A stretch of 64,000 bases of DNA from Daphnia pulex (taxonomy: Eukaryota; Arthropoda; Branchiopoda; Diplostraca; Daphniidae): assembly GCF_021134715.1 (NCBI RefSeq), contig NC_060027.1, positions 4,464,001 through 4,528,000 of the forward strand. The letters run 5' to 3'. Both the position numbers and the translations under genes were made by a program. Numbering within the stretch: the stretch's first letter is position 1; each line of letters begins with the position of its first letter. Below are positions 1 through 64,000 of this stretch, piece by piece. Under the pieces are notes generated by a model. That model was not told where the DNA came from. It saw only the letters and a program-made list of their open reading frames with translations, and searched no databases.

Positions 1-189
1 CATTATCGGTGTAATGAACCACGTGCTTTAAACTCGAGACAAGACGATCTCTCGGCAGGTCTGATGGCACTTGAACTTGTTACCTTGAAATCTATGAGGG
101 TACTTATAAAATGTAAAGCAATAACAAAACAAAGTAGAATAGCCGATGAATCTGGACCAAATTTGGACCTGCAGCTTCAGCTTCACTGA
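1..189 (+). CDS. Possible 3' end of an upstream gene, cut by the window edge
   Basis: An open frame runs from base 1 to a TGA at 187-189 (62 codons). It reads HYRCNEPRALNSRQDDL at the start and LDLQLQLH at the end. I do not recognise the protein. A GT that could be a splice donor lies inside it at 100-101, so the true coding part may end earlier. No clear poly(A) signal follows. The only support is openness from the very edge and an ordinary amino-acid mix; it could be chance. Confidence 0.25.
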   Translation, partial: HYRCNEPRALNSRQDDLSAGLMALELVTLKSMRVLIKCKAITKQSRIADESGPNLDLQLQLH

Positions 190-605
190 CACATCTCATT
201 CCTTGTTTTAATTCGGACTTTCAGTTTCATATAAATTGGTTGGATTTGGAAGTAGTCAACCTTTTAAAACAGATTGGATTAGGCAACATTTAAAAATAAC
301 CCTATTGCAAATTGAGGATTTAAAACATTTATGTATTCAAGGTTCAATTAATCTAATTTGTTGTATTTCGTAGTCTTTTTTTCTTCATTTCATATTTTTA
401 GCCATTGCCACCCACCACCACTAGAGGGGTGTAGTGTAGAAGCAAATTAAGGAGTGGCGAGAAGTGAATATGTAACAGACGAGCCGCTCCAAGTTCCGCT
501 CAAAAACATCTGTGGGTTTTGACAGAAAAGCAATCCAATACCAATAGTGACGTGGAAGTTGACGTTGAAGACCGGTCTATTTTAACATAAAATTTGCTAT
601 TTAAA

Positions 606-3600
606 ATGATGGGAATGAAACGTGATAAAAAAGATGAAGAAGACGGTATGTTGTTTTATTTTATTTTGTTCACTGAATGGTTAATGTTAAACTTTCAAGA
701 ACATGATTGATCAGTATGTTCAGTATGGTGAAAATGTGTGTGGTTGTGGTAAAATTTGTTATAAATTATTTGACATAATTTAACTTCTCTTATTTTAGTC
801 TAGTCTAGTCTAACCAGTCTTATTTTTACAGCGAGTGGAGGCAATCCATTTCACAATGTAGAGAAAACTGCCGTTCTTCAAGAAGCTAGAATCTTTAATG
901 AAACACCAGTAAAGGCACGAAGATGTACTCATGTTTTGACCAAGATCCTTTATCTTATTAATCAGGTAAGAATATCAATCTTTATTGTGTGGATGAAGCT
1001 TTTTTAAAAATTAATCGATATTTATAGGGTGAAGTCCTTGGAACAACTGAAGCTACTGAGGCCTTCTTTGCCATGACCAAGCTTTTCCAATGCAAAGATG
1101 TTGTTTTGCGTCGGATGGTGTATCTTGGCATCAAGGAGCTGGCAACTATTGCTGCAGATGTTATTATTGTCACTTCTAGTTTGACCAAAGATATGACAGG
1201 AAAAGAAGATACTTATCGTGCACCAGCGATTCGTGCTTTAACAGCCATTACTGATGTAAGTCACGAAGAAGAAATCTCACTGTTATATAATAAATTGAAT
1301 AATTTCTGTCTAGAACACATCATTGCAAGCCATTGAACGATACATGAAACAAGCAATTGTTGATAAATCTCCTGCTGTGAGCAGTGCAGCGCTAGTGAGC
1401 AGTCTGCACCTGTTCAAAACAGCACCTGATGTCGTTAAGCGCTGGGTGAATGAAGCACAAGAAGCACTGAATTCTGACAAGTAATATTTTGCTATTATTC
1501 CAGATTTGTTAAGTTACTCAATAATTCTTTATGCTTTTTCAGTGTTATGGTTCAGTACCATGGATTGGGTCTACTCTATCAAATCCGTAAGACCGATCGC
1601 TTAGGTGTTACGAAACTAGTGGCTAAGCTTACAAAAATGCCGCTCAAGTCACCTTATGCAGCTTGCCATTTGGTAACTTTTGTTTTGTCTCTTTGTGTAT
1701 TTTATGTATTTATTATTCCAAGAGTATAATGCAATATCTTGTGGCCTTGATGACAGATCCGTATGGTTTGTAAACTTATTGAAGAAGAAGAAAGTGCTGG
1801 TGGAGAGGTGACATCGCTAATGGATTACCTTGAATCGTGTCTTCGCCACAAGTCTGAAATGGTGATCTACGAGGCCGCTCACGCGATTGTAAACCTTCGT
1901 CGAACTGGACCTCGCGAATTGGCTCCTGCTATCGCCGTGTTGCAGCTTTTCTGCTCCTCACCTAAGCCTGCCTTACGCTTTGCTGCCGTTCGGACCCTAT
2001 CAAATGTAGGTATAGATTTATTTGTGCCTGAAAAAGCCATTCTAATAATATTTTGTAGGTGGCAATGACGCACCCCGCTGCTGTGACTGCTTGCAATTTG
2101 GATTTGGAGAATCTTATTACGGATTCAAATCGTTCAATTGCCACTCTCGCCATCACAACTTTGTTGAAGACTGGAGGAGAAGCCTCGGTTGATCGGCTCA
2201 TGAAACAGATTGCCTCTTTTGTCTCAGAAATCTCGGATGAATTTAAGGTTTGTCTCGATTTATTTTAAAAATGTTTCATATCTCCTATTCTATAATTTAA
2301 AAAATTTGAATAGGTGGTGGTCGTTGAAGCTATTCGATCGCTGGGATTGAAATATCCGCGCAAGCACAGTACACTGATGAGCTTCCTGTCAGGAATGCTT
2401 CGTGATGAGGGTGGACTTGAGTACAAAGCTTCAATTGCTGACACTATCATTGCTATCGTAGAAGACAATCCGGATGCCAAGGAGGCTGGATTGACCCATT
2501 TGTGCGAATTCATCGAAGATTGCGAGCACACAAGTCTAGCCGTACGCATTCTACACTTACTTGGTCGAGAAGGTCCACGCACTAAACAGCCTTCGAAATA
2601 TATTCGATTCATCTACAATCGCGTCATCCTGGAAAATGCTGCTGTTCGAGCAGCTGCTGTGTCAGCTCTGTCACATTTTGGTGCGACTTGCGAAGATCTG
2701 TTGCCTAACATTTTAGTACTACTTCAACGAAGCCAAATGGACACCGATGATGAAGTGCGCGATCGAGCTACTTACTTCTATTCTGTCCTTTCCCGTAAAC
2801 AAGCGGCTCTTAACAGCCAGTATATTTTGGAAGGACTTCAGGTATTATCTATTGATTTATTTATTTTTTCTTTGTGAAAATTGAAAGTTTAATCGTTATT
2901 TGTTTTTAGGCCTCTCTTGTAACACTTGAAAAAGCTTTGTTGAACTATGTTCATCAACCAACTGATGCACCATTTGACCTCAAATCGGTCCCGCTTGCGC
3001 CGGTTGTCGAAGAACGACTTGTAGCTCCTACTGGACAAATGGATGGCGCAGGTTCGCGTGCGGCTCCGGCTAGTGTCACGGCTCCGACGGCTACCCGTCT
3101 TCCAGCAACTGCCACTCGTCAAGATGTTTACATTGAGAAGCTTAGCGCCATTCCCCAATTTGCTTCTTTCGGTCCATTGTTTAAGAGCTCTGCTCCTGCT
3201 GAATTGACTGAGTCTGAAACCGAGTATGTGGTGCGCTGCGTGAAGCATACTTATGCTCAACATATGGTTTTGCAGGTAGATTTTCAGTTACAACGATGCT
3301 TTTTAGTTTGAATAAGTAGCTTACAAAATCTTCTTTATCCTGAATAGTTTGACTGCACAAACACTCTGAGTGATCAGCTGCTGGAAAACGTGAATGTCGC
3401 TGTTGAGGCACCGGAAGGATTTGATATTCTCTTATCCATTCCGTGTCAAAAATTGGAGTACAGTGTCTTGGGAACTTGCTACGTTGCTTTATCTCTTCCA
3501 GAATCAGTGCTCTCCAGTACAGGTATTTGTCATTTCATAGACTGAAAGAAATATGAATGCAAAACATTCAATTATTAAATATGCCTGCAGGAACTTGTAG

Positions 3601-4190
3601 TGCCACGCTAAAATTTACCGTCAAGGATTGTGACCCGACTACGGGTCTACCTGATTCAGATGACGGCTATGAGGATGACTATGTGGTAAGCAATTGAATC
3701 TCATAAAAATTATGTCGGCTCCTCCACTGATCCTCTGACTTCTTTAGCTTGAAGATGTTGAGATAGGAGTATCCGACCATATTCAACGATCGGCTAAAGC
3801 CTCATTTGGCACTGCATGGGAGGAGATGGGTTCTATGAACGAGTTGCAAGAAACCTTTTCGTTACCTGCTATTCGTACCCTGGATGAAGCAGTTCGTAAC
3901 ATCATATCTTTCCTTGGCTTGCAGCCTTGTGAATGGTCGGACAAAGTACCAGAAGGGAAAAGTGCCCATTCCCTCCTACTTTCAGGTAGACAATAATTGC
4001 ATTTTTAGTTTGACATAAATATTATATAATTTTATTTAATGTCGCTGTCGCAGGAGTTTTTCGGGGTGGATACGAAGTATTGGTGAGATCCAAATTGGCC
4101 CTTTCACCTGAAGGAGGGGTTACCATGCAGTTGTCTGTTCGTTCTGGCGACGCAGAAGTTTCTGAGTTGGTCGCTTCCGCTGTTGGTTAA
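606..4190 (+). CDS. COPG1: Coatomer subunit gamma (COPI coat), multi-exon
   Basis: Gamma subunit of the COPI vesicle coat, which drives retrograde Golgi-to-ER and intra-Golgi traffic. The start [13 protein letters not shown] is joined by an intron at about 641-831 to [20 protein letters not shown], the conserved N-terminus of the family. Exons then encode the adaptin-like HEAT solenoid ([27 protein letters not shown] and onward), a Pro/Ala/Thr-rich hinge (about 2980-3130) and the C-terminal appendage ([35 protein letters not shown]). The last residues are [11 protein letters not shown] before TAA. About ten short introns were recognised by GT-AG ends and frame continuity. Two AATAAA signals follow at 4251 and 4263. 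The gene looks whole. The product is very likely; exact splice borders are read by eye. Confidence 0.95.
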
Positions 4191-4250
4191 TTAATACTTC
4201 CCCTTTTTGGGCATTTATACGTTATCCGTTTGTTCCACTATTATGTACGG

Positions 4251-4268
4251 AATAAATTGGTCAATAAA
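4251..4268 (+). promoter_or_regulatory. Poly(A) signals of COPG1
   Basis: AATAAA occurs twice, at 4251-4256 and 4263-4268, 61-78 bases after the COPG1 stop and before the transposon boundary at 4388. The COPG1 transcript can therefore end without using element sequence. Confidence 0.6.
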
Positions 4269-4387
4269 ATACAATTTAGCATAAAACGAACTTCACTTAA
4301 TACTATTTATTTACAAAAAAAAAAAAAAGATTTGGTTTCATCATTTCTATTGCGAGTCGACTGACTCGATGTTGACTCGATGAAACG

Positions 4388-4560
4388 GTAGGGCGACCGT
4401 AGAACTCCAAATACAGAAGGACTCCACCGACAATAGAACCCCAATATTTTAAATAATTTTTAAAAATTTCTTTGTATGCGACAGTAGAACTCCAAAGATA
4501 TAAGAACACCTTTTTTAAATATTATTAAAATTACCCTACAATGGAACTCCAGTGCCCGAC
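4388..4560 (+). repeat. Left terminal inverted repeat with reiterated GAACTCC motif
   Basis: The motif (A/G)GAACTCCA or a close variant recurs near 4401, 4420, 4434, 4484 and 4543. The first three are mirrored at the right end (13905-13840, - strand) with the same spacing, ending in a shared block reading CCCC(A/G)ATATTTTAAATAAT. Reiterated short motifs next to the tip are common transposase-binding arrangements, but binding here is inference. Confidence 0.55.
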
Positions 4561-4649
4561 ACCGACAGTACCTATCCGCCTTATTTTTGAAAAAAAACCC
4601 GCAATTGCGATCCGTGCCGGCCATCTCGTGGCAGTCATCGAAAATTGAT

Positions 4650-5285
4650 GTCTGATTTGGACCTCTTAAAAGAATGGCGAACACGTTGCGACTTGCAAGT
4701 GTGTGTCTGTCTGTGTCAGATTGTCAGTTGTCGCGTAACATACGATACGCTAACTAACATCAACAATTTGTGCCGTAATACCAATGAATACATAGGTAAA
4801 CTCGAGTGATTTCGTCTGTAACTTGTAGGTGATGTTCTATTCCGTGTATATATTGAATAACCTTAATGTTTTTCATCAACTTACAGGAGGAAACGTGAAA
4901 GTCGTAGGGCCTACAGGCTACAGCCTACCATCAACAATTTTGTTCAAAATCACTGTATTCTGCTGAATATGCCATCGAAATTATACAGGTAACAATCAAC
5001 CCTAGCTTTATATTGCTGAAACATATATTCTTCTCATTTTTTATTAGGATTCATCACAATTATCTGCTGTTTGTATTGGACTTGCTCGATCACCAACCCT
5101 GGCATGTACCAAGCTCTCATCTTCTAGAGTACCTTGGGTAACTAATCATCACTGATCAGTGGTTTCATGTGTAAGTTCACTTGTCTTTATTGCAGTCTAA
5201 TATGTATTTAAAGTATTGATCTGCGCTTACACCTATCAAATGTTTAAGAGGCAATTCCGTTGTAATACTGACAACTATTTAATGA
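4650..5285 (+). repeat. Arm repeat, copy 1 (left)
   Basis: About 630 bases including GGCGAACACGTTGCGACTTG, ACTCGAGTGATTTCGTCTGT and TTACAGGAGGAAACGTGAAA. The same sequence recurs at 9615-10280 (same strand) and 12660-13420 (opposite strand). It lacks a long ORF. Copy 1 is the most diverged in its second half. Confidence 0.8.
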
Positions 5286-5327
5286 GAACAACAACAACAA
5301 CAACTATTGACCGGAAGACGTCCATCC

Positions 5328-5735
5328 AGGAGTCCATCCGATTTTGGCAATTGGAGCGACGGACTGGCAAAGACCCACCCCGAGATGATCGTTGTCTTGA
5401 GCACTCCGCCCAACACCAACTTTATCCCTGCCATTGGGCGTCTTATTCCTCACGTCGGAGCGGCTCCGTTCCTCACGCCGTCTGCCCCCACGTCATCTTC
5501 TCTCTGCAGCCCATCGCTGCAGTTAACCGCAACAAGTTACTTTCTGCTGTTCTCCGCCTGATCCTCAATGCCACTGAGACCACCGAGATCCGTATCGCCG
5601 CCGTCTCCACATGTTCCACGTAAGTCCCAATCCAATCGAATCATAATAACATTAGTACATTGTTTTACTATCAACTACGCCGATTCCAAGCAATCCTTGC
5701 ATGAAGCCTATTTGAACGTCGCTCGTGATGCTGTA
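5328..5735 (+). pseudogene. Vitellogenin-like gene fragment, frames broken
   Basis: Three frames carry successive blocks that look like the lipoprotein N-terminal (LPD_N) region of a vitellogenin: SDFGNWSDGLAKTHPE then FIPAIGRLIPHVGAAPF in one frame, SLQPIAAVNRNKLLSAVLRL and LILNATETTEIRIAAVST in a second, and MFHVSPNPI in a third just after. A later piece, DSKQSLHEAYLNVARDAVRA at about 5680-5735, resembles the following helix pair. Vitellogenin is the egg-yolk lipid carrier. At least two frame changes lie inside the homologous run, and the rest of a ~2000-residue gene is absent, so this is a dead captured piece. The assignment rests on remembered family features (N-x-T-E-x-x-E-[IV]-R-I-A-A motif) and needs a search. 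Confidence 0.5.
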
Positions 5736-5739
5736 AGAG

Positions 5740-6459
5740 CTCTGTTTTTACACCCGTTTCTCATTGTGTTCGCATTTAACGGATAAATGCATCAAAACCT
5801 GACTGGTATCTTTAAGTATTTAAGTCCTTTAAGTCCTTTAAGTCATCCTGTTCTCACCACTCGAAATGGCTCTCCATCTCTGGTTTCCGATTTTGACTTT
5901 CGATTAGCAGAAGAGCTACTACGAAATGTAAATGGAACAAGAAGAAATATGCGGACATTTTTTTTTTTCGCGGCTATGCGTCGCGAAGAAAGGAATTGTA
6001 GTATTTGCTTCTAAATCGGATATTTTTAAAGCTAACCAGGCCTCACCAAGCATTTAGTTGTTGAGAAGTAGTTTTGATAGAGTGTTGGATTAAGTTCAAA
6101 AATAATTCACGTTTGTTGTCTTTTTCTGGTCCCTCCTCCGTTTTCCCTCAATTAAGACCCAAATTTAAGTAACTTGATCCATCCTGTGATTCACGGTGCT
6201 TATAGCTTTGAATGCAATCAGTAGTTTCCCAGAAAAAGGAATGGGGGAAGGGTGTTTCATGTTGGAATTTACCCCTCTCACAAAAAAAAAAGGTTCAGAG
6301 TGGCTCGGTTATATGTTATTCTGCGATATCGAAAACTAACAGATAAACTTTCTTAAATTGTATTTTCATATTAGGTATCTGATTTAGGTAGTCAAGGAAT
6401 ATTCAATTATAAAATGTGTAAAAGAACTAAGTTGAAAGGAATTGTGTTTTAGTGTAAAT
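5740..6459. other. Element interior without recognised content
   Basis: Contains a short AGTCCTTTA triple repeat near 5820-5845, a T9 run and an A10 run, and small ORFs of no recognisable family. I see nothing further here. Confidence 0.5.
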
Positions 6460-6507
6460 GAGATCAAATTGATAAAAAGCACTAGCTTAAAAAATTAGGT
6501 ACTTACA

Positions 6508-6592
6508 GACGCCGATGGGTTAGTGGATAAGGCATCGGCGTCGGCGTTTATCAGGATCTGGTCGCCAGGGTGGCTGATACTGGTTGGAACTC
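6508..6592 (+). repeat. tRNA-Arg-like head of tandem unit 1 (pol III A and B box)
   Basis: A perfect 10-base-pair hairpin, GACGCCGATG at 6508-6517 pairing with CATCGGCGTC at 6533-6542, encloses an A-box-like GGGTTAGTGGATAAGG. A B-box-like GGTTGGAACTC follows at 6582. The AATGGATAAGGCATCGGC-type order is that of tRNA-Arg D arms (from memory). It lacks a 3' acceptor strand, so it is not a functional tRNA. Confidence 0.55.
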
Positions 6593-7176
6593 ACGGTGAC
6601 GGCTTCAGGGGGGGTTGGCGGTTAAAAGCGGGATCGAACTGCTACTTGGCAACCTTCGGCATAAGAAACTCGATCCGTTGCATGCAGATTGTTCCTCAGA
6701 CCCAATTCGATAACGTTTTGTTAGAATTTTCAATATTTCCTTTCGTTTTGAATAAAGACGGCAAAAATGGGATGCGTCGTCACCTAAGAATCATGTCAGT
6801 GGTTCAAAACTTTGCACATGCAAAACTTTTTTCCAACACAGATTTCCATTTTGCTGTTTAAATCGATTACTTTTCCGCTTAGGATATGAAAAACATTATG
6901 TTGTAATTGTTTCAGAAAGTAGAAACTCATTTTGACGCGAGAAAAGATAGCTACTGAAAGCTACACCAAGCTACACAGTACACACGACACAAGCCCTTCC
7001 AATTAATTAATCAATCGCGCTCATTATGGATTTTAAGTTTTTAACTTAATCAGCGCATTATTAAAATGCGTAAAATAATTTCGATTTTCAAATCAAGGCT
7101 TGGGGGAAAGTTGTATAATTGAGATAAAATTGAAAGAAAGAAAGACTAGCTTAAAAAAATTAGTAGTAGTAGTATA

Positions 7177-7259
7177 GACGCCGATGGGTTAGTGGATAAG
7201 GCATCGGCGTCGGCGTTCTTTGATTTGGTCGCCAGGGTGGCTGTTACTGGTTGGAACTC
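7177..7259 (+). repeat. tRNA-Arg-like head of tandem unit 2
   Basis: Same hairpin as unit 1 with identical stem strands (7177-7186 and 7202-7211); B-box-like GGTTGGAACTC at 7249-7259. A short TAG triplet run (TAGTAGTAGTAG) precedes it at about 7161. Confidence 0.55.
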
Positions 7260-7831
7260 ACGGTGCGAAGGCTTCAGGGGGGGTTGAAAGTTAAAAGTGG
7301 GTTGGAGCTGCTACTTGGCAACCTTCGGCATAAGAAACCCGATCCGTTGTATGCAGATTGTTCCATACTTAGACCAAATCCGACAACGTTTTGTTAAAAT
7401 TTTCAATGTTTCCTTTTGTTTTGAATAAAAGGCGACAAATGCGGGATACGTCGTCATATAACAATCAAAGTCAGCGGTTCAAAACTTAAAATATGAAAAA
7501 AAAAATTTTTAACTCAGATTTCTATTTTGCAATTTATTTTAGATTTCTTTCCTGTTTAAGATTCGAAAAAAACGTTGTTGTAATTGTTTCGTATCGTAGA
7601 TCCTCATTATGGTGCGAGGGAATATAGTTGCTGAAGCTACCCAATAGCCCTAATCGCGCAATAGCACAATTCCAATTAATTAATCAAGTTCGTCGTAATT
7701 TCAAGTTTAATTTATTTAGCGCATTTTAAGAATTCGTTGAATAATTTCGATTTTTTAAATGAAGGCTTAAGTAAAATAATATGATTGAGATAAAGTTTTT
7801 AAAATACTAGCTTCAAAAATAAGATAACTTT

Positions 7832-7915
7832 GGGCGCCGATAGCCTAATGGTTAAGGCGTCGGCGCCTACGTTGTCGGATCTGGTCGCCAGGGTGGCAGA
7901 TACTGGTTCGGAACT
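7832..7915 (+). repeat. tRNA-Arg-like head of tandem unit 3
   Basis: GGCGCCGATA (7832-7841) pairs with CGTCGGCGCC (7857-7866) over eight Watson-Crick pairs and one wobble. The second pair is G:C where units 1 and 2 have A:T, a compensating change. The A box TAGCCTAATGG (7840-7850) fits the pol III consensus better than in the other units, and GGTTCGGAACTC (7904-7915) resembles a B box. Confidence 0.6.
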
Positions 7916-8485
7916 CACGGTCACGGCTTTGGGAGAGGTCGGCTGCTGCTGTTAGTTTAGGATAGGGTATTAGGTTAAGGTATAGGTTAGGGGTTATAGG
8001 TCCTCATCAAAGCCTGAACCGTTGCATGCAGACTATTCCTCAACAGACCCATCCGATAACGTTTTGTTAATATTTTCAATAATTTCTTTTGTTTTGAATA
8101 AAAGATGCGAGATACGTCTTCACCTTACAATCATGTCAGTGGTTCAAAACTTTGCACATGCAAAATATTTTTTCCAACGCAGATTTCTATTTTGCCGTAT
8201 TTTTCTATTAAAATTTGATTTCTTTTCTGTTTAGGAGTTGAAACAAACATAGTTTTGATTGTTTGCTGACCTAGAAACTCATTTTGACGTGACAAAAGAT
8301 AGCTGCTGAATAGAAGCTACATCAAGATTCAAGCTACAGGCAAGCCCTTCCAATTGATCAATCACGTTTGGATTTTAAGTTTAATTTATTTAGCACATTT
8401 TTAAATTTCGTTAAATAATTTTTATTTTTTAAATTAAGACGATTAAGACTTAAAGAAAATAGTATAAAATTTGAGATAAAATTGA

Positions 8486-8944
8486 TTGAAATATTTATTT
8501 GATCAAGATTCCAATTTTTCATGTTGTTACGGCTTACTTTATTCATCAGACTTGGTCAAATATTTGTTTTTATTTGTTTGTCTCGCAATCAGTGTTGGTT
8601 CCACGTCGGGCACCCTTTCTACAAGCAGCACGATGACAAGCAGCACTTCGAGAAGTCTTTTACAAAGTTGAAAACTACTTCGGCGCAAGTAATACCAACA
8701 ACCACGTTGGTAAGCTGAGTAAAAATCAGGAAAGACGACTCGATAATATCCAGGCGTTCAATCATGACTATAATCATCAAGGGCTCAAGGCGTTGATGGC
8801 AGTAATTGAGCTAAACCAAGAAGAAGATAACCAGCCATCACATTCAAAATTTCATGATAACTTAAGTTTGATTTCAAATCATAGACCAGGTGGGGAATCA
8901 ATACTTGAGAGACTACACAAAAAAGAAATAAAAGATGGATGATG
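8486..8944 (+). pseudogene. Unrecognised ORF remnant in the element
   Basis: An ORF at 8486-8671 has a hydrophobic start (LVKYLFLFVCLAISVG) then a Ser/Thr-rich stretch, like a signal peptide. An overlapping frame open from about 8620 to a TGA at 8942-8944 reads YFGASNTNNHVGKLSKNQER early on and ends ESILERLHKKEIKDG. The composition looks protein-like, but no family is recognised and the two frames are not continuous. It may be another captured gene piece. Confidence 0.3.
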
Positions 8945-9614
8945 CCAAATGCTTGGGTTGGCCGCCCATATTCAAGTAATCGTCAATCTGATGCCCTTTG
9001 AACCAATATACGTAAGTGAAGAAGAAGCAGCAACAGCTGCCCTATCTTTAAAAGTGATCTCCAGTTTAATACAGCTGCCGAAATTGTCAGACACGGATTA
9101 CGAACTTAATTCGCCCGTTTAGTGTCACTAATTTGCCATTATTTTTTTGAACGCTTGCAAAGCATTGGACTCCAACATCCCCACAATTAACCGACACAAT
9201 TAACCGAAATTCGGACGCTATATTCTTGCCGGAAGGGACAACAGATATTCTACCGGGTAAAATTCCATTGGAACTATTTATGGCTTAAATGTATTCCCTA
9301 TTTTTATTAAAATGCCAAAATTTTTCCATTCCAGGTTCGCCATCTCTCATATCGGTCTATTACAGCGGTAATCAACACTCAAGTACAACGGCGTATACAA
9401 GATTGTTCCTCGTCCGACGGTACGTAATCGATCTGGCTTATCTCATGTTTATTCTATCTTAAATGCTACATTAAGTTTTTTTTTGTATTTTAAGACCAGT
9501 CCTTCAAAAACTGAGTTTTGAAACGTGTCAAACAGATGGCGTGTTGATTGTGTCAGTTATGGGCTTATCGCTCATGGCGGTTTGCTGTCAAAACCTAAGC
9601 TATCTTTTCTTCGA

Positions 9615-10280
9615 AAATTACCAAGGAATTCATGGGTAAATTCGAGTGATTTCGTCTGTAGCTTGTCGGTGATGTGTTCTATTCCGTGTACATGTTGGAT
9701 AACTTTATTGTTTTTCATCAACTTATAGAGGAGGAAACGTGAAAGTCGTGCAGCCTACCGTCAACTATTTTGTTCAAACTCATTGTATTCTACTGAATGT
9801 GCCATGGAAATTATACAGGTAACTAACAACACTAGCTTTATTACATGCTGAAACATGGATTCTTCTCATGTTTTATTAGGATTTACCTTAATAAATGGCT
9901 GTATATTTTGGATTTGCTAGATCACCAACCCCAGCATGGACCAATCTCTCATTCCATCCTCTAGAGAACCTTGGATAACTGATTGGTGGGCAGTCTAATA
10001 TATTTTAAAAGTATTGATCTGTACTTACGTCTATCTAATGTTTAAGAGACAATTTCGAGTGTGTACTGATAAATGTTTTATTATTCTTTTAGATCATGGA
10101 TATCAAGAACATTGATGGCACCAATTATAAACAAGGTGACTTATTTTTTTGTAATTTACAGGTTCCAAATTACAGGTTTCTAAATTGAAATTACAGACTT
10201 TATGAGAACTCGTATGTCATTTCAAGAAAAAGGACAGGATTATGCAGTCAATACGATTCATTGTTTGCTAACCGTTGGCT
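9615..10280 (+). repeat. Arm repeat, copy 2 (internal, same strand as copy 1)
   Basis: Repeats the arm sequence and extends further, with GATCATGGATATCAAGAACA and GAAAAAGGACAGGATTATGC near its end. Over 9880-10275 it is nearly identical to the - strand of 13010-12670, with only scattered differences by eye, so copies 2 and 3 form an inverted repeat around 10281-12659. Confidence 0.8.
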
Positions 10281-10793
10281 GCCACCATTGAATCTCCATT
10301 TTTACTTCCTTAAACGGGCCCTCTTGATTTGAGGTATTGTTTTCTGTTGCTTCAATTTTTTTAAATTATTGTCATCCAAAATAAATGTTCTTTCTGCTTA
10401 CAGGGTAATCCTTCGCTACTTATCGTGGACTTCATCCATTGCTGAACACCGACGAGAGCATGCAGTCATTCAAGACTGATGAATTGTGTAGTTAGCAAAA
10501 TTACAAGTGCATATGTGGGCTCCCTTCTTTTCTGTGGCCCTGTTTCCCTAACTAACCACTAACCAACGCCCGCCGGTGGTCACTCACCCGCTGTGAAACC
10601 AGGAGGAGGGGAGGGCTCTGGTCGAACGGGGACTTGGAAGGCGCATGATCCGATGAAAACTTTTGGAGGGTCATGAGTCTAACCCGGAAGCCTAGTATAA
10701 CTACATCTCCCCAGTAAAACTGGCCTCGTACTTCTCTCTTCTTCTCGGTCCAGATACTATCTCTGGGGGCCGTAGACAAAACCTACAATTGCA
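10281..10793. other. Element interior between inner arms, left part
   Basis: Contains an unrecognised 75-codon open frame on the - strand (10552-10779) in a locally GC-richer stretch. It has no domain I know and no neighbours that explain it; possibly another captured fragment, possibly chance. Confidence 0.3.
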
Positions 10794-11226
10794 TGTGCGA
10801 GTTAAAACAAAGCAACCCACTACCCAATGAAACAAAAAGCCATGGTTTATTTCTTGCGGAAATCTGCATCATTCAAGATACAAATTTTTCTAATTCAACA
10901 ACTCGCGTAGCATTTTGCATCTAGTCTATTAGTGCAAATCGCGATTCCATGTGTTTGGTAGTTAAGAAAATAGTTGTTTAAAAAACAAACAATGGGGTGT
11001 TCTGAGTAGCCAAAAAAACTCACCATTGTTTGTTTTGTAAACAACATCTTCTCAACTACCAAACACAAGGATCGCTATTTGCACCAGTAGACTAGATGCA
11101 AATTCGACAGAAGTTTTGAGTTTGAAAAATTTATAACTTGACTGACGCAGATTTCCGCAAAACTAAAACATCGCTTTTTGTCTCGTTGCCGCAGCGGTGG
11201 TGGCGGGTTGCGTTTAAACTCGTACA
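10794..11226. mobile_element. 433-base palindromic (MITE or fold-back) element
   Basis: The left half from TGTGCGAGTT (10794) mirrors the right half ending at 11226. The blocks AGCAACCC/GGGTTGC, GAAACAAAAAGC/GCTTTTTGTCTC, GCGGAAATCTGC/GCAGATTTCCGC, TGCATCTAGTCTA/TAGACTAGATGCA, TGTGTTTGGTAGTT/AACTACCAAACACA and AAACAAACAATGG/CCATTGTTTGTTT are in mirrored order, around a loop of about 30 bases near 11010. It could fold along its whole length. It has no ORF and I see no clear target-site duplication. Confidence 0.75.
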
Positions 11227-12322
11227 GAAGAAAAATGTCTTGAATCGGACGCTCTGTTTATTGAATTATTAATTTTTGTACATGACAGAAAAATAATAAA
11301 AGCTGATTTAATTTATAATTTTTTATTGATTACAGACATAGGGTTTAACACTGGTTTATGTGGTTTAGGGTATAAATTTGAGGGTTGGTAGGTGTATGAT
11401 TGTGGGGTCTGAAGAATTGGAACTTGAAAGGTATAGGTTTGGTGGGTTTGGAGATTAATTGGTAGGGATATGTTTGTAGGGTTATAAATTAACTGTGTTT
11501 TATCCAAACTCGAAATATCCCCCCTCAAACATCTCCACTTTCCTTAATCCTTTCCCAACCCCGAAAACATGTTTATTATTTGTTTGACATAAGCATCCCA
11601 TATTTGTTTTTGTTGCTTCTTAACTTATAAACGGTAAACTGCATAGTCACGATGACAATTTAACATAATAATGATGCAACTTCGGTAACACGACACCAGC
11701 ATCAAGGAACGGCCAATTGAATTTGATGCAGAAAGATCTTTCTAAGGCATAGGCTGCGCGCAACAACGTACCACAGCGGACAGCAACTACGCGAACATAC
11801 ACGATAAACCTATAACCGAAATGAAATGAATTAATGTTCAACATCAATGGAAATGCTGTCAATGAAAAGACAAATTAATGACACTCTATGTGGTTTTAGT
11901 TAAATCAATTATTCTGAAAACAATATCTGATACTGATAGCTATTGTTGAAACAAAAACCAAGTGTGTGATTTAAACTACAAAAATGAAGATGGAGAAGCT
12001 AAGACTTTAACTGGATGTTAATCCTGCTTTAAAAAAATCAATTACTATCAAGCAGTGAATTCTCATGCGAAGATAACAAAAATGACACAAGTATAGTTAA
12101 ACTACGAAATCTCTCAGTGTCAGTTAGCAAGCTTTTTGAATCAGCCAGACAATTAGAAAGTTGATTGAAATCATTACTTTGGTTGTTCATGTTTCTTCAT
12201 AACACACAGCAGTACAGGTAGCAAGTGGAAGAGGAAGAAGATCCTTTACCAGCTGGCTGAATCAAATCCATGTGTACTTTGGGCAGCCACGACGAAGCTC
12301 AGACCTCACCAGACCGTTTATC

Positions 12323-12354
<32 letters not shown>

Positions 12355-12659
12355 AATTACTATCAGGGACACAGCGTCTCAAATGACGAAAACAAAAATA
12401 CAGAAGTTAAAGTTAACTATACAATCCTTCGGAATAAATTTTGCAAAGGAACCTACAGCTAGCAAGCTTTTCCAAGGAAAACAACTTAAGTTCTACAACA
12501 GAGGCAAGTTAAGACATAGTCACCAACTAACTAAGTCTAACAGTTAAAAAGTTGCACATATTTACCTGATTTGTTCTGAAGTGTTTCTTACAAAACATAT
12601 AGACGGTACAGGAAAAAGAGACGACATCTTGGCAAAATGTTCAGATGCTCAGGCTCTGC
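11227..12659. other. Element interior between inner arms, right part
   Basis: No gene recognised. It holds a GGTTTAGGG/GAGGGTTGGTAGG-like simple stretch (11340-11480), a pure A run of about 27 bases (12324-12350), and two loosely similar segments, 12028-12140 and 12346-12470. These share TCAATTACTATCA, ACAAAAAT, AGTTAA-ACTA and TAGCAAGCTTTT in the same order, suggesting an old tandem duplication. Confidence 0.4.
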
Positions 12660-13420
12660 TCAGAAGTTAATGAATCATATTGACTGCATAATCCTGTCCT
12701 TTTTCTTGAAATGACATACAAGTTCTCATAAAGTCTGTCATTTCAATTTAGAAACCTGTAATTTGGAACCTGTAAATTACAAAAAAATAAGTCACCTTGT
12801 TTATAATTGGTGCCATCAATGTTCTTGATATCCATGATCTAAAAGAATAATAAAACATTTATCAGTACACACTCGAAATTGTCTCTTAAACATTAGATAG
12901 ACGTAAGTGCAGATCAATACTTTTAAAATATATTAGACTGCCCACCAATCAGTTACCTAAGGTTCTCTAGAGGATGGAATGAGAGATTGGTCCATGCTGG
13001 GGTTGGTGATCTAGCAAATCCAAAAGAAACAGCCAAATAATTAAGGTAAAAATCCTAATAAAACATGAGAAGAATCTATGTTTCAGCATGTAATAAAGCT
13101 AGTGTTGGTTGTTACCTGTATCATTTCTATGGCACATTCAGTAGAATACAATGAGTTTGAACAAAATAGTTGACGGTAGGCTGCATGACTTTCATGTTTC
13201 CTCCTGTAAGTTGATGAAAAACATTAAGGTTATTCAACATATACACGGAATAGAACATCACCGACAAGTTACAGACGAAATCACTCGAGTTTACCTATGC
13301 ATTCATTGGTATTACGGCACAAATTGTTGATGTTAGTTAGCGTATCGTCTGTTACGCGACAACTGACACTCTAAGACACACACTCGCAAGTCGCAACGTG
13401 GTCGCCATTTTTTTTTAGAA
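12660..13420 (-). repeat. Arm repeat, copy 3 (right, inverted)
   Basis: On the - strand it runs in the same order as copies 1 and 2. Its outer part (13250-13420) resembles copy 1 most (GGCGACCACGTTGCGACTTG, ACGATACGCTAACTAACATC), whereas its inner part (12670-13010) resembles copy 2 most. Confidence 0.8.
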
Positions 13421-13790
13421 GGTCCAATTGGATTTTGCATCAGCAATTTGAACTAGTTCAAACAAATTTGCTTATTATATTTACACTAGGCTCTGGGGGT
13501 AAACTTTCGTCAACCACTCAGCAATCCGCCATGACATGACATCACTTCATGGCCTAGACGCCTAGATACCAGTTTCTACACGCGTAGTTCAAAAAATGAT
13601 CAGCGCCATCTAATGGTGATGAATTGGTTAAATTTGACCGACCCACCATCTACTGGCGAAAAAGTAAACAGTCACCTATTGCTGAAATTTCGAACTAACC
13701 CTTCCGCATCCGTATGTGCAAAGTTCCTCCCGTACCCGTATACCAAAAAACCTTTACTTTATTTTTACAGAATCCCTAAGGGAAACAAAG
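13421..13790. other. Unpaired insert in right end of element
   Basis: This stretch has no counterpart in the left end. It has CGCCATCTAATGGTGATGAA and CCATCTACTGGCGA, and a TTTATT at 13758-13763 that reads AATAAA on the - strand. No gene is seen. Confidence 0.4.
13758..13763 (-). promoter_or_regulatory. Candidate LARS1 poly(A) signal inside the element
   Basis: AATAAA on the - strand, about 205 bases after the LARS1 stop codon. I find no AATAAA between the stop (13967) and the element border (13906), so this is the nearest canonical signal. Use is inferred. Confidence 0.45.
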
Positions 13791-13966
13791 AAATTTAAAT
13801 TAATACAAAGAAATTAATTAATTTCATTATTATTTCATTATTTAAAATATCGGGGTTATATTGTCGGTGGAGTTCTTCTCTCTTTGGAGTTCTACTGTCA
13901 GCAACCCGATGAAACGTATACGGCACGCAAGTGAGCCCAATTGTTGTATTTTTAAATCCTTGAAAT

Positions 13967-16900
13967 TTACAATGCAACAATATACGTCAAACTTGACCCA
14001 ATGTCAATTTGTACCCCATTTTCCTCGACCGCAACCGTGTTACTTTCAACGTTCACGAAGAATGTACTTGCTTCAGTCAGCTGAACCTTTCCTCTTTCTA
14101 AATCGTCACTCGTAGGAATTTTTCTAGGGCCAAGAATAGGGTCTTGGAAGCGCCAAAGGCTAACGCGTTTGGGATCTAAAATACAGAGTAAGTTGTAAAA
14201 TTGTATTGATTATTTTTATTTCTATTTATTACTGCCAAAATACCTTTAATTTGTTTATGATGTTTAACCAAACGACTGACTAATTTTGCCGGAGTATCAC
14301 CCTGCATTACTGTCAGTTTTACTTCAAACAAACCAGAAAGAGGTTGAGGATTGACGAAGTTGATGGAAACTCCAGGTTGGTGACGGAAAGTAATATGAGG
14401 GGTGCCAGGAACGCAGTCTTCTTTAATCTTCTCATCAGCCGTTGAATCATCAGAATAAAGGACGTTCAAACCCTCTAACTGCTCATACCCAGTCCCGCAT
14501 TCAAATGAATAAAATATACAATCATATGCACACATATTTCGTTTCCTATGTTAACTTACGTCTAACGTTGCGGTGAGATACTCTATGTTCTTCGTAATTA
14601 CTTCTACTTCGTCGAAATCCATGGTTAGATTGAGGGCACGAATGCCGTGCTTGGCAACTTTTTCTTTCGCCACTTGAACAAAAGGCATTACTTTCTTTAG
14701 AGATTTTTTCAATTCTGGTTTCGAGCTTAGTTCAGTTGACAGCCATTTGTTGTCAGGCATAACTCCGTCTTTCTGAAATCAAAACGAAAATAGTGAAATG
14801 AGAAACACACACGCAAGTTATAATTCCAGCTTTTTTTTACGTTAAATCTTTCTTGAAGCAGGGTCAGAATAATTGATTGCCAAGTAGGGTAGCTTTTGGC
14901 TATCCAGATAGTTCCGTGGGTGGGTTTTCCAGTTGGTACATTGACGGCTTTTTTAGCGCCTTTCGACGTAAGTGATGCCAAGTATGCTTTCAGTCGCAAG
15001 CGGAATTCGTGAGCAGCCTGGTCTAAATAAGCGCCCGCGCTGATGAGAACGCTGTCGTATTCAGGAACTGTCGGCCACCGAGATTTCAATATGCTTTCTT
15101 TATGACCAAGCAGTTCCCAAATATGTTCCGCGACGTGCGGACAAATCGGGGAGAGAATAACAGCTTGAGTTTCGATATACTTCAAAATTAGTTTTTTATG
15201 AACGTTGCCCATGCTTATTTCTCTATAGGTGTCACGGATGGCTTGGTATTCAAAGAACCCAGTTCGGAGAGCCTCTGAATAAATTAAAAAGAAAAGTTAG
15301 ATTTTTTAGAATTATAACTTCGGCTCCATTTAACTAAGTACCTTTAAAGAGCATGCGATCGTAATTCTGATTTGTCTCAACGATTTTGAGATTCATTTCA
15401 TTATCAAAAACTTGATCGTTAAACGTGTAATCCGAATCTCTAAGTTGATCCACTGTTGCAAGGCATTCTTTAACCCAATCAATCAAGGTATACAACCTGT
15501 ACAAATAAAAAAGGGTCAACTCGTACGTTAATTCTAATTGCAATATAATATAACGCTACCTCAAAATACCAGCGTCTGCCATTGCTTCAACGAAGTTTGC
15601 GTCTTCCACAGAATCACCCGAATCAGCCAAGGCTAACCTCATACCGTCAGCGCTAAACTTATCAATAGCGTCAGAAAGAGTCAAGAAGTTGCCTGTTGAT
15701 TTTGACATTTTTTCAGAATTGAGCAGCAAGTGACCATTGGCTCGAATGGCTTGAGGCCACCTGGAATATAAAATTTGTAAAACAACAAACATTTATATTG
15801 GTTTACTTATTTTTTCCAGCATATTGTTGATTACCTGTTGGGTTCGTTTGGCCAGATGGCAACATGGTTGTATAGAAAATAGGTCAAATGGTTGGGAACC
15901 AAGTCCTTGCCTGATACGCGCAAGTCTACAGGATACCAAAAATTGAATTCTTTCTTCAAAGTACTCAATTTCTCTTGAGGAATCGTAGTCTTGGGTAGGG
16001 ATGCTTCTTTGAAGAAAATGTAATCCCAGACCTCGGGTGTCATTTGATCGGCTTTGATCCCCAAGGCGTTTTCTCCTGAAATGTAACATCATTACGAAAT
16101 AAAAAAATGTTTTAACTAAGGTTGGATGTTTATAGATATTTGATAATGTACCTCTTCCATCAAAAGTATTTCCTTGCAACAAATGCGCGACCGTATAGTA
16201 CGCCATATAAATGGTGGAATCTGAAAGCGATTCTATTAGCCATTTTTCATCCCAAGGCAACTTCGAGCCAAGACCATAAGTTCGCGAGCACGCATGCTCT
16301 TTAAGCCAATCTAGGGTGGCAGTAAAGTTTTTACGAACTTCGTCGTGATAGGTTTCAGTTTTCGCCAAAGCTTCTGTAGTGCGTTCCCTCCAAACTCCCT
16401 TTCCGTAATCGAGATACCATTGGTCACAGAGAGCAACCACGCACTCGTCACCTGATCTATATGTCCAATATTTTGCATTAATATAACACGACAGAATAAA
16501 TATGTGAAAGAACATTACACACCTTGAAATGATCGTTTTCTCTGGTTCCATGTAAACAACTGCTTGCGCTGCTTCAATCATTTCCTTCTGAATCACTTTT
16601 TTGACATCTTGCACTTTCTTGCCCTGATGAGGTCCAACAAGGAGAACGCCATCGTAGAACCCTAAAACTCAAAATTAGATCTATTTCTAACTTTCGTTAA
16701 TGAAAATTATTATACCTTTCAAATAAACAAGTTCTTTAGCCTCTTGGAGTTTATCTCTGTCATTTTGACTCTGGATTTTGAAGCGATCGCATGCATAAAC
16801 TGCACTCAGATTCCCCAGTTCAGGAACTTCTACAATTGGAACAGGCTCAAATGGTAAAACCATTTCATCCTTGATTCCGTATTTTTCTCTGTAAATAATT

Positions 16901-18507
16901 TTAAAAATCCGAAAAATGTTTAGAAAAATGTGGAAGACTGACGAACAGGAAACTTGTAAATACCTTAAGGGAGCTTTGTTTTTCAGATCCCGCAGAGCCG
17001 CATAATCATCTGGAGAATCAGAAGGAACACTGGTTACAATACCAGTTCCTTTATCTTCTTTGATTGTCAACATAGGCAAAGTGTAAATCGGAGAGAAACT
17101 AGCCAAGGGAGACTGTAATGCCGCACCCAGTATTTGCTATAAAAAAGGGGTAAGATATAACAAAATGTAATGGTGAAAACAACAATATAACGTTAGACTT
17201 ACTTCGCCCTTGATTGTGGCTAAAACCACAACTGTTCCCACGTCAGCTGTCATTTTCTGGAACGACATGTTCAAAGCTGCTCGGTAGGTGCAAACAAAAA
17301 TCTCATTGGATTTTGTTTCAAAGACAATATAATCCATGTCAGGTCGCAACCAGCAATTGGTTTGACCATACATTGTTTCCGGTCGAAGAGTAGCAGCTAC
17401 CAAATAAATGGATTTCTTATTAAAAGGCCTGAAAATGAAAATACCAATTAGATGCATATAAAATAGAAAGAAGGAATTGGCAATCATTGTTAGCAACTTA
17501 CTGCAAGACACTGGGTAATGGATCCAACACTTTCATTTTGATTAGTGTGTATTCCATAGGACCAACACCTTCTCCCGATGCCCGGTCGTGATCCATGCAT
17601 GGTTGGTCGTCCTTGGGTGAAAAAATGGTGTACCTTTCACCAAACTGGATGTGACCACGATCTTTTAAACGCAAAAACTGCCAACGAACAAAGCTATCGT
17701 AAAAAGGATTTACGTCTGTCGTAATAAACGACCGTCGCCAATCAACCTAAGAAAAATACCGATTTAATCAACAATTTAAACACTGGAATTGAAGGAACTC
17801 ACGTGCAAGCCTAACTTCATCAAATCTCTTTTAGCTAACGGAGGGAAAAATTTAAGCCAGTATTCTGCATTAGCGAAGGGCTTGATTTCCTCATCATTTA
17901 AGCCAAGACTTTGCATAATTTGCCATTGGTATTTGGCTGTGCCTGATTTAGCAACAGCCTTGCTTTTTTTGCCTATGACAAAAATAAATAATTTAGTCAT
18001 TATTAACTACTAATTTACACAAATTTATAATAAGGAAGATACCCTTGGATTTATCCTTAGGAATTGAATTATCCTGAACTTCCTCTACTACTTCTTCCAC
18101 ATGTTCCGGAAACTTTGGTGGGAATCCAAACTGTTCCATCTCTCGTTTCAGTTTATCTGCACATGCCTGAAAAAATTTCATTAAACAACTTGATTTGTGA
18201 TTTCAATAGATTTTAAGTTTACCTTAATTGGCATTCCTGTGCAATGAAATCCAAATGGATACAAACATTTTTTCCCCTTCAATCGCTGATAGCCCACAGC
18301 TAGATCACACTTCATTAGTGTAAAAGTATGTCCTAAATGCAACAGCCCGTTCATGTAAGGATATGGAAAGTTAACAAAGAATTTTTCAGCAGTTTCATCT
18401 TCAGGTGCATCTTCTTCAAATATCTTGTCATTTTCCCATTTTTCTTGAATCACTCTCTCAAGATCCAGAAGAAAATCAACCTTGAATCGCCCCTTTCTCT
18501 CAGTCAT
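13967..18507 (-). CDS. LARS1: Leucine-tRNA ligase, cytoplasmic, multi-exon
   Basis: Charges tRNA-Leu with leucine in the cytosol and in animals is also a leucine sensor for TORC1. The start is [19 protein letters not shown]. The class I HIGH-type signature is [13 protein letters not shown] (about residues 50-62), with the CP1 editing domain over about 17700-16700. KMSKS lies in [17 protein letters not shown] (about 15690), followed by the anticodon-binding domain ([18 protein letters not shown]). The C-terminal extension has [19 protein letters not shown], then after a last intron (14260-14176) [19 protein letters not shown] and the end SSLTYIVAL. About fifteen introns. Whole and intact as far as read; only about 50 bases separate its stop from the inserted element. 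Confidence 0.96.
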
Positions 18508-19489
18508 ATCTAATATAAATCAAATAAATACAATATTATAGACACTGAAAATCAGAAATAACCTGAGGTATTTTACTGATTGAAAAAGAAGAAAATCCAA
18601 GAAGTTATCAAGCGATGACTTTTACGTCCGGCAAGCAGACGACAGAATATTCAATTGGGAAACGCAAGTCTTGCCTTGCCTCAGCAATTCACGATTATCT
18701 GATTGACCGATTACACGTGTGCAACACGCTCTAGCGGCTATATAAAAAGGCCAGGAATCTCGTTTTATTTATGTGCACATTACATGCATGTTATTTTTTC
18801 TTTAATTAATTACATATTTATAACATACATGAATGGGGATTCGGCGAAAAAAGAAATTCGAAATCGCAAATTAAAATCCCTTCCTCAACGTTCAGCGATT
18901 TAATTATAATAAAGACGGAAAAGGGGCGAAAGCCTAAAGTAGCGCAAATGCGCAACCAGCAACGTCTGATAGCATCTCAATTGGTTTGAAAATGGTTCCA
19001 ATTTCCAAATGATCTTTGCACGAAAAGCTTTATCTGTACAAATTGAATGGCAAGCTTTTTATTTTTATTTCAAATCGCGCATTTCGAAGAGAACGAAACT
19101 TTCATATTTCCAAATCTTTCCCCGATAGGTATCTCACAAACAATAATTAAATTAATTCCTATCTTTGCAGCATTAGAATCGAATCGCCTTGCGATTTTGC
19201 ATAAAGTAGAGCTGTTCCACAATTTTTTGAGTCACTTTCTGGGTTCCTTTTTAAAACACCGGCTTCCTAATAAAAAAAAAAGTTTTTTCTTTAGGCCTAT
19301 CACTTAAGTGCTTGAAAATTTTTTCCGGGTTCCGTTTCCCGCGTCCCACTGTTTAGTAACCACTTACTTTAAAAGTATTAGTGGAAGAGAATAAAGGGGG
19401 AGGTTTTTGTATTCTTTCGAAGCCTCAGAAACGCGATCATTCATTGCGCTTAAATTTTCAACGGTTTTAGATCTATTTTATAGGTGGAA
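18508..19489. other. Spacer between divergent LARS1 and PSPH
   Basis: Holds the two 5' UTRs and promoters. A TTTTATAG acceptor just before the PSPH start hints at a 5' UTR intron for PSPH. No gene is recognised; the small ORFs here are AT-rich and unlike any family I know. Confidence 0.5.
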
Positions 19490-20428
19490 ATGAGCACAAA
19501 ACAAGCCGTTATTACATTGCTTAAACAAGCTGATGCAGTTTGCTTTGATGTTGATTCTACTGTGTGTATTGGAGAAGGAATTGATGACTTAGCACTCTGT
19601 TGTGGAAAAGGACAACAAGTGAAGGAAATGTAAACACAACTAAATTGCTTATCTTTTCAATTTTGAGTTTGTAGCTATTTTCTATACATATTTTATGATA
19701 GGACAAGCAAAGCTATGTCCGGAAACGTGGATTTTAGAGAAGCCCTTAAACTAAGACTTGTATATTAATTCATGTTAATTAAAATTTTATTACATAATAC
19801 TTTAAATGATTATATTGTCTTATTAGAACCTGATTCAACCTCACTATGATCAAGTAGTGCAAATTGCCAAAGAACAACATCTCAAGATAACCCCTCATTT
19901 AGAGTAAAAGCAGTTTTTACTTAATATTTCCATGAATTTTATTTGATCAGTAATTTTATTTTTAGAACTTTAATAAAGACCCTTCATGTTCTAAACAAAA
20001 AACCATATTTAATATCTGGTGGATTTGAATCTTTGATACAACCAGTTGCAGATCACCTTGGAATTCCCAAAGAAAACATTTATGCTAATAAGCTTAAATT
20101 TTATCATGATGGAACCTATGCTGGATTTGATGAAGATCAACCAACTTCCAGATCAGGAGGAAAAAGCAAAGTGATTCAAACAATTAGGGAAAAATTTGGC
20201 CATTCAATTATTGTGATGATAGGTGATGGGATAACGGACTTGGAAGCATGCCCACCTGCTGATGCATTCATTGGTATAATCTAAAAAGAATGTTTTGTTA
20301 TTCTATACCTACAAGTCCTTATTTTGGTAATAGGATATGGAGGCAATGTCGCGCGAGAGGTTGTTAAAGCTAATGCTGCATGGTTTGTTACAGATTTTCA
20401 AGATTTGATAAATGTTCTTACAGATTAA
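19490..20428 (+). CDS. PSPH: Phosphoserine phosphatase
   Basis: HAD-family enzyme that removes the phosphate from O-phosphoserine, the last step of serine synthesis. The start is MSTKQAVITLLKQADAVCFD. The nucleophile motif is DVDST (residues 20-24) with a cap start (VCIGEGIDDLA), then SGNVDFREALKLRL, LNKKPYLISGGFESLIQPVA (motif II Ser), GGKSKVIQ (motif III Lys) and MIGDGITDLEACPPADAFIG (motif IV). The end is WFVTDFQDLINVLTD. Length is about 220 residues, as usual. Four short introns. The start was chosen because it gives the family N-terminus. Divergent from LARS1 and convergent with TOMM22. Confidence 0.95.
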
Positions 20429-20853
20429 CATTGTCTACGAAAATTGTCGTCTTCTTTGAACTATTTGTTATTGATCTAATAATGCAGTTACTGATTGCAC
20501 TGGATGATAACCTAGTAATATACATCGATTACAAATTTCCGTTACCGCTATTTATTCATCTTCGAGTCGTTCGTTCTTTTTCAGGGGCCATCAATGTAAA
20601 ACAAAAAAATATGTTTTAAGTAAATTGCCATTAGAAATACTAAACTAGACAAACTTCTTTTTACAACTATTAACTGACTGTTAGGCCTACAAAAAAATTA
20701 AAAAAATAGGCTAGTATAATGTGTGTGGAAGGGAGAACTAGAAAAACTTTTGTGGCTCTTGAGACAAATAAATTTTTTAAATGTCATTAGTTGTAATTTA
20801 TCAAGCCAGTTACATAAAAAAAGACTACGGCGAACGAAGAATCTGACGAGATC

Positions 20854-21604
20854 TTAACGGATAGGTGATGGAACTGGTGCCATTCCTGGATGAGGACTGC
20901 CTCCTGACATGGCAGCACCAGGGCCCAACAATATCTTTTAAATTTCAGTAATATCAATATCAATTGGATAAGAGTATAAATTGTGTTTTTCACAAATATA
21001 CCTGTCGTTGCTGTTGTTTCTGCATTTCTTCCATTTGTGCCCTTTCAACTTCAAATATAATTGGAGCAAAGAGGATTGCAGATGTGCTGAATATAACCCA
21101 TGAAGCAGAACGAGCAAAGGAATAAAAACCTTAATAAGAAAAAAATGTTAAAAGGCTGTAGTTAACAGACAAACATAATTAACAAATAAACCATGTAGAT
21201 CAATTTTTTCATTAATTGGTGTACACACCTTTAGCAGATGAAAATGTACCATAAAAGAGTTTAGCAGTTGCAACTTGTAAACATGTTGGAAACATTTCTG
21301 TCAGACCAACCAATCTTTCGAGTACTGTTTCATCAAAATCCTGAAATAAAAACATAACAGTGAATGATGATTTTTACATTACAGAACTGTTCTTATTTAC
21401 ATCATCATCTTCGTCGTCTGAGTCTGCTTCGTCTAATGCTTTTGATGACGACAAGGCAACGACAGAGGCATCAGCCGATTCAGAGTTTGGTCGTTCAGGG
21501 GCACGTGCCGGACTAGACGCGTTTTCTTTGGGTTCTTCTTCTTCATCGTTGATACTATTAATAATCTCGACACTGAGATCGTCAATTTCTTCTATAGTTG
21601 CCAT
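20854..21604 (-). CDS. TOMM22: Mitochondrial import receptor subunit TOM22
   Basis: Central receptor of the outer-membrane TOM complex. The start is MATIEEIDDLSVEIINSIND, with an acidic N-terminal cytosolic domain rich in Glu, Asp and Ser (residues 1-68) typical of presequence binding. It continues after an intron with DFDETVLERLVGLTEMFPTC, then FYSFARSASWVIFSTSAIL, the single membrane anchor, then EVERAQMEEMQKQQQRQ and a Gly/Pro/Met-rich intermembrane-space tail ending MAPVPSPIR. Four exons. The 437 bases to the DDX24 start suggest a shared promoter region. Confidence 0.92.
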
Positions 21605-22040
21605 TCTTACAAATTCAACAAATTCTTACACGTTTTTGTATTACACTACTTGATTTTGGCAATGGAAATGTTTCCAGATTACACCGCTGACCAACTGTAT
21701 CAGTGTATCACGGAAGAGACGACATTATCGTCTGCTAAGTATTAATGACAGAGAAGCCTGAGGCACCGGGCAACCGGCTGTAGCCTGATAATGAGAAAAT
21801 AATTTTTATGACAACTATCTACAATAAAAAATAAATTATTGTGATTTTTTGTAGATACGTGAGTTTCTAAAAATTAACATATTTACTTTTAAGATAGTAT
21901 ACAGATTTGTATATGATGGCAACGCCACGAAGCTAAAATCGTCTGCACAATTCATGTTGGTTGTGGGTTCGTCAAGCTGACACGTGTTTTTTAAGTCAAA
22001 TTATTGTTGTCAGTTCAGCACTTGTGCTTTTTATTCCATC

Positions 22041-24151
22041 ATGATGAAGGTAAAACTTGTTATTTAATTTTTCACTGCATTTTTGTGTAAGCATGTTTCT
22101 CAATTATATAGGAAGAATCTAAGAGCAATCAAAACAATGATGAAAACAAAAATGAAAACACGGAAGAAAACATAGAAGAAACCAAGGATGAACCATTTGA
22201 AATCACACCTGATATGATTATTTGGAAAGCAATGTATCTTCCAGATCCAATAGTCAGAGCTGTCTGGGAGCTTGGATTCCAAACCCCAACAGCAATCCAG
22301 GTATGCTAGAGAAAAGATTTTGTTTGTATGATCTACACATGCAATTTCTTGATTGGTCTCATTCTCTAGCTTGCCTGCTTACCAACAGCAATGAAGGGAA
22401 GAAAAGACATTGTTGGAGCTGCAGAAACAGGGTCAGGAAAAACCCTTGCTTTTGGGATTCCCATACTGAATGGCATCCTTAAAGATAAAGAATTTGAACT
22501 GAAAAAGCTGAAACAGAATGAAGAAGAATCTGAAGATTCTGATGATGCAGATGATTCAGATGAAAATAATGATGATGGCCATACAAGCAACAAAAAGCAG
22601 CGAGTTGAAAAAAAAGCAGTTGTTGCTGAAGAAGATTCTGACGACTCTGGAGGACAGATGGAGGATTTTGGAGGTGGAATTGGGAGAGTGAGAGTATTTG
22701 ATGTAGTTGAGTTAGGGAATCAAAAAACCAAAATAATTAAAGGACAGAAAAAATTACGAGCATTGATAATTACTCCCACTCGAGAACTGGCAGTTCAAAT
22801 TGAAAAACATTTAAAGGCCGTTGCAAAGTACACAGACATATCCATTTGTCTCGTGATTGGTGGAATGGCAGCGCCTAAACAAGAAAGAATTTTAAGCAAA
22901 GGGCCAGACATTGTAATCGGAACTCCTGGTCGACTCTGGGAAATGATTGAAGGCGGAAATTCGCATCTTTCTCAAATTAAAGATATTCGGTTAGTTAATC
23001 AACATTTTATTTACTCTTCATTTAATAATTATTTGATGTTGTCGGTTTTAGATACCTTGCACTGGACGAGACCGATAGGCTTTTGGAGAAAGGTCATTTT
23101 GCCGAAGTCCGTACTCTGCTTGAACACATTAACAAAGACGAAGAAAAAAAGCGATGGAGACAAAATTTCGTTTTCTCCGCTACACTTACTCTGGCACATG
23201 ACTTACCTAACCGATTGGGTAATCTCAAATCGAAGAAGAAGAAAGAAGCTATGAAACTTGACAAGTTGCTTAGTTTGGTTGGCGTCAGACCCAAAGCAAA
23301 AGTAGTTGATTTAACAACTCAAGTAAGATCGCTGAAACCCGCATCGCTTTCGGAAATGAAGTTGTACTCGGCCACCGTTGAAGACAAGGATTATTATCTC
23401 TATTATTTCTTGCGACACAATCCGGGTCGTACTTTAGTGTTTTGCAATTCAATCAACAACGTGCGCCGTCTCACATCTGTATTCACTTTGCTGGAAACTA
23501 ACCCTCTTCCATTGCACGCGCAAATGCATCAGAAACAAAGACTCAAACATCTTGAGCGTTTTTCAAGTCTAGATAACGCGTTGCTGATAGCCACTGATGT
23601 AGCTGCCAGAGGACTTGATATCCCACATGTTCAACATGTAGTCCACTTCCAGGTAAATTTGTATTCCGATATCTTCAAAGGCTAATGTATTTAAAAATCA
23701 TTTATTCGCCCACTAGGTCCCTCGAACATCTGAAAATTATGTCCATCGTAGCGGTCGTACAGCTCGAGCTTCTCGTGAAGGATTAAGTTTAATCCTGATT
23801 GAACCTGAAGAAGCGACAACATATCGTAAACTTTGCTCCACCTTGAAGAAAGACAAGAATGATCTACCCGACTACGACGTTGACATGCGAATTTTTGCCG
23901 CCATCAAACAACGAGTAAATTTAGCCAAGGCAATAGAATCATTGGAACATCGAACCAAACGAGAGAGGTCAGACAAGAGCTGGATGAAGCAAATGGCAGA
24001 AGAAGCAGATTTAGTAATTAGTGAAAGTGATCAGGATTCCGACAGTGGTAGTGCTGCTCAGAGCCATTCTCAGCTTTTAACAGAGTTGAAGAATAAACGC
24101 AAAGAGCTCACGAAACTTCTTGCACGACCATTTAAACGTTCAGTCAAGTAA
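22041..24151 (+). CDS. DDX24: ATP-dependent RNA helicase DDX24 (MAK5-type)
   Basis: Nucleolar DEAD-box helicase of large-subunit ribosome assembly. The first exon is only ATGATGAAG; exon 2 carries the acidic N-terminus and Q motif (LGFQTPTAIQ). Motif I is AAETGSGKT, then comes a Ser/Asp/Glu-rich insert (about residues 120-190) characteristic of DDX24, motif Ia PTRELAVQ, GG at IGGMAAP, Ib TPGRLWE, motif III SAT, the helicase C half with LVFCNSINNVRRL, motif V ATDVAARGLD and VI HRSGRTAR. Motif II, created across a splice junction (RYLALDETDRLLEKGHF), reads DETD rather than DEAD. AATAAA at 24201. Intact. Confidence 0.93.
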
Positions 24152-24479
24152 TACTAATGACAGTCGTGTACCAATGCTTTCCAATGTTCGAAATTGACAA
24201 AATAAAAAACAATAAGAAAATCTTGTGAATATATATTTAGCAGAAGAGCACCCTGTACAAAGAAAAATGCACTGTGCAATGTGTCAAGTCATAATCCCAA
24301 AGTCCTTAAAAGCTGTGTGTAGTGGCCAACCGGTAAGTAACCAGTACGGCACTCAAAACAGTGTATGGAAAGCGCTTGAAACCAAACTCAAGTTACCTTG
24401 ATGTGACTGTGACTTCAGCACGTTTCAATCTGGTTTACAAAACTCAACGCAAAATGTTATTTACCTAAGCAGTCGTCAC

Positions 24480-26569
24480 TCATGCAGCGACGGCCACCTC
24501 ACTGTATGGGGGGAAATCAATTATATTGTACTTGTCCACGGCTTTGAAGGAAGGGTAGAGTCCAGATTGCTTGGTCCGCTCATTTGTACCCTTGGAGTAG
24601 CCGTCCCAGTGATTACCGGCTATCCCTAAAACATCACCTACTTCTACAGAAATCTCGCCAGGCCTATGGGCTTTGTGCGAGTACATAGCTATTTGTTGAT
24701 GAGGACCTTGTCCACCGTAGTAGTAAATATCATCCAAAGACTTGAATTTGCTTGATGCATCAGGGTGAAGTGTTTGCATGATCTCGTACGCCAACCGACA
24801 CACTTGAGACGAGAAAGTGCAAACGAGATGATCGCTGTGTGCAAGCATGTGAATATCGACCAAGATGCCTCGCAAGGACGAATCTGTGTAACGCGTTGCT
24901 ACAGCCGCTCCTTTGGCTATCGACACATCACCAAGAAATTCATACTCCGGATATCTGTCGGGGGAAAATAAACCAGACAAAAGATCATTTAAGAAAATAA
25001 ACTTAAAAAAGGGCATTACAAAAAGGGAGCTTACTTTTTCTTTGCTTCTGGAAGAACAGAAGGATCATCGGAAGCCAGGTAGACCCGTCTTACTTTGATT
25101 TGTTCTTTAATTTCTAGTTTATCAAAAAAATCTGCTACGTATAACATGTACTCGTCAATCGAATGAAATGCAGCCTCTGTTCCAACTTTATCAGTCCGCC
25201 GCACGTGGACACTGCAATAAAGTTTTTTTTTTTTTTTTTAAATCTTGACTGAAGTTATTGATCAAGCAGCTTACCCAACAACAGGACTCTCAAATTTCAT
25301 TTTTTCTTTTGCTTGATCTAACATCTTCTGAGTCTCGGGCTGATATCGCAGGAGGTACTTCATAAACTGACCAATCCACCACACCTGAGGATCACCATGT
25401 AGTCTGATCATCCTCTCCGACAAGTCCCGAGGAATTGCTAATGGCAAGAACGGAGGCCGAGGAGACAACATATCCACTATGGGTAATTCGATGACCTGGG
25501 TTTCATTTGTTCCTTAAAATTGTACAAACTTTTAATGTCAAATGGTTCGTTCATTAATAAGAAATAATTTTTTTCACCAGGCCAATTACTCCTATCCAAA
25601 CCAGACGGATCAGTGCAAGTATCACTAAGTGGCAAAAATACTTTCTCCCATCCACCACGATGGTATCGCCATTTTTTCGAGTTCAATATCAAAGTTCTCT
25701 TGGTGGCATAGGCCATAATGAAACAATAGGCAGCATGATGTATCTGGCAACCATATCCACAACTCTGAAAGAAAATTTCTATGTTAAATTACTTTTAATA
25801 ATGTTATTATAAAAATCAACAGACCTTGTTAAGATTACAGATTAATTTCCTAGCCTTGGAACAGTCAGCTGGATTTTGAAGATAATGTAAGCGTCTTTGG
25901 ACCAAGTCCGACAAGGCACGTGATTCTGTACTTCTCCAGGCATCATGGTTTTCCATGTTGCTAAGCTCTTGTATGTCATTCAAAAGAATACTGACAGAAA
26001 GGAATAAAATTAATTAGTTTGAAATTAACCTAGAATAATTTAAAAAAAAATTACATTTCATGCTCTTTTCCTGAGTTCAAAATTTCTTGAATCAAATTTG
26101 ATATTTCAGGGGCACTTTGATCACGCCCTGATTTCTTCAGCTTTTCTAACTCTTGTTGCACGAAATACCAATTCTCTTGAACACCTCGGTAAATAGCTCG
26201 TCTTCTCACTTCATACTCCTTACTAGGTCCAGATGATTTCTTTTCAAGACCGTTAAAGTTAATGGGTAGTCTGATGTTGTCCTCTAATGTTGATCTAAGT
26301 CGCTCAACAACACCTTCTTTTATTTTTCCTGACTGAGCTTCATGACTGAAGTTTGTCAGTATCCACTGGAGTTCCTGATTTCTCACTTTAAGACTTTCAA
26401 GTTCTGAAACTGCTTTTGAAAGTCGCTGAAGCACATCACTGCTAACATCACTCTGTGGACTATTTAACAACGGTCTTGTCAATAGAATCAAAGCGACAAC
26501 CCAAAAGAAGAAAAGAATTATGGCTGCCTGAGCCAGAATCTTGTTGGAGCTTCGTAAATTCATAGTCAT
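24480..26569 (-). CDS. FUT8: Alpha-(1,6)-fucosyltransferase (core fucosylation)
   Basis: Golgi type II membrane enzyme that adds fucose from GDP-fucose to the innermost GlcNAc of N-glycans. The start was taken at ATG 26569 ([14 protein letters not shown]), because codons farther 5' are not ATG. A membrane anchor follows ([16 protein letters not shown]), then a coiled stem ([14 protein letters not shown]), the GT23 catalytic domain with [20 protein letters not shown] (25230-25150), [20 protein letters not shown] and DDIYYYGGQ, and the C-terminal SH3 fold ([34 protein letters not shown]). This is the full FUT8 architecture. An acceptor at about 26637 suggests a spliced 5' UTR. Tail-to-tail with DDX24. 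Confidence 0.95.
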
Positions 26570-27860
26570 TGTTGAATTGGTTTTCGTAGTCCAATTTGTC
26601 TTCAATTCAGGACAATTGAATTGGACTTTTTCGCCCTAAAGATAATAAAAAAAAGACATGATTGAAATCACTTGTAATGGAAACAAAACACATTCAAATT
26701 ATTGTGACAGATATAACTAAACTGCAGTCTGCTAAAGAGCCTTTAAAGATAATAAAGTACATACATATTTTTTACATGAACAAATTTGAAAAGTTGTTAA
26801 ATAACTACATACTTGCATGTTTTAATTTACCTTCACGTTTCAAAAAGTGATCCATAAATCATCAACCACGAATTTGTCAAGTGAACTATGGGCTAGAAGT
26901 ACTCAGGTCATTGCGGAAGACGAGACCAATAGCCGAACAACAACTCAGAGAACGGTCCAATCAATTTTGACGAAAACTACGGCCTATCCAACATACAGAA
27001 AAACGTGACGGGTCTACAGCTACAGTCGTTGGCAATATCCGTGTCGTGAATTCAACAAAAATATCGGATTAAGCAACGGAGTGAACGAACGCACAAAAAC
27101 TCTGAATACTAGTCAGCTCCCATCAGGAAATAAACCGCGGGAGACGTCAACAGCGAATGCCGAGAGTCCCTCCCACTTTTCTGTTCTTCCCTTTTCAATT
27201 GGCCAATGAAAAGCAAAGGGCTGTTTACCATGACCTGCCACCTATAGTTAGAAAACATTATCTTCAATTCAATTCAATAATATTTCGTTTATCTTACGAC
27301 AATTATCAATATCAGAAAGTAACCAAAGCAACCATCAGTTATCTAAAATTTTGATTCCTAATAACGGAACGTCCATTGACTTTGTATTGTTTGTTATGCA
27401 TGCTTTGTGCATTCACTAAGTTTAAGGGACATTTTCTCATTTTCTGTACCTCCTTCAAAAACGATTAAAAAATAAATAAACACAAAACAATTAAAATTAT
27501 CTTGATTTTATTTAGATTAGTTCATTTGCAGCCAAATAAAAAGGTTAAAAAATAAAAATGAGAAATAAATCTAAAATAAAAGGTTAGTATTTATTTTCCA
27601 CCGCTTGGGGCAGGTAAGTATTAACGGCGACCACACTAAGGACAATTCACCCATTCCGGATGTGTATTTTTTTTTAAGCGAGTAGCGCGGATGTCACAAC
27701 ACGCCCAAACAGCTGGAGAGTTGCAGAATCTCTTCACTCGTGCAAGTGTGCTGGAGATAAATCTCTTGGTTGCCGGGGGGAAAATAATTTATTAGAAATA
27801 ATAAGAATTTCAAAGAATGATTATTATTACTATATCAAATCTCGAACAAAATAAAAATAT
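26570..27860. other. Spacer between FUT8 and the SMP-C2-C1 gene
   Basis: Holds the FUT8 5' UTR and promoter and perhaps the 3' UTR of the next gene. The - strand frame at 27640-27775 is open for about 45 codons (TKRFISSTLARVKRF at the start) after possible acceptors and could be a terminal exon of the upstream gene; I cannot decide. Confidence 0.35.
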
Positions 27861-28481
27861 TTACTGAAGTGGTTGCCCCATAAGTTTTCCACTTATGAAT
27901 GTATTGACTTCTTTTCTCCCTGTCGCGCTACACAATTGCATGGATACAGTCAACCAAGTGGTATCGACACGGTATCTAATACAACAAATTCCATGTGGTA
28001 AGCCGACGACCCACTGATGAGAATTTTTTAAAATTACGATAGCACGCCGCAAAGTTTATAGGAACAGATATCGCGGTTTATTAGTTTACTTGAACGTGTG
28101 TTAATAATAAGAGGGCTTAAATTGAGGTTTTGATCAAACATGGCTGTAACGTTAAGGGAGATAAAAGTGTCTTACTTTGCGTTAGTAATGAGCTTAAAAG
28201 TGATAGCAAACATTCAGGTAATAAAAACATAGCCAAAAGCTTTCTAAAGGGCACCTCATACATCTAGTATGTATAAACGGTAAAAATTTTCTGTCCAAAG
28301 TAAAAGATAATACAATTTTCCACAATTTGTTTGCGTTTAAGATAACAGACCGTGTAACGTTCAATTGCGCCGTAGTTTTCGGTCAACAACGGCCGATGTG
28401 TCTTCAACGTATTCCCTAAATTCATATTTATTGGATTGTGTTTTTATCATTTCACGAGAAATGAAATAAATTCTACGAAAC

Positions 28482-31400
28482 TTACAATTCCATAAAATGG
28501 ACAGTAGAATTGGGGCACAAAGATTCCACTTTGACGTGACAAGGTTTATGGCAACGCAACATGCAGTCACGACACTCGTAGCCTTGCTTGCCAGGACGCC
28601 TTGCCAGAGGGGTTCCGCACACCTGGCACAAAGATCCGCTGTGCAAAAATCACGAAAACGAAAGAAAAAATAAATTGATGAATTCTAAATAAATATGGTC
28701 AATTATACCCAGTAAGGTGTTTGGCAACAAAGACGTGATCGCTAAAGATGTGCAATTTTGTGCCTTTCTTTTTCCACTTGCGCTTCTCAGCCAGCGCCAT
28801 GGGGATCAAGTAATGTCTGTTTTTTAATAAATGAAATCAAGGAAAACAATTTAATCTGTAATTTGGATAAGAAAATACTTTTTAATTCCATTTTCAGTTG
28901 ACTCTAGAACAAGAGTTGATGCTTCGTCAAGATAAGTTTTTGTCGATGCATTACTGATGGCCGATACTTCACTCAGACTCGATCTTGTCGAGTCAATTTC
29001 ACCGCCCAGACCGGGGACAGCAAGTAATGATTGCCCTTCAAAATAATTTCATTAATTCAATTAAAATTCTCTGAATTAAAAAAGAAAATTAACACACCAG
29101 ATCTACCGCGATCAGCCGAAACGGATCGAACAAGTGGATCATCTCGGTTAAGAGAATCATCTCGTCCTGGTGTTCCAGGATCTACGGATCTCGATCGGTT
29201 CTTGGATCGACTGAGACGTTCTTTCAGATTACGGAAGAAAGACCGTCTACGAGAACGTCCTCTATTACGATCTACCAAAAATAGTAATAAGACAACGTTT
29301 AACTAAAAACATCTTGAATAAAAGCCATTACTACCTTCTTCCTTTGAACTAAGTGATGACGCCATACTACCCATCAGCGGAGTGTACTGGTTTTCAGAAT
29401 AATAATTATCTTTGAAAGATTCGGCGCCATCGGTAAAACCAGTTTCCTTAAAAATGTATAAACATGTTTGAATTAGAAAAATGGAAAATTAAATTCTTCT
29501 TTAATTAATATACTCTTGATCCGGGTAGGGTGTTCAAGCCTCGACGAGGACTTGGTCGTCGCGCTTCAAAATGCCTAGAAGCTGATGCCGCTGTTGACGG
29601 TTTGTCGTTGAGCTCATTGAAATTATTGATATCTTCAAGGAACATAAGAGTGGCTTAAATGCGGATAGTCACTTAAATAATAATTAGAAATTTACCTGAA
29701 TGTCGTTGAGTTGCACGATTGTATGAATCTCTTCGCACTAGGCGGCTTTCGGCATCCATAGCTAAACAAAATTGTTAAATGTTAACAAATGGTGTTTGAT
29801 AAAATTGAATTATAATAGCGTAATTACATGAAGTCATTTTGGTAGCGGAGGTTGCTACACCGGAAGGCAGACTGTTGGGTACATCGACTCCATCAATAAA
29901 AAGAAACTTGATTTGAAACCAATAGTTAGAAAAACCAGACGCATATTGGTGGATTTTTTGAAATGTAATTACCTCGACTGTTAGTGTTCCAGAAACAGAA
30001 TCGTTTTCGTAAGGTCGGGATTGGAGCGGGATGATTTGACGTTGACTAGGATTCATCAGCAATTCTTCCATGCCCACAATTCCAAGTCCCAAGAAAGTGT
30101 TGCGATTTTTATCGCGATCGTAAAGCTCAAACATGATTTCTTCTGTATTGGGTCCTAGATCGCTGAAAAATAAAGAGTGTATAATTGCGCAATCGAACGT
30201 TTTGTAATTATTATAATTTTAAATTTCTATTTACAATAAGAAATTTTCATCCCAGAACGGGTTTTCAGTTCCTTGCTTTATTGTCGTTTGATGACGTTGG
30301 GGAGGATCGTCCATTTCGATGATGCTGTACAACTGGTGGCAACCTTTTCATTCAATAGAATTTTGGTCTTATTGTTTTGGCGAAGAATCGTGAATTAAAA
30401 ATAAGTTGGTTTACCTTTCTGAGAGCCAAGGTTGTTGGCTTTGACTATTTTTACCAGCAATTTCTTGTCCTTTGAGGAACGCCTTAATCTGGTTTCTAGC
30501 TGTAAAAATGAACGACACTAAAATAATGGTAGCTTATTATTAAATGGATGAAGGAATCATACCATGCTATCGTAATGCACCGGAAGAATGGGTTCGGCTG
30601 GATTGACACTTGGAACAAATCGCGGAGAGTCGGGATAACGAGACCAATGCAATTGATTAGTGGCGGCTCGCAATGCGGCTGTCACCATCTCAATGATGAT
30701 GTCTTGAACGAGCTGTTCATCGCCGCTTATATTTCCTGCTGTCTCATCTTTTATTATCGATAGTCTTACCTGAAATTAAACAGAAACACCAATGAACAAA
30801 TGGACAGTATTATACACAACAATTATAGATTTAAAAAAATTACGTCTGGCCAGCCGTCAAATTTAATTGCAACTGCGCCATCACGGAAATCGGTTGAAGC
30901 GTTCAGACGACCCCGGAGTCGTTCAACTTGAAGACGATAGTCGGATATCGTTTGATGATCGCGTTGTTCACGCTTAGCACGAACAAGAATATTAAAACGC
31001 GATTCAAAATCTCCGGTGATAGTCTGTAAAACATCAGAATAAATGAATCAACTGAAAATGAATTGTAAGTCTGAATTGCTGCATTAAACTTACAGCCCTT
31101 TCATTTGGGGTTAGTTCGCAAAATACGTTGTTCAGTCGCGGGGGAAGGTCATCATGAAATAAAATCTGCTGAATTTCAACAGATACTCCAGTCTAGGAAA
31201 TAAACAATAGCCTTAGTATACACAGTCTTTTAAATCATTAGTGTAATATAGACTATTTAATTTACTTCAATTTCCGATTGTTTGGTTTGATTGTTGAGCG
31301 ATTCCTTCCATGTAGTGTTCAAGTCGGTTAAAATTTGAGTCTTTGCGTAGACATAGCTCAGGCAGTTAGTGACCCACTTGACACAATCTGAATTAGAACC

Positions 31401-31763
31401 TGTTACTGAAGGCACATCTGGGTGTTGGTCATCCGACTTTGAGACACTCTTGGATCTCGTAAGTTTTGGCAGGGCAGGAGGGGGATGCGATTTGAGAGTA
31501 TTTATGAAACGTTCAGTGTTGCTTATGTTGGGCTTTTCGACTGTTGGCGATGCAACTGCTGCAGCCGATGTGGGGGGAACTGTAGAATTCAATGCATGGG
31601 TCTCCTTTGGTGGGTCCAACAGTAGTCTGGAATACACGAACTTTCCAACAATTGTCAAAATGGTACCAAATATAATCCAGCCGAGTAAGAGAATTGCAAG
31701 TGTTTCCATTGCGCTAGCCCCCGGATGGAAAGTACAAATCAGATCATCCAAGCGATCGGCCAT
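28482..31763 (-). CDS. SMP-C2-C1 membrane protein, TMEM24/C2CD2-like lipid transfer candidate
   Basis: The start is MADRLDDLICTFHPG with one membrane segment (LAILLLGWIIFGTILTIVG, about residues 21-40), a Pro/Ser linker, then DCVKWVTNCLSYVYAKTQIL and an SMP-like stretch (VEIQQILFHDDLPPRLNNVF, VAIKFDGWPDVRLSI). A C2 domain follows (IIEMDDPPQRHQTTIKQGTE, NPFWDENFLL, MFELYDRDKNRNTFLGLGIV), then an Arg/Ser-rich basic region (about 29270-29060). The final domain is a C1 zinc finger, GSLCQVCGTPLARRPGKQGY then ECRDCMLRCHKPCHVKVESLC, with the complete Cys/His set. This order suggests an ER-anchored contact-site lipid transporter with a diacylglycerol-type finger. The closest family I can name is TMEM24/C2CD2; PDZD8 also has SMP and C1. 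The terminal TAA overlaps a good GTAAGT donor, so the C-terminus may extend. Confidence 0.65.
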
Positions 31764-33684
31764 ATCTCAGCCCATTGTCATGGACTTTGAAACTGGCTGA
31801 TAAAAACCAACACTGCAGATCGAGAAACGTTCAATGAACTTGTAAGAAGAATCGCGACTGAGGTGCAGCTACGATCACTCGTACATGGAAATCTTTTCTG
31901 CTGGCCAGAGACGAAAAGCTAAAAATACTTGGTAGCCTTGCTGGTTCATCACGGGCTAATAATAGATCCCCTGCACCTATCCTATACACATGTGCGATAA
32001 TCAACTGTACTCGAGAAATAAGTACAGAAACCTACACATCCTTCCAATGTATATATTGTGTGAGTATACCAATGTTGTACAATACTGAAATATCTACTAG
32101 GAAATCGTATAGGAAATAAAAAGAATTAGAAGGAAAGCGATATCGAAATTTTGGTGTCGGTAAGTATATAACATTTCGGAACTGTTCTAAATAGCACATT
32201 GAGCCAATCTAGGAAAAATAGCTATCCGTTTTAATGAAATGCATAATTATGAGAAAACGAACGATAATCTCAAGTTTTTAAAAAATGTTGCATCGTTTAT
32301 TTCTTTTACTTAATAATATTAAACAGAGGAAAGGCAACCGCGTGAACCCTATTCTACCCGCGACATTCAACTCAGAATGTTATATGGAACATGGGGAAAC
32401 ACTGGAAACAGTCCCAAACGTCTCCCAGGTTGCTTATGTTAGAGTTCTAAAACTTTCCTCGATTTTAGCTTAAATTTAAAAAGGAACAGTTAACCTTCAA
32501 AATTTTGAATAACTTAGACTTGCTGTCTAATAAAGTACACTCTCCATTTCTTTCGGATTATTCATCTATAAAGTAATAAAAGTAAAAAGAAAATTAGAGA
32601 TCGGACTCGCCGTGAAAAATACTTTAGAAAATAATTCTTTGCTCTACTTCAAGTTCTGCTAACTTTCAGTACAATAGAGACTATTTTTATCCATTTTGAT
32701 GGATGCAATATAATGACAAAAATAAATAAATACTGCATTAATTCTTGCCAAAATTCGTTCCGTTATTGGTTGCCATAACAACTTAATATTTAAGTTAAAT
32801 GTAATTGGGTCTAGAAATTGCAAGTTGACGTGTATCAATGTGATGAATCGAAATAACACAATGTGGATTCTACGCGGTGAATTAAGGTATGTATATGCTT
32901 GGCACACTGACAAATGTGAAAGAGCCAAAATAATGATTGGCCAAAAGATTTTTTCTAATATAAATTTTTGGTAAAATGGGAATTTTTTTTTAAATGAGAG
33001 GTAATGTGAGATGTGACTAGCCCAACCCACCGAAAAAATTACAACTCCGTACGTATACAACCGCTTTGAAAAATTCGAATTTGGCGCGCACACAACAAAA
33101 TGCGCCACAAACAGAATCGAACACAATGGAAGTTGGAAAAAATAATTTTCTTTTCACTACGATTGAATTCACGTCTCCTTTAAAACAAAATTATCCAATT
33201 AACATAAAATAACAACGACTTCATTTTATTTTACAAGAAAACTGAGATATTTAAAATTTGTATTTTAAAAATTTCGGCCATGATCCATGAATCTGTTTAG
33301 GTACTGAGGTGGCCCTCTTTCGGTAGCCGTCTAGTCAGAGCAAGCTCGAGCAGCAGCTAAAGCACTCAAAAGCTAGCCCGTGACTTTGGACCGAAAGTCC
33401 CCAACTTAGGTTTGGACAAATATGGCGGTTTTGATGTTGTTGACTTGACGCTAGCGTCCCGCTTTCCTTGACTTTTGTAAATCGGCGCGATAGTTTCCAA
33501 GTTGAGTGGATTACATGAATCGTTTAGTCCAGTGACAAAAATCGAGAATATTTCGTACTTATTTGCTGCTTTGATCAACTACAAGTGTGGCGTCGGGGCG
33601 TGCTTTTTTGATAAGCATTGACAACCGACAGACAAGAGCTGTTGTGTTTGAAGATTCGCTTTACGAAATACAAAAGTAGACAAT
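31764..33684. other. Long divergent spacer before PPP4R3
   Basis: No supported gene. A 155-codon open frame on - (32659-33126) is rich in Phe, Ile, His and Leu in AT-rich DNA and matches nothing I know. Around 33300-33400 base composition becomes more balanced, as near a promoter. Promoters of both flanking genes must lie here. Confidence 0.4.
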
Positions 33685-36747
<3,063 letters not shown>

Positions 36748-38032
36748 GCTACTCGTCCATCTCTTAATTTTAATACTTTATTAGCTCCACTTTCTTCTCT
36801 CTTTCATTCCCCCTCTCTTTGTCCAGCTAGCCCCTAAAAGTTTATGATTTGCGGGTGTTCCCATTGGGAGTGCGTTAACGAGGCGGTAGTTTCAGTGCAT
36901 TTTGGGCGGGGTAGAAGGGGGAAGAAGAGCAGCAAAAGAAGTGGCGAAAGAGTACATCCTCGGGCTCTCTTTTTTCATTCTTTCGTTTTGTGAAGAGAGA
37001 AAACAGTGTAGCATAGTAGCAACATCGACAAAGAGATGTATCAATGTGTTTTCGGACCAATATGAACGTGTGCGCATCGCATGGAATGTAGTAGACGAGA
37101 ATCAAATGATGTAAGAGCGAATGTGCGGTCACTTGTGGTGTTGCTCAGTGATGTTCTGCTGCCGAAAAGCTTGCTGCTCTGTACATTTTTTCCTTTATTG
37201 TTATTTGATAGATTAGATGGTTGAATCTTGACGTCCGGCGTCCTCTCATCTCTCCCCGCTTGGATCCTTTTCCCCATTAGCTTTGCTCGACGACGCCTGG
37301 CACCTGACGACAGCTCCTTCTTTTCAAATTAAGCCTACCTACTCTCCCCATATATTATCCATCTTTTCTCATACATACACTCCCACCTTCCACTATCCCA
37401 AAATACCAATTGCTGTATATTGTATGTTAAGCCATACAGTTATAGCCGCACAACCTTTTTAGGGAAACTGCTGCGCTGCTCTTCTTCTTCCTTCTTTTAA
37501 ATAAGTTAGACTGGATTTGTTCATGTGACACTGCTGGATTGACGGATCATGCGGACTCTCCTAATTGTTTCAACAGTTTACTCGTGTTCTCTTCTTGTCT
37601 CCTATCCTTTCCCCCAAGCGAACCTTCTTCACAATGTCCCTTGATTGTTGTCCTTCCTCTTCTCCCACCAACCCTTACAATTTTCATTATTTTCGTGCGT
37701 TTCCCTAAAAAGGCAGGATTGTGTGCGGTCCTTCCTCCTGAAAAAACTGTACTGTAATCGCGATTGTAAGATGTAATCGTATCGCGCGGTTTTTATAAAG
37801 AAACTTCACGGTCTGACAGTTTGTGTTATTTTCTTTTTATTACGTCAATTGAACAAACATTTTAATTGCCTTTTAAGTGCGACCTATCAAAGATAGACCG
37901 TAAATGTCAATTATAGTCATCTAGAACCGGATAATTTGGGCCTTATATAAGAATGAAGGAATCATTCCAAACACTTTTAGAAGTTTCTCCAATTTTTATT
38001 ACATCAAATCAAATACTAATAATGATACAGAA
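36748..38032. other. 3' UTR region between convergent PPP4R3 and COX20
   Basis: Pyrimidine-rich, AT-balanced sequence with no recognised gene; short ORFs on both strands are low-complexity. It most likely holds the PPP4R3 3' UTR. Confidence 0.5.
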
Positions 38033-38493
38033 TCAACTTTTATCTTGTGGTCTGCTGAGTTGAAGATCAGTGTCAGTTCCTTCTCTGGCAACTTGTTCTT
38101 TCATGGCTGTTTTAAGCATGGTCACATTGAATTTGTTCTGTGACCAGGAATATCTGCAGTAAACCCTACACATTGAAATATTAAACCAATGTGAATTATA
38201 TTACATTATCACACACATTTAAATCTTTACCAGTATGATAAAGTGATCCCAGCAAATGAAAGAACAGCTGTATTGCAGGCTTGCTTTACCTTACTGGTAA
38301 ACAAAAAATATGTCAGTCCAGTAGCAAACCCGCCACCAATTCCATTTAAAAATGAACTTCGGAAACAAGGTATCGAACCCAAATCCCTCCCTAAAATCGA
38401 TGCCTGAATATAACACAAAAGAGATTATCAAAATGGTTTAATAATTAGTATCTTAGATCAACTTACTTTGACTTTGTTATCATCGTTAGACAT
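38033..38493 (-). CDS. COX20: Cytochrome c oxidase assembly protein COX20
   Basis: Inner-membrane chaperone that stabilises newly made COX2 for copper insertion. Three exons: MSNDDNKVK, then ASILGRDLGSIPCFRSSFLN with two membrane helices (GIGGGFATGLTYFLFTSKV and ACNTAVLSFAGITLSYW), then YCRYSWSQNKFNVTML, ending LQLSRPQDKS. The PC-R-S and FLFTSKVKQAC patterns match the family. About 105 residues, near the usual size. Same strand as PSMB2. Confidence 0.88.
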
Positions 38494-39049
38494 ATTGCTG
38501 TGTTAGAAATACGTACGGTGTAAATCACAAACCTATTAATGTGTAAAATAAACATAAAATATAGTAGGTGTTCCAAAAATAAAACAATTGTTCTAACCGG
38601 ATTTTTTAAATTCCGTTATCAATACTCAATAGATCATAAACAGTTTCCTACCTCAAGTCACAGAACAGAGAACAAACAATACTAACGCTGTAGCCTACGA
38701 AGTTTCGTCTGCGACCGGCGAACTTTCTTTATGTAACCGTATATAAATACTAATATTATAATAGATAACCATCCCTTTCGCTCTATGCTGGCATTACTTT
38801 CCTAGGCGGAGAACCTTTTCAAATGCCCATTTCTGATTTATCTTTTATTCTAATCTTTCCAAAGATTTTTCCAAACAATTTATTTTTAAAAATAAATTTT
38901 TTTTATTTTCTGTTGGAATTGCTCAAATTCAAAGAAATTTGGATTGTAACAATACTATAACCTAGATCATTGACGCTTAAATAAAACTTTTTTCTCGGAG
39001 TATGTATTAAACAAGTGCAAGACGTTTATTGTTAACCCATATTAATCGC
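38494..39049. other. Spacer between COX20 and PSMB2
   Basis: AT-rich, no gene seen; holds the COX20 promoter and the PSMB2 3' UTR. Confidence 0.5.
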
Positions 39050-39852
39050 CTAGGCAGTTAAGTTCTGGGATCTTATGACATCCAAAGCATGAATTCCATT
39101 TTTGTCCAATACTTTAACTTGAAAATTAGGAAGGTTGATAATAAGACGCTTTTGGATTTCCGCGACACACTTCTTCATGATATCATAGGCTTCCTGTTCT
39201 GTCAGATCTGGACGGTAATAGCGATCCATAATGCCGATGCTGAACATGCCTCCATATCCATGAGTAGCAAAGGGAGTTTTGATCATAGATGCTAGATAAT
39301 CCATCCAGTAAAGCTCTGGGCCAGTCCTCTCACTGTATCCAGCTAGAAGGAAGTTGACCATGTAGGGTGACTAAAAACAGTTAATACAGTTAATACATGA
39401 CATTTCAGAGAAAAACTGCAACTAAAACTATTAAGGCAGATATCTACCCTGCTACGAAGAGAATCAGCCAAGTTACGACGTGTAAAGTTAGCTGCTGCAG
39501 GAGGTGACAACTCATAACCATTTCTCATTTTGTAAAGCTGGATGTTTTTTTCAATGTATTCAGCAAACTGAGTGGTATCACCAGATTCTCCAGTTACTGC
39601 CATCAGCAGTCTATCGGACAGCTTGAACATTTTGTCCTCATCTGAAGGAAAAACAAATATTAATTTACAGTAACTCGGCGTACACTTCCAATAAATTTAT
39701 AGTGGTGTTACATGAGATCAATTAATGATAACTAACTATCACTTCATGTGAAGAAACATACCTTGTTTATTGACAAGAATGCTGTGAGCATTAGTCATAT
39801 CTGATGCCAAAATGACAAAATCATTGCAAGCAATACCCAAAACACACTCCAT
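39050..39852 (-). CDS. PSMB2: Proteasome subunit beta type-2 (beta-4)
   Basis: Non-catalytic beta ring subunit of the 20S proteasome. The start [20 protein letters not shown] is the family N-terminus with no propeptide. After an intron come [20 protein letters not shown] and [20 protein letters not shown], then [40 protein letters not shown] and the end VIRSQNLTA. Three exons and about 205 residues, as expected. It starts 648 bases from the MAPRE start on the opposite strand. Confidence 0.95.
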
Positions 39853-40499
39853 AATTAATATGACTTTAAAAGACTGAAATAAATGGAAAACTTCTGAAAC
39901 AAACTGTCTGATCAGAGCGTAAATGCCGAAATTTTTCGGAAAGTGCAATGTCAGTTTTCCACTCTAACCGACGTTGCTATCAAAATAATAGTCGTTAAAA
40001 TTAATATTTTAAAAATTGTATCTTAATATTTTTAGAATTTAAATAATAATCAAAACGCGTAATATAGAAAACCCTTAAATTTGTTTTATTAAAAAAAAAT
40101 TGTTTACGAACCATTGGAAATATGGCACATTTGTAACGAGAATTTTCGTGTAATAAGACAGTTAGAGTCACCGGTTCTCGGCGTTTGGAGATTCGGGACA
40201 TCTCTCGAGTTAAGTTAATTATTTCAAGCCTTTCAAATCCAGGTATGTGAAACAATGTCAAGTGGTTTATTAGAATATTTTGTGTTAAAAGTTTGATTGT
40301 GTTTCCGCGATAGTATTCTTTAATAAAATATGATAACGGAAAAATTATCCATTGCCTTAGGGGGAAATTTTATCGGATTAGGATTCTTGCCCTGCCTGTG
40401 GGGCTGGGCTCAAGCATAACTACCTTTTATGGCTTTTCACTGGCAGAGAAAACCCATCATTTAATCTTTTGTTCTGTTTTTCTTTTTTTCAGAACAAAC

Positions 40500-43147
40500 A
40501 TGGCTGTAAATGTGTATTCAACTAGCGTAACAACAGAAAACCTTAGTAGACATGACATGTTGGCGTGGGTCAATGATTGCCTCATGTCAAGCTTAACGAA
40601 GATTGAGGAAATGTGCACAGGAGCTGCCTATTGCCAGTTTATGGATATGCTTTTTCCAGGTAACAATTCCTCTTTCATTTGTAGTGGTTTCTGGTATCAT
40701 TAAAAACAAATAAGTCTGCCACACCTTCTGACATTGTTCTTGATGTTTGATTCATTTGTTTATCATTGGTGATTCACCATTTCATTGATTTTTTTCAGGA
40801 TCAATGATGGTGAAAAAAGTCAAGTATAAAACAAACCTTGAGCACGAATACATCCAGAACTTCAAACTCCTTCAAGGATCTTTTAAAAAAATGAATGTCG
40901 ATAAGGTATTATCATTTATTTAATTATGACAAACCATTTGGGGTCCTGTTAAGCTAGTGACCCTGTAAAAGCTTACACATTTCACTCTGCAAACATATGC
41001 CACATAAATTTACGATCATCTATGGTTTAATTATTCCATATGATTCTTCAATTAGTGTCCCTTTATTAGAAAATAGTATTATTTAATCCTGAATAGTTAC
41101 TTCCCCTATGATTTTATTATTTTAGTTAATTTATTAAAATTAATTTAGGAAAAAAAATCATACTTGGATCCTTTCCAAGTTTTTCACAAAGTAGAAAATT
41201 AAAGGCTTTACCTGAATTTACGAATTTTTGGTTTTACATGGAAAAATGATTCCGTGTTTTCTTTCTCGTAATTTGCTCTCAGCCCGTGCTTCTGTTACCA
41301 GTAGTTAGTTAGTTGGTTTTCCTGAACGATAAAACAAAACAAAAAACATCCCTATCTGTCGCTCACAGATCATCCCTGTGGACAAATTGATCAAGGGTCG
41401 CTTCCAGGACAACTTTGAATTTCTCCAATGGTTCAAGAAGTTCTTTGACGCCAACTATGATGGTTCACCATATGATGCACTCGAAGCTCGCGGTGGCGAA
41501 GTTTTGGGTCTTGGGCCAGCAACGCAAGGTGGATCCCAGTCTCATTTGGGAGGATCGGGTCGGCACTCGCCGTCGACGGGGTCTTACTCGCGACAGGCTT
41601 ACAACAAGCCTGCCCCTCACAGAACTGGTACAACACAACACAATGGTTTTGCATATCGAAAGATCCCGTTGGAATCTTCTGTTATAGTCTTCTCACTACT
41701 TATTTTGTACATGTAGAATGGTGTTTGGTATTTAGTGTTCGGTTCTCTTACGCACCACCTTACCTCTCAAGCCACTTTCAATCTATATTGTCTTGTTATT
41801 TATGCTGTATTTCTTCGCACTGAATTTAGTGGTTGTGTCAAGCTTGAAGTCCCCGTAAATTGTTGGCGATCAAAGTCGTGTGTATCGGTTTCCCCTTAAT
41901 TTAATTATTTTCAGTTGAGGAACCGTAGTTTGCTCTAGTTTATGGCGGATACACATTAATTTCATTCATTTAAACACCTACAGCTCCTTCCACGAATTGA
42001 TAAAATACTCTTAAATGAGTAACACACGTATTTTTTTTTTTTTTTTACGTTTAAATTTTTTGGTTCCTTGGTATGTTTTTGTCCACTAGTCGTACCGCTT
42101 ATTAGTGGCCGGCTTTACATTACGCCATATTTCTCTCCTCTACCATTCTCTTATTTATTTTGCGTGTCCTATCAGATCATCCCGATCGACAAGTTGGTGA
42201 AAGGTCGATTTCAAGATAATTTCGAGTTCGTCCAGTGGTTTAAGAAATTCTTTGACGCCAATTACCAAGGGCAGGACATGGAAGGGTACAACGCCCTAGA
42301 GGTCCGCGGAGGCGAGCAATTGGGTTGGGGAACCGGAGCAAACGTTCCGCGTTCTTCGCATCCGCCCATTACCCCTGCCACCGCTCCTCGGGCCCCTCCT
42401 CAAGCGCTGGCCAAACCACAGGGTACCATTAACCTCATCTTGCTTCCCGCTTTTCTTCAAACTGCTTCGTCGTCGTTCTTTCAGCATTTTGACTATTTAT
42501 TTCTGTTTCTTGTTGCTTGATGTGTTGTGCTGCTCATTCTTGCTTTCTAATAGCGTCTTCTTGACCTTTTTCCCCTTTTGCCTTCAAATTTTTAAATGTT
42601 TGGGCTCACTTGTCTTTTGATCACCATGAATCCTCTTAAACTATCACATGAAATTTATGTCCAAGTGTAATTTTTTTGGTATGTTTTGACGGTCCTGTTC
42701 CTTGGATAATGGAGGATTCTGGTTGATCCAGGGAAAGTGTCCGAAATTCATATTCCATTTATTTATTCTTGTTTTTTCTTAAATTTTATGTCTAAAGCTG
42801 CCCGGCCTGCTCCTCCTAGGAATAATTCAACTCCAGCCTCCAACATGACAAGTGCAGCTCGAGGAGGTGCAAGTGTTGGAATGAATTCGGCTGGAAAGAT
42901 CCATGAAGCCAAGATCGAAGAGTTGAATTCTTCGATTATGGAAATGAAATTAACGCTGGAGGGCATGGAAAAAGAACGTGATTTCTATTTCGGAAAACTT
43001 CGCGACATTGAGCTATTGTGTCAAGACATCACTCAAGAAGATAATCCCATCATTCAGAAAATTTTGGCGAAGCTTTACGCTACCGAAGATGGTTTCGCAG
43101 CTCCCGAAGAAGTCGAAGGCGTTCCTCCCCCGGAAGAAGAGTATTAA
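40500..43147 (+). CDS. MAPRE1: Microtubule plus-end protein EB1 with two alternative third exons
   Basis: Tracks growing microtubule ends and recruits partners. Exon 1 (40500-40659) starts [20 protein letters not shown] and with exon 2 (40799-40905) gives most of the calponin-homology domain. The third exon exists twice, 41369-41627 and 42176-42422; both encode II-P-[VI]-D-K-L-[IV][10 protein letters not shown] and FKKFFDANY, then differ in the linker. The last exon (42798-43147) holds [10 protein letters not shown], a basic linker, the coiled-coil/EB homology domain ([20 protein letters not shown]) and the C-terminal EEY tail that binds CAP-Gly proteins. AATAAA signals at 43344, 43463 and 43877. 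Confidence 0.95.
41369..41627 (+). other. MAPRE1: MAPRE alternative exon 3a
   Basis: 259 bases between a CACAG acceptor and a G|GTACAA donor. It encodes the end of the CH domain plus a Gly/Ser-rich linker ([19 protein letters not shown]). Phase 0 entry, phase 1 exit. Confidence 0.85.
42176..42422 (+). other. MAPRE1: MAPRE alternative exon 3b
   Basis: 247 bases between an ATCAG acceptor and a G|GTACCA donor. It encodes nearly the same CH end as exon 3a but a Pro/Ala-rich linker ([19 protein letters not shown]). Phase 0 entry, phase 1 exit, identical to 3a. Confidence 0.85.
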
Positions 43148-44076
43148 TTCAAACTGGATTTGTTCCGATTTGCTATTCCTTCCCTCCCTCTTCGCCACCT
43201 TTCAATTACTTTCCTTTGCACTTTTTTCGCAACTTACAAGTAAAATCCCATTCTTTTATCTAAAGGCGATTATTACATTTTTGTGATGTTTGAATCGTTT
43301 CGTTGCGTTTTCTCCTCTATTTGCCCTCTTCATGAGATTCACAATAAAAAAACCTGCTCGCGTATGCATTTTGAACATTTGTGTAGCAGGCTCATGGCTA
43401 TTAACGTACTGCATGGATCGGGAAAAAGCTGCCATTCTGTGGAGGAGTGTGGTCAGTATAGGGAATAAAACAGTTTCTTTACTTGTTCCATTACCGGAAA
43501 TACAAATTATTCACAAATAGCTCACTCTTGTTAAATAAGTCATTGTTGAACTTTTTGTAAAGCTTGGATTTACGCATTCAGTCTAAATAACGGGAAAATG
43601 TTTCGCTGTAACATGTAATAACTAAAGAGTTAACCGCTTTTTCTCGTGAACCCGCTTGCTTGTCGACTTTCTGTTGGCTTAATAATCTCTTTTTAAAGCC
43701 TCAAATAACGGAACAAACGTCGTGACTGTCATTGCTGTTTTACTCGTTTAACATCAGGAAAAATTTCCGAGCGATTTTCTCAAGACGCCTATAGGAAATT
43801 GTTTTTTCTTTGACCAAATGTGTGGGATGTAGATCTGACATTACGTTACATTTCAGTAAAATACAATCCGTTTTGAATAAAAAAATCTTAACTTAACGTT
43901 TACTGTTTTGTTGTGTTAAAAGAAAAATTTTTAAATTGAGATCGAAACAGTTCAGCTATAACGAAAGTCCCACCAATATATGCCACAGCCAAGAAGGCTT
44001 ACGTTAACTTGAAAAGAACTGAAATGAAATTGAGCTCGTCATAATGTCAGTTTTATTGATACAAAATGCGAAACGA
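43148..44076. other. 3' UTR region between convergent MAPRE and GNL3
   Basis: No gene seen; contains several AATAAA signals for MAPRE and AT-rich sequence. Confidence 0.5.
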
Positions 44077-46465
44077 TTACATGGCTCCAAGACCACTAAA
44101 CGCCGCTTCCATATCTGAAGACAGTTTCTCACCGACTTTTTCTGTAACAAGATAAAAGGTATTTAAGAAAACGAGACGCAAAAAAACTTTCAAGAATCGT
44201 TGTCGATCAGCGCTAGTAAACGTCATCGAATTGATTAGATTTACCTCGCCGTGCATGATCCTTTTTCGCCTTCTTCATCTGCAATCTTTTAGCCTTATTT
44301 GAACGTTGGTTTCCGGGCAAAAGAAGCTCTGGATTGCTTTTCTTCTGAAACACTACACTTTTCTTAACGCGATCCTTGTTTCCAGTGGCTGATTTCAGAC
44401 TGCTTATCTTAACCTTTGTCGGCTAAAATAAATTTTAATAATATTGCTACGAATTGTTATTGCTATGGAATAAATTTAATACATACCGCAACATCTTTTC
44501 CGGATTCTGATTCTTTGTCATCGTCATCGCATTCCATGGTTGATTCTACTTCCTGGGAATCTGATTTTCCCTCAAAGATACCCATGGTTTCAACAGCTAC
44601 AGTAGTCGATGGTCTAACAGATGGTAATTGTTCAATGTCATTCGTCTCCTTTTGATTGAAATCGGCGTCATCCAAAGAGAACTCTTTAGCCATGTCAGCA
44701 ACAATAGAAGCAGCGAGATGGGTAGTCGGGGAGAACGTTTCCGGAGGGCATGTGAAATACTTGATCTTTCCTCTATAAATAATTGAACAACTCGATTCGT
44801 ATTAACGAGCTAATAATTTGAAGAACAATTAAATTTCTTACGTATTCCATTCATGAAGAATTTTCTTCGCAGCACCTAATACATCTGGAACGGCTCCCTT
44901 TCTTAGTTGACCAGTGCGCTTGGCGAGAATGCAAAGAAACTCTTGCGTCGTTTCAAAATTGCTCAGACCATACTGAAGCATCATCTGTTAAATTAATTGT
45001 TACAGCATAAAATTTTGGGTATTAACTACAAATAAATAAATTTGAAAAATAAGTTATGTACATATTCTTTTCCGGTACGTTTCAAAATCACTTCGACCGG
45101 AGCAATCGCATCCTCCAGATTATCAATACGAAGAGCGTTTCGGAGAGCGATTGTTGTATCTGATGCATCTCCTGTGGCCATGACAATGCCAGGGCTATCT
45201 AACAGCATGATTTTCGAATCAAGGGCCACTTCCTGCATCATCCTGCGTTATTGAAAGGGTAAAGATTTTGTTTCGAGAAGATTAAAAATTTCAGAAATAT
45301 CTTACTTGGTGACTCCAGGTACGGCACCGACATTGCAAGATTTGCTACGTTTTAAGCTGTTGATGATGCTGCTTTTGCCAACATTCGGCAAACCTTATCG
45401 ATTAAACGAAACAAATAAGCTTTACATTTACAACTTCAAAATTAATGAGAAATTTACCAACTACACCAACTCGTATGGCGGTTTTGATTCCTTTATTACG
45501 AGCGTAGTTTCCCAAAAGAGTCATTAAAGTGTCAGCTCCCAAACAATTGGAAGTTTGGATTTCAGGTTGACTGCTTTTGAGAAATTTACTGCGAACACGT
45601 CCAAGTTTCGTTGATTGCATTTGAGTGCTGGCTTTGAAGGCAATTGCAGGAAGCTCATTCCTGAGGTATTTCAACCACTGTGTCAAATTTTCTTTTGGAA
45701 CCAAATCTGAAAACACATGTGAAACAGAAATTAATAATAGGAATGCAAGCAACACACAATGAGAATTTTGATTTACCAGCTTTATTTAGAAGGAGAACAA
45801 GTCTTTTGTTTGCTCCTGCATCCAATACAGCTTGTTCAACTGTTTTACATCTTGTTCCAATGGGATCTCTAGCATCCAAGACTTCAAGAATAACATCTGC
45901 TGCCTCAATAACTTTACGGAACTCTTTGTAGAAGGCCTTTGCAGAATTATCATGCAAAGTTTCTGCTTGCTTTTGAACTTCAATGCATTCAAAATTTTTC
46001 TTCTGAAACAATGCATCTCGCTTTTCAGCGTCCTTGGCCATAGTGTCAATATTTCCTATGGATCTGTTCCCATTAAGTTTGGCCTCCCTAAATTCTTTCC
46101 GTCTTGCAAGGACTTCAGCTCGTTTTGCTTCTTGCTCTCTTTCTTTAATTTGTTTTAGTTTCTCCATATCCAAAAGAATTTCCTCCTTAAAAGGACATGA
46201 ATTTGGCACCCCACGATCTGTACGAGGCTTGCGTTTCTTTTCTGGATTTCTTCTCAAATCACGATTAACCTTTCTCTTGTGTTCCTTGATCTTTTTAAGG
46301 ATAGTATACTTCCTCCTGAGAGGCAATCGGTGACTTTTAGCGCCTAGAGAATTTAAAAAGGAAAATATATTTGATATTCTTAGGATTATACAAAAGAAAA
46401 AAACTCTCGAATAAGTGCGAATACATAAAGTGAATGATAAATAACATACGTAATTGTTTCTTCAT
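44077..46465 (-). CDS. GNL3: Nucleostemin-type nucleolar GTPase (GNL3/GNL3L)
   Basis: Circularly permuted GTPase of large-ribosomal-subunit biogenesis. Exon 1 is MKKQL plus one base; joined to the next exon it reads [16 protein letters not shown] and a very basic N-terminus ([20 protein letters not shown]). A coiled coil follows, then the permuted G motifs: [16 protein letters not shown] (switch-like), G4 at LLLNKAD, G1 at [19 protein letters not shown]2 at VGAVPGVTK and G3 at LLDSPGIV. An acidic C-terminal region (44693-44460) and a basic tail ending [12 protein letters not shown] complete it. GNL3 and GNL3L were not separated; invertebrates often have one copy (NS1). Confidence 0.93.
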
Positions 46466-46855
46466 TTTAAAACTGCTTGGTGACGAATGTTCAACAGCGC
46501 ACGTGGCCAAGTAACACTAACAGAAAAGCTAGTGGACTAATGAGCAGACGAAAATCAATTTTTGACATACCGTTGTGAACTACCGATGCTGAAGCCTTTT
46601 CTGACCATAATTTTTCTTCCTTCATTATTTAAAATTTTAAAAAATTCTGACTAAATTTTAAGGGTTATTTGTTATTGATTATGTAATACAATTCGCACGT
46701 TAAGCAGAAATTTTTTCTTATTTGTCAATTGTCAGTTCTTAATAGGCTTGAATTTTAAAATAAGAAGCAAGCCAAGAACCTGAAAGACTAGAGAAGAAAG
46801 CAAAAGCACTTCCAATTTCTAAAGAATGACAAAACAACTGTTGAACCAAACAAAT

Positions 46856-47224
46856 TTATTGACTCTGTAAACAATCTTTGGAAACAGTAGTTGAAACTGG
46901 TAAAGGGAATAGACTGGAAGGTGTTTTGAAATCAATGCTGATTACATCACTAGATCTCAAAAGAGATTGTTTACAGTTCCCCAAAGGAGTTTTTAGGCCA
47001 GAGACATGAAAATATTTTAAATCAGCACTGGAGCATTCATATTGACCAGTAACTGTAATATTTTCATGCATAGTGAAAACAGCTTCCACTCCTATAAATA
47101 GAATAAATAACAGTTAAAATACAATTGGGTTATGTTATATAAAGCTTTGATTACCATTGAGTTTGGTTAGTGTTCGCAGAAAGTGTTCTCTTAACCAGAC
47201 TCGCGCTTCTTCATCTGATGACAT
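46856..47224 (-). CDS. GEMIN7: Gem-associated protein 7 (SMN complex)
   Basis: Sm-like component of the SMN complex that assembles spliceosomal snRNPs. Exon 1 is MSSDEEARVWLREHFLRTLT plus KLNG; exon 2 is EAVFTMHENITVTGQYECSS, LKYFHVSGLKTPLGNCKQSL and LRSSDVISIDFK. The FTMHE, F-x-V-S-x-L-x-T-P-[IL]-G and LLR-x-SD-[IV]-IS patterns match Gemin7. It has a short unique tail to CLQSQ. About 101 residues; the human protein is a little longer at the N-terminus. One short intron (about 47090-47153). Divergent from BICD with 661 bases between starts. Confidence 0.85.
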
Positions 47225-47885
47225 TCCTACTCGTATTCAGAGCTCGTATTTGTTTTTTAAGATTACAAAACGACCGGCAATCAGGTTCTCAGGACGATCA
47301 TCTGCAATTTACCAAAACACAATAAATATTGACTGATACAACTAGGCTATAGTGGATTATAAAACTAATCACCAGAGTTTTTTTATTAATGAAACAAATA
47401 CTTAATTAGCTAAAAGCTCCAATGAGAAGAACAATACACCAATACCTTGTAAATTTGAAAAAGTATCAAAATATTCGCAATCAGAACAGACGAACTATTT
47501 ACTCTTGGTTGCCACACCTCCTCGCTACTTTGTTGTGATTTCTCAAAACGTTTCACGACTGACACTAAAAATCATAAAATAAGTCTATTTTTAAAACAAA
47601 TTTTTTTTCAAGTTAAAATAACGAGAGATTCATATTTTTAATAGATTATTATTTTTGTTAAAGTTTTTCCTGGTTACCATGCCTTTCTTTTGAGGGCATA
47701 TGTGGTCAGCTGTTCAGTTCATTTTTTGCAGGGTCTGGTCTTGACAGTTTCACTCATGGCTACCGTCCTTCACCAATCCTCGTGAAACCTCTCGTTTATT
47801 TTCGCTGCACCCATCGTTTTTAACTGTTACAATTTCCCTCCTTATTAAGCACTGGTTAAGCACTCGTTTTAATTGATACCATAAA

Positions 47886-50800
47886 ATGGAAGTGGGTAAC
47901 GTAGAAATTTTAAACTTGGAAATCGAACGGTTGACGAGAGAGCTGGACCAGACGAACAGTGAAAAAATCCAGTCCGCTCAATATGGGATTGTTTTACTGG
48001 AAGAGAAAGAAAATCTTCAACACAGATGTGAAGAACTTGAAAGTCTCTTTGAGAACGCTCGACATGAGTTGGCATTAACCCGTGAGGTAACCTTCTATGC
48101 TTTTTATTTAAATGGATTGCACCATCACATACCTTGTGCTATCACCCTGTATATCTGTTTAGTTACTCTACATTGAGTTCTTATGTTTTATACATCAGAT
48201 ATTTTTTCTTGATATGTCTTAATAATTTGATGTAACATTATGTATACAGGCACTTGCTCGCTTCCAGAATAGTCACAAGGTTACAACCAAGAGTGGCATA
48301 GAAACCGAAGAATCTCTTTTATATGAATCAGCTGCAAGAGAAACATCTCTCAACTCTCAAATCCTTGATCTTGAAGCTGACACAAAGCATTTGCGCCTTG
48401 AACTGGAAAGGGTGACAGCTGAAAGAGACCAACTCACTCAACAAGTAAAGTAAAATAATATGCAAGTCTCACTTGTGTAATTATATTTTATTCACTTTTG
48501 AATTAGTTAAATGATACTGGGAAAGAGAGGGAAGTCTACATTTTTGAACGAAAAACTTTAAAAGCTGAATTGAAAGAACTCAAATACAGAGAGACCCGCC
48601 TTCTTAGTGATTACTCAGAGTTGGAGGAAGAAAACATCAGTCTTCAAAAGCAAGTGTCTGTGTTGAGGTCTTCTCAGGTAATGTTGAAAATGATTTTCCT
48701 TCCAGTATTCCATTTAACCAAATATTTTTGGCTAGGTTGAACTAGAGGGAGACAAACATGAACTACGTCGATTGCAAGAAGAACTCGAGCTGCTCAATCA
48801 ACAAAATGCAGAGTTGGCGCATTTGCGAAAATTAGCTGAAAAACAGATGGAAGAAGCATTAGATGCCCTACAAGCTGAAAGAGAAGCCAAATATGCTATC
48901 AAGAAAGATCTTGATGCAAGAATGACTAGTGAATCCATGTTCAATTTGAGCAATTTAGCATTCAGCATTAAAGGTAATTGTGAAACCAATTTTTATTTAA
49001 TTTATGTTTCTGTCATTTCCTTTTTTGTATTAAAGGACTATCTGAAGAACATGGGGCAAGTGAAGGTGAAGACGACGGTCCACTGTTGCAAAAACTTGAA
49101 GCCTCATTCCTGAAAACTGGTGGTGTAACCAATGACGGGACAGAAGGGGGCGATGGGAACAACAAGGGTGGTGGAGATTTGTTTAGTGAAATTCACTTGA
49201 ACGAAGTCAAGAAACTAGAAAGACAGCTAGAACAAGTCGAAGCGGAAAAAGGGATGTTGTTTCAACGTCTACGAGATGCCCAAGATTCCTCCGATGTTGC
49301 CCGACACGAAGCAGCATCCAGACATGTTCAACTGGCCAAACTGGATGCGTATTTGGCTAGCCTACTTCACCTTCACGAAACTGTGGAAACTCCTACTAAT
49401 GCTTCGGTAAAGCTATTTTCTATTTTTTCTGATTTTTTTTTAAGGTTTCAAATGATTATTTTTTGTTTTTCGTAGGAAATTGATCGGACACCATCAGAGC
49501 CGTCTTCTGCTCCTGGCAAGTCTACGTATCTTCAGCAATTGGTTGATAAATTCAAGCATCGTACCGCGCTGGCTGTTAGGGAACTTCAGCAAGCTCAACA
49601 AGAATTATGGGCTCTCCGAGGAGCATCTACCGGTCAACTACCAACTGATATGGAACAAGATTTCATCGCGTTGAAGAAGAGGGTAATTTTTGTAATACCT
49701 TTTTAATTAGACATTTACTCACCTTTTCGTGTAGTTGTTAGATACAGAGCAAAAAGTGTCAGTTCTTCACTCTGAAATTGCGGCCTCCTCCGAGTCGGCT
49801 GGTGATAGTCGAGCTACATTGGTAGCACTTCAGTCTGAACTATCTCCTCTTGTAGATGACATCACTGCCCTTACGCTACATCTGTGTGCTGCCGTAGGCA
49901 TTCAGGCAGGATCAGGGTCCCATGCAGGAATTATCCGGAGCTCAACTGGTAAGTAGAACTTAGTTAAAATGAATTTGCTTTTGAATATTGACTTAAGATT
50001 CAACAACTACAATAGATGCTGGCAGTGGACCTAGTAGCTTAGCTTCGGATGTCGCTGGACCAACCTCTATCGGTTCCGAATACAATAAGGAGAACATCTC
50101 ACCAGAATCCAGTGTTACAGTCACTTCTCTTCAAAATCCTACTCGACTCTTGCACATGCTTCAAGAGCAAGTTCGTCTGTTGCGCCGAGCTGCTGAAATG
50201 CTGGTCAAACAAAGCCACACCAAAGACACACCCAACGACTTGGTATCAGACAAGGATCGAGACAACTTCGAGTCAGATGTCGCTGAACTCCAAGAACAAA
50301 TTGTTAAGCTCAAAGGTATATTATTGTCAAAAAGTATTATTAGGATTATCAAGTGTAACGGGAAACTTTGTTTTTGCTTCAGCTTTGCTCTCAACCAAAA
50401 GAGAGCAAATTGCCACTCTACGCACTGTCGTCAAGGCTAACAAACAAACAGCCGAAGTTGCACTGGCAAATCTTAAGTCAAAATACGAGACAGAAAAGTC
50501 GATAGTCTCTGAAACGATGAACAAACTTCGTCTTGAACTAAGAACTCTGAAGGTAAAACTTGAAATTGCATTTTCCCAAGTGATCACTTGATATTTTACT
50601 CGTATTTTCTCTCCGTTTTAATAGGAAGAGGCAGCTACATTTTCTAGTCAGCGAGCTTTGTTTGCTGCCCGCTGCGAAGAATACGTCTCTGAGAATGACG
50701 AGCTTGGTCGGCAGTTGAGTGCTGCTGAAGACGAGAAGCGGACGTTGAATTCGTTGCTACGAATGGCTATCCAGCAGAAACTTTCGCTGACAGAGCGCCT

Positions 50801-50993
50801 GGAAGATCTTGAAATGGATCGTGAGCGTTCAAATCTACGACGACAGCCTCAAAGCACACGTTCCACTATTCCAGCTGGCGGAGCACGAAATCCTGCACAA
50901 AGCCAGGGACAGGGAGCTGGATCTGGTCATCGATACCCTCCTAATCGTGTCCCCTCGGCATTCCGGGACTCCAATAGCAACCGCGATTATTAG
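47886..50993 (+). CDS. BICD: Bicaudal-D dynein cargo adaptor
   Basis: Links dynein-dynactin to cargo such as Rab6 vesicles and localised mRNPs. The start [20 protein letters not shown] begins coiled coil 1, which continues through [20 protein letters not shown] to [20 protein letters not shown], the CC1-box/spindly-type dynein region. Middle coiled coils follow ([20 protein letters not shown]). The C-terminal cargo domain reads [20 protein letters not shown], then [20 protein letters not shown] and [16 protein letters not shown] Ser/Arg/Pro/Gly-rich tail ends [10 protein letters not shown]. About ten exons; AATAAA at 51745. Intact. Confidence 0.95.
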
Positions 50994-52382
50994 AACCGAA
51001 TTTTTATTATTGTTTAATCGATTCAGTAACCTAAACCGAGGTTATGAAGTATTTTTTGGTAAGTGAATCTAATGTCTTAACGACAGCTGATTAATGGAGG
51101 ACGGGTTTCCAACATGTCAGCTTTTGGATCTGATCATAAGCAATATCGGTGCAGTTTTTTGTATTATCATAATTTTTTTTGTCATGCGAAACATTCGTTT
51201 ACGAGAAGAGCAGAAAGGGCTGAACGTAAACGGAAGATTGCTCAGTGCATGTTATAATTTTGTTGATCAAACGTCCGTTTTACAGCTCGGCAGGTTACAA
51301 TCACATGCTTGACTGGTACGATCAGATGTTTTTGTTGGGTAATTACGTTCTCGAGTTTTTGGATGAAACCGGTAGCTGCGCTAATTTCTGAAACCCTATC
51401 TTAATGAATTTGGGAAAACGTCCTATTACTGCCGTTCTTAAATGAATCCATTGTGTAATTGTGGTTTTTTCTTAGTTTTAACTACCCTTTATTTTGAAAC
51501 AAATTATTAGTTGCGTTTCAAGGTCTTCGCGTGCCCCGTGTATGACCATGGTAAACGTACTTGTCCTTCACAGAAACGTTTTGCTGCTGACAACTAAATA
51601 TCTAACATTTGATCCATTAAAAATAATGGGAGGATCCTTTGTCCTTGGTAACATTTTAAAAATATAAATTATTTACAAGTTTTTACATGGGGTTCATTGA
51701 GGATTTTTGCATGTGCCGCCATGTGCAAAATTGTGAAATGATTCAATAAAATCGTTCCAAACTGATCTTTTGTTGAATTTATTATATGGTAATTCATTTG
51801 AAAAGGTGAAGAATGATTGATTTGCTACAACAGCGAATGGAATACCTATAAATAAGGGTTACATTACTAGATCTTATTTGACAAATTTTGCATACTTTTT
51901 TATCGTCGGTTATCTTTTTCTATGTTTTTTTTTTCTTACGTCACAGATAGAGATATACTAAAAAAAACGGTTGAACTTCACACGCACGGTAAAAATTTAG
52001 TCTGCACTCTGCAGTGTGAGATACTAAGTTTGATCGTTTGATTATTAGAGGAGGAGAGAAACAAACTGGTCTGAATTTTGAAATAATGAATTTCGCAGAT
52101 ATTTATTATGTAGCTATATTTAAAAAATATCGTTTTCCAGCTGAAACAATAGATCAGATCACGATGAACCTGCCTGGGGCAGTCTATACTCTATAGCTCT
52201 GCCTGGGGGGAATATCGTGGTAACAATTACGTCATCCGTGGAAATCAAATTTGACCTGGCAACGTTGCTTGCATTGCAGCCGATTGCAGCGTGACATTGT
52301 TTGTTTGTATACGTTTGAAAAAAGAGGCTATTCGTTTTTTCTAAGTCTTTCCTGTTAGCACATTCTTGCTAGTAAATTAAAA
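50994..52382. other. BICD 3' UTR and FBXO21 promoter
   Basis: The first part, to the AATAAA at 51745, is probably BICD 3' UTR. The remainder is AT-rich with no gene seen. Confidence 0.5.
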
Positions 52383-54390
52383 ATGGATCGTCCTGGCTTC
52401 CTCTCATTGCCAAACGAAGTTTTGTGCCTCATTTTCGATTCCATCATCAGTTTAAGTGATTTGTACAGTGTAACATTGACTTGTCGTAGATTCTTAGAAG
52501 TTATTAGAAAGAGCAACAACTTCTGGAAACTGAAACTGAAGGTTAGTGATACTCTTCAACGAATGTCTTCAATTTGCTATCCCGTTGGTGAAGTTCCCTT
52601 GGAAATTATGGACAAGCTAGTCATTGGCCCAATCCCTGAGATGGTTGAAGACATTCTACGAGAAACAATTTTTCACAAGGAGTTGTAAGTGAGAAGCACA
52701 AGTATCTGAAACACTTTCAAGTTCTTAATTTCTTAAATTAATATGCTGTTGTGTTCTTATTTTTTAAACTAGGAATGAAAACTTGACGATCAAATTCTAT
52801 GCAAGAAAGATGCTGCAGCATGTAAGAGCTAGAAGTCTAGAAAAAAAGTTGTCGGAGTGGATGTCATCAGATTTTCAGCCACTCTTGGAGGGAGCCATTC
52901 TCATCTCGCAATATGGCCAGATGATGGAAGAAGAAGATCTCACTAATTTGAAGTCAAAAGTTGAGAAAAATCTGGAACACATCATCAACCAAGTGAATGC
53001 TGAACTCATCGTTGACAAATCTGATGTCAACCACAAGGAAAAGAAGATTCTGGCCTGCATTCGTCAAGTAATGTTTGTTAAAATGGGGTTCCAAAAGCAA
53101 ATTTTGGAAAGTGACAGTTCTTTGCACAACTTTTACATTGACAAGGTAAATAATACAATTTTTAGTTTAATAAATACAGTTCTATATTTATTTGATGTAT
53201 TTTTCTCAGGTACTTGAAAGGAGGACGGGTAATTTGCTGATGCTCGCAATTATCTATAAAGAGGTCGCGAAAAGACTTGGGATTGCCGCCATTGAATTTG
53301 TCTTCTCAAATACCGATGATGGTCGCCTTCTTCATCTGAGATGGAGGTAATATTTGAGAATACCACTTGAATGTCAGATTATTTTAATCCATTTTGTGAA
53401 TTGGTACTATTTCAGTGAGAACGAAGATGAGTTCATTTGCCTAACTTTAGCTGGTGGTGATCTCAACTCTCCGGGCAACCCAGCAAATGTGTACGTGGTC
53501 GTTCCTGTCCAGCAAGTGTTTCGGTGGATATGCAACAAATTGATTGAATGCAGCCAAAAACAAGACAGAGAACACGACAGAAAGATTGATCGAAAACTTG
53601 GAAGTGATTATGCCATGCGATTCCTCTACGTCCTGCGCTCACGAAACTTGATTCATTTCCGTCGGTTGGCCTGCGCAATTTTTCCATCTGCTGGCACGGC
53701 ATTGAAGTATGCCAAAACCGTCCGAACTTGTCACCCTCTCTGCGGCATTAACGTTGAAGAAGCCATTCACTTTCTTCAGGTATTAATGAAAAACGGACCA
53801 TTAATTCATTCAAAAGTAACTAATTTTTTTTTCATGCAGTCAATCGAAGCTTTTGTGCGGTCAAACCCTCATAGGAGTTCCTTTTTGGATGATTGCCTTC
53901 GTGGTCAAATTAAGGCCGGAAATTTTGTCGTATGAAGCATTGTCATTTATTCCTTGTAAGGCTTTTCTTTTAACACATATTGTTCTTTTCAGAAAAATCA
54001 AGATGTCCACCGTCGGTCTCCTTCAACAATGTTTGCCGTTGGTCTTGTGGTAATCTACACAAGTATGTTCACTGGTGGAAAAGTAGTGGGTGTCATCGAC
54101 TCGCGATTGGAAGGTTGTTTTCACCACGTTTTGTTGGAAGGAGGGGACTCTGATATGCTTCCTGAATGTACGTATATCAATATGTTGTCGTATGTAAAAA
54201 AGGTGATGCTAAAATTTCTTTTGATTTGTTTTTAGATGATTTGGAGCTGCATCCACAAGGCATGGTCGTCAACCACCCCTTGATTGGATTGCATTTTGAG
54301 CGTTTCAATGGCCGCCGTTACATCCCCAATGCGGAATTGAAGGCCCTTTTCCCAGACGATGATGCATACGCTTCTTCCTTGGTTGGGTAA
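52383..54390 (+). CDS. FBXO21: F-box only protein 21
   Basis: Substrate receptor of an SCF ubiquitin ligase. The start is MDRPGFLSLPNEVLCLIFDS, an F-box (LSLPNEVLCLIF...LTCRRFLEVIRKSNNFWKLK, residues 5-50). Then comes a transglutaminase-like (SirB1) domain around HNFYIDKVLERRTGN-LLMLAIIYKEVAKRLG and PANVYVVVPVQQVF, and a C-terminal YccV/HspQ-like domain (MFAVGLVVIYTSMFTGGKVV, HPLIGLHFERFNGRRYIPNA). The last residues, LKALFPDDDAYASSLVG, stop a little earlier than in vertebrates. In the YccV part, the usual H-x-R-Y-G-Y-x-x-V-I pattern is weakly kept. Introns are short. ATTAAA at 54558 may be the poly(A) signal. Confidence 0.92.
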
Positions 54391-54936
54391 CTTTCTCAAT
54401 TTGATGTAATGGTATCGTCGTGTAGCCTACTTACAAAATTTGTCATTGAAGATTCTACTTGTATTTTCTTCCTGCTTTTTATATTTTTCTAAGGTGTAAT
54501 ATTCATGTGTAAATTTTGCTTGTGTAAATTAATGTTCAATCCAGACAATGAAGTTTGATTAAAGATAAAAAAGCTGAAAGTGAAATTTGAGCTGGATTCA
54601 TTTTTCCGTTGTCCTTGCGTTTTTAACTTCTTAGTTTTGCAATAATCCGAAAACCGAGACAACATTTATGTGGATTCGCATTTCTTTTTCGCCGATTTCG
54701 TGGTCAAGTTGGGCGTTGAATCGTCAAAAAAGAAACAAAAATGGGGAACTCCCTCCATGTTTGCTAATTTCCCATGTTACCAACTGGCCGGCAGCACTCA
54801 ATGAGTTATGAGTTGTTTGGAAAGAAAAGAAGGGAATCAGTATCTTAAGAAACTAAAGACAACTTCGACTGGTGGAATAAAACATTTCTATTTCGTTCGA
54901 TTTACAAATTTTAAATTATACAAGAAATGCATCCGC

Positions 54937-55585
54937 TTAATATTTGGGGTAAGCCGGAGCAGGGTAGGCGGGCTTATAGGCGGGTTTGTATGCGGGGTAA
55001 GCGGGGTAAGAAGAGGGATAAGCTGGGCTGCTGGGGTAGGCAGTAGCGGGCTTGTATGCCGATGGCTTGTACTCGGTGGGGTATTTGGCCTCTCCGTCGT
55101 ATTTGACGTCGGCGACGTATCCGCTGTAGTCGTCGGCCTTGTAGGTGACCGTCTGGGTCCGGCCGTCGGGCAGGAGGGTGCGGTAAGAGCCGGACACGTA
55201 GCCCTTGTCATCGGCCGTCTCCTGGTGGGCATAGTCGTTGTAGGTGTAGTCGTCCTTTACGGCCCAGGCGAAGTTGTAGGGCATTGCGGCCTGCCGAAAT
55301 CAATTTCATTTAAAAAAGGTCAAAATTTAAATTGTAGTTAATGAAATAAAAAATAAAATCCTTACATAATCGTAAGACTTGCTGTAAGATGGGTAAGCCG
55401 GGGCTGGGTAGGCCGGTTTGGGGTAGTAAGCATTTGAGGCCACGGTGGCAATCAAGGCAGCGGCGAGGACGATCAATACCTTTCAATACATTATTCAGAT
55501 TTAATTAAGATAATAATTTATAAAAAAAACTTGAGACGCGATTGTAATATAGTCGATGGAAGTGGACCAGCTTATATACCTGCAT
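54937..55585 (-). CDS. RR-2 type cuticle protein
   Basis: Secreted structural protein that binds chitin in the exoskeleton. Exon 1 encodes only MQ; exon 2 gives VLIVLAAALIATVASN (signal peptide) and YYPKPAYPAPAYPSYSKSYD. Exon 3 holds the Rebers-Riddiford consensus (YNFAWAVKDDYTYNDYAHQE, GYVSGSYRTLLPDGRTQTVT, YKADDYSGYVADVKYDGEAK), then a Tyr/Pro/Ala-rich repeat tail ending YPAPAYPKY. A tiny first coding exon is typical of arthropod cuticle genes. The locally GC-rich coding sequence contrasts with its surroundings. A long antisense frame here is a shadow. Confidence 0.92.
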
Positions 55586-55611
55586 GTTGATTCGAGTTTC
55601 TGGTTGTTGTA

Positions 55612-55650
55612 CAACTGATAACTTTGAGACTTTTGGCTTCTGTTTTTATA
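55612..55650 (-). promoter_or_regulatory. Core promoter of the cuticle gene (TATA box and initiator)
   Basis: On the - strand TATAAAAA lies at 55650-55643 and an arthropod-type initiator ATCAGTTG at 55619-55612. The A of TCAGTT is 34 bases downstream of the first T of TATA, and about 31 bases before the ATG at 55585. Spacing is correct for a focused promoter. Confidence 0.65.
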
Positions 55651-55850
55651 CCTGGTGTGGGGACTGGGACCTTCCTCTGAAACTCGCCATTCTATTTTCA
55701 GGTGATGCACGACGAACATTTTCGCACGAATAAGATTGTGCTTGCACAGATGGGGATAGAAATTTCGCTCTCGTAAAACTGGGTGGGGTCTCCGTTTTGG
55801 CTCTTTCGCCCTTGTGGTGAATTCTGACCTCATTTTCAATCTTCACTGGA

Positions 55851-58800
55851 TTACTGCAAATAGGCTATCCGTTTTCATTCTGAAAAACGTTTCTTCCTAT
55901 ACTTTCGTTCAATCACGACTTGTTTCCTTCCCTAACCTTGATCCCGATCAAGATGAGTGAAGTAGCGAATCAGAAAAATTTTGTTGCGATACGAGGATCG
56001 ATAATACGTGTAGTTGTGCTTATTTTCGTCGACCCATTTTGCAGAGTGCAGAGACGATGAGGCCTAAGTAACATTTTTAATCTATTCTTTCCCAGATGAA
56101 CTGACACATCAAGGCGATGCCTTGAAAAACAACTGTCGTTTTTAACATTTTCTTTAATTATCGAGGCTATTAGTTTTTTTTATGAGAAAAGAGGTACTAA
56201 CCATCGTTTGAAACGTTTGCAACTTGTTGTTGGCCTGTAATAATAACAATTATTTATAGAGAGATAATGTAATTAATTTAAAATACTCTGTAATTCAGGT
56301 TTTGGGTTTTTCTATTTAAATTTTCGTACGGGGTATGTGTGTGTAATCTAATGTCACGGTCGACTACGAGATGGCGCGTGACGGAATTGGAATTTGCAAA
56401 ACTGGTACTAGAATGTGGGAAAAACCATAAGAACACTTTTAGAATTAAACGTTAAGGGGTTACTTATAACTTATAATTCACTTTTTAATTTTACTTAAAA
56501 TAATCCTAATTGATCGCTTTACAAGAATATTAAGAGCGTAAATATTGCACTGCAAATAAATTCATGATTTTTTCTAGAGACACTTCTGGGAACTGAAATA
56601 CCGTGTTTTACTGGATACTTTTCCTGCGCTGCATGGTTCTGAAATACTCAACTGCTGGCTTGCATATATAGTTATATACAAGCCGTCGAAATCAGTCGTT
56701 GACATATAGAAATAATTTTCACGAATTATGAAACCCTCGCCCACCCCCGCCATTGCCACGCGAACCGTCTTTTTAAAAAACATCGAAAAAAGCATATATG
56801 CAATTGCAACAGCATTCAATGATATTCTTTAATATAGTGGATAAAAGTATACGGTCTAACCTAAGTAACTACTGAAACCCTGCGACCTGCGCGTATAGAC
56901 TGGACAATATCTATGAGTTGACTCGATCCTTCCGCTCGTCATTCCACCCCTCATCTGCGTGACGATAGTGTAATGGTGTATGACTCATATTCATGTATGG
57001 GGAACGGCTGACAACCAGCATCGCACGCGGCAGCATTTAGACGAGACGTTGATGAAGAGCCTGTCACTGTCACTCTGACTGGGCTCCAGTGTTAACGCAT
57101 CCACCGTCCTATTTTTATGTACTAAAAGCCGGTTGCGCGGTAGTTAAAGCCGTAATAAAGCCAGAGAAGAACCGCAATATTACAGGACAATCTGCATAAC
57201 TATATACATGCACGTGTGAGCGAGGGAAAACATTAATATTAAACCCTATATTTATATCAGGTTCTGTAAATGAGGGGGGAAGAGTTTGTAGAGTTGAGTT
57301 CAATCGACATCAACGTAACTGGATTGTTCATCCGCTATGCTTTAATATAAGTATTTTATAATAAAATTTTTTAACAAGAGTATTATATTTAAAGTGCATG
57401 TAATTGGCCTTTCGTTGGACTACAAAGTTCACCATCATTATAAAGTCCTTAACGAAGTGAAAAGGTGAGAAAAGTCACATGGAGGAGACACAACTTACAA
57501 GGTCTGAAGTGCGATCCGCCAAGACAGGCAACATGGTATATAGCAAGGTGAAGAATAAATGTCACAAGATATACTGGTGCGGTGCACGCACTGCCCCACT
57601 CGTTTCTCCCGTTTACGACTTGTTGTATTCTGAAAATAAAATTTATATTTCAAAGTTGAGAATTTCAGGTGATACGCATATCCTGCCAAGCTCGGAGCAT
57701 CTTAATGTAAATGATGAATTATTCTCTATATAAAATAATCCTTTTCCAAGAATATTAGTGTTCGTGGAAATTTAAAATCACGCATGTTTTATAAGAAGCA
57801 GATTGCTGTTATCGAACGACGCTTTAAACGGAAAGATGTATTCAAAGCGGAGGGGTGAGACGGTCAACATTTCCAGCAAGTAAGGAAGAGAACCGAATAC
57901 TAGATAGGGAGGTGGAGAAGAAAAGGGGAAATAGATCACCGATGGAACTCGGAAGTCGGAACTGTATACATAAAGACACATGAATGCTGTCCCTTTCATG
58001 TTTCTAAATGCGCCGGCGGTATATATACAGCATACACTACATGTAGCTTAGATATATCAACGATGCCATCTCGAAATGAAAGGGGTGGCTTTCTATAGGG
58101 CGGGCGAACGGGCTGTTGGAATTAGCTTTCCCTACCAGAGCTTTACCATCAGATATAAATGGATAGGAAATCGCCCTCAATTTCTAAACGTGAGAGACAT
58201 GCCATAGAAAACGGACAGTACGTACTACGTAGTATATAATACCTTGCGGGGTAGATAGCATAGTTTCTGTGTATATAGAGTAGATGTCTAAATGAGGTGA
58301 TGCAGGCAAATGAGCTCTACACAGACGAAGGGCCATGGCACGGATCACGTCCGACTCACGCCACCCGGTCATTAGCGTTTTTACCCTTACTTTTTTTCTT
58401 CTCTTTCTTGTTCTTCTATGCCCAGCTTATAACGGTGGATTTTTGGAAAAATACACGCTACCATTAGATCAGCAGAGTCGGTGAAAAGTCGTTTCAGATA
58501 ATATCATCATCGCCGATGCGTAGGAAGGCCGGCAACAATATTTACAATAACCGGATGAATCAGATGCCATATTATATATAGGCACACCCAACAACAGTTA
58601 AGTAAAACTGATAGCGCAATCGGTTGTGTCAGCCGTATAGTTTTCTTTATAAGTCTTATATACTGTATAAAAAGGACCGATTCAAAAAGCATCTATATGG
58701 TGCAATAGCCGTATGCGCTTTCACTATATATCCTTTCACTAAAAAATTCAAATGATATTCCACTGATCAGTGTTATTTTCTCCACTAGCTATAGATTTAT

Positions 58801-60798
58801 GGACTACACTATATAACTCACTAATGAACTTTGTCGGCTATCAAGCACCAGTCTAGCTACAAAATTATAAGAGTATCAATGATCAGTGGGTATTTGCCGC
58901 ATCTACACGTAATACTACCAGGTTGTTGCGCTAGGTTAAATCACCTTGAGGGCAAAGATATAGATAGAGCTCGGATGGGAGAGAGCGAAGTTTAAAGGTA
59001 TAGGGAATGACGGTGCGTAATTGAAATGCGGCGAAACATCAGCGGCTCCGGCATCGTTATTCAAGCTTCAAAACACACGCAGATCGTATGGTTTCCCCCG
59101 TCTCCTTAATATACATATCCTAGTCTCTCGCTAACGCTATGATAAACCCTGTGATCGATGTGCAGTCGTCTGTTTTGACGGGATACTTGGACCGAACGAG
59201 TTATCCGAACTTTGGCTGACTATATATGAAATGTACGCGCGTGTATAGTCGTCGTAGTCGTCGTCGAGGCTTTTCTACATTGACCAAAGGACGGAAGATG
59301 ACGACGGGGGGATGAATCAGCTCCTGGCGTGGATGGGGATCCCGCGTGTTGTGTGTTTTCCGGACGTCAACGACTCAATGTGATATCTTTTGATGGTGAC
59401 CGCCATCAACCCCGACAAGTGGATACATAACGAGCGTCGTACGGGACATGGGAAAAGAAGGACATCAGCGAATGATGATCGGATAGGACGAGCGATGTTG
59501 TTGGAAAGGAACTTTTTATTTTTAGGAAATAGAAAGACAAAAAGAAAGAAAGAGAAAACAAAAAAGAATGTCTTCTTCCTCTTCTTTGATCCTTTCTCCC
59601 GTGCTAGAGAGTCACAGAGTAGTGCTCTCTTTTCACAAATCTATATCAGACTGCACTTCTCTTTTCATCTTGCCCGAGACTCAGCTCAGTTTTGCTATTA
59701 GTCGTTAAGGTCCATCGTCTTTCTCGTCGACTCGTTCGTTATCGACTATTTTGCGAATTGATGTCATTATTTTTACGTTAATCGTGGACCACATTTCGTG
59801 ATGTACTTTACATGAAATCGGAACTCTTTAAGCGAGAGCATATTAACAAAACAACGAGTCATAATGGCTTGTATAAAAATAGAAAAGCAATTGATATCGA
59901 TTTTTATTATTTCGCCCCAATCCTGCTGTTATATCCCTCAACACCAGTTGAAGATCTCTTTTCCATTTCAGATTCGAGAGCAAAAGGTGCGGACGGGAAA
60001 AGTGAGCAATCACGCAGGCTGAGAGTGAGAGGAAGGACTAATCCTCTTAGACATCGTCTAAAGCGTGAGGTGATGAGGGGGAAATTATAAAAGCTTACAG
60101 CTAGCTCGTTGAGTTGGAAGCTCGAGGGAAACGATCGAGTCAGGGCAAAACAGGAGGAAAAGGATATAGAAAACTAATTAACAGCCGATCATTCGTCAGC
60201 ATGAGTAATGAGCGCCTACTAAAATCAATTATTCAACTTATCCTCTAGGGTGTCTAAATACTTACTTGACTTCTGCCATTTCCAACACTATAACAGCCAC
60301 CAGTTTTTCTATTTTCCATCTTCCAAACGTCATCTCTTATGTAGCAATAAAGATCTGAGTTTTAAAAAAGAAGCCGTTGACAGCACTGAAACACGCAAAT
60401 TTTTATTTGATTTTATTTTATTTTTATTTTAAACCGAGAAAACCATAAATTATAGTGGAGCAATATAATTTATAACCACACACAAATTGCAAGAAGAAAT
60501 TTGTTTCATAAACTTTGTTTAAATCAAGATTGATATTCAATAATCAAAACCCTACCGGAAAATATTTCAGAAAAAAAAAAAAAGAAAAAAACGGGAGAAA
60601 TTTCGTGGAGATATTTTAGTACTAGAACCACCGCAAATACGTCCAATAGCTTTTACTGTCACAACACGTTTTGTTTTCTGTCTTCAGTCGGTTCCATCTC
60701 ATTTGAATAGTCTTTGAATAGTTTTTTCTTTGGAAAGGAACAAAAGCTATTAGACACTACCATTTCTTTCTATTGACATCAATTTTCTTTCTCCTGAA
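55851..60798. other. 5 kb without a recognisable gene; TATATA-rich
   Basis: No convincing coding exon on either strand. Short TATATA/TATACA/TATAA motifs are unusually frequent between about 56650 and 59230 while the sequence between them is of mixed composition. Simple A/T runs occur near 59560 and 60570. It could be cuticle-gene upstream control sequence, a 5' UTR intron or promoter region of MOCS3, or an unannotated non-coding RNA locus; nothing decides between these. Confidence 0.4.
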
Positions 60799-63700
60799 AT
60801 GGCCAACAGTGAAGAACAGGGAGAAATAGCGCATTTACGCTCATTGCTTAAAGACAAAGAAGATGAAATTGTTCGGCTAAAGCAACTCATTGGAACTGGT
60901 CTACATGTGAGTATACACAACACTTAAGACTGCCATTTCAGTTTTTCAGACCATTAAAATTTGTTTTTTACCCTGTGACAACAACTTTCTTTGTACAGCA
61001 AAACCAAAATATCCGAATGAAATTTCTAGGATTGAACTTGGGGTCCTATTAATTCATTACGGTGTATATTTTACTTAAGCTTGCACTCACATTATAAACT
61101 CCTTAATTTAAGAGAATGAGGCAGCGTGGATTACTGATGAAAATTATTCACTATTATTTCGCTTTTGTTTCAGTGTTTGAAAATTATGGGGTAGAATGTT
61201 TTCGACATACTGATTTATAAACTAATTAACACAAGTAACATGTCAATATTTAGATTACTTTCCCCGGGTGTGTGGGTGGGTGGATATAAATGAAAAATTA
61301 GCCATTGAATTTTTCTGTTCTTCAAAATAACAAACTCTGTTTTGGGCTGGCTTCTCCAACCTCTCGTTAGATGCCGTCGCCTCATCGTGAAATTCATGAT
61401 TGGCATTCCGACCCTCAGAAGTCAGAAGAAAAGTCGTGAACCGAAACGTGCGAAAATGCCTCAACAACCCATTCTGTATATTTACACATTCTGACTCATT
61501 TGTATTCATGAAACGAAGAAGGATTCTTCGAAATCGATTTCAGAATAGCAAATCAAGGTTTCGGGTGCTAGGTCGGGGAAATGCGTGGGTAGGCTGATGC
61601 TCTGCACAAACGGCGAAAGAAAGAATGAAAGTTGTTGTTCACAATGCTCAGTGATTTTTACTTTATTATTTATCACTCGTCTTGTAGTACTGTTGACATC
61701 TCTCCCTCAGCGCCAATCGTTTCAAACAGGCTTCTATCGAGTGGCGTCGAGATTTGGAATTGGGACGGAAGTAAATGCGCAGTTTGTATACTTCGCATGT
61801 ATAGATTTGCCCCAACTCGGCGGAATAAAATTACGCCACGCTTCAGTCTAGTTCTCTCTCTTTCCATCGTCTATTCTTTCGCCTCCAACCTACATCACAA
61901 CCAGTTCTAAACACAGTCTTGCAAACTTTTCCAGCTCCAGGTTGCCTAAATAGTCGAATTTCAGGATGCAAGAGAGTTAAACTTGTCAAAAACTTAACTA
62001 AAAACTAACTTTTTTTTCTCTTCTTTTATACATGTTGTCCCTTTGAACTACGGTTCCATCTCGCTGTCGTGGAATGCCGAAATCGATCAACCTAGGAGAT
62101 TGACAAAGGAGGTGATTGTTCTTCAAGAACGGAGAAGCTGCCCGCTCGCCCCGACTCATTGACGAAAGAAGAAGTATCGCGCTACAGCAGGCAATTAATT
62201 CTGCCTCAAGTTGGTGCTGAAGGTACATATGAAGCTGCTATCAATGTTTAACTTCTCTTTCTTTTAGTTTCCCCATCCCTTTTCTGTTTTAATGATTTAA
62301 ACCAAAACAAAAAGTTCGATATGAGAACAACGGAAAAGAGCGTGGGGGAAAAAGTTAATTGCGATACTTTCCAATCGGCCATGCATGACGCCAATTGTAA
62401 ATCATCAAAGAATTCCGTAGTTTCGATCGAAACAATTTTATTGTTTGGGCCTCCGTAGTTATTTAATGAGTGAATAAATCATCCAATAAGTGCTCCGATG
62501 AAATTCCTTCGGTTCGGTGTCGGACAGGCGCAAGCGATTGGTTATGCAAAAAACCCCTGGCACCAGCCGTAACGAGTATATTCCGCCTGTACCACCGCTG
62601 GGGACGCTTCCGCCTGGATGTACTTTTCTACTACAGGGGCAAAACTTTTTTTTTTAATTGCTCCACATAGTCTTGCTCGCAGACACACTCTACATCCACC
62701 GGTTGTAGAACTTGCATTTAAAAAATGATTACTTTATATCCCCCCCTTTGCCCTCTTCTTCTTTTTTGTTGTTAATGATGGTGTTATGGCGTGCAACTCT
62801 TATTCCCGTTGCGGAGCTCAAAGGGAGGGTCCCTGTTGTTTCCCGAACTTTATACGAAATGCCTAATTAAAAAGCTAAAGAATTTGGCAAAGTTGCTCAC
62901 TTTCACAATGTTGAATCATTTCCACAGGGCAGACGCAATTGCGCAAGAGTTCGGTGCTGATTCTAGGAGCCGGAGGACTGGGCTGCCCAGCTGCCATTTA
63001 TTTAGCGGCCGCCGGAGTTGGACATTTGGGCGTGGTCGACTACGACGTCGTTGAGCTGAGCAATCTCCACCGGCAGATTATGCATCGCGAGGCGGGCGTC
63101 GGGACCTCCAAGGCCGCATCGCTGGCCCAAGCCGTCCGCTCTCTGAATTCCCTCGTCCGGGTGACCACTCACGACGTCCAGCTGGATGGCAGCAACGCGA
63201 TGGAAATCGTTTCTGGCTACGACGTCGTGCTGGATTGCTCCGACAATCCGGCGACGCGCTATTTGATCAACGACGCCTGCGTTCTCTCCGGCCGGCCTTT
63301 GATCTCGGGCAGTGCCCTCCGCTGGGAAGGTCAATTGACGGTCTACAATTATCGCGACGGACCTTGTTACCGCTGCTTGTACCCGACGCCACCCAATCCC
63401 AAGTTTGTCACCAATTGCTCCGACGGCGGAGTCATCGGAGCAGGTACTACGATTGCCACCCTCCGTCCAACCAACGAACGGGCCATTTGATTCGATTTGT
63501 TCCTTTTCCGTTTAGTTCCAGGTTTGATTGGTACCCTTCAGGCGATGGAGACCATCAAGCTTCTTTTGGCCGAGACAAGCAAGTCGACCGGAATGTCCAG
63601 CGATTGCCGAGTGGCCAGCACTGGCCCATCGTTCAGTCGCCGACTCTTTGTCTTTGACGGAGAGAGCGGAATGTTTCGTACCGTTTCGCTTCGCCCCAAG

Positions 63701-63802
63701 CAGTCGGACTGCGCCGTCTGCGCCAGTCCCGAGTCGAGGACCATTAGCCGCGTCGACGATGTCGATTACGCTCTTTTCTGCGGTCGAGGCCCGCACGACA
63801 AG
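60799..63802 (+). CDS. MOCS3: Adenylyltransferase/sulfurtransferase MOCS3 (UBA4), 3' part not seen
   Basis: E1-like enzyme that activates URM1 and MOCS2A for tRNA thiolation and molybdopterin synthesis. Exons: 60799-60906 ([20 protein letters not shown], a coiled coil), 62096-62222 ([20 protein letters not shown], then [20 protein letters not shown]), 62928-63443 and 63516-63802. The nucleotide motif is [20 protein letters not shown], then [13 protein letters not shown] and [17 protein letters not shown]. Zinc cysteines are in CYRC and CAVC, and the catalytic-type Cys is in [11 protein letters not shown]. The rhodanese domain expected after [13 protein letters not shown] is not found before the window ends. 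All junction phases agree. Exons 3-4 are strikingly GC-rich. Confidence 0.93.
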
Positions 63803-64000
63803 GTTTGCGTTTTAAAAAACATCATTACTACTCGTTTTCTTTATTTGTTTTGTTTTCTGGTTTCATTTTCTTCAGTCGACAACATTTTTTTAAATTTTTT
63901 ACGTAAAAACATTCAGTCGAATTGAATCGGCCGGAACTAGCCTGGGACGTCTCTCTCGCTCTTTAAGTCTGGCCTCATCCACTTGAAAGAGCCGCCTATA

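Follow-up and report, generated by a model that had tools for sequence, protein, structure and literature searches.

Galileo, a P-superfamily element of Drosophila with long repetitive terminal inverted repeats (TIRs), duplicates 7 bp of its target and has been associated with ectopic recombination. In root-knot nematodes, duplications of 8-10 bp were reported for 45 of 53 cases of Tm1, a Mutator/Foldback family (PMC3169594). Among plant Pack-MULEs, those of Jiang et al. 2004 all measured 7 kb or less, according to a review (PMC6431247, PMC6446971). For Daphnia pulex itself, several MULE classes have been tabulated (PMC8594854); a term search of the main text of PMC13359780 returned no mention of Daphnia or crustacea, and, among the papers listed for Daphnia (foldback, palindrome, Mutator-like, and MULE) and for arthropod Pack-MULEs, titles and abstract openings contained no description of the family reported here, to which we refer as A/B after its two tips.

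The window analysed here is a 64-kb stretch of D. pulex contig NC_060027.1, and all window coordinates are positions within it. The first-pass annotation had described a 9.5-kb non-autonomous DNA element with a 10-base target duplication, located between two housekeeping genes. The latter were identified at the flanks as gamma-COP (E 2.8e-72) and cytoplasmic leucyl-tRNA synthetase (LARS), which confirms the position. The LARS stop codon is 51 bases away from the duplication, and the sole AATAAA/ATTAAA within the 467 bases scanned downstream of LARS is part of the inserted DNA. The window contains precisely two copies of CGATGAAACG (4378-4387 and 13907-13916), against a chance expectation of 0.13 and two copies in 1 of 100 shuffles. 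While the duplication is indeed direct and placed at inverted ends, its length is 8 bp (GATGAAAC) and not 10, with a match of 8/8 exactly at both tips. The extra C and G are terminal bases of the element that agree with the flanking bases by chance, since other copies with the same tips have 8-bp duplications. Without the duplications, the element extends from 4387 to 13907 (9,521 bp; ends GGTAGGG...GCAACCC). As had been noted, its ends are inverted (4395-4457 against 13837-13899, 90%) and share GAACTCC motifs, and longer inverted arms are present as well: patches at 4668-4719 and 4708-4921 are inverted relative to 13363-13414 and 13169-13382 (93% for the latter pair), respectively, and a second inner pair joins 9896-10262 with 12669-13035 (98%).

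We consider it probable that this locus represents a foldback MITE, with duplicated DNA interrupting or replacing its middle, and not a 9.5-kb Pack-MULE (Table 1). A single giant transposon is improbable, since most of the middle has its match elsewhere on the same chromosome.

Table 1. Features of the locus, in window coordinates.
Feature	Positions	Strand	Remark
Left 8-bp target-site duplication GATGAAAC	4379..4386	+	exact motif match
A-end half of foldback MITE, tip GGTAGGGCGACCGTAGAACTCC and GAACTCC modules	4387..4570	+	
Inner left patch	4571..4778	+	
7.9-kb segment matching C11:4.11-4.13 Mb palindrome	4779..12663	+	1.55% substitutions, ~7.3 kb aligned with both arms
Dispersed repeat block, copy 1	4779..5283	+	
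Weak vitellogenin/lipoprotein N-terminal-like gene fragment	5468..5605	+	below curated cut-off
Three head-to-tail copies of ~670-bp repeat	6458..8491	+	
Two weak MULE-transposase-like matches	8593..8763	no strand	8659-8763 minus, best E 0.003; 8593-8637 plus, best E 0.073
Dispersed repeat block, copy 2	9619..10262	+	
Inverted-repeat (MITE-like) sequence	10825..11188	no strand	
Dispersed ~1.46-kb repeat	11200..12662	+	342 genome candidates, 40 scored
Dispersed repeat block, copy 3	12669..13311	-	
Inner right patch, ending in recurrent repeat tip TTCCC(K)TAGGGATTCTG	13498..13784	-	
B-end half of foldback MITE, tip GGGTTGCTGACAGTAGAACTCC on minus strand	13833..13907	-	
Right 8-bp target-site duplication GATGAAAC	13908..13915	+	exact motif match

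A pattern search, which would overlook copies with degenerate tips, revealed a dispersed foldback tip family in the same genome, comprising 84 A-type and 48 B-type places, with 0 matches for reversed-pattern controls. The tip 22-mer had 0 exact matches in viral and prokaryote collections. Convergent nearest A/B pairs within 50 kb numbered 13, 11 of which span 227-327 bp; the remaining ones measure 1,258 bp and 9,521 bp, the latter being found only as the window copy. When 8-bp duplications were scored in 10 independent short pairs (L047 was left out), 7 of them matched at 6/8 or more positions (8/8 in three, 7/8 in three, and 6/8 in one), and the 3 pairs without a duplication (L050, L055, and L064) reached at most 4/8. 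The proposed check, a search for further copies sharing these tips and duplications, is therefore positive within the same genome. The annotation as a DNA transposon that is non-autonomous and has a genuine target-site duplication is supported. Conversely, it is hardly conceivable that the locus is ordinary ancient intergenic sequence with a terminal match by chance: nothing in favour of this reading was found beyond the mosaic interior, and tip families with zero reversed-pattern matches, the 8-bp duplications of other copies, and the flank motif, repeated exactly at both tips, contradict it.

GAACTCC modules are present in 8 aligned copies, and hairpins were obtained for both copies that were folded, neither of which is the window copy (z -22.7 for 505 bp and z -8.7 for 227 bp). 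In the window copy, the modules are divided into a block of 184 bp and another of 75 bp, arranged A...B as in a single MITE, and its span of 9,521 bp results from this split; while the whole is far longer than the short A/B MITEs, the two end pieces alone fit their length. Depending on the comparison copy, 33-248 bp of the MITE middle are missing. The 28 other loci harbor one module block each (154-370 bp), and just 9 of the 28 reach ~9.7 kb inward, none of which contains a second module block within that distance. A tip-like end (at most 6 mismatches) is present on both sides in 6/28 loci, with most other copies being one-ended. Viewed as a 3-kb locus (L001), the left half of the window element is indistinguishable from one-ended copies, and 3-kb loci are therefore uninformative with respect to a distant partner.

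The DNA between the split module blocks is a 9.26-kb mosaic, 7.9 kb of which matches a palindrome of more than 24 kb that is located ~340 kb away on the same contig (C11). Substitutions relative to the two palindrome arms amount to 1.55% and 1.58%, and the arms run to both ends of the 24.4 kb fetched. None of the A or B tips listed genome-wide lies at this palindrome. Part of the inner left patch (4692-4770) is similar to the palindrome locus at C11:4111637 (90%). Copy 3 of the dispersed repeat block is composed of an inner part like copy 2 and an outer part (the first ~80-140 alignment columns) like copy 1. Four further copies of the ~670-bp repeat, at 97-98%, are all on C11; a tRNA or SINE nature of these repeats was rejected, with no ARAGORN match and no Rfam match at gathering or at E up to 1. 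The recurrent tip at 13768-13784 occurs at 44 places in the genome and was observed at or near A/B modules both in the window and at C8:13340175; the tip and the A/B sequences may therefore be linked. A clean nested insertion with its own duplication was likewise set aside, as no direct repeat of at least 5 bp connects 4546-4605 with 13766-13812.

The whole 9,521 bp could alternatively be one giant non-autonomous foldback or composite element, mobilised in trans, that acquired the palindrome DNA between its A and B tips before moving as a unit. A duplication that matches 8/8 and abuts both tips exactly, the inverted arms within the element, and the lack of a clean inner insertion signature are consistent with such a move, and composite Ising elements framed by foldback elements have been described as a precedent (PMC6431247). 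Furthermore, many copies are one-ended in the fetched DNA, so that there may be longer relatives whose far ends went unrecognised. However, such a length is reached by a single one of the 13 convergent pairs, no second module block is present in the nine loci covered to ~9.7 kb inward, no A/B tip is listed at the homolog of the interior (C11:4.11 Mb), and each end holds a partial MITE instead of a complete one. We therefore regard transposition as a unit as rather doubtful. The fold-back part of the earlier classification fits the family, whereas small copies with facing tips and a mosaic interior shared with a palindrome speak against a giant 9.5-kb element or a Pack-MULE.

For the Pack-MULE reading, MULE ends would flank a captured vitellogenin-like fragment. 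Pfam was run on every one of the 25 ORFs of 65 aa or more that overlap the element, and no transposase was found among them. All matches stayed below the cut-off, namely Vitellogenin_N (E 0.0035; 16.4 bits, with the cut-off at 24), CRM1_repeat (E 0.018), PV-1 (E 0.031), HTH_73 (E 0.043), and NA-iREase1 (E 0.1). The host gene fragment noticed previously is thus recognisable as a weak match that stays below the cut-off. Its DNA recurs at other C11 places, near which no A/B tip is listed, and its position within a block common to these places argues against capture between A/B ends. The earlier statement that no transposase is visible holds for the 25 ORFs, but tblastn with 25 MULE-domain ORFs of the same genome as queries gave a weak MULE-like match at 8659-8763 (minus strand; E 0.003-0.073 from seven related queries), which at its best E surpasses the best match in 40 Markov-shuffled elements (E 0.057) and is possibly, though not firmly, a decayed remnant. 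A duplication of 8 bp falls within the MULE range of 8-11 bp (PMC6446971), and one of 55 MULE-domain matches in the genome is located ~5.5 kb inside an A tip on C10 (L066). However, that A tip is within a larger repeat, with an outer flank common to L005, L007, and L050; its link to the MULE may therefore reflect nesting, and the C10 MULE was set aside as an autonomous partner. Moreover, the match at 8659-8763 comprises 35 residues with a stop, is the best of 25 queries, and coincides with no MULE in Pfam, and both it and the weakly scoring gene fragment are inside the palindrome-shared block. Taken as a whole, this renders a Pack-MULE very unlikely.

In the preferred split-MITE reading, a non-autonomous foldback MITE of ~0.28 kb, with an A tip, a B tip, and hairpin-forming arms of reiterated GAACTCC modules, would have inserted between the 3' ends of gamma-COP and LARS, duplicating 8 bp. 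Later, 9.26 kb of patchwork DNA would have interrupted or replaced its middle; 7.9 kb of this filler would be a copy of the C11 palindrome or of a recent common source, and the rest would consist of dispersed repeats and a re-copied inverted arm. We infer that the interior arrived after the MITE, by template-switching repair of a break at the hairpin centre and not through a clean second transposition. It should be noted that the inner arms are placed symmetrically within the element, as would be expected of a genuine long-TIR element, and that no inner duplication proves a second insertion, both of which count against a split MITE. The missing 33-248 bp of MITE middle, the one-ended state of most other copies, the three short pairs that lack a duplication, and the possible link between the recurrent tip and the A/B modules count against it as well. 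More speculatively, foldback MITEs might act as break-and-capture sites, where the hairpin centre breaks and template-switching repair copies many kilobases of filler from other parts of the chromosome between intact, transposition-competent tips. If true, giant cargo-bearing elements could arise by this route in animals, and the large number of A/B copies that retain a single end would likewise be accounted for.

As the locus illustrates, a terminal duplication may look convincing and yet enclose DNA that the transposon probably did not bring along, so that giant elements or Pack-MULEs can be called in error from such duplications. The locus also puts on record a foldback MITE family characterised by 8-bp duplications and two distinct tips, and its filler of several kilobases within a MITE, next to an essential gene (LARS), offers a case that can be tested.

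Drosophila FB elements have hairpin-forming, internally reiterated ends, as does A/B, and Galileo likewise resembles A/B in its foldback-like ends. Large DNA between foldback ends is common to Drosophila FB/Ising and the window (PMC6431247), although the window has just part of a MITE on each side and mobility as a unit is putative here. Plant Pack-MULEs and the window are alike in having TIRs, a duplication within 8-11 bp, and a gene-like fragment inside (PMC6431247, PMC6446971), but capture of the window fragment by A/B ends is only putative and the MULE link is not firm. Tm1, which is likened to A/B by description, differs from it in that its duplications are most commonly 9 bp instead of 8 and in that no transposase-bearing member has been identified in A/B. 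Nevertheless, both have composite foldback-like TIRs, two terminal motifs, and MITE-like members; their duplications are similar (mostly 8-10 bp in Tm1 and 8 bp in A/B), and one element nested in another has been reported for Tm1 as well (PMC3169594).

The flanking 10-base match, the inverted ends and the inner inverted arms recognized in the first-pass annotation were all borne out. However, the duplication is shorter than described: when the tips are aligned with those of other copies in the same genome, each boundary shifts by one base, which places the element at 4387-13907 (9,521 bp) with an 8-bp target duplication, GATGAAAC. The flanking housekeeping genes are, as proposed, those for gamma-COP and leucyl-tRNA synthetase (LARS), the last LARS exon matching the C terminus of cytoplasmic leucine--tRNA ligases of known structure (E 3.1e-9). 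AATAAA signals begin 61 and 73 bases past the gamma-COP stop. Over the 467 bases that follow the LARS stop codon, the sole AATAAA/ATTAAA (13763-13758, minus strand) lies within inserted DNA, and the LARS 3' end may therefore now depend on it.

Stop codons of the two genes flanking the element
Feature	Position	Strand
gamma-COP, stop codon	4188-4190	
LARS, stop codon	13967-13969	minus

The tips recur in the genome to which the window belongs (133.2 Mb in 13 contigs), and all family counts are lower bounds. Of 189 candidates for the first 243 bp of the element, 40 were scored; at least 53 matches, counting the window itself, have E values no higher than 1e-3. The A tip, GGTATGGCGACCGTAGAACTCC, was found at no fewer than 84 places when 3 mismatches were allowed and the B tip, GGGTTGCTGACAGTAGAACTCC, at no fewer than 48 when 2 were allowed, while reversed-pattern controls for both gave 0 matches in the same genome; further copies with the same tips, which the first-pass annotation had suggested looking for, thus exist. 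Joining each inward-facing left tip to the nearest right tip that follows it, up to 50 kb away, yielded 13 convergent pairs. Of these, 11 span 227-327 bp, including one A...A pair and two that are a single insertion copied by segmental duplication; another spans 1,258 bp, and the window's spans 9,521 bp; this list leaves out pairs with more degenerate tips, loci L048, L051, and L056 among them. When tips were placed at random, A/B pairs no more than 10 kb apart averaged 0.155 per run and never exceeded 2 (400 runs, approximate contig sizes). Eight aligned short copies carry reiterated CGACA(A/G)TAGAACTCC modules and spacers, and both copies tested by folding outdid every shuffle.

Duplications were scored at 11 short pairs (L047 was dropped, as one tip was not found), corresponding to 10 independent ones, since L052 and L053 count once. 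Three matched at 8/8 positions, three at 7/8, one at 6/8, and three at 4/8 or less, so that 7 of 10 reach 6/8 or better, in line with the duplications anticipated at other copies; the window matches at 8/8. L052 (C10:13642115) and L053 (C10:13800688), approximately 158 kb apart and in inverted orientation, share one A/B insertion together with its ACGGTAAC duplication, and are an inverted segmental duplication.

The window's modules lie in two separate blocks (4387-4570 and 13833-13907), arranged A...B as in one MITE. Elsewhere, 28 loci at 27 different places each have one block of 154-370 bp; this is weaker evidence than it appears, because 19 of them extend just 1.5 kb past the match and the window's left half, viewed as a short locus (L001), likewise shows one block. 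The nine loci that extend approximately 9.7 kb inward, which represent eight new places, showed no second block. Just 6 of the 28 loci have on both sides a tip-like sequence with no more than 6 mismatches (random points: 4/500), and many A/B copies are therefore one-ended remnants. When best local alignment was used to place the window halves on short copies, 33-248 bp of the MITE middle proved to be missing; the figure covers 11 rows in which both halves mapped (10 different copies). The inner junctions show no direct repeat of at least 5 bp.

Most of the interior (4779-12663) tracks one arm of a large palindrome on the same contig (C11:4.11-4.13 Mb). Window and arms differ by 1.55% and 1.58% substitutions, arm and arm by 1.04%, with 75, 38, and 37 private changes (window and the two arms, respectively), and the genome-wide tip lists contain no A/B tips from 3.63 to 4.46 Mb of C11. 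The palindrome itself (C11:4110100-4134500; L074, L067, L068, L075) exceeds 24 kb; its arms are 97.4% identical across 10.5 kb, pairing persists to both ends of the 24.4 kb fetched, and it could conceivably be an assembly error. The 2-kb triple repeat has four further copies at 97-98%, all on C11, and remoter ones on C11 and elsewhere. This triple repeat, at 6458-8491, comprises three head-to-tail units of approximately 670 bp, each starting with a stretch that looks tRNA-like by eye; ARAGORN and Rfam gave no match in these repeats. The stretch 11200-12662 and the block 12669-13311 are dispersed (342 and 449 candidates in the genome, 40 scored for each). Copies of the latter recur at approximately 5.46-kb steps, in both orientations, at C9:1338367-1363884, which suggests that a larger repeat is arrayed there. 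The right arm is mosaic: in its outermost alignment columns it is nearer the left arm, and over the remainder it is nearer either the second block or the palindrome's copy of that block. The right inner edge is a repeat tip present at 44 places in the genome (control 0), which also adjoins A/B modules at C8:13340175.

The tips and duplication are the record of one insertion. Given that the modules are split, that the interior is young and contig-local, and that its homolog lacks A/B tips, the simplest reading is that a small foldback MITE inserted first and was probably entered later by the interior. Transposition of the whole 9,521 bp as a unit is less likely. For the later entry we favor break repair with template switching as the presumed mechanism, because palindromes are described as break hotspots (PMC4245961).

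Outer flanks are shared among L005/L007/L050/L066, L002/L058, L003/L060, and L063/L064; many A/B copies therefore sit within larger repeats or duplications. In the first group, four A-tip copies with the same outer flank, L005 and L050 differ from L007 and L066 downstream of the modules, as if the far side had been swapped by recombination at the MITE. A MULE domain approximately 5.5 kb inside the A tip of L066 was set aside as the family's transposase because of this flank sharing. Within the window, weak MULE-transposase-like matches on both strands at 8593-8763 (best E 0.003 at 8659-8763, compared with 0.057 for the best of 40 shuffles) are possibly a decayed remnant; the best match falls within the palindrome-shared block, and no Pfam support was found for it. 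As to superfamily, an 8-bp duplication also fits hAT and P elements. The 8-bp duplication of the A/B family fits the 8-11 bp given for MULEs in PMC6446971.
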